Source: Branchiostoma floridae (lineage: Eukaryota; Chordata; Leptocardii; Amphioxiformes; Branchiostomatidae). Taken from it: a stretch of DNA of 64,000 nt. The position numbers and the translations under genes were made by a program. Shown here piece by piece: positions 1-64,000 of this stretch. Below the pieces are notes generated by a model. That model worked only from the letters and a program-made list of their open reading frames with translations, did no database searches and had not been told where the DNA came from. The DNA lies in assembly GCF_000003815.2 (NCBI RefSeq), contig NC_049979.1, forward strand, positions 34,816,575 to 34,880,574. Direction: 5' to 3'. Numbering within the stretch: the first letter of the stretch is position 1; the number at the start of each line of letters is the position of its first letter.

Positions 1-1091
1 ATACAGAAACTGAACCAAAATTTGTAACTTCCACGACCACAAACCTTCGCTTTTCGAGTACCGTGTTTCTAATTGAATGTTTTTTTTCCATTTGAATAAA
101 ATATATCTATCATCAGCTTTTTGCTTTTGGTCAGACGTGGACAATGTGACACTGCACTCAAGTTAGTAACTTATTTTAACACTGCCACACACAAAGTACA
201 GACAGAAGGTAAGGGTAGTCTTTTACCTCCACGATCGAAGTCAGGTACCCATTTTTACACCCGGGTTAAGTGATGAAGGTCGCGTAAAGTACCTTTCCCA
301 AGGGCACAACGTCGGGGGCACGGTGAGTATTGAACTCGGAACCTCTAGATTCCGAGCCCAACACTCTACCAGTTACGGGACACACGACGAAGAAACATTG
401 GGAAAATTAATCTGTTTCACTCCCATAGCTGTGGCATGGAGTGAAATACATTTATTTACAGCCAGGGCTTACTCAGCAACTATTGGAATGTGCTCAACTG
501 ATACAGCTGTTTTCTGTGTTGAAAGGTTTCTCATGAGTAAAATGCTTGAAAGACACAGAATTACTAATTAGTGTGCCGACATCCCAGCAACCAAAGCTGT
601 GGACGAAACTAACAACAAGTGTGTTAACCTTCTAACAAAGGTCTACACAACAGTCTGTCACTTTTATAGTGGACAATTAAGATAAAACACAATTGGCAAG
701 ACAAATGGTCGAATGGTTCCCGGGGATTTGTTTGGATTGCCCTTTTATTCAACAACATTAGACCATAAGAAGTCCTGTTTTACCGAGAGAAAGCACTTGG
801 TAGCATGGTAGCATAATTCGCATTTTTTTAGTAGTAAATTAAATTGATGTTCAAGTAACATTTTGAATGACAAAATAATGCTTATTAACGTCTTGATGAC
901 CATCCCTTTTTGTAATGCTTGTAAACAAGCTATTTAGACTGAAAAAGAAAAGATTCCTTTGCTAAAAGTTACCCTGAATTAATACCGGAATGGACGAGTC
1001 CCGTACTTCAAATGTCAGATACTGTGTCAGGCAACCAATCAAAGGGCCTTTGCCTGCACCAGCCGGACGTGTTCGTCTCACAGTGGCAAAG
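1..1091. other. Non-coding region upstream of the ZP/SEA gene
   Basis: No convincing exon is seen here. The stretch holds a tRNA-derived SINE copy (about 119-400) and A/T-rich unique DNA. It should contain the 5' UTR and promoter of the + strand gene starting at 1092, but no TATA box or initiator could be assigned with confidence. An in-frame upstream ATG at 990 exists. The ATG at 1092 is preferred because it is followed directly by a hydrophobic signal peptide. Confidence 0.5.
119..400 (-). mobile_element. tRNA-derived SINE, copy A
   Basis: The left part (about 119-260) matches two other places in the window, 22763-22960 and 44535-44850, with the shared core GACACTGCACTCAAG or its variant. 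On the minus strand the right end (about 310-385) resembles a tRNA: an A-box-like TAACTGGTAGAGTG, then a T-arm with stem GAG, loop TTCAATA and stem CTC. This is the layout of a SINE with an internal Pol III promoter at its 5' end, here on the - strand. The parent tRNA cannot be identified. Confidence 0.55.
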
Positions 1092-1746
1092 ATGCAGCGA
1101 TGTTTCCTTTTCCGCCTGTCGGTGGCCATGCTCGGAATCCAGCTGGCTCGTGGATGTATCCAACCCGCTGGGTACGTACCCTGGAGCATCTATGATCGTG
1201 TCCAGGCCGCTGACATGGTAGTGTGGGGTCGTGTGTTGGCCAAACATGGGCTCAATATACCTCCTTCAACTTCTTACACGGCTGAGGTGTCGTACGGCTG
1301 CCATATCCACGGGGATACCAAAGCTCTTACGGGTGGGTTCATGGTGACCAAGATGGGGTATGAGAACCCACAACAGTGCGTTCCTCACAGCGTCGACGTC
1401 GGCTCATACTACTTCTTCTTCCTCACGTACGGCGAGGAGGAGGTGCTGATTCCACAAGACATCAACATGCAGTCAGCGGTCATTCCAGACACCCCAGAGA
1501 ACAGACTTGAGTTTTCTGACTGCTGTGGATTCACCTTGTCTGTCTGCCGACCAGCTGCAGAGTCTCTGACAACCAGCCAACCGATGACCGTCCCTCAGAT
1601 AACCAGCCAACCACAAACCGTTTCTCGGACAACCAGTCATCCACAGACCACCCCTGGAGGAGCAACTATTAATATGACTTCCATGCACCAGACAGACAAT
1701 ATGATGACGACAACGGATATCACGGTTGGTGGCGCTGAACATCTCG
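1092..1746 (+). other. Exon 1: signal peptide, CCDC3-like domain and Thr-rich linker
   Basis: After the signal peptide (MQRCFLFRLSVAMLGIQL) the protein reads AADMVVWGRVLAKHG, then TAEVSYGCHIHG, SYYFFFLTY, and IPDTPENRLEFSDCC. The order and spacing recall the secreted vertebrate protein CCDC3 (favine) as remembered, notably the block around PDTPENR. No coiled coil follows here. Instead there is a linker with three imperfect TTSQP/ITSQP/TTSHP repeats that looks O-glycosylated. The exon ends in phase 1 at a good donor (CTCG/GTTAGT). The CCDC3 comparison is from memory and needs a profile search. Confidence 0.6.
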
Positions 1747-4700
1747 GTTAGTTCACCATCGCGGTTCTTCTCTGGCTGCGGTACATCTGGCGGTCTGAGA
1801 CAGCAATATACAGTCCATCTTTCACCAGAAAGACCACATTGGCAGGCAAATACTAGAACATTTAGCTCGCTCTCCTCCCCATGCAAAAAATGGGCCATTC
1901 GATATCAACCTTTTGCAGAAATGGACCATTCCAAATTGCAAATAGCCCCCAAATGAATTATTTTATTGGATGTTAATAAATAGATAAGTAGATTGGTTTG
2001 AGTACAGGAGCCCTGTGTATACGCTTCTATTCTAGAAATGACAAAAATACTCAAGGAAGTTCAAAACATCACGATTTTCAAGTAATGTAGGTCATGTGAA
2101 TGAAGTCCTGTATGCACCCCAAAGCGAACTTCGGGACATTTGGTTTCGATAGAGGATGTACATTTTTGGTCTGAAAATTGATCTGATGAGATCTAATGAA
2201 AGGAGATAGCAGAAGAAACACCAAGTAAAACCTGTAGTATGACATTATATCACAATATATTTCGCTCCCATATCTGTGATTGGAATGAAAAATAATGAAT
2301 AGCCAGATAACGTCTATTAGCAGACAATGCAAAGTTGTGCATGTATCTGACAGTGTGTTTTATGACTATGTAACTCCGTCATAATTCCCATTCCAGTCCA
2401 GGGTGACTTGTCCTGTAACTCGACCACCATGTGGGTCACCTTCAGCCGGGATGACCTGGTCCGCCATGATGTTACCAGCATGCACCTGCGCCACCCATCA
2501 TGCACTGCAGATGTCAATGGCACTCATGTGACCTTCATCTCGGCTCTTGACGACTGTGGGACAACAGTGGCGGTGAGCGACTCCAAACGTGTTCATCATC
2601 ATCGGTCACTGTGTTCTGCACCTACAGTCTTTGAAAAGTCCTAAAGCTGCATTCAGTCTTTCTTCACCTTTCTCGTGCGTTGCATTCTGCAAACTTTCTT
2701 AGCCCCTGGAGTTTCTTTACTGTTGTAGGAGGGGCTCTGCCTCTGTGCCTTAGGTATTTGTTTCAGCAAGCCGAGTAGATTGATACAATGTCTTCCCTTG
2801 TGTGTCTTGTATCTGTTGGAACCTAGTATTAAGAATTCAAGGGCTTTTGTGCAGGTGTGTTTTGTGGCATCCTAAGGATGTGTCCAAACATAGACCGCCT
2901 TAAATTGCTCGACATTTGCGGGGAGAGGTGTAGAGTTGCAGGTTTTGTATAGTATAGTATAGAGTGTCGTTAGTTACCATACTGTTTGACCATTGAAGAC
3001 CTGTGATCGCACGCAGATGTTTCAGACTCATGATCATAGTATTTTCAGGAAAACGACACAACCAACCGGATCATCTACACCAATGACGTTTTTGCGCCCT
3101 TGCTGCGCACTTCCACGGATGGAGATGACGTCATCAATAGGGACGAAGAGGACCGTTGGACATTCAACTGTCACTATGTCCGCGGTGATTCCGTAGGTGT
3201 CGGCCCCCTGTTTCCGGTACCATCTTCAAAGTAGGTGCCCCTTGAGCCTGTGTATAACTAAACAAAATGGCTTCTTTCTCGTAGGGGTGTCAAACAGTTC
3301 AACCAGAAGCTCAAATAATTATCTAAACAAATAAGTGATTCATGCATTTATTTATACCACCAGAGCTACATAAACAAATATTGTATCTATATGGCAATAA
3401 ATGGCATATACAAAAGACTGTCGTCGCAGCCCCCTCAGCTTTTTTTAAACACGCTTTTTAATGGCAACGTTTATTCCCCATGAATGGCCGCGACATCCTC
3501 AAGTGTTGGACTTATTTTCAAGCCACCACCAAAACAAAACAGCATTAAAAATCAAATTGTAAAGAGCTTTTGAATGTACAAAGGTTTTCAAGTTCATTGA
3601 GACTGATAGGGTGATGCTGAGAAATCATAAAAGCGATTAAAATGTGCCACAAATGTTTTGATACAGTGTATTATCCTTTTTTTTGCCGCGGACGGAAAGG
3701 AAAATCACACTTTCCATGAATAAAAGTATGATGTAGAACATAGAAAAGGTCCGCAGTTTGAAATTCAAGTTGATACACTGGTAAACATGTTTTTTAATGC
3801 CCCCCTCCCACAGTGTGGTGATTCTTCACGGTGACGGCTCCTTCACCTTCAGTATGAAGCTGTACCGGTCGGACCGCTTCTCTCAGCCGTACGCACAGGC
3901 GGACTTCCCTGTGGAGGTAAGAGCAGCAATGTTACAGTAGGATTTACCATACAATAAGAAAATCAGGTTTAACGTTTAAAAATGTTAGTGAACAGTATGT
4001 CAGCAGCCATCTAAAACTCCATTCACGCGTCATTCGTACACGATACTACGCATTCAAACTTTCCTGTAACTGTACACGTTAAAATGTATCGCAGACGAAG
4101 TCAGTGACAATCTTGCCTAATTTTCTAGCTGCTTAAATTCTTTCCTGTGCCCAGGTGACAGTGAAGGAAGACATATACTTCGGCATCTCGGTGGAAGCCG
4201 CTGTCTCCGGCCTGGTGCTGTTCGTGGAGAACTGCAAAGCGACGCCGTCCCCTACCCCTAGCAGCTCGACACAGTACTACATCTTACAGGACGGGTAGGA
4301 TTTTATCCTCTTGTACTTGTATTGCATTTGGCAGCCGTCACTGAGAAGCGTCGCCGCCCGAGGGTAGCAGGTCATTAGATAAGATACGCAATACACCCTA
4401 TTCCAGTTACGGAGGCCATTTTGGATTTTCCGGGGTCATTGCACCCAAACGAGGCTGTCTTTAATTAAAAGCATGTATTATATACGGTAGGTCATCTTCA
4501 GTGGTATTATTTTTGCCCCTCTAACTTGAATAGTTTGGACATTTAAAACTCGATTTCGGTCAAATTTTTCACAGTTCTTAGTGGGTGAGTTGAAAACATT
4601 GAGCATCAGTAAATCTCTACTTTTCATCGGTTAAACCACACAAACTCACAATAGAAAAACTTGCATTGATTTTGTTTTCCAACACTCCAGATGCCATCAG

Positions 4701-7700
4701 GACGGGACTCTTCAGGAGTTCGCAAACACCTCGTCTACTTCTGCACATTACGGGATCTCAGCATTCAAGTTCACCAACGAGTCACTGGTAAATCTTCCAT
4801 TTCCTCAGAGGTTTAAGCTTCTAACCAGTGTTAATGCTAATGAGTTGATGACTTTGACATGTACAATGTGACTATGTTAACGTTGACTGCCACCGAAGTG
4901 ATACACTGTACATGTAAATTCAAACTGTCTATAGTAAATGCTCAGGGGACTTACATGGTCACAGAAAATAGGTGAATAATATAAATGATAATATTCCTAT
5001 TACCAAGTACATTGTTGCTATTACTAAGACAATGCTGGAGTCAATGAAAAAAAAATCCACGGGAATGTCAAAAAGGTACAATGTACAATTATCATGCGGA
5101 GGCGGTCACTAGTATACATTTAAAACTGCACTAGTGACCACTTGTGCATCTTGGTCGTTTTTTTTCTACAGATAGATCAATGGCGATGCATATGTATTAA
5201 ATACCACTACATGTGTACGTACGTTAATAATTTTGTTACGAATTTCACCCAGCCATTCGTGTACCTGCACTGTGACGTCATGGTGTGTCTGGGGAACAAT
5301 CCCGGGTCCAGATGTGACCAGGGCTGCGTCAGCTCGCGCAGGAGCAGACGGGCTGCTGACGACGGCGTTGAGGAACGCGCCACCCTCGTCCAGGGTCCCG
5401 TCATCCTTGTTCCTGAGGAGATTTCGGACGGTAAGAAATTACTGAATATCTCATCAATACGTTTTCCACCTTCCCTGCCCTGTACTAAGTGTTCCAGACT
5501 TTTCCGTACTGCCCTAGGCTTGAGTAGCCACATGAGACACCGTCATCCACAAGCAGCAACGGAGGCTTGGTCTGATGACATGCACTTTAATGCTCGAGCG
5601 AATGCCGATGGACACTACATTAACACTCTCTTCAGTGCCCTTGTCCATGGATTGTTTGTCTTGGTTCCTGGGTGGAGGGGGGGGGGCTTCAGTCATTTGT
5701 GCTTCTCCATTGAAGATGATGATGATAGTGATTATGTTCGTCAATCATAGACGCTGATTTCTGTACTTCAACATATCTCTCCCAGTATGCACTGAAAGCT
5801 GTCACCTGCACGCTACCTGCAGCCCCTCCACACGCAAATGTGTGTGCCGACCGGGCTGGGTTGGAGACGGTGTCCACTGCCAGGGTAAGTACTGACTGGA
5901 ATCGTTTAGGTGATGATAGCTAGTGACCCTGATTTGTGTTGGGGCTAAACTAGTATACACCTTTCTCACGCGGCGGTCAGGATAGATCTAAAACGAGTTC
6001 AATGTGGCAAACAAAAGGCTGTCCATCATAATTAGCAGTTCGACCAATGGTAGCCTGCCAATTAGGAAATCGACCAATAAGTGAATGGCTGCAAATTCGT
6101 TAAAAATTTACATTATCATGTTTTTATTTTGCATCTCTTAATGGACTGTGGGGTCAGTCTACACTACTTTAAATTGCCACATCTTTCGGTGCATAACACT
6201 TCTTGTAATATTTATTATTCTATCTTATATCATGAAAATTTGTGTGGTTTGGGGGAAAACTAAATGGGACCTGATTTTAGAAATAGGTTTTGTCTGTTTG
6301 CCTCATTGACCTCTTCTTCGATCTATCATGGCCGCCGCGTGAGAAAGGTGTATAGACTACGGAGAAGCAGCTGCTGGCATGTGCAGCGACAGGAGTCATA
6401 TAGGTCAGGCATAGACAGGTAATATGTCAAAGGTGAAGGTCCCTGACATGTAAATTGTTCTCGTCTCGACCATTGTCTGAATTTGTTCAGACGTGCCTCA
6501 TTGGCCAATACCTTTGGCATGTAACGCACAATTCCAGCACATGCGTACACGTACATGGGCTTATTGCATGAACCCTAAGAGTTAGGGTTGTTTTGTAATG
6601 TATGTAATTATCTCAAATTCCACTTGTAAAGTTTAAATCCTCGTGACCTATCGGAAAGTATTGATAGAGTATCACATAATACATCCTATACTTTTGCATA
6701 ACAATATTCGGAGCCTTAAATGTAGGCAATATATAAGACGTCTCAGATAGAATCCACTGTCTTTCGTGAGTGACTAGGACTGTATTTTCATCACATGCAT
6801 GTTAAAATCGTCCTCGACGTATATAGGATATAGAGTATGTTTTCGAATCTTAGAAACTTAGATGACAATACATTGATATAATGTACAAGCCTTCATGTAC
6901 TTATGTATTGTTAAGAAATATGTACAAGTAGTAAGCAGTCTTCACCCCTTCAGATTTTGATGAGTGCACGATCGTGTCCTGTGGTGCCCGTCAGCGTTGC
7001 GTGAACACACCGGGAAGTTACGTATGCGAGTGTGTTCCCGGCTTCATGGATGTGGGCGGGGTCTGCCAAGGTAAGGTGGATGACCCGAATCCTGGCAGAT
7101 ACGTACTGGGACTTTTCAGTATTTTTGGCGGATGCAGGTGGATCCGACATCGGACATGGTTATTCACCATCCGCAAAATAATGAAAAATCCGTCCGTATT
7201 TGCCAGAATCCGATGCCATTTCGTGCAGTGATGTGACTTGAATAATTTATAAAGTGAACGTGTCAGTGAGTTACTTTCTCAGACACACTCAATATAGTTA
7301 CACAGGATGATGACTGGTCATAACCAGAATCCATGCCAAAGTTTTAAATATCCTCTGATGAGTTTGTTAACAATGCCACAGAAACATTCGGCCCATAACG
7401 ACGCAAAGTCAGCGCATTGTCGGATGAAATCTGTATCTTAGCACGGTGCTAGTTCTGGGAATTTGAACGAATAAAAGGTTACATAGGATTAGCATTAGAT
7501 GGTCTTGATCACTATGACAATATTGTTTCCAGCCGCCCATGCGTACCGTTCCACATGCCGCCTATTCGCCAGGAGCTTTTCGGAGGCACTGGACGATCCG
7601 AAGAGCCAGGAGTATATGGATCTGGTTGAAGAGGTCGTCAGCACGGTAATTTTGATAATGCTGTCTTCGTATATGGTAGAGGCCTCCTCTCTCAGGGATA

Positions 7701-10700
7701 GCTTCAAATGGATAACGATTTACGTAAACAGTCCGTACCGAATGGTCTATGTGAGAAAGTCGTTGGCTGGCTGGTCAATTGGTTGGTTGTATGGTTGGTT
7801 GTTTGGTTTGCTTGTTTGTTTGGTTAGTTGGTTGGTATGGTTAGTTCCAGGTTGGTATGGTTGGTTGGTATGGTTGGTTGGTAAATCGCTGTCATTATTA
7901 TCCCCATCAGCTGGGATCTCTGTACCAACAGACAAGTCTGGCAGGAGACTTTCTCGGCGTCAAGGTCATCGACTTCCGACAGGGCAGCGTCATCGTGGAT
8001 CACGTGATTAACATCCGGGCCTCTGCAGCCTTCTCTCCCGCGATGACGTCAGAGGAGTTCAAGGTCCAGGTGAAGAAATCAAACGGAACAGCCTTGCTTA
8101 TCGACACGGAGGGCATCGCAATCACGGGTGAAATATGATATTTTTCATAAATATATTTCCAGGCTCTGCATCCATAAAGAAGTCAAGAAACCCAGCAAGC
8201 CTGGTAAGTAAGTGACTTCTTGGTCAGGATGCCAACATGTTTTTAAAAAAAGTTAGATTAAAAGCAATACAGTTGATTCTAAAAGCATCAGCCACTTCAA
8301 ATAGGACAGCATACCAGAAATATCAAATATTGATCTCGTTTGCATCAAGTCATATTTTTTATATCTAATTTTAAGGAAAGTCAAAAATACAGTGGTAAAG
8401 TGGTCACCGCGAAAACCGCGAACATAAAACCACCGCGAATATTTCTACATGTACAGTGTTCTCATTCACATTCTCAGATTATGATGAGTGCTCTGATCCG
8501 GAGAAGACCGACTGCTCCCCGCACGCCGCCTGTCTCAACACGGAGGGCTCCTTCTCCTGCAGCTGCATCATGGGATACCAGGACAAGTCCCCGGATGAGG
8601 CCTCACGGCCAGGGAGGGTCTGTGAACTGGAAGGTAGTCTTAGCAATGTCCTGAATAGGCCAACCTCACATTACCAAACAGTGGCCTGGCCGAGTTAGGG
8701 CACCGAGTGTACGTGTAAGGAGCCCCGGTAGAAATAGAATGGTATCCAGGCTACGGCCGGGCAGCTTTCGGGAACGAAAAGTATGATATAAAAGACACAA
8801 AACTGCACGGTCAAAAGAGTTGTCATTATTTGTGTATATTTATATTTCAGCCATACATAGTATGGTGAAATATATGGTATTCGTAATGTTTCTTCTTTCT
8901 TTCTTTCTCCTGTCAAATCTTCAAAGTGATTCATCTCCGCCGTTCCTGGACCGAATGACCTGGAATTTGGCACAGGGGTAGAATGGGCCAATACCTTGAT
9001 GTTTTTTTCTCAGTTTTTTCATATCTGCCTCTAAAATGATTTTATTGAGATTTTTTGGTCAATTTTAGACCAAAACTGTATATTTTGGCCCCTGTACCCT
9101 GGTATTACAACCAAATGAGCTGAAATTTGACAGAGATGTGCCTTGATAATGCCCCCATATAAATTCGATAACACTTTTGGTGTACACTACAACAAAATGC
9201 TTATTTTTGCGATTTTTTGACCAATTTTTGACCAAAAAGGGACACTTTTGGCCCCTGTACCCTGGTATTACAACCAAATGAGCTGAAATTTGACAGAGAT
9301 GTGCCTTGATAATGCCCCCATATAAATTCAATAACACTTTTGGTGTACAGTACAACAAAATGCTTATTTTTGCGATTTTTTGACCAATTTTTGGCCAAAA
9401 AAGGACACTTTTGGCTCCTGTACCTTGGTATTGCAACCGAATGAGCTGAAATTTGACACAGATGTGCCTTGATAATCCCTTCATATAAATTCAATAACAC
9501 TTTTGGTGTACAGTGCAACAAAATGCTTATTTTTGCGATTTTTGGCCAATTTTTGACCAAAAAAGGACACTTTTGGCTCCTGTACCCTGGTATTACAGTT
9601 AAATGACCTGAAATTTGGTATAGATAGGCATTAGATACTTGGTAACAAGATTCAAGTAAAATTTTTGACATAAACAACTTTAAAATGATTAATTTTGGCA
9701 CTTTTCTGAGGGGAAATTTGTTTTCTTTTGGCCTCCTGACGTGACCTTCCGTGACCCCGCACAGAGCCACACCTGTGCGCGTCAGCCGGAGAGTTAATTG
9801 AATCAAAGACCTAGCCAATCAGCGAAGAGGAGGCCAAAGGCTAATTAATATTCATAAGCGGGGCCTCATGATCCCGTATATAGCAGTGTTCCCGCCAGGG
9901 GGAGCGAAGCCCGCCTAAGGCTCTCGCATTTTAGACTATTCAGAAGGCTTTATATTGTATCAGTTCTTAGGGGCATATCTATGATAATCGCAGCAGTCAC
10001 TTAACTTCTCTTCAGGAGTTTAGCGTAACACTATTTCAGGTCAAACCGTCAAAGGCAACTAAAAACAAACTTTAACATTACTGAGTTCAACAGTACTTAT
10101 AACTTGTTATCCGAAGTTGAAACGCTAGCGATGGTATTTTCGCTGCGCTGTTAGCTCCGTGCGACTGTTGTTGACGGTCTTATAACGGTATATTTTGCAC
10201 CCCTGTACCCTGGTATGAGTAACACTTGGTATAGATAGGCATAAGATAGTTGGTAAAATGATCCAAGTAAAATTTTTGGCATAAAGTACTGTAAAAGGCT
10301 TAATTACAGCACTTTTTTTTAGGGGAAATTGGTTTTCTTTCGTTCTCCATGCCATGACCTTTCGGACGTTCACCCCACAGAGCCGACATCTGCACCTACG
10401 TCTAGCCGGCAGGAAGAGTTAATTCAATTAATAGTTCAGCCAATCAGCGAAGAGGAAAGCGAAGGCTAATTAATATTCATAAGCGGGACCACACAATACG
10501 TTAACTTGAAGACTCAGGCCGTACAGACTTCTCGCCAGGATTTTTTCAAAGCGTCGGACAGGGGTCCGGGGGCCGCCGAATGTCCCTGGCGGGGTCCAGG
10601 GGCAGGGCCACTGTGGGGGGGACCCAGGTGGGCGAAGCCCCCCCGGAAGCTCTTGCATTTTAGACTATTGAGAAGGCTTCTTTTATCAGTTTTTTAGGGC

Positions 10701-12922
10701 CATATCTACGATAATCGTAGCAGTCACTTACTTCTCTTCAGCAGTTTGACTTTAAAATATTTCGGGTCAAAGCTTCAAAGACAACTAAAACCTCATAAAC
10801 AACAAACTTTACTTAGCTCAACAGTATACAAAAATATTGTACGGGTTGCCATCCTTAGTTGAAGCGCTTATTTATAGCGCTAGTATCTTCGCTGCGCCGT
10901 TAGCCGCCGTGCGACTTTTGTTGACGGTCTGATATCCCTACGTCGCCGCCTCGCTGATATTCCCACGGACATGTTTCAAGAAAAATACCCAGCAAAAAAC
11001 GCTGTTCTGCGTCAAATTCTATTCTATAAAACATGTGGGACTCAGTGTTACAGTCTAAATATTTTGCAGAAGCACCGCTGTAGGAAAGAAGGTCCAAGCA
11101 ATGTAAAGCATCACGTAGCATGATGTTCGCTGTCAACTGGCACACAGCACATGACTGTTTGAAACTCTAAGTCTAATCAACAGCCGTGTTTGATTGATAG
11201 CCGGCGGTCCTTTGATGAAGTCGGCGAAAGGTGCGTTAGTTAGAAAATCTGCGTTTAGTTTTGATACGTAATTATAAGTTAGACAGTGGCGAGAATGATT
11301 ATTTTCTCATCAATATTTCTCTTCAGAATTATTTGAACTTAATTGTACATCTAAACAATTGGCTTACCTGTGCAATGTTTATATGATTAATGATCAGTGT
11401 ACTGAAATCATGTGTAACGTATGGCTCCTAGTCAATAGATCAGCATTTTCTCTATAGTGACCACCTGTCTATAGTGGCCACATTTCCTAGTGCTGTTGTT
11501 GTTTGACATAAACTTTGAACATTTAAATTGTAAGTAACTTTAAACTGCCAGAGTTTCAGCCCAATAAAACACTCTCAGCGCCAGGGTATGAACAGACTGA
11601 CCAGACAGACGAAAATAAATCCTCGAACAAGGTTCAATCGTATCTTCCGGGTCTGGCAGGAAGTTGTTAAACTAAAATAAGAATAGGCTCGATGGCTGAT
11701 TGCATACAAAGTAAAACAGTTTAACAGTTTTACAGCTTGAAGAAAACAAACGCTCCTACAGTACCTGCACCTGCTTGATAATTATTAAATCGTATGCCCT
11801 ACTTGAATAAAAAAAGTTCACTGCAATAATTAATGTGCCCACATCACAAGGAGCTTATACTTTTTTAAACTTACACCTAGTTATCGTACTGAAAATTGTT
11901 AATGACATTACATGAAGTCATTCAACAATTTTCAGTCATGATGAAAATTTTCTGAATGGAAGGTGTGATTATTGTCATTTTCTGAAAAATAGAAGCAAGC
12001 TCTGTTTTTACCTGGAATCAATTCACAATACCAGTCCACTGTGGGGGATAATGTACTGTTAAGAGGATGTTCCGTTTTTGCGCAGGGGTGATTTGGAACA
12101 GTCCAATGTTGCGTGGGAAGGGGTATGGCTGAAATATGCTGTATTTGCTCTTAAGCAAATGTCGGCCTTTCTAGTTTTACGTATACATTTCAATACAAAC
12201 AAACCGGCCTGGTACTGGTTTGGAAAGGTGACGTTAGCAGTATTATAGCTGATGTTATTTTTTTACGCAACCAAACGTGGACTTCAGTCATTTCATTTGT
12301 AGATTCATACCTGAATACCCTTTGGTTGTTTTCTGTAGCAGGTGCCTCAGACAGCTGGATCATCCCGGCAGCGGCAGGTGCTTCAGCTGTAGCAGCTATC
12401 GTCCTGATCGCCATTGCAACCGTCACGTGTCTGTACCGTACTAAGCGCGAGAAGCGGTTCAAGGATGTGGAAGGTTAGAAGTGAAAACTTCTTGGATTTT
12501 TACATCTAACGTAATGTAGTCTTACTACGCTTACGTATACAGTTTAACATCTATGTCTTCATAACAGTTATGTCAATGATAACTTTACCATATTTTAAAA
12601 GAAATTGGGAACACAAACATTACATTTCTAAAAGTGTATACCGTTGCCGAAAATAATTTCATCAGGTTGGTAGATCATAGGATATAGGAAGAAGCTCTGA
12701 TGGGAAGATGTCTGACAGGCATCGAAACGTCAGCTAAGGTGAGATTAGCTCCTGTATACCGTTAAACTTTCAACGCGTTTGTTACTACCAAATAGTGTTT
12801 GGTTACATTTTCGCGTTTCTACGGTTTCAGGGCACAACAATCTTGCTTTTGTGGGCGTCACCAACCAGCCAACGGAGACTGTCAGCAGCGCCCCCTGTCG
12901 GGATTGTGACAGCAGCCTCTAG
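1092..12922 (+). CDS. CCDC3-like/ZP/EGF/SEA type I membrane protein (818 aa, 14 exons)
   Basis: Exons: 1092-1746, 2397-2572, 3049-3230, 3814-3916, 4155-4294, 4691-4787, 5253-5430, 5786-5884, 6954-7070, 7533-7645, 7911-8127, 8478-8633, 12342-12473, 12831-12922. All junctions are GT-AG, phases match, and the total is 2457 nt. Domains: signal peptide 1-21; CCDC3-like domain about 22-152; Thr/Gln/Pro-rich linker 153-218; zona pellucida domain 219-480; basic furin-type site RRSRR at 480-484; hydrophobic patch TLVQGPVIL at about 495-503; EGF 511-543; Ca-binding-type EGF (DFDEC start) 544-582; SEA 583-692; EGF (DYDEC) 693-744; transmembrane helix about 750-776; 42-residue basic cytoplasmic tail. ZP proteins polymerise into extracellular filaments after cleavage at the furin site. 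SEA domains often self-cleave and stay associated. The likely role is a cell-surface matrix or mucosal protein resembling uromodulin in its ZP and EGF parts. The function is inferred. Confidence 0.87.
2397..5430 (+). other. Zona pellucida domain module (6 exons)
   Basis: The ZP-N half starts at the conserved first cysteine (GDLSCNSTTMWV). The ZP-C half carries FTFSMKLY, the block GISVEAAVSGLVLFVENC, then CHQDGTL, and ends with VYLHCDVMVC and SRCDQGC, which are standard ZP-C cysteine landmarks. The furin-type site and the external hydrophobic patch follow within the same last exon, as in polymerising ZP proteins. Introns lie at phases 0, 2, 0, 2 and 0 inside the domain and the module is closed by phase 1 at both ends. 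Confidence 0.9.
5440..5755 (+). mobile_element. Possible non-LTR retrotransposon 3' fragment in intron
   Basis: Right after the donor of exon 7 the frame reads a single C2H2-like motif, CTKCSRLFRTALGLSSHMRHRH, followed about 60 residues later by an Asp-rich stretch encoded by GATGATGATGATAG. One C-terminal zinc finger of this type followed by a GAT-rich 3' end is typical of RTE-like LINE 3' termini. It is not joined to the gene by any splice evidence. A short exapted zinc-finger exon is the less likely alternative. Confidence 0.35.
5786..8633 (+). other. EGF-EGF-SEA-EGF module
   Basis: Exons 5786-5884 (EGF, CTESCHLHATC), 6954-7070 (EGF with DFDEC and GSYVCECVPGF), 7533-7645 plus 7911-8127 (SEA) and 8478-8633 (EGF with DYDEC and GSFSCSC) are all bounded by phase-1 introns except the internal SEA intron, which is phase 0. 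The SEA domain has the sequence RQGSVIVDH at residues 643-651, matching the GSVVV-type autoproteolysis motif with cleavage expected between Gly645 and Ser646. Both later EGFs carry the D-x-D-E-C start of calcium-binding EGFs. Confidence 0.85.
7755..7895. repeat. GGTTG/GGTAT low-complexity tract
   Basis: Degenerate repetition of GGTTGGTTGGTATG in the intron that splits the SEA domain, ending about 20 bp before the branch and acceptor region of the exon at 7911. It is simple sequence with no coding signal. Confidence 0.8.
9060..9620. repeat. 163-bp tandem repeat, about 3.5 copies, in intron
   Basis: The phrase ACCAAATGAGCTGAAATTTG recurs near 9110, 9273 and 9436, and a diverged version is near 9599, giving a 163-bp period. 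Each unit also contains CCCTGTACCCTGGTATTACA. The following DNA (9600-10935) is a related duplication, so the array probably derives from one dispersed element. It lies in the 3.7-kb intron before the transmembrane exon. Confidence 0.8.
9600..10935. repeat. Two diverged copies of a ~600-700-bp repeat
   Basis: Blocks at 9600-10190 and 10200-10935 share the same order of motifs: CTGTACCCTGGTAT, TAATTAATATTCATAAGCGG, GCATTTTAGACTATT, GTAGCAGTCACTTA-like, and TCGCTGCGC with GTTGACGGTCT. This is a local duplication of a non-coding, probably transposon-derived sequence. No open frame of interest is present. Confidence 0.65.
10936..12341. other. Rest of the large intron before the TM exon
   Basis: This is mostly unique A/T-rich DNA. 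Around 11395-11510 it contains a fragment (TCTATAGTGACCACCTGTC and flanks, including ACTGAAATCATGTGTA) matching the right part of the inverted-repeat element at 40736-41227. No exon with matching phase 1 was found between 8634 and 12341, so the EGF exon is joined directly to the TM exon. Confidence 0.6.
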
Positions 12923-13006
12923 ATTCCAAAGACGTTATATGAGAGATTCTGAAGATTTTTGTTACCTCCGTTAAAATGGAGGTCATGTTTTCATTTGGCT
13001 TGTCTT

Positions 13007-13007
<1 letters not shown>

Positions 13008-13066
<59 letters not shown>
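13008..13066. repeat. (TG)n microsatellite in 3' UTR
   Basis: A run of about 29 TG dinucleotides lies roughly 90 bp after the stop codon of the ZP/SEA gene, probably inside its 3' UTR. Confidence 0.95.
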
Positions 13067-13068
<2 letters not shown>

Positions 13069-13860
13069 TGTGTTTGTGCATGTTATTTTCTCGTTGTCCC
13101 TGATCTAAGGCGGAAAATAATGTAACTGGACTTGCAGGATGGGAAAATTGGTTTGGCCCGGCTCCAAAGTTGGTGCCTCAGGCTTAGCCCGTCTCCAAAG
13201 TGCTGGAGGAAAGCAGGGAATGCACCTTTGTTAAAAAAAGAAGTAGCGAGAAATTTACAATAATGAATGAAGCACAAAATCAACAAAATTATTAATGGAA
13301 TATTCAATGTCTTCTTGGAGGGGCCGATTTCGTTAAGATTTTAGATGAGCTTGAAGACTCGTCATGATTTCTTATTTTGATATGTAGATTAGTAGTCAAG
13401 TTGTAATTTAGATGGTCAGTGGTGATTATGCAAATCAAGACTGATTTGCATCATCGTTGAGTACAATTTAAATCCGCTGCGTTCCATGATAGTCCTTTCA
13501 AACATGTGGCATGTGTAGCCAACGAAGGATGGAAATTGCTATATGATGCTAAATGACAGGAATTTTATACTTTGGCCTTTGGAAGTTAATCAAAGATGAA
13601 TATCATGAACCGTAGATTATGTCACGGTTGAAGTCAGTGCCTCTTTTGCATAATTGATGGGGTAATCCTACCATAGCATTTTTTGTTAAGGTAACAATTC
13701 AATACTAGGACAACTTGTGTCATTTGGCTGGACAAGGGCATCAACTGAAATGATGTCTGCAAGTGAAGTGTGTACATTTTGAGCATAAATAACGTTATGT
13801 GAAACTTTGTAGTTCGCCTGTGATAAAGGTTGATATCATTTGGCAAACGTATGAAATCAT

Positions 13861-14205
13861 GACAATCGGTGAGAATAACATGTTTTAGCTTGTTTTAATC
13901 GCACTGGATATCACCTGAAAGATGATGGAATTCTAAGATTGATTTTGTATTTCTATTTAGAATATTGTAGTTGACCTTACGAAATTTGCTGTACTTTTTG
14001 TTGTGTCAATAAAGCTTTGAAAATTCTTTCTTCTCACGTTGCATTTGTGTCAACATATAGTCAAACAGCAAATGTGGATAAAGTTCGTCGGCAAATGCAC
14101 ACGCTTGTGCAATGTGATATGACGGAAATTCTGTTCTAACGAATTGTGCTAACAAACACTAAAAACACTAAAAGCCAATGTATAAATATTCGACTTGATA
14201 CAACT
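13861..14205 (+). repeat. ~340-bp block duplicated at 58428-58785, with poly(A) signal
   Basis: This block and 58428-58785 align over their length at roughly 85% by eye. Shared pieces include AACATGTTTTAGCTT, CTAAGATTGATTTTGTATT-like text, GCTGTACTTTTTGTTGTGTG-like text, GCATTTGTGTCAACATATAG and CAATGTGATATGACGGAAAT. Both copies lie on the + strand downstream of a stop codon and both carry AATAAAGCTTTG. Either a mobile 3'-end cassette or a segmental duplication would explain this. Confidence 0.85.
14008..14013 (+). terminator. AATAAA polyadenylation signal of the ZP/SEA gene
   Basis: Canonical hexamer about 1.1 kb after the stop codon, followed by a T/G-rich stretch. It is the first AATAAA found in a sensible position. 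It lies inside the block that is duplicated near 58.5 kb. Confidence 0.55.
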
Positions 14206-14680
14206 GCGCACCAGGCTACAAGATATATACATACAGGAGTGGTTTAGTTCTATTGAAAGCAATTCAAAACTGTCTTTTCTTAGCTAATGAAAAGAATGTT
14301 ATGAACAAGAAATGTACCTTTATAATATAGATAACTTTGAGATTCGCAAAGCAGTAACTCAGTTAAGAATTAGTAGCCACAAGTTGAATGTTGAAACAGG
14401 CAGATACTACAATGTAGCCCCTGACCAAAGGTTCTGTCCATTCTGCCCAAATCATATTGAAGATGAATTTCATTTTATAATGGAATGTTCTAGATACGCT
14501 AGTCTACGCAAGGAATTATTCACGTTTCTCGAAACAAGTACAACATATTTCAAAAGACTCGATGCTACAGACAGATTTGCACATTTATTTAGATGTCAGA
14601 ACTCCCATAATGCAAAAATAGGCAAATACACCAAGGACTGCTTTGCTATTAGAAAGAATACTGAAGCTAATGATTAGCCT
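14204..14680 (+). mobile_element. LINE 3' fragment (reverse transcriptase C-terminal zinc region)
   Basis: From about 14204 the frame reads QEWFSSIESNSKLSFLS, two stops, then an open stretch to 14677 with RISSHKLNVETGRYYNV, FCPFCPNHIEDEFHFIMECS and RYASLRKELF. This is the characteristic C-terminus of many non-LTR retrotransposon polyproteins (CxxC with a downstream H and C). The RT and endonuclease parts are absent, so it is a 5'-truncated dead copy. It ends in a short ATTCTGGTTCTGATTC tail. Confidence 0.75.
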
Positions 14681-16810
14681 ACTTCGCAGACTGTCGAAGT
14701 TTGAACTCAACTGCTACACAAACAGGCTGCGGCGTTGTACAAATAAATCATTCTGGTTCTGATTCTCACGTTTGTCCCTTTCCGTGTTCAGGCAGTTATC
14801 ATTGCCAATATTGCCTATTCGCCGTTGAGCTGAAATGGGTAGATGGCTTGTCGTGGAGAGTATGGACTATCGAAACAGACAGCTGTTATCTCAGTCCGCA
14901 TATTTACTTCAATCATTGTTCCCGTCATACCTGGTGCCTAGGTCTGTTTCTGACAAATCAATGATTCCAAGTGTAGAGGAGTGGGAGAGACATTTCTATC
15001 AGAGCTTGACCATGTGAATTCATAGTATGATACCTAGATCAGATACGCTCCCAGGCGATGGGGGAACCTTAGTTACCGTACCCTCCTTTTTTTTTCTATC
15101 CTCATGTGTTTGTCATTCGGTCCGACTCCACAGCAAACATTGCCTAGCTCTAACATTCAACGATGAAGCATAAAAACCTACTTGAAGTCTGCATTAGTTC
15201 TTACGTAAATAGCAACACATACCACGCTTTTTCGCATTGTATCACGGGCGTTTGTAGCTAGCGTCTTCTCTTAACATTGTACAGTGTAGTCTTCAAATGA
15301 CATGTCCTGTATCAGTTGCTTTATAGCTAGTTGTCTACAGTGTACACAAACATGCGTCACATTTTGACCCGTTATGAAATATCTTTCATGTCCGAGAGGA
15401 TGTCTGCCCGGCCAAGATACTGACCGTGGGTCGTGTACTGACTCCAAGGGTCGGCCAACTCCCCTAGCCTATTAACTTGGCCAATTTCTAGTTTGTCCAG
15501 CCAAGGCTTATAATTCCGTAAGAAAAAACTATGCCGGCATAGGTACTGCTGAAAACTCTTTAAGTCATACATTTCATCCAGCCTGGATACAGGCATGCCT
15601 TCTGTATCTGAATCTGTATCCATATGTCGGCGTAACACACCAGCTTCACAGGCACACGGCTCGGCAGCAGCTGGTTACTAGTATACCACACTGAACGACC
15701 AGTCTCATCTAACCTTTGCACATCTATTTTCAAGTGTTCTTTCCAAACTATCCACAGAAGATGCGCCCCTACTGTATGTGCTTGGCGATAAAAAATTCAA
15801 CTCTATGGTATAAAAATATGGCAGCGCTTCTCGGGCATTCTTCTGTTTTTTTTTTTTTTTTTCTCCTCGGACCGCCTTCTCTCCACTTTACGACAACTGG
15901 ATTATTATAATGTCCCAGACACCGACAGTAGATAGCTACTAGCTCATGACATACAGCAGGTACTGGGTTTAACGCTTGAATGTGACTCGTCACCCACATG
16001 GCTTCCCATTCATCTGCTGATTGATCAATGAAATATGTTTTGCGTATAAAGTGTATCCGAGTAAAGTGATGTTGGTGTCAAGAAAGTTCTTGGCGTTACT
16101 TGCCACAGTTTTTCAGTGCTAGCTGACGCACATTCTTCATAGTTTTACAACATCACATGCAATGAAAGCAGACGCAAAAACAAAATAGTGCAATTTGGTG
16201 AAATTTCACCACATTCGAAGGCGTGCCTCTATTGTCTCTCACCGGACGTTTGTATCATCAAGAAACCTCCTTCGTATAATGTATCTGTCTCGTGACATGA
16301 TCTGGTACTTCCCACTTGTGGCTATGCCTTGCTTGCTCGTTCTCAACTTCCTGTGATGATTGTGAGCGCTCTTTTGTTGCTGTTAGTCATGAAAATGACG
16401 TCTAAAATAATATATACAACCACACCTGGAGGCATGATGAGATCTTCACATCACGGAGACTGACTAGTGTTACCTTCGTGTTTCTGACATATTATAACAA
16501 GTGTGCATTTTGGAAAACTCACCTCACTCTGACCGTACTCAGTAGTCGGCACGAATCAGCGAGAGGCGAGGGAGGTCAAATAGGGGTAGGAAGACGTCAA
16601 ATTGACTTGAACCAAATTGGTTTCAAGGGTTTGTTCCAATGTGTGCGTAACTTCAAGTTTAATGTCTGTCATAGTTGGTCAGACCTTCTTGACCAACTTC
16701 CTTGTTTTCTGTCTCTGTGTCAAATTTCCAGTTATCTGAGCTACAGCTACAACTGCAGCTTCGGCTTTTTGTCCATCTCACTTGCGATCTTTCTATCAAC
16801 ATTCGTCTGT
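14681..16810. other. Intergenic, no supported gene
   Basis: There is unassigned open frame on the minus strand at 15372-15638 (88 aa, acidic start, WLDKLEIGQVNRLGELADPW). It looks protein-like but has no recognised motif and no splice context, and may be a transposon remnant. Otherwise there is a poly-T tract near 15847-15862 and unique A/T-rich DNA. Confidence 0.4.
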
Positions 16811-16811
16811 A

Positions 16812-17325
16812 CTTCCAGCTTGCGGGAACCCGATTCGCCCGGCCCAAGCTCACGTACAATTTCTCACAAAAATAACAAATAATATTCTCTGCACTTCCAG
16901 CTTGCGGGAATCCATTCACCCGGTCCAAGCTCATGTGCAATTTTCCACAAAAATAAAAATGTTCTCTGCATTTCCAGCTTGCGGGAATCCATTCACCCGG
17001 TCCAAGCTCATGTGCAATTTTCCACAAAAATAAAAATGTTCTCTGCATTTCCAGCTTGCGGGAATCCATTCACCCGGTCCAAGCTCATGTGCAATTTTCC
17101 ACAAAAATAAAAATGTTCTCTGCATTTCCAGCTTGCGGGAATCCATTCACCCGGTCCAAGCTCATGTGCAATTTCTCACAAAATAACAATATTCTCTGAA
17201 TTTCCAGCTTCACCCGGCCCAAGCTCATGTGCAATTTTCCACAAAAATAAAAAATGTTCTCTGCCTTTTCAGCTTGCGGGAACCAAAATTGCCCGGCCCA
17301 AGCTCACGTGCTATTTAATGTGTCT
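16812..17325. repeat. 77-bp minisatellite, about 6-7 copies
   Basis: Tandem units with the phrase TTCCAGCTTGCGGGAATCCA and CTCATGTGCAATTTTCCACA recur every 77 bp. The outer copies are diverged and one internal copy (about 17205) is shortened. Each unit contains TTCCAG and an A-rich stretch. Open frames on both strands here are products of the repetition. Confidence 0.9.
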
Positions 17326-18580
17326 CCGATCGTTTTGCACAATCCTTAGACAATCTGTCAATCTGAAGTTTGACAGTCTCATCCAATTATGTCCGTCGCA
17401 TTCTCGCTAGGAAGAAACACCCCGCCAAAATCTGTGACCTCAATTACCTAACCAAGTTTCACCGTTTACGTGTGGGCACTTTGTGAATACTCTCCAAGCA
17501 GAAGTGGTTTAGAGACTTAGAGAGTACCCTTTATTCTATCGTTGTCAACTGCACCACCATCCACTGTACTTCGAGTTCTCTCTGACAGAACTTAAGTATA
17601 AATCTGCAAAAATTGTGGCCAATCTGAAACTTGATTGTTGTCCTGCCTGCCCCAGATGGGACAGCAGCCTGGCTCCGGGTGGAGCTATGCATAAATTACA
17701 ATGGCAAAAAACAATCCGGCGTGGTATCAAATTCTTGCATAATTTCGTAAATACTAGAAAACGGCTTGCATTGGTACATGAGGCAGGGAAAACAAAAACA
17801 TGAACAAAACGGAATATAATGTTGACTATGACTCGACATAATCGTTTGAAATTTGCCACAAACTGGGAAAATTTTTTTTACTGCAACTTTGACAAACATT
17901 TCCAATTTTTTCCGCTCTTGGCTGACTGAAGTGTCACTGATCTAAAGTTATGATAAGTTCGATGCCCTGTCAACAACTGGGAAACGATACAGTACCTCGC
18001 AAAAGAGACAAACGGTAAAATCTTCCAGGCAAAAGGACTTAGCTTCTTGAATGTCCTACTGGCGAGACGTATGGGGCGCGGCGGCCGGGCCGGGTCTTCT
18101 GCAGCTGGGGCGGACAGAAATCCCATTCTGATTCTGACCTGGAGAACCGTGGGTTTTGGGACGGATAATCCTCCTCAGGTTTGGTTGGTGATCTTCTCAG
18201 ATTTGTCCGGTGATCCTCTCGTAGTAGAAGCGCGTTCCTCGGAGTTTTCCTAGAGTTAAAATTTCTTGTCAACCCGGTTTTCTGAGGTGGCATCCGCGCG
18301 TAAACGGCCGGAGCAATTACGGCGTGGCTGTCCGATACGGCGCGCGACACAGAGTGACGTGTGGGGGTAGGGTGTGGCTTAATCCTCACAGAGTGCCACG
18401 TGACTTGGGATAGTCTTGAAGGAAACCAGATCAATTCTTGGACTGTCGAAGGTTTTGGGTGTCGCAATGTTTCGTGTTCGAAGTCATGGCCATCAAAGTG
18501 CGTAATTTTTTGGAAACTGTGTAATCATTACCTTGCCCATCTGCGATCTCCGATTCAGTCTCATAGTAGCCTGGATGTCA
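17326..18580. other. Intergenic, no supported gene
   Basis: A relatively G/C-rich patch at 18060-18330 gives open frames on both strands (up to 142 codons) without recognisable motifs, start context or splice partners. It could be an unrecognised first exon or a CpG-rich regulatory patch, but nothing decides this. Confidence 0.35.
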
Positions 18581-18582
18581 GA

Positions 18583-18623
18583 CCCCCCCCCCCTCCACAC
18601 ACACAGACACAGACACAGACACA

Positions 18624-18669
<46 letters not shown>

Positions 18670-18762
18670 CACACACACACACACACATACACACACACAC
18701 TCACACACACACAATGTCAATGATATCTATCGTGTCTAATTATCACGGGGGGGGGGGGGGGT
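18583..18762. repeat. Poly-C, (CA)n and poly-G simple tracts
   Basis: A short poly-C run (18583-18592) leads into an interrupted (CA)n microsatellite (about 18597-18715). A run of 16 G follows at 18747-18762. Such tracts often mark weak assembly. Confidence 0.95.
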
Positions 18763-19851
18763 CTACTGTAGAATTTCCTTTAATGGGTGTATGTTGGCCG
18801 TAGTGCTGAGGAGTTGGCCTGTGTAGGCCCTGGAAACAGTCTGGCATCCAGACTAGTCCTATACTCAAAAGCGGGAAGCAAACGGCTGAATGCAGTCTTC
18901 CTTCGTTGGGTATTTCTCTAGTATGTGTATGTTAAATCTTCAAATAAAAGCTTATCAAACACGGTCTACAAAGCTCGGTAGGAGCACCCGCACGCTGTTT
19001 CCATGGTTACCCTCGGTATCCACACAACCGTTATTTACTAGTACTGCTTGCAGCGCTGTCCTAGTTTCCAGTCTAATGATACACAGAAAGCGGACACACG
19101 CTAAGTTGAGATGCAGACAAGCATAATGAATGGTGTGTTTCCAATGGTGCAAATTCAGGTAAAGTAGATGTTAGGGTGGAGAATCTGTAAATTTTCTGAG
19201 GCGACACGTTTTGAATGGTTGTTGTTCCTTGGCCGGCTAAAGGGCTAGAAAAGACAGGCAGTCACAAAACACTTTTCCAACCGGACATCTGCTTGTAGGT
19301 TGTTATTTTTTCCTCCCCTACGCGCCACGTGTGCCACTCCTCACGCCGCTGGAGATCTCGGCGCTCCGCCTCTGTCATGTTCATTCGGCATTCCCAGTCA
19401 AAATGTAGGTCAAACAAGCGTTCGCAGAACTCAACCTTCGTGAAATGGGTGAGGGTGTGGTGGTTTGAGGGTGTTTTTTTTATAGACATCTCAGGAGTTA
19501 GCCTAACAGTATATGATACGTCCGATTGGCAAAATTATCCGGAATTCTACAGGATTTTTTCCGAGCCTATGTAGTTGCTTTGGAGTGGAATAATTTGGTT
19601 CACAGATTGTCATGGTATTTGGAATGCAGATAGTTTTTGTCATGGACTGTGAGCGAGCGAATGAGTGAGATAGCTCTGGAGATGCCTTACATAATCAAAT
19701 TTTATCATACAAATTAGGGGCTAATTTGCATAGGTAATGAGGACAGTTTATAAGCCTACTTCATTTCATATTAGCAGATACTCAAACATAAGACACATGT
19801 AACTAACAAAGAGAGAAATACTAGGCTAACTGAGTAGTGTACTAGTATGTC

Positions 19852-19999
19852 NNNNNNNNNNNNNNNNNNNNNNNNNNNNNNNNNNNNNNNNNNNNNNNNN
19901 NNNNNNNNNNNNNNNNNNNNNNNNNNNNNNNNNNNNNNNNNNNNNNNNNNNNNNNNNNNNNNNNNNNNNNNNNNNNNNNNNNNNNNNNNNNNNNNNNNN
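19852..19999. other. Assembly gap (148 N)
   Basis: A run of unknown bases between intergenic repeat-like DNA. The left flank (19680-19745) and 20490-20570 share a dispersed repeat (GGGATGCCTT or AGATGCCTTA, then AGGGGCTAATTTGCA or AGGGGCTAGTTTGCA). The gap may therefore reflect repeat collapse, and a missing exon of the downstream FKBP-like fragment could lie in it. Confidence 0.99.
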
Positions 20000-22195
20000 T
20001 GTAGCCTAATGATTGTACTTGTACAAGTGACACTTGCGAGGTACCCAAGACTGTAGTTGTAGAAATAAAATTGATTGGATATATGGAAGCTATGAGTGTG
20101 CTTACCAAATTTGTTGATGATGCCAGTCTACGACACTAGTGTCACTTTTACCATACCAGTGCATGTCTTAAAAACAGGAATGAATGCCTTGTTGGCTCTG
20201 ATGCCATGTTTTGTCCCTTTAATTCTTTTTACAACAGTCATCAGAACTTTATGGTGCCTATTTTTGAAAATGTAGCTGTCTTATTTTTTTTCACCTATCT
20301 TGTTTTTTTTCACCCTATCGCACTTTTTTTGCAGTCTGCAGAGGATGTCATCCATAAAATTTACTTGCTGTGGCCTTTGTAAAAATTCCCGGAATTTACA
20401 CCAAGTCTTACGCGCGTGCGCAATTGCATCATCCCTTTGGAGGGTAATAACATGGGAAGGGTTGACGGATCGTCGTGATTTTTGATCTCTAGATAACTTG
20501 GGGGATGCCTTCTATAATCAAGTTCTATCAATGCAAACCAGGGGCTAGTTTGCACAATTAATTATTCCGCAGCATTTCATAACAGGACAGTCAAACGTAC
20601 ATGTATTACATTTGTAACTGAAAAAAAGATATTTATAGATATTAAATATGCACATTGCTGCCTAGCTCCGCAATTTAGTACGTTATATACTTCCAATGTG
20701 TATAATGGACTATCGAGATAAAACAAATATTGACGACTTGATACATTGCATGGACCTTTCCACAAAGTAATATATATAGTTTTTTGTACAACCCCCTTTA
20801 CGTATAATATACGACTCCTGCGGTAGAGATCATTATTGCCGACTTGTTGCTTGCAACAATGATGATGTAACATTCTTTGTTTCACAATGCAGTCCACTAC
20901 ATTGTGTATCCCATATGTCTAATGTACAGTCCCTATAAACAATCATATCAATGACTACAAGTTACTGTGAAAAACACTTAACCCTGCTCCACTTCGTACA
21001 TAAACTTTACGTAACTTTGTCCAGCAATGTATTGTACCGGTAGTAACTGTTACGTGTATAGACCCTTTTAAAACGTATGATATACGCCCCTGTATACAAT
21101 ATCATCATTACCCTTATTCTTGGTCTACAGATTATCAAATCTTATGGGATACATGTACACCCCATCTTGTATAATGTACTATCCCTATAAACCATTTTCT
21201 TGTAGTCTTCGATACAAACGTCTGTCGCAACTATGACCTTGGGGGTCACTTCCTGTGGGGTCGGCAGCCCACGCTGGCATGACGTAATCACCTAAATATA
21301 GAACCGTTACACCATTACACCCAAATATAGCCACACTGGTTTACTGCCGGACCTATTTTCCAACTACAAACATCCCCGGCAAAACCGTCAAAAGCCACTA
21401 AACGAAAAAACGCCTCGTACGTTTCTTCTCCTTCTCAAGAACTACCCACATACCAAATATCAGAGCAATCTGTCCAGCCGTTCGCGAGCTTTTCTGTACA
21501 CAGACACGCACCATACAACGGTTTGCAAACATACCTATAGCATTCTGCTAATTACCTCCTAATTTGCGTAACAATCATACAATTATGTACATCACTACGT
21601 AAGCTATCTGCATACCTACAGTCATTCCGATCCATCGACCCCTGCTTGCATTATTCCTTCTCAAAACCTAACACAAGAATGACTTTCACCGCCCCAGCAA
21701 AACCCCTAAGTGGCCAAAACTTACACACCTTACTATTCATTTACACAGCTACCTACCACGTAAAAATCATCACCAAAAAAAGTCCCGAAAAAAAATATCA
21801 AAACCGGAAGTTCTGCTGCAGTACAATAACACTCCGCTAGAACGCCCTGCCGTAACGCAATTCCTACCATTCCTTCCTCATGTCTTACCCTACCCACATA
21901 CCAAATATCAAAACAATCCATCCATGCCTTCCCCAGATATCAGGCTGACAAACGTCCCTCTCACACACAAACAGCACTCAAAACAAACCCTTCGTTTCAC
22001 GAAGGGAATTATCCGCACTGCTTACGCGCGCCACCTGGCGTTCAAAAATAAAACTGCATGACAATGTCTGCCACGTGCAGGTCGCTGGCCGCACTGCTTA
22101 CGCGCGCCACCTAGTGTACAGAAATAGAGCTGCATGTTCAGGGCGTTTTGTTTTCCGCGAATCTGACACTTTTTCTTCATCTTTCTTTATTCAAG
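20000..22195. other. Repeat-rich intergenic DNA
   Basis: This region holds dispersed-repeat debris. The phrase CACATACCAAATATCA appears twice (about 21450 and 21896), each followed by a similar GCAATC or ACAATC...CCAGCC or CCATCC stretch. The phrase GCTTACGCGCGCCACCT is tandemly repeated near 22020 and 22095. No peptidyl-prolyl isomerase exon could be found on the + strand upstream of 22196. Confidence 0.5.
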
Positions 22196-23180
22196 GCAAA
22201 CAGTTGGACGAGTCGCCACTGGTCTTCAACATCGAACTGTTGGATATACTGGACTCACCCCCCGCTCCTGACGCATTTGCGGAGATCGATAAGGATGGCG
22301 ATAAGCTGCTTTCTGTTGTGGAGGTAAGCCTTGTAGAAAGACACGGGAAGGAGGACGTTCTGTAATTAGAACGGCATAATCTATGGGCAGTTGTAAAAAA
22401 AATTCTTCTTTCGTTTGATAACCTTCGATGTACAGTGATAACGTTCCTTCTTTCTTAATACCATCGTGTTTAGATGTGTTTTCTTACATTTGAACCCTCG
22501 AAAATACTGGTTATAGTGATTTCACTGTTTTGTCATTGACGTGCTTTTCTTGCCTGTTTTACCTTGAAAAAAAGTATGCAAATTTCGGAACCATGTTGTC
22601 ATGAAGTAATAGAGAAGGACATGTACAGTATGGTGAATAAGAGATGGTAGCAGGACACAGCTTGTAGAGGTGACCCGTCACCTGTTTTGTCTCACCCTCC
22701 ATTTTGCAATGGGAAGTATAACAAACAATAAACAATCATTATTTTCCAACTATTCTTTGTTTATTTGCTTTTGGAGTTGGACAGACGAGGACAATGTGGC
22801 ACTGCACTCAAGTTAGTAACTTATATTAACGGTACCACATACACAGTGCAGACAGGGCGTAAAGGAAGCATTTTCTTTTACCTCCCCGGCCGAAGTCAGA
22901 TGCCCATTTTTACGTACTTACCTATTTTTTCACCTGGTGAAGTGAGGAAAGTCCACCTATTTTTTTTTCTTCTTATTTGTCCTTACCTATCGTCTTGGTT
23001 TTCTCCCTTAAAGGTTCAAGACTACGTGAAGACGCGCTCGTGGCGGACGGTCTTGAGATCCCCGACGGGAAGAACATGACTGAGGTATTGTGGGAAATCT
23101 TCCAGCACGAGGACCGAGATCGCGACGGCTTCATCTCCCACTCGGAGTTTTCCGGCCCGAAAACGCACGAAGAACTTTAA
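22196..23180 (+). pseudogene. FKBP-type ER prolyl isomerase C-terminal (EF-hand) fragment
   Basis: Exon 22196-22323 reads SPLVFNIELLDILDSPP, the end of an FKBP domain, followed by the EF-hand loop DKDGDKLLSVVE. Exon 23014-23180 starts VQDYV and continues as DALVADGLEIPDGKN, then a second EF-hand, HEDRDRDGFISHSEF, and the C-terminal tetrapeptide HEEL. This order matches the small ER FKBPs with two EF-hands (FKBP7/FKBP14 type), whose HDEL/HEEL end retains them in the ER. A one-base loss or two-base gain between 23025 and 23028 breaks the frame after VQDYV. No exons for the catalytic domain or signal peptide were found upstream. It is probably a decayed partial duplicate. A sequencing error plus missing exons is the alternative. 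Confidence 0.65.
22763..22960 (-). mobile_element. tRNA-derived SINE, copy B (truncated)
   Basis: This sits in the intron of the FKBP-like fragment. It shares GTGGCACTGCACTCAAGTTA and CGAAGTCAGATGCCCATTTT-like text with the copies at 119-400 and 44535-44850, but the tRNA-like right end is missing. Confidence 0.6.
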
Positions 23181-23339
23181 CGACCATTCCCGAAGCGTCC
23201 CGAATCATGTTTCCCGACCGGCTTCACGGACTTTGACGAAAACTGCCGAACTGGTTTACGACTAGCGACGAGCGTCAGCGGAAACTGACGAGTTCGTTTG
23301 TGAATCGTTTCAGAGTCAGGCAGCAGCAAGCACCACGCT

Positions 23340-23522
23340 AGATCATCTTTATCCGCGGGGTAACCAATATCCGTTGTTTTTCGAGCCGACGGGTGAAGTT
23401 TTAAACTGCAATGTACTGAAAACAATGCAATTTGAAACCAGCGTCCGTCGACGTGATATCCCCAAATACCCAGTTTTTTAAAGCAACGGATATAGGTTAC
23501 CCAACGGATAAAGGTGAATTGG
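23340..23522. mobile_element. ~180-bp MITE-like element, copy 1
   Basis: The left end (CTTTATCCGCGGGGTAACCA then ATATCCGTTG) is the inverse of the right end (CAACGGATAAAGGTGAATTG with GGATATAGGTTACCC). A second copy lies at 49450-49632. Short, non-coding and bounded by inverted repeats, it fits a miniature inverted-repeat transposable element. Confidence 0.7.
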
Positions 23523-26036
23523 CGTTAAATTTTAAGGATGACATCGTATTGAACTAAGACGCAAACATGTGCCTACTGACGGCATGTTTGATATTTTGCC
23601 ATAGAACTCATATATAAAAAAACTATCATTTTCGGTATGTTGACCATTGCCGTAAGGAGACAAAGCTATTGTCCCTTTTTTTTTAAAATAAGGCGTCATT
23701 CGATGCTGACGGCATCTATACAATTTTCTTGCTCTTATAAAGTTTCACTAAGACTGTGTATTCGCTATGTTTGTATGAATAAGATCTTTTTGCAAAGTGA
23801 ACAGTTTTCCGAAGTGTTCTACAAGTTTGTTTGTTTGTTTGTTTGTTTGTATGTATGTTTTATTGGGATCTCCACAAATCCTTCTACATGCCAGAGTCTA
23901 CAGTTAGGCATGTGTATTGGGTGGAATACTATGCCAGAACTTGGTTTGTTGAAAGAAACCTTTTCCTTGTGAAATGCTGGCATTTTTGAGCTGGAAATTA
24001 CAGGTAAGGGTTTTGGCTATTTCATTTTGTAAATAGAAAACAAGATTTAGTGATGTTTGGGGTGTCCTGGACAGTCTAGAAGATGCGTTTCCATGTCCTC
24101 CCAGAGAGGCCAAAAGTCACTAGAGTTCGTTCTGCTGAGTTCGTTCTGCTGCGGTGTTGACCTTTGAATGAATATGAATATGATAGACACTTTCTAGCCG
24201 GTAGAAGTCGGACTTCGCTGCCAATGTGAGTTTTCCACTGACTAAACCCCAGGTAGGCGACTTTTGACAGCCTTTGACTTATATGTTTTCTACGAAACTG
24301 CATTGGTGGGCCTACAAGTCCCCGTGTTTGTGCCAATGTGACATAGTTTTTCATGTGTGAGAAGTCGGTCTGTGTGTGCCTGCGATGCTAGCACGTTAGG
24401 ATGCGGTCTGAATACCTATACTTCTGTCTCACTTAAGGTACACTAGAAATACAAGAACGTCAAACCAATGTGGCATCATGCATCGCCAGTTTATTCTTCA
24501 CGAAGAAGTTTTTTTCCAACAAGAAGCAATGCCCTTAACAAGAAACACCTGTTCCAACATACCTTCCATTGTATTTTGGAGAATTTAATAAACAAATAAA
24601 TAGATTAACTCTTGCACAACGTTGATGAATTATACTTTTCCTACGAAGTGCGATATTATTTTCTATAGTGGATGGCCATTTGGCTCACCATAGAGAACAA
24701 GAACATGCATGTTAAATTACATTTAACACTCAACCTTCCAATAAGAAAGGCGTTCTTAATTGTATTGAATTCCTGTTACGTTATATACATTATAAACAAA
24801 TTTTCCATTGATACCCCTGTACCGCACTATTCACAGTCATTTGAATAGAGTAAATCACCATATGATTGCATTCTTTCAAATTTGGAAATGTCAACATTTT
24901 TTTTTCATATGTTCTTTCTGGTTGCCAAATACCATGACATTAATCATGCTCACATTTCCCACACAGACGAATATTAGTATTTACGTTACATAAAGCAGGT
25001 TTGCTGCATGAAGACAGTTTTTATGGGCATTTTTCAGTTGTCATTAGTAGAAGCTGGGATTTAAGTTTATAATCAGCGGATTTTTAAATGATTTGAAAAA
25101 AAAATCACAAGTTTGTATCAATGATATAAAATAGTATACTATTACTCTGTTTCTTGCAAACCAAATATCTTGTTTATATAAGGTACATGTTTTTGTAACA
25201 TTTACATGTACAGCTTCATGACGACATCTCCGACTACCACAAATACACCCTTTACCTTACGTGCTTGTACAAAATTGACAGTGTTTTCTCTTTACTCTGA
25301 CTATATGATACATACATACACATACATACTAATGCTTCTCTCGCTCTCATGGCAGGGAGGGAGCTCGTCTGTGCATGTATGTTTGTGCGTGTCTGTCTGT
25401 CTGTGAGTTTGTGTCTTTGCCAGTGTGTGTTCCCTCTGGAACGTTCGCAGCACGACTAATGCTTCTCTTAATGTTAAAAACCATCAAGAACCTAGCTCCA
25501 TAGAGTATGATATCCATATACAAAAGCACTTGGACTTACTTGTCTCAATCATTTCACAATTTCCACCTTGCTGCTCACGAATAGTCACTAAGGGGTTTAT
25601 TTGGCTGCATCCAAATATTCCGTGTTGTATCCAAATATTCCTATATATGTCTAGCATGCAAAGCAATCTACAAAGATTCCGAATCACAACAACTCACGTC
25701 ACTGAAATACGGACAGAGAGAGGGGAAAAATAAATAATAGCGTGACATATCCAACACTAAAATGGCAGTGAATGGCATTCACAAGTCACCGAGTCACTGA
25801 AAGTTTAGCTAATAGTACTGGCTGCTGTCTGTATGTAGGGAAAGCTAAAGGCAAGGGGAGGCTAAAGGTATCGGTATGTTCTTCGAGACAACCGTCAGAT
25901 CAAAGAGAGTCATAGGAATTGGTCATGCAACAACCGCGGGCTCAAGGGAGGGGGGCATTGTTTGGGCTCGTCTGTGTATGTATGTATGTGTGTGAGTGTC
26001 TGTCTATCTGTGAGTTTGTGTTTGTGCCAGTGTGTG
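23523..26036. other. Intergenic, no supported gene
   Basis: A/T-rich DNA with GTTT and GTAT simple tracts (about 23828-23856). A dispersed pair at 25365-25455 and 25970-26062 shares ATGTATGTTTGTG-like text and CTGGAACGTTCGCAG or CTGGAACGCTCGCAG. No exon was recognised on either strand. Confidence 0.5.
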
Positions 26037-26042
26037 TTTATT
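26037..26042 (-). terminator. AATAAA (minus strand), candidate poly(A) signal of the 7TM gene
   Basis: TTTATT on the + strand, about 690 bp beyond the stop codon of the minus-strand receptor gene. It lies within a dispersed repeat, so this assignment is tentative. Confidence 0.35.
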
Positions 26043-26191
26043 CTGGAACGCTCGCAGAACGACTCCCTTTAGCCTTGGTCTTCTGTAATCTCCAAGCAGA
26101 TCAATGTGCTAAAACAGTGTCCACCTGGATACTGTTTTCCCACCGGTAGATCCATTTGGAGATTAGTTCTCCTCCACATCAGCCAAGGTTG

Positions 26192-26737
26192 TCATGGAAA
26201 CGGCTCCACTGGCTGCTGCACCATTTTCCTCTGCAGTGGTTTGCTGGTTGTTGACAGTGGCGGTACCTTCTTTGTGAGCTTCAGCCAGAGGAGGGTGTGC
26301 CCTGGTCTCCTCCAAATCGGCGACATTTTCCATGGGTTTGACTGTTCCATCTTCACCTGCAGTCGTTTGCTGGTTGGACCTGCGGTAGTTTGCTGGTTGG
26401 TAACAGTGGCGGTTCCTCCGTTGTTCTGGTGAGCTTCAGGAAGAGAAGAGCATGCCGTGGTCTCCTCCACATCGGTGGCAGACCGTATGTCTGCAGTAGG
26501 GTCGGCTCCACCTACCACTGCCCCGGCTTCACTTGCGGCGGTCTGCTGGCTGCTTGCAGATGCGGTTCCTCCAGGTCTGTCCTGTTGAGGCTCATCGCAA
26601 TGAGCGCGTGCATTGTTCTCCCTTACAACTGCAACAGTTGCCATGGGGATTTCCTCAGTAGAGCCGGTTCCATCTTCCTTTACCTCTGTCTCACCTGCGG
26701 TGTTCTCATCGACGTGCACAGCAGCTAAAGTTGCCAT
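26192..26737 (-). other. Open frame continuing the receptor tail in another frame
   Basis: Overlapping the last 13 bases of the receptor CDS, a different frame stays open for 181 codons. It reads acidic Thr/Glu-rich text with repeats of GSTEEIPMAT and phrases such as RSATDVEETT. The receptor tail itself has DSATDVAMTTPTDVEENKT, a clearly related composition. A small indel near 26750-26790 would therefore have shortened a longer ancestral tail, or this is a low-complexity 3' UTR that arose from the tail by repeat expansion. Confidence 0.4.
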
Positions 26738-28834
26738 GGGGATTTCCTCAGTAGAGCCGGCTCCACCTGCCTTTCACCCCCGATGCTCTGCCGCCTGCCA
26801 GCGGAGACGGTTCGACCTCCGATGACCCGCCGGGCCCTGGCTGTGGAGGTTCGTCCTTTCCCTGGCTGAAGTCGCGTCTTGTTCTCCTCGACATCAGTGG
26901 GAGTTGTCATGGCTACGTCTGTAGCTGAGTCGGTTCTAGCAGCTGTCATCTTAGTGCTCCCTTTGATGGTCGACCGGCTGGTACCAGTGGTGGTGGTTCG
27001 TCCACTGTCCTGATCTGGTTCGGCCAGACCCAAGCGTGCTCTGATCGCAGACCTCCATTTCTTCAACATCTTTGACGTTATTGTCAGTATCATGGCCAGT
27101 AGAAGGCCCTGAGAAGCGTTCAGCACGATGAAGAAGTACTCGACAGCTCTGCTGTTGACGTAAGGATAGATGAAGCCGAGAAGCCAAGTGAACCCCATCA
27201 GATAGGAGAACCGCACGTAGACCCAGGCCTTGGTACTGTTTGAGCGCGTCAGTGCAGCGTCTGCTATCTTAAACGACTTCCGTATGGCCAGCAAGACAAA
27301 AGTGACCAAGACGGCATTAACCAGAAAGGCACAGAGGACAGGAACTCCGAAAGCCACCAGACTGGCAGTCGGATTGCCGATCCAACAGTTCTCTCCGTAC
27401 CCCACCCTGACAGAACTGCCGAACTCCACGATCACTGTCAGTACTACTACAGGCACCGGCATCAGACAGGTATACAAGCGGTACTGGTACAGTTGGACTC
27501 TTTCTAAACCGTCACCAAACGTAAGAAAGAGATCAATAGCAAGCGCGTTCATGGATGTGAAGATGGTCAGCAGGAGGTAGTGCAGAAGTATGGCGAACAC
27601 TGTACAGCCCACTCCGAGAGGGACCCACACACGAACCACAAACATGGCTTCAGCAAATGCCGTGCATGCCATCATCTGAACCTTCAGCTTTTCCGCGACT
27701 CTTTCCCACTGGCCAGACCGGACAGAGTAGACCGCGCAGACAACCACGGCTACGGCAGACACTGTGACAAGCCCCAGGGTTAACCAGCCCTGGTATGGGT
27801 CCCTGCTGGTAGTCGTGAAGTGCGGCAGTATGCACTCCCCGCAGATCGAAGCTGTTGTGTTCAGAATGGCCACCTGCTCAGGTGGGCAGGACACGTTAGA
27901 ACTCAGCAGGTGGACGCTGCCATTGGGAAGGACACGGAACTCTTCAGCTGTGAACGTCAAAGCGGGTTCGCTGCAGTTTTGTGCGGGGATAGTTTTGTTT
28001 GATGAGCCGTGAGTTCTACGGGAGGACGAGAGGAGCCTGCATGTGTCTGTGAAGGGATCATATACAGTACCGGCGGGGCACTGATTGGGACTGTTTCCAC
28101 CACCCCCATAGGCATTAAAGTTGAACAGGTTAGTTAGTGAGAATCTGTCTGGACAGTGTGAGTGTTTGCAGTCGATACTCTGACCGCTGTCGCTATCCCG
28201 AGTGTTATTACACCATAAGTGTGTGGTTGCCGTTAGAGAGAGTCCTTCGCAAAGAGCACAGTGGATATTTCTGTAAATCTTATGTCCGATGCCTATTGGA
28301 TAACTATAGGACCTACAGGCAGTAATGTTACAAGTCTCGTGGGAAATATCAGACTGGACACATCGTCTATCATATGAGTCTCCTGAAGGGATGAACATTA
28401 CTTTGTTCGTTCCAGTGCAATCTTCCGAACTATCAGTGATGCTATTGTAGGCCTGTGAACCTACATGGGTGTGTGAGGACAGATTAAGCAGTCCTGAACA
28501 CTCCACTTCGGAATCCCATAAGGTTACGTCTGTTAAAGACGCGTTGTTACACATTGCACAGAATATGTTTCTGTAGGGGGCTCCATTCACAAGTAATCCA
28601 GACCCCACAAGCGTAGAAGTATGTACCACGGGCATCCGGTAAACCAGATCACCCGGGTTGAAGGGATCCGCCTGTTTCACGCACTGATCCCTGGTGACGT
28701 CATCCGTCCAGTCGTCAGGGCAGTCGCCAACCATCCAATAGGACCTCCTAACGGTCAGAGAATTCACAAATCCGGACACACAGCTCCACTTCAGCTGGTG
28801 GTAGTCAGGGGGCGCTGCAGCAAAGCTGTCTTCT
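26725..28834 (-). other. Last exon: Cys-rich ectodomain, 7TM domain and tail
   Basis: The exon begins EEDSFAAAPP in phase with the SMB exon. It holds two similar motifs, APYRNIFCAMCNNASL and HKIYRNIHCALCEGLSL (residues about 570-585 and 669-685), a pattern seen ahead of the 7TM in several invertebrate SMB-containing class B-like receptors. TM1 begins at WLTLGLVTVSAVAVVVCAV (834) and TM7 ends near 1070. The whole 7TM region is in one exon without introns, unlike the ectodomain. The tail is rich in Thr, Ser and Arg. Confidence 0.88.
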
Positions 28835-31800
28835 CTGTAGCGGGTGTAATGAAGTCAACAGTTACTGAGTTAGTCACGCTACGAAAAACTACAATTCTGT
28901 AAAGTTATTCATCTTCTTGAAGAAATACCATGTGTGTTTTCATATGTTTTGCAAAGGGATATCAACACGAGGTCAGGATTCTCTGTCACCATGGAAACCA
29001 TTCAGAGCCATGTTTGGCTCTATCACCATGGTAACCAGCAACTCTGACATGCTTTATTGTTAGTATATGCATGTCTTCATAAAGAGATGCGTGCTGGTCA
29101 TTCAGGCCGACCACTAGTAATAAACGAGTGCTGGAAGCCTGTCAGGAAAATTGAGGTCTACTTACTCGTAGTCCTGACAACAGTCACCGAAAAAGCTGCA
29201 GTCGTTGTCACAATAACACAGTCTACCTTTGCCGAAAGGAAACTCACCACAGGTATAGGCTTCTTTGCAGCCCTGGCCGATAAAATCCAGTGACAGAGGA
29301 TCTGGGAAAACAAATGAGCGAATAAATGGCTGTCGGTACAGAACAACTTGACTGTTTTTTTAACCTTACGTTTCAGATGATTGTTGATGCATACTTTGCA
29401 GTTAAGTCAAGATATCTTTCTACACCACTGGGTATGGTACAACTTATAACCGAGTTCATCACAAGGAAAATCTTCCACGAGGAAAAAGCTCTTCTACGAT
29501 CTTTCTAGTCTGGTATACAAACCTTTTAAAGCTACTGAGTCTTTCTTCTTCTTACACATACAGAGTATTACGGGACAAGGCGCCTATAATAGGTTAGGCT
29601 ACCAGGCTAGATCATTCGACGAAAGAGACGAATTCTGTTTGGGTCGTTCTTTCGGATCACGAAGTTTGGGCATTCAAGATGTATTTTTACATATCTGTAA
29701 GTAAAATTTGAGTACCGAGAATAAATCATAACTTTAGATTTACTAACCAGCACATTCCATCACATTGCAGTAGTCCCAACTTTGGGTCCCGTCCGTGGTG
29801 TAGCACCAGGGCCGCTGCTTGTTGTCAGGGTTACGACAGAAGTTCTCCTCCAGGCCTGCATCAGGATGAGCCTGTGGTGTGTGGGGATGACTGTGGGGGG
29901 ACTGGGAGTCCCATCTCTGACACACCCGGTCTCCTGCCCTGTACAGACATACGGTATGGTGTTAAATGTGTTAAGAGCCTGTGGTGTGTGGGGATGGCTA
30001 TGGGGGGACTGGGAGTCCCATCTCTGACACACCCGGTCTCCTGCCCTGTACAGATATATGGTATATAAACGTGTAAAGAGCCTGTGGTGTGTGGGGATGG
30101 CTGTGGGGGGACTGGGAGTCCCATCTCTGACGCACTCGGTCTCCTGCCCTGTACAGATATACGGTATTTAAACGTGTAAAGAGCCTGTGGTGTGTCGTGT
30201 GGGGATGGCTGTGGGGGGACTGGGAGTCCCATCTCTGACACACTCGGTCTCCTGCCCTGTACAGATATACGGTATATAAACGTGTAAAGAGACTGTAGTG
30301 TGTGGGGGACTGGGAGTCCCATCTCTGACACACCGTGGGGATGGCTGGAAATGAATGAATGAATGTACATTTGTCGTTCTTCTTCTATTCTCAGTACTTT
30401 GTAGGTTACTAAGCTTTCCAGCTAACCCCACCTGTTAATCTGTCCCGCATAGCTCCTCCCCCTATCCGCTCACCTGTTAATCTGTCCCGCATAGCTCCTC
30501 CCCATGTCCGCTCACCTGTTAATCTGTCCCGCATAGCTCCTCCCCCTATCCGCTCACCTGTTAATCTGTCCCGCATAGCTCCTCCCCCTATCCGCTCACC
30601 TGTTAATCTGTCCCGCATAGCTCCTCCCCCTATCCGCTCACCTGTTAATCTGTCCCGCATAGCTCCTCCCCCTATCCGCTCACCTGTTGATCTGTCCCGC
30701 ATAGCTCCTCCCCCTATCCGCTCACCTGTTAATCTGTCCCGCATAGCTCCTCCCCCTATCCGCTCACCTGTTAATCTGTCCTGCATAGCTCCTCCCCCTA
30801 TCCGCTCACCTGTTGATCTGTCCCGCATAGCTCCTCCCCCTATCCGCTGCGTAGAAGCACCGAGTCGGTGGAGCTGAAACAGAAAACCACGTCAGGGCAG
30901 AAGATACAAAAACCGGATAAGATATTTTGACCATTAAGAAATGTCCCCACAATCCATCCATCCCTAGGATGAACCAAAAGTCTTCAACTTTGGACAAATT
31001 TAGGGGGAACAATAAGTCTTCAAAATTAAGGATCATAAATGACAAAAAAACGCCTATCTTAGGAGCAGCTAGCTTCGTCAACGTGGAGAGTAGACTATAG
31101 ATGTAGCGATAGAGCCTTAGAGTTACAATGAGTTTAACAATGTGTCAAAAATTTAGATAAATGTTGATACATATCATCATTCAAGCTTGTGTTTGTAGGA
31201 GCATGATCTTTAAACAGCGCACAAAAGTTGAAGTTACCGTCACAGGCGAAGACCTCCTCGCAGTACATCCACCTGATGAGCGGGTTGTTTGTGTAGCACC
31301 ACGGCCTGTCCTTCCCGTCCGGGTTCCGGCAGTAGTTCCGCTCCAGCCCTGCCCGTGGGTGGGCCTGGGGAGTGTGGTTATGGGGGTGGGGGTACTGAGA
31401 TGTCCAGAACTGACAGGTGTCGCTCCGGTTTGCAATCCCCCTGTAGCTCGCCCCTCTGTCATGTAGATAGTAACAGTCTGCGGACATAAAACGTTACATC
31501 GTAAACGTTGTGCACGAAAGGACTCTACATTCCTAACAGCAGGCACAGAAATTCTGGACGTGGTCGATTGTGGTAAACTTTAACTCACAACTATAGCCCT
31601 ACACATGAGACAGCTAAACTAAGTAAAAGTACCAGCCTATAGCTTGATGGAAACATGAGATGAATAAGATTATTGCAAGCAACTGACGATTTTATGTTTA
31701 GCTCCTAAATATTCTGCAGGAACTTATCCTTGTATCGTTAGAGGCCACTGTGAATAATTCATGATCAGTTCTGTGTACAATTTGAAGAGGTTGTCAGTAA

Positions 31801-34800
31801 ATACTGTGTGTGCAGAACTCACCACAGTTCCTCTCGTCACTGTTGTCCCCACAGTCGTCTCTACCGTTACAGCGAGTAGCCGGGTGGAACAGGGCGCCAT
31901 TGTCACAGGCAGAGGCACCTGAGGGGCAGAAAATATCCGCCATCACAGTCCAATACAGAAACCCAAAACGCCTGAGAGGCTCTTAGAGTCTTGTTTTGTT
32001 GTAAATTTGTAGTAAATAAAAAGAATCAGCTTTGCAGTGGGAGTAAATACTTACCTTCTCCGCTGCTGCAGTCCACCCTGCCCTGCCGCTCGCCTGTAGC
32101 AAACAGAAGTAGAAACATCAAACCTGCATGGCCGTGAATATTATACTGTTTGCCCATCTTTTATGTTGAAAGATAAACAAGTTAGTGGATATAAAGACAG
32201 GGCAATAATTTTGTACAAGCATGAAAACAGATACAAAGCACATTTTAAACAACAGATATAACCGCGCATTCAGCCATCTTTGTCTCATTTGCAACAGCTG
32301 CAGTAGGTTTGTAGCAAGAGCAAACATGTTACCAATGAAGGCATTGGGGTGGTAATATAAAATTTCTACCAAGTCATAAAAGCTAGCATCGTAATTTGGA
32401 AAGTCGATCATAGAAAGACTACCTGGCAATTTCAAAGGTCCAACTCAAGAAAATCAGAGTTTTATTCATTAAACAACAGATTTACAGGTAAGGAGAAAAG
32501 GAGGAAAGAAAAGGAGACATGTTAGTTCTGTGTGTCCATACTCACAGCAGTTCTGCTCGTCTGTGTTGTCTCCACAGTCGTCATTTCCGTCACACACGAG
32601 TGCCTTACTGATGGTGGCTCCGTTCGGACACATCTCATCGTCTAGAGTAAAGAAGACAGAAAGTCGTCGGAAAAGTGTAAAAATATGCACTCAAGTTCAT
32701 GCGCGTAGAATGCAGCTGGTAGACAAAAGATGAAGACACATCTCACAACATGTAATGCACAGAACTGGCCTGTGCTAAAGTTTGTTCATTTCTAGACTCT
32801 TCTGTTACAACTTTTGTCTGTTTGGTTCGTGCCTTACCGCAGTTTTCTTCATCGCTTCCGTCGTCACAGTCCACTATCCCGTCACAGATCACCTCGTGCA
32901 CGTCACAGTCCCCGTCCGTACAGACCGTCCTGTCCAGCCCGGAACAAGCTGGGCGAACAGAAGGAGATACAGGGTCTGTTTTAATCACAGGAATGTTACG
33001 TTTTGGGCCGCTCCAAGCTGTCGATGGACCTTCATGATATTCGGTAGGTGGTTTGCAATCGAGGAGACTAAGGTCAAGTTCGATAACGTGTACCGTATCT
33101 TCTACCATTAAAACTGCTATGTATTTTTGTTTGTTCGTTTGTTTGTTCGTTTGTTTGTTCGTTCGTTTGTTTGTTCGTTTGTTTGTTCGTTTGTTTGTTC
33201 GTTTGTTTGTTTGTTTGTAAACAACATAACTTATGAAGCCATAGGTGCATCTTCATATTTGGTAGGTGGGTTGATGTGAAAACAAAGGTCAAGTTAGATA
33301 ATGGGCCTTCTAGCGCCTTTCTGTGGTACTGCAGCAGAATTTCTGTGTTTCAGATCTTGTAAGAAGCTACGATTGCTGCAGACGACGTTTTGGAATTCCA
33401 ACCAATGTTTGTAAATGGGTACCTACACTACTAAATATAGATTTGCCTCATTAAAGATTGATTACTGTCGCTGTGAGAATGCCTGTAAAGGCAGGGTATA
33501 TGTTTTGGTATCTCGTTTGTTTTCAATTTCTCCTGGACCGGCTGATATAGCTGAGAACATATTAGACCAAAATTGCAAAATACTGGTTATATCACATGAT
33601 TTAAAATAAAGCAGAATTGCTTTTCTATATACTACAAATATGTCCATTAACTTTCCAAAGTAAGAACACAAGACTATTTTTATATTGTAAACATGTGGTA
33701 TGCATTATGGTTTCCACATATCATCCTTCGTGAAATCTTTTGACAGTGACGATTTGATTAAGAAGCATTTATGGGATTCTCTATGATCTGCTATCATTAC
33801 CCTGTTGCTATATATAGACATGCCATTCACAAACTTTACCACATTCACGGACGAGAAAATGACAGAACCGACAAATTATTGAAAAAGTTGGGCCTTTGTC
33901 TTTCTCAGCTTTTAAAAACGAAACCCAACCTGTCTAGATGTAGCCAACACCAGCATTCGAGTAGTCTCCTTTTTACAATAATGTTTACCACTGTTCATTG
34001 TCACATGTATGTCTTCTATGCATATGTTTCTACCATGTACCTCTGGGCATGAACTTGAAAATAAACTTTCATTTCAGTACATAAGTAATAGTGAGTACTT
34101 ACCCTGGAGAAACTCTATCTCGCTGATTTCCCTCCGCCCTCCATCCAGAAACTGCAGGCGCCAAGTCTGTGCTGTGGCGAGGAGTCCGGTCAGGTCAACT
34201 CCGTTCAGACTTATTTTGTCCACCCTTTTATACGGATGGCTGACGTGCGCCACTTCAGTATAGCGTCTTCCCGTCCATCTCCTGACCGTGACGTCCATGT
34301 CTCCGCTCTCCTCCTCACCCTGGTACCACATCCGGATCCGCGACAGCGTCATGGACGTCTGCAGGTCAAACGTCAGCTGCCAGGTGGCCTCATCATCTCC
34401 ACGTCTCCAAGTCGTCTTGAAGTTGGAGTCCAAGACGTACCCGGCGACATGTCGGACTCCGTCGTCGCCCTTCCATTGGTCCGGTGTCACCCATGTCGGG
34501 TCGGTCTCCACCCAGCCGCCTGTCGGTAATAGAAGCCTTTCATTAATGTTTTACGGAGGTGTGTATAAAGGCGGTTTTACACAGCGGGAAATGTCTGTAT
34601 CACGGAGGCATGTATAAAGGCGGTTTTACACAGCGGGAAATGTCTGTATCACGGAGGCATGTATAAAGGCGGTTTTACACAGCGGGAAATGTCTGTATCA
34701 CGGAGGCATGTATAAAGGCGGTTTTACACAGCGGGAAATGTCTGTATCACGGAGGCATGTATAAAGGCGGTTTTACACAGCGGGAAATGTCTGTATCACG

Positions 34801-36179
34801 GAGGCATGTATAAAGGCGGTTTTACACAGCGGGAAATGTCTGTATCACGGAGGCATGTATAAAGGCGGTTTTACACAGCGGGAAATGTCTGTATCACGGA
34901 GGCATGTATAAAGGCGGTTTTACACAGCGGGAAATGTCTGTATCACGGAGGCATGTATGAAGCCGGCTTTACATAGCTTAGAAATGTCTGTATCACGGAG
35001 GCATGTATAAAGGCGGTTTTACACAGCGGGAAATGTCTGTATCACGGAGGCATGTATAAAGGCGGTTTTACACAGCGGGAAATGTCTGTATCACGGAGGC
35101 ATGTATAAAGCCGGCTTTACATAGCTTAGAAATGTCTGTATCACGGAGGCATGTATAAAGCCGGCTTTACATAGCGGGAAATGTCTGTATCACGGAGGTA
35201 TGTATAAAGCCGGCTTTACATAGCTTAGAAATGTCTGTATCACGGAGGCATGTATAAAGCCGGCTTTACATAGCGGGAAATGTCTGTATCACGGAGGTAT
35301 GTATAAAGCCGGCTTTACATAGCTTAGAAATGTCTGTATCACGGAGGTATGTATAAAGCCGGCTTTACATAGCGGGAAATGTCTGTATCACGGAGGCATG
35401 TATAAAGCCGGCTTTACATAGCGGGAAATGTCTGTATCACGGAGGTATGTATAAAGCCGGCTTTACATAGCTTAGAAATGTCTGTATCACGGAGGCATGT
35501 ATAAAGCCGGCTTTACATAGCGGGAAATGTCTGTATCACGGAGGTATGTATAAAGCCGGCTTTACATAGCTTAGAAATGTCTGTATCACTGTGCGGTATT
35601 TACAGATTGGTCTATTGAGTCCCGTGCAAAGTAACGAAGATTTTAAGGCCTAAGATAAGCTAAAAACTCTGGCAATTTTACAGTTCTGCGACCTTTCCCC
35701 CACATTTACCGAGGGTGTGACGCCAGCGTGACAAGGAGCAGATTAATTTTGGTCTGAGAAGGGACTAACGAAGTTGCTAAATTCATGAGGTGAAGTTATT
35801 CTTGAAGTGAAGTTGTTCTTACTGAAGTTGTTCTTGAAGTGAATTCAAGTCTGTGGTTTGGGTGACAGAGGAAGAGTGCCACCCGACATAAGTCAATTCC
35901 AGTCCGAGAAGAGAACTTAGGAATAAGTCTTCCTGTTGATCTTGCTTACCATCCTATCTTAAAGCCCGTCCCCGACTTACAGAGCTGCTGATTTGTAAGA
36001 AAACTTCTGTTTATTTACGGATCATAATGACCCCCCCCCCCCCATCGCCTAGTGAAAAATAGATTTGATATATGTTATTGAGATGCTGTGGAAAGTCTTG
36101 AGACAAGTTGCTCACCCGTAAGCGCGAGTGCACCTGACAGCCAGCGGCACAGAACCCACAGCAGCACCAGCGAGGCCAT
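26725..36179 (-). CDS. Discoidin/LDLa/kringle/SMB 7TM receptor (1,187 aa, 11 exons)
   Basis: Exons in coding order: 36179-36116, 34519-34103, 32948-32838, 32641-32546, 32093-32055, 31918-31823, 31477-31238, 30873-30810, 29938-29748, 29301-29166, 28834-26725. Phases match throughout and the total is 3564 nt. Domains: signal peptide 1-20; discoidin-like galactose-binding fold 22-160; LDLa 161-197 and 198-229; 13-residue linker from a 39-nt microexon; LDLa 243-274; kringle 275-354; kringle 355-439, split by a phase-2 intron; somatomedin-B about 440-484; Cys-rich N-glycosylated ectodomain to about 830; seven TM helices about 834-1070; Ser/Thr/Arg-rich tail. The 7TM part has class B/adhesion marks: NCWIG in the second extracellular loop, MGFTWLLGF in TM6 and LNASQGLLLA in TM7. 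No GPS cleavage motif (HL/T with paired Cys and Trp) was seen. It is an orphan receptor, and the ligand and coupling are unknown. Confidence 0.87.
29166..29301 (-). other. Somatomedin-B exon
   Basis: The exon reads GCKEAYTCGEFPFGKG, LCYCDNDCSFFGDCCQDYE. The CYCDxxCxxxGDCCxDY core with eight closely spaced cysteines is diagnostic for somatomedin-B. Acceptor (CCCAG/ATCC) and donor (GA/GTAAGT) are good and phases 1 and 2 match the neighbours. Confidence 0.9.
29860..30345 (-). repeat. ~105-bp tandem repeat made of an acceptor site plus kringle exon 5' end
   Basis: Four full units, about 103-108 bp each, and one partial unit carry on the minus strand the acceptor CTGTACAG/GGCAGGAGACC followed by codons for CQRWDSQSPHSHPH. 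Acceptor positions on the minus strand are directly after 29939, 30046, 30149 and 30257. Only the unit nearest the rest of the kringle (exon 29938-29748) continues into LEENFCRNPDNKQRPWCY. Using the distal acceptors would shift the frame or reach a stop codon. Confidence 0.88.
30429..30848 (-). repeat. 42-bp tandem repeat, 10 copies, made of a kringle exon end plus splice donor
   Basis: Ten units spaced exactly 42 bp begin at 30429, 30471 and so on to 30807. On the minus strand each reads AGCTATGCGGGACAG...AACAG/GTGAGC, i.e. the last codons of the kringle exon 30873-30810 and its donor. Copy 1 has GTGGGG instead. The copy next to the unique exon part (30807) gives the donor used in the model. 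In the kringle frame every further unit reads AGG-TGA, so splicing from any distal donor would include a stop. Confidence 0.9.
31823..32948 (-). other. Three LDLa exons and a 39-nt microexon
   Basis: LDLa exons: 32948-32838 ([17 protein letters not shown]), 32641-32546 (VCDGNDDCGDNTDEQNC) and 31918-31823 (RCNGRDDCGDNSDERNC). The Asp/Glu calcium-cage residues are present in each. The microexon 32093-32055 encodes CERQGRVDCSSGE with perfect splice sites and matching phases. All are phase 1-1 modules that could be shuffled or skipped without a frame change. Confidence 0.88.
33121..33220. repeat. (GTTT/GTTC)n microsatellite
   Basis: About 25 tetranucleotide units mixing GTTT and GTTC in the intron between the discoidin and first LDLa exons of the receptor gene. 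Confidence 0.95.
34103..34519 (-). other. Discoidin-like (F5/8 type C-like) exon of the receptor
   Basis: One 417-nt phase 1-1 exon encoding about 139 residues: GYVLDSNFKTTWRRGDDEATW, LTFDLQTSMTLSRIRMWYQG, MDVTVRRWTGRRYTEVA, TWRLQFLDGGRREISEIEF. The W, the LxFDL and the final EIEF strand fit a galactose-binding-like jelly roll. The terminal cysteines of classical F5/8C domains are missing, so a related carbohydrate-binding subfamily is possible. Confidence 0.7.
34553..35589. repeat. 49-bp minisatellite, about 21 copies
   Basis: Units ATGTCTGTATCACGGAGGCA plus TGTATAAAGG recur every 49 bp. There are two subtypes: GGCGGTTTTACACAGCGGG and GCCGGCTTTACATAGCTTAG, plus recombinant forms. The first ~8 copies are one type, and the types alternate toward the right. 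The array begins 34 bp from the acceptor of the discoidin exon and fills most of the first intron of the receptor gene. Confidence 0.95.
36116..36179 (-). other. Signal-peptide exon of the 7TM receptor
   Basis: ATG at 36179-36177 encodes MASLVLLWVLCRWLSGALAL, a typical cleavable signal peptide, ending in phase 1 at a strong donor (ACGG/GTGAGC). It is the only compatible start upstream of the discoidin exon. Confidence 0.8.
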
Positions 36180-37489
36180 GTTGGGGCACAGGTTCCCGAT
36201 TCTGCTGCAAGTTGTCTGGCTTCTGTTTTACAGCTAACCGCACCGCCACTAATGAAGACTGCAATGTTCAGTTCCGTCGTGCAGAATAGACTATAGCGTG
36301 CACAGCCGAATGTTGTCATTAACTGGCTATAATAGTAACCTCCATAGCAGGCTCCATAGTGGCGTTTTACAGTTGCTGATAAAGCGCGTTCTGATGATTG
36401 GCGATTGGATTTCACAGGTGGGTTTAGCCGAGACTAGGTGGGCGGAATTCTCATTGCAGATTCAGGTATCACGTGGTCACCGCAGGGTGTCTGTGCCATC
36501 AAATATTCGTTGTTGTTTTTTCTGGTAAAAAAGTGTTCAAGGCCTCGTATTTGTGTGACGGCTTGGCCAGCTAAACTATAAAAATTCCAGCAGCATCCCC
36601 AAACCCAAAATGTAAAACCAGACATTACCTCTGGGAACTGGACAACCCGAAACCCACCTGGTGCAAAAAATAACCATTCCCAAAATATCCCGTGCAAAAA
36701 TGGACCATTCCAGAGCTACCCGTGCCCCAATCCATCTGCATGTTTGAACCTTAATTCATGAGAAGCTCAAATCGGCCTGCAGGCCGCTTTTCATGTCACC
36801 GTTGGAATCAGTATTAAATGAAAAGGAATGGGGGTGTCCGCTTTCATGACTTCCTGGAAACCTTCATGACTTCCTGGAAACTTTGCGCACTAATCAGCTG
36901 GGACAGGCATGAAACTGTCAACAACTCTGATGACCTATAACCCCGATAACATGTTGAAGATAACCAATGGCAGTCGTACACGTCACATGACGCATCTACC
37001 CATCTGCCGCGCTGATTCAGTCGAACGATTTCGGTGGTAGAACTTTCATCCACGCTTTGCCAGAACTCGGCTTGACAAGTATTTGCGGCAAGAGTTTCAA
37101 CTATGAGGATGCTATAGATTGAGCCACAGGGACATTTTTATGGGGAATAGAGCTGGTCAGACATTTACTCACGGGGTTGTTGCACAGAGTATTCACGAAA
37201 TGGCGAAGTAAAATTAGTACTAAACTGATTGATGCGTTAAGATTGTATTTTCCTTGACCTTTGATAGAGATAGACCAAGCTCCGCCCCCTCGTAGATTTA
37301 GGCTTGTCCTGTCTTGTGCACGCACACCTGTTCAGGCGATTCGGTACCAGTCAGTTCTCGAGGAATCTAAGCTGCGCCCCTCGTAAACCAAGGCGTGCCC
37401 TGCCCTGTACACGCAGCCCAACACTGTGCCAGGTACATGTAGGTCCGGTGCACCGGATAACAGCAACGTTTCCTCCCGAAAAGTCGATC
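36180..37489. promoter_or_regulatory. Divergent intergenic region between receptor and LDLa/discoidin genes
   Basis: The two start codons point away from each other across 1.31 kb, so both promoters must lie here unless there are unseen upstream exons. No consensus TATA box near either start was seen. A TATAAAAA occurs near 36577. Around 36600-36730 there is a dispersed repeat (GGACCATTCCA phrases) also found near 1865-1955. Shared regulation is plausible but is inferred from the arrangement only. Confidence 0.5.
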
Positions 37490-58106
<20,617 letters not shown>

Positions 58107-59013
58107 TCTAGTCATGGTCTCGACAATGCGACACGATCGTGGTTAATTTATTATTTAAAATTAAAGACTCATATTGTGGGATTTTTATGAGAAACGTTTT
58201 TTTTTTCATGTTCCATTTCGAACACCTTCTTAAACACGTTTGCCATTTTCATCGTCGTTTTATCACCTTTCAAGTGTTTATCTACGGCCAATATATGGCC
58301 GGTTCATCATATGCTTAAGGTTTTATAGAGAACTTTATTGCACGACAATTGTACATGATACAATGTATGGCAAACAACTACCAGTATTACTCAAGTACAA
58401 AATAGAGGTATAGGATCAGGTATGAGGTGATGAAAATCGGTGAAAACAACATGTTTTAGCTTCTTTTCATGGATACCACCTGAAAGATGAGAAGTGGAAT
58501 TTTAAGATTGATTTTGTATTTTATTTGGAGTACTGTAGCTGACCTTACGAAAGTTGCTGTACTTTTTGTTGTGTGAATAAAGCTTTGAAAATTCTTTCTT
58601 CTTACGTTGCATTTGTGTCAACATATAGTCAAACAGCAAAATTAATGTGGATGAAGATCGTCGGCAAGTGTACACGTTTGTGCAATGTGATATGACGGAA
58701 ATTCTTTTCTAACGAATGGTGCTAACAAACCCTAAAAGCAACTAACACTAAAAGCCAATATCTGAATATTTGAATTGATATAAAAGTCAAAGTCAATGTT
58801 AAACGTCACTGTGACAACACTATATTCGAACAAAGGCTACATCAATTCCATGTTCCACGGAGCGCTCGCGATTGTCACGGAGTGTTCTAGAACTGCATTT
58901 ATCCACGCTGTAGCACAGCAACCAAACATAACGCCACTGTTGACCGAGAATACGCACGGATCTCTCGAGCTCCGAGTTTTGTCAAAGGAAATCTCCCACT
59001 TTCCCATTTAAAG
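58107..59013. other. 3' flank with duplicated block and next gene's upstream region
   Basis: The region contains an ATTAAA variant signal near 58158, an antisense LINE-like tail (CTTTATTGCACGACAATTGT) near 58332, and the 340-bp block (58428-58785) shared with 13861-14205, including AATAAA at 58576-58581. The stretch 58790-59013 should be the promoter/5' UTR of the C2-domain gene. No TATA box was recognised. Confidence 0.55.
58576..58581 (+). terminator. AATAAA, candidate poly(A) signal of the LDLa/discoidin gene
   Basis: Canonical hexamer 470 bp after the stop, within the block shared with the ZP/SEA gene's 3' end, where it is also the likely signal. Confidence 0.5.
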
Positions 59014-60888
59014 ATGGGGGTTCTCGACAAGGCGGCGTCAGCGTTCCTTTCAGTGGTACACGTGCTTTCATTGCTCAGGCCTGGCGGTAAAAGACAGAGC
59101 GGCGAGACAAAACTCACTGTAACTGTCCATGAGGGCAAAGTTGGTCGCAAGAGCCAGGGCAAGTATCTAGTGACAATGCGCCATGGCAAGGAAAAAATAC
59201 AAACCGCTAAGAAAAAGTCCGATGCGCTGATCTGGGAGCATTCGACGAAGTTCGTGCCATGGTCGCCAACAGACAAACTGGTTCTGAAACTTCGTAAGGC
59301 GAAGCGCTGCAAAGACACCACAGTTGGTGAGCTCTCCATCGATGTTGCAGCCGCACTAGAGTCAGCGGACGGTTTACCACAGAAGTGGTGGTACATCATG
59401 GACCGACCCAGCAAAGGCGGGCGGAGGAATGAGGAAGTGTTCTTACAAGTGTCCATTACTCTCGACGGCACGGAGGTGAAAAGCCAGCCTACACAGAACC
59501 CAGGTAAGAGGCGTCTATTTCTGTTCCTATACATAGTAAGTGGCGGCGGAGCTAGGTTTTACTTCTGTCGCAGCGCAAGGATACATATGAAATGACAAGG
59601 ACATTTCTATTTAAGAAAAAAGTGAAAAATCATTTTCGGAAGAAAATATCTAGTTCTGTTGAGGTGACGGCAGTTCACTTCTGATCATACATCGAAAAAT
59701 AGGACAATACAAAAACAAATTCATACGACATTGTATCGTTTTATTCAGTCTCAGACAAGTCACCAGAGGGGACCGTTGAGGCATCAGTACCAAAGGAGCT
59801 GGAGACTCTGTCGGAGCTGCAGAATCACCAGGTCAAGGAGGTGGCAGTTTCTCAGGAAAAAGAAGCGGACACGCTCCCAGACAACAGCGGCAACACATCA
59901 ACTGTCGTCGGCGACATCGCAGACGTCAAGCATGACTCTTCGGACTCAGTCTCAACTTCAGACACAGCCTCAACTTCAGACACAGCGGATGAGTTTGCGG
60001 CTAACGAAGACAGGGACGTCCCACCAAACGACGCGTACCGTTCCTCTGGTAACACGGACGTGACGCCCCTTCAAGTGTCCGGTACTGCCGAAGGTCCGGA
60101 GAGTGGGAGTGAGCTGCCAAAGGGTCAAGGTAAGAGGCGTTGGGTTTCCTTTCTGTATAGAATTGGCATCTGAATCTCTTTTCATTTACAGCTACTGACT
60201 TGCCGTGCTCTATTACGTTCTATTCCTATTCGGAAAGTCGTCATTTATAAAAGTACTGCAGAGAAATAAATTTACAAATGGATAAAGAGAGTACACTCTA
60301 CCAAAGCACGTACGATATGCATGACAATTTGTATACTTCACCTGACATTAGGTGCTGAAGAATAAACGGACGATAAAACAGCTCCATACAATGTACGTTC
60401 AACGTTTTTACTTTTCAGACCCAGCCAAGACTTCTGAGGAGACAGTCAAGACGGAGCTGCAAGAGAAACCAGAGCTGGAGAATGACAAGATCAATGTTAG
60501 CCAGGAAAAAGAGCCGGACGCGCCATCGGACAACAGCGCCAGCGGCAAGGACAGCTCACCACCAGCCGCTGCCGGCGACGCCGCAGACGCCAAAGCAGCG
60601 TTATCAACAAGCTCGGCATCCGGCCTACCAGCCACAGCTCCAGATACAGCAGACAAACGCCCTGCTGTCGGAGAAGGCGATGTCCAAGAGCGCCATCCTT
60701 CAGTTGTCCGTGGAGAACAGACGGAAGCACCCGACAACAGCGGCGCGGATACAGACACAGACAGTCAGACGACAACGTCTACTGAAGGAGGAGGAGCGTC
60801 TCTTACAACAACAACCCCATCGCCCAAACACAAGGACGCAGAAGATCCTCAGTACCAAGAGGTCATGTCGTCAGTCGACAAGCTGTAG
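59014..60888 (+). CDS. C2-domain protein resembling class I Rab11-FIP (446 aa to the TAG)
   Basis: Exons 59014-59503, 59749-60129 and 60419-60888, phase 1 at both junctions, total 1341 nt. Residues 31-152 form a C2-like sandwich (TKLTVTVHEGKVG, KYLVTMRHGKEKIQT, DKLVLKLRKAKRC, TVGELSIDVAAAL, WWYIMDRPSKGG, EEVFLQVSITLDG). Few of the aspartates needed for calcium are present, as in lipid-binding C2 domains of FIPs. Exons 2 and 3 encode disordered acidic Ser/Thr/Pro text. The same frame continues after a TAG at 60886 for 109 codons that look like a coiled coil and Rab-binding end. Class I FIPs link Rab11 to recycling endosomes. That role is inferred. ATG at 59014 is the first in frame with the C2. 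Confidence 0.65.
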
Positions 60889-61215
60889 GCAGAGCTCCAT
60901 CTTAAGAGAGACTATGCGGAAAAGCTTCTCGCTCATGCCGACTCCCTTCGATCCAGACTCGCCACTACCGTCCCGCATGTTCTCCAGTACCCAGTTATCA
61001 AGAACATTATCGCTGCCGTGCCCGATCGCACATCTTGCGAGTTACCCGAAACACAAGGACTAAGTTTGAGGGAGTTACAAGACATCCAGAAGACCCTCAC
61101 CAAGTCGGTACAAGATGAGAAGGAACGCGCGACCTACATCAAGCGCTGGTACTGGGAAGAACTGGTCCGCGTGGCTCTGAAAGAAGCGCCTGGAGTATTT
61201 GGGCCAGAGGACTGA
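60889..61215 (+). other. In-frame continuation after TAG: possible Rab11-binding C-terminus
   Basis: Directly after the TAG at 60886-60888 the same frame is open for 108 codons and ends at TGA (61213-61215). It reads AELHLKRDYAEKLLAHADS, LSLRELQDIQKTLTKSV and EELVRVALKEAPGVF. The pattern L-x3-EL ... LVRV-x2-E-x-P resembles the C-terminal Rab-binding helix of class I Rab11-FIPs as remembered. It is coding-like in codon use and length, so the TAG is either a nonsense allele, a base error, or a readthrough/edited codon. No intron of realistic size could remove it. Confidence 0.6.
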
Positions 61216-62311
61216 TGTGACATTCTTATACTTAGTTGTGATATGCATTTTTCTGCATTCGTTAAATGCATCATCGAAGTTTGAAAAAGGGTTTTATTTC
61301 ACAGCGCTATCAGCCAATCAATCAACACAACGTTTTGTCACAAAGAAGAACCATTATGAATCTTCAACTGACCCAGCTGTACTTTCGGTCTGCAGTTGAG
61401 AAAAGACTTGCACTTTCATGCCAGATGCTCGAAATATAAAAAAGATTTTGTTTCCTGTAAACGGTCCACTCGTTTTGCCAAGAATACTCAGCTTTTGTAA
61501 CTGTTGCAGATGTAAGGTCCTTGTTGTAAAGTCGCTGTTATTTCATCAACTATTCAATATGCAGTTAACATTTGGGAGAAGCTTCACCTACACGTGAAGA
61601 GACGTAAACACCATGCGCATGCCTCTTTTGAATTGTATTTCAGTCAAAGTTGTTCCATCCCGTTGGTTCAATTTTCGGGTTGGACAGTTTGTCTTTAAAA
61701 GGGAGAAAATAAAATGAAGATTGTTCATCACTACATTTGATTACATTTCATCATTTGTCTCCATTGTGAATTTCAACAAAGCTGTGAATTTCTCCTCTCG
61801 TTTAAATGTCACCTCCTATAATAGAATAATCTTTTCCTTTCTTTGACTTTTATAGTGAGGGAACTCATTTCTCGGTGTAGTTCGATGTTTTGTTTCTAAA
61901 TAATGAAACTTTTTAAAGAAATAACTCCTTCCCTTGACTTCACTGTAGGGGTTGGGTCGTAATCGTTGCTGGTGAAAAGTCTTTTTGAAACGCTCGTTGC
62001 ATTAACAAATAGACGGTATTTCCTTGTCTATTACCATTCGTCAATAATGAAAACTTCACGGATTAAACATCAAGCCGAGACGAAGCAGAGATAGAAAACA
62101 TTAGACATTGAATATCAAGAAACTTGCTTTATGTACATCTAATGCTGTAAACGTGGGTCTGTAGTGAGCACATTCGGAATCAAAACATAGATCGTTCATC
62201 TGTCCGTCCGCCTCCAAAAGGTTTTGTCAACGCGTCAAAATATCGATTTGAAGCCCGAGAGTACTTTTATGACAGTAATAAAATGTCATACTACAATATA
62301 TTTCTTTCTAG
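61216..62311. other. 3' flank of the C2-domain gene, no other gene seen
   Basis: A/T-rich DNA. A canonical AATAAA at 61708-61713, about 490 bp after the TGA, is the best poly(A) candidate for the upstream gene. No repeat or exon was recognised elsewhere in this stretch. Confidence 0.5.
61708..61713 (+). terminator. AATAAA, candidate poly(A) signal of the C2-domain gene
   Basis: GAAAATAAAATGAAGATTGT context with T-rich sequence about 25-60 bp downstream. Its position after the second stop (61215) fits a transcript that includes the post-TAG region. Confidence 0.5.
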
Positions 62312-62617
62312 ATTTTAACGATACCAGAATTTGATCATATAGCAAATGAAAAAGACCTACTGATGAAATACATGAGCGAATACACACGCTTTGCGAAAGG
62401 TGGTATGAACGGATATGCGAAGAAACGAGAACGCCATGAAGACTACAAGAAAATGTATATAGATATTCCAATCGCTATAAAAGATAGTTACGTCAAAGAC
62501 AATGTCGCACGTCACTATGACGTCACGATCAGCACAATATTGGAACGTTTAACTTACCTGGATTATGTCATTTCGGGGTCATTGGGGTCAAGAGTATCAA
62601 TTCCATGTTCCACGTAA
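62312..62617 (+). CDS. Unassigned candidate exon
   Basis: After a good acceptor (TTTCTTTCTAG/ATTTTAACG) a frame stays open for 101 codons to a TAA at 62615. It reads IPEFDHIANEKDLLMKYMSE, GYAKKRERHEDYKKMYIDI and VARHYDVTISTILERLTYLD. The charged, helix-forming composition is protein-like, but no family is recognised and no partner exon or donor was found. It may be a true terminal exon of an unseen gene or a transposon remnant. Confidence 0.3.
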   Translation: MLTIPEFDHIANEKDLLMKYMSEYTRFAKGGMNGYAKKRERHEDYKKMYIDIPIAIKDSYVKDNVARHYDVTISTILERLTYLDYVISGSLGSRVSIPCST

Positions 62618-62761
62618 CAGTCGAACCGCAGAGCTCTATGCGCATCCGTTCTGCGCAGCCTTCTCTGGACGGGTCATAGGCCAGAACGCAGTTTGTCCTG
62701 GCTTGACCCCGCTGCATGCGTATAAACAACTGCCTGTTGTGCAACAAAAATACCTCAGACC

Positions 62762-63880
62762 TACATAATGTTTATACTTTTTCACATCTACAGGATTTGC
62801 CCAGCACAGCCATGTGGATATTTATTGCATTGCAAAAGTTCAGCCAACGTTGTGGCCCCCGAAAAAAAAGCAATTTTCGGTCTGTGTATTTGTGATTATC
62901 TTTTCTCCAGTTGTCCGGGGCACAGTCAGTTTTGTCCACAGTCGGACAGTCCAGTTCCTCACCTTCACATTGATACCAAACTTGAAGGGTAAATTTTAGG
63001 AGAAACGGTTTTGCCCCCAAAAAAACTACAGCCATGTCAAATTCCCTGGCGTCTTTTTTCGAAAGAGAAACCGCACACACTGATCTTTCACTATGCTTTA
63101 CAAAACTCAGACATGATGTTTTGACATCATTGCGCTTGCACATGAATCCTACTTATTCTGGCTTCTGGATAATGTTGGTTTTATTTTGGTGGGCTTCCCG
63201 AAATCTATTTGCGACGGCAAGACTTGAGCCGTTAGTTATATAAACTTTTCCAAATGCTGGTTGAACTTGCAACATTAGGCCTGACCCCCGCGGCACGAAC
63301 ATGGAACGTACCGGCTGGGTTCCACCGTTCGAACCCAGGTTCGGACCAGGAGTTCGAAACAGATTGACTCAAAATATGATGAATCTTAAAAACTCTTACT
63401 TTGTACTAAAACTCTGTGTCTATGTGTGTTTGATTATCATCATGTCACTTATTATATTGCATATGACAGCCACACCCATTCAGATTCTTGTAGCAATTAA
63501 TGAGGTCTGTGACACAATGCGAAATGTATAAAAATTGGGTCCGTCCGCAGGGTAGTGTGCTTGGGTAGCTACAACCAGACTGAAACTTCACCACTGTGAT
63601 TTGCGCATGTTCGCAGTTAATTTGGGGGCAAAACCGTTTCTCCTCAAATTTATCCTTCAACTTTGGTATCAATGTAAAGGTGAGGAACTGGACTGTCCGA
63701 CTGTGGACAAAACTGATTGTGTCCCGGCCAACTGGAGAAAAGATAATCACAAATACACAGACCGAAAATTGCTTTTTTTTTAGGGGCCACAACGTTGGCT
63801 GATCTTTTGCAATGCAATAAATATCCACTTGGCTGTGCTGGGCAAATCATGTAGATACGAAAAAGTATAAACATTATGTA
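62762..63880. mobile_element. 1.1-kb element with ~260-bp inverted arms
   Basis: The left arm 62762-63021 and the right arm 63621-63880 are inverse copies, from outer TACATAATGTTTATAC through TTTGCCCAGCACAGCCA and TCGGACAGTCCAGTTCCTCA to inner CCGTTTCTCC/TTTTGCCCCC. They are about 93% identical by eye. The 599-bp spacer has no transposase frame. Either two copies of one repeat inserted head to head or a non-autonomous foldback-type DNA element. Confidence 0.8.
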
Positions 63881-64000
63881 TATATAAAGGTGTCTTTGTT
63901 GCAAAATAAGCTGCTGTTTACACCCATGCAGTGGGGTCAGTCCGTGACCCGGCGTAAGCCGTATTTCAGAGAATAACGCGTTCTACAGTGACCTGCGGTT

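Follow-up and report, generated by a model that had tools for sequence, protein, structure and literature searches.

Both ends of a single lancelet intron are tandemly repeated, so that each unit of either repeat carries its own copy of the exon–intron boundary. The intron splits the second of two kringle domains in a gene on the minus strand of the window, by which we mean the whole stretch of 64,000 nucleotides analysed here. Since both arrays span the exon–intron boundary they fit the definition of a mirage minisatellite, and mirage minisatellites, that is, tandem duplications of an exon–intron boundary, is what they are. We think it likely, from comparison of the paralogous loci, that the acceptor array had a single origin and was spread by gene conversion, and that the intron is spliced mostly through the innermost donor and acceptor.

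In what kind of gene does this intron lie? Read as one gene, the minus-strand domains run in the order discoidin-like, three LDLa, kringle 1, kringle 2, Somatomedin B and 7tm_2. The features flanking kringle 2 are:

34077..34550, minus strand: weak F5/8 type C (discoidin-like) open frame, best E 0.0046, below the curated cut-off
31797..33252, minus strand: three LDL-receptor class A domains (Pfam Ldl_recept_a; E 8.8e-07, 3.5e-07 and 2.8e-05 for the frames 31797-31982, 32472-32690 and 32746-33252)
31137..31493, minus strand: open frame with kringle 1, without an internal intron (Pfam Kringle, E 1.7e-21)
29161..29358, minus strand: open frame with a Somatomedin B domain (Pfam Somatomedin_B, E 8.1e-07 for the trimmed peptide; the untrimmed frame gave no Pfam match at E ≤ 0.01)
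26725..28854, minus strand: 709-aa open frame with a secretin-class seven-transmembrane domain (Pfam 7tm_2, E 2.8e-14)

In the available parts of PMC2246102, lancelet Adhesion-type receptors are described whose N-termini contain kringle, Somatomedin B and LDLa domains, the expansion of kringle/Somatomedin B receptors comprising ten genes. The present gene resembles them in possessing all three domains, here joined with 7tm_2. It differs in having splice-site repeats, of which those parts of the paper make no mention. Because the scan, which covered part of the exons, gave no match to the GPS domain at E ≤ 0.01 in the 709-aa frame, we do not file the kringle gene as an Adhesion GPCR.

TRF reports tandem repeats on both the donor side and the acceptor side of the kringle 2 intron, on the minus strand. 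In the order of transcription, and with a slash marking the splice boundary in the motifs given here and below, the features are:

30810..30873, minus strand: kringle 2 exon 1, 64 nt, starting in phase 1 and ending in phase 2, with the innermost donor AG/GTGAGC
30429-30848, minus strand: donor array (TRF: period 42, 10.0 copies, 97% matches, score 805)
30308..30428, minus strand: intron stretch separating the two arrays, which includes the start of a degenerate acceptor-unit copy
29868-30307, minus strand: acceptor array (TRF: period 103, 4.2 copies, 91% matches, score 708)
29748..29938, minus strand: kringle 2 exon 2, 191 nt, bounded by the innermost acceptor and the donor G/GTTAGT

From innermost donor to innermost acceptor the intron measures 871 nt. 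The donor unit of 42 bp consists of 37 nt of exon end and 5 nt of intron (GTGAG). There are ten AG/GT donors, their last exon bases running from 30810 to 30432 in steps of 42 bp; the distal donors follow positions 30768, 30726, 30684, 30642, 30600, 30558, 30516, 30474 and 30432. Nine of the ten read CAG/GTGAGC and the outermost CAG/GTGGGG, so the GT is kept in every donor unit of the window. The acceptor unit of about 103 bp consists of about 71 nt of exon start and 32 nt of intron end (TTTACACGTTTATATACCRTATATCTGTACAG). Its four acceptors, GTACAG/GGCAGG, have first exon bases at 30256, 30148 and 30045 (distal) and at 29938 (innermost), with spacings of 108, 103 and 107, and a degenerate fifth copy of the unit (75%) lies at 30260-30334. 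A sequence-only reading had described a 42-bp donor-side repeat of ten copies in the intron of kringle 2, on which TRF and the donor count now agree, and an acceptor-side repeat of about 105 bp in four copies, which the unit length, the spacings and the number of acceptors bear out.

Ten donors and four acceptors allow forty pairs. When 30873-30810 is joined to 29938-29748 the product is a kringle of 85 codons with phases 1-2-1, and the spliced peptide matches Pfam Kringle with E = 6.1e-25. Each of the nine distal donors places an in-frame TGA directly after the true exon end. The distal acceptor at 30256 is in frame and reaches a stop at codon 86; that at 30148, also in frame, stops at codon 50; that at 30045 shifts the frame and stops at codon 95. 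Just one of the forty pairs is thus productive, the innermost, and none of the nine distal donors or three distal acceptors is. This is what had been claimed from the letters alone: forty possible pairs, an intact kringle from the innermost, distal donors reading AGG-TGA and distal acceptors shifting the frame or reaching a stop.

How widespread are such arrays? A protein search of the same genome found kringle 2 exon 2 at 22 loci on nine contigs, the window included, at 84–100% identity. The next match stands at 60%, and none above 64% was found among the 150 scored of 529 candidates. At least two complete acceptor copies are present in 19 of the 22 loci, again counting the window. Of the others, L028 has one acceptor copy besides a partial unit, the only copy in L029 follows an intron end unlike that of the array, and L015 is missing the array-type acceptor together with the start of exon 2. 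We refer below to the window and 19 further paralogues, with L015 and L029 left aside, as the 20 array loci; they lie on eight contigs (C1, C3, C6, C7, C11, C17, C18 and C141). Their acceptor copies number from 1 to 16, as read from one assembly: L012 has 16 (with AG in 15), L010 has 9 and L027 has 2.

Donor arrays were found at three of the 22 loci, namely the window (10 donors), L009 (14) and L015 (16); in the last two, GT was part of the motif used to count donors, and its retention there is uninformative. L009 and L015 are also the closest loci to the window, at 92 and 95% in exon 1 and 97 and 96% in exon 2, as against at most 89% and at most 91% for the other loci. At L009, one of 70 donor/acceptor pairs is productive. 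At L015 (G000:C18:17538500-17546500) the 16-copy donor array adjoins a truncated exon 2. A normal kringle 2 is unlikely there and has probably been lost, which makes this locus an example of the hazard that such arrays pose.

The 32-nt intron part of the acceptor unit was found, at up to 3 mismatches, in 74 places in the genome, all of them within the loci of this kringle family; the reversed pattern, used as a control, was found in none. At that threshold the sequence is confined to the family, and we rejected the idea that it is a mobile element present elsewhere.

If so many splice sites are present, which of them does selection see? In all 20 array loci the reading frame from the innermost acceptor, as set by exon 2 itself, runs through exon 2 without a stop. 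For 14 of these loci an open kringle also results when exon 1 is joined to that acceptor; in the other six the donor was misread by a loose motif (L021) or exon 1 was not found by motif (L022 and L024-L027). The 75 distal acceptors behave otherwise. Forty-eight shift the frame and meet a stop, 8 are in frame and meet a stop, 6 are shifted but open, 11 are in frame and open, and 2 have no AG; that is, 64 of the 75 are shifted, stopped or without AG. The 103-bp consensus unit itself contains no stop in its three sense frames (P 0.0105, mononucleotide shuffles), a property that may be due to chance; a minority of distal acceptors therefore stay open.

The exon parts of the units tell the same copies apart. 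Compared with the consensus, 314 of 5576 cells differ in the distal copies (5.6%) and 26 of 1398 in the innermost (1.9%), about a three-fold difference in divergence. Exon indels are present in 14 of 77 distal copies and in none of the 20 innermost ones. Stop gains in the distal units (35) match the number expected (35.8), and we rejected on that ground the idea that selection keeps the distal acceptors translatable. Synonymous changes make up 15 of the 26 seen in the innermost copies, where 6.9 are expected, and 70 of the 217 seen in the distal exon parts, where 55 are expected (z 2.4), the latter a weak coding signature. The AG is kept in 73 of the 75 distal acceptors, where 68.6 are expected (P 0.04, for copies that are not independent of one another). 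With the AG kept in so many, selection against distal acceptors was likewise rejected. Nor are the distal intron parts significantly more conserved than the exon parts (12 of 18 loci, P 0.44).

We conclude from these differences in changes, indels, stops and synonymous counts that selection, as judged by the sequences, sees the innermost copy and hardly the others. On the same footing the distal copies are not cleanly neutral, because AG is slightly over-retained and a weak coding signature persists; the latter perhaps reflects partial renewal by the coding copy. The sequence-only reading had offered two outcomes, a correct choice of copies or many unproductive transcripts. Since the exon part of the innermost copy is constrained and the distal copies are not, or hardly, comparison of the loci speaks for the innermost pair as the one in use.

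Where did the acceptor array come from? In seven loci (L010, L011, L012, L017, L021, L024 and L025) the outermost copy is preceded, as judged by eye, by an intron end like that of L029. In the clearest of them this old-type intron end reads ...TCTACAG, in L011 TCTAAAG, and it is unlike the 32-nt intron part of the units. We suggest that the array arose once, when the first 71 nt or so of exon 2 were duplicated together with a short filler whose last bases form an acceptor. At loci in which the old intron end can still be recognised, that end is now the outermost acceptor, and its work must therefore have passed to the innermost one, which derives from the array. Birth of the intron from the array was considered and rejected, the old intron end lying outside the array in several loci and being present in the array-free L029.

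If the array arose once, how did it come to be at so many loci? Silent divergence was compared among the 16 of the 22 loci in which kringle 1, exon 1 and exon 2 are all readable; L013, L017, L020, L022 and L024 were left out here and in the Mantel tests below. Kringle 1 shows a value of 0.23. Within kringle 2, exon 1 reaches 0.51 and the final 14 codons of exon 2 reach 0.53, but over the opening 48 codons of that exon the value is only 0.08–0.12. The step at about codon 48 of exon 2 is sharp in the 21 readable loci; in the 16 loci, silent divergence is 0.08 in codons 23–48 and 0.53 after. It resembles a conversion-tract boundary.

Distal units differ by about 8–9% between loci. Two observations count against our account: distal exon parts are as different within a locus (10.2%) as between loci (10.5%), and for only 31 of 77 distal units does the nearest neighbour lie in the unit's own locus, although this is above all of 500 shuffles of the labels (mean 11.3, maximum 24). 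Mantel tests were made on 14 of the 22 loci. As a control, kringle 1 was compared with exon 1 plus the exon-2 tail, giving rho 0.41 (p 0.0045). The gene compared with the distal units gave rho −0.45 (one-sided p 0.98), the negative sign being unexplained, and the gene compared with the exon-2 block gave rho −0.02 (p 0.51). In the most diverged third of gene pairs silent divergence is 0.46 and unit divergence 0.07; in the least diverged third the values are 0.19 and 0.09. Because unit divergence is low and does not rise with gene divergence, the array and the exon start appear to be younger than the surrounding genes.

Ectopic gene conversion is probably the cause of this spread, and the best-supported one. 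The array would have passed between paralogues that had already diverged, and conversion would have carried some 145 nt from the start of exon 2 along with it. Silent divergence in the exon-2 block is just as low in the array-free L029, and the array is thus not needed for homogenisation of the exon; conversion may act on the exon as such, or L029 may have lost its array by contraction. A bolder statement, that the acceptor minisatellite arose a single time within an exon and spread by ectopic conversion, in the manner of a parasite, into some twenty old paralogues on eight contigs, taking the exon start along and replacing the original acceptor while its unused copies drifted, strikes us as evenly balanced between true and false.

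Could the array instead have been inherited vertically with the gene duplications, its units evolving slowly under constraint on their sequence and passing between no loci? A constrained sequence would also lose its correlation with the age of the gene, and the weak coding signature and the AG retention of the distal units are what such constraint might leave. Against this, frameshift indels and stops do accumulate in the distal units, and yet the units differ by only 7% in that third of gene pairs whose silent divergence has reached 46%. Moreover, the intron that follows exon 2 is essentially unmatched between loci (about 0.7 mismatch in ungapped comparison, to which indels contribute). Vertical inheritance appears unlikely to us, and we retain spread by gene conversion as the working account.

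How would the spliceosome find the right pair? The sequence offers it little basis for choice, because the same nine-mer stands at nine of the ten donors and the acceptor units are much alike. Conservation of the innermost copy nevertheless suggests that the innermost pair is mostly used. For the acceptors, exon definition would favour the innermost, whose exon is 191 nt long as against 298, 401 and 509 nt for the others. For the donors, whose copies are near-identical, the right one could be selected only by position, as the 5'-most and the first to be transcribed. With the next donors the exon would measure 106, 148 or 190 nt, each a normal length. Since exons ending at distal donors are of normal size, and the choice of acceptor is aided by exon definition, leakage would be expected mainly at the donors; it would always bring an immediate TGA and would probably end in nonsense-mediated decay.

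On the other hand, the distal sites might be used on purpose, the number of copies setting the share of transcripts that are unproductive or bear an insertion, either as a splicing rheostat or to make repeat-peptide isoforms. GT is present in all ten donor units of the window and AG in 73 of the 75 distal acceptors, the consensus unit lacks stops in the three sense frames, and an open in-frame insertion would result from 11 of the 75. But the distal stop gains occur at the random expectation, the majority of distal acceptors shift the frame, which is to be expected of a unit of 103 bp, and indels interrupt the exon part of 14 of the 77 distal copies. In the window not one of the three distal acceptors or nine distal donors is productive, and donor arrays were found at only three of the 22 loci. 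We consider purposeful use of the distal sites improbable and prefer predominant use of the innermost pair. As to the arrays being artefacts of assembly, tandem arrays are prone to misassembly and a run of N lies at the array edge in L013, but the acceptor array, with private variants, recurs at 19 further loci (C3, C6, C7, C11, C17, C18 and C141 included) and, in the available parts of PMC3902484, both a second look at existing sequence data and new data confirmed such repeats in one lancelet gene, so that we give this explanation almost no credence.

Mirage minisatellites have already been published for lancelet genes. The available parts of two papers describe them in the globins BflGb6 and BflGb9 and in Adh3 (PMC3087553), and in TnC and PGBD5 (PMC3902484). 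Splicing is said to be undisturbed in Adh3 and the globins, the Adh3 data and RT-PCR of the globins having suggested regular splicing (PMC3087553), and also in Adh and TnC (PMC3902484). As far as those parts go, the published mirages and the present arrays share tandem copies of a 5' or a 3' boundary, with AG/GT kept in many of the copies. The unit lengths are alike, 10–160 bp in the published cases and 42 and 103 bp here. Copy number is variable in the former, and the present paralogues have 1–16 acceptors and 10, 14 or 16 donors. The present locus differs in that both ends of one intron are amplified. A comparable arrangement possibly exists in PGBD5, where the repeats overlap exons 3 and 4 (2 or 7 copies of 60 bp and 3 or 6 copies of 108 bp, depending on the assembly; PMC3902484). 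It differs further in its acceptor array, which some twenty dispersed paralogues have in common and which seems to have supplanted the old acceptor. In the accessible parts of the open-licence literature we found no report of a double-ended mirage or of spread through a family. We conclude that the repeat is of a known kind, and that its new parts are apparently the double-ended form and the spread through the family.

Duplicated splice signals are also familiar from alternative splicing at tandem acceptors of the NAGNAG type, where they offer alternative choices. Models of intron gain by duplication of AG/GT are cited in PMC3087553. These models, NAGNAG-type splicing and the present arrays all have in common that splice signals are duplicated and alternative choices result. 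What is unlike is that whole units of 42 and 103 bp are repeated here, and that every distal choice in the window is unproductive.

Do other repeats in the window lie across splice sites? From the 55 TRF rows we selected nine further tandem arrays and inspected their edges; two of them span an inferred splice site (45013-45565 and 39522-40306). The array at 45013-45565 (plus strand) is a donor mirage with a 115-bp unit; it contains five copies of AACAG(C/T)GTGCAG/GTACG, the real donor included, and stands where an F5/8 type C exon of the adjacent plus-strand gene is inferred to end. The array at 39522-40306 (plus strand) is an acceptor mirage with a 46-bp unit, which contains 14 exact copies of TGTACAG/TTTGCACCAG, the innermost included, and leads into an LDLa exon. 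One of the six distal acceptors examined there (40244) is open and in frame. Two others of the nine, both long minisatellites, are intronic: that at 34553-35589 ends about 33 bp before an inferred acceptor, and that at 51712-52391 starts about 15 bp after an inferred donor. A 30-bp tandem repeat at 57437-57610 (plus strand) lies within an open frame and encodes a ten-residue repeat. At 53859-56827 (minus strand) there are open frames of 727 and 270 aa, which, judged by eye, resemble those of a non-LTR retrotransposon.

Loci with so many near-identical donors and acceptors test the ability of the spliceosome to choose by position where the sequence helps it little. About twenty paralogues with 1–16 acceptor copies amount to a natural copy-number series for the study of splicing accuracy and nonsense-mediated decay. 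If the spread proposed here is true, mirage repeats can move splice sites between genes. An old acceptor would then have been swapped for a new one with the protein unchanged, which bears on the turnover of introns.
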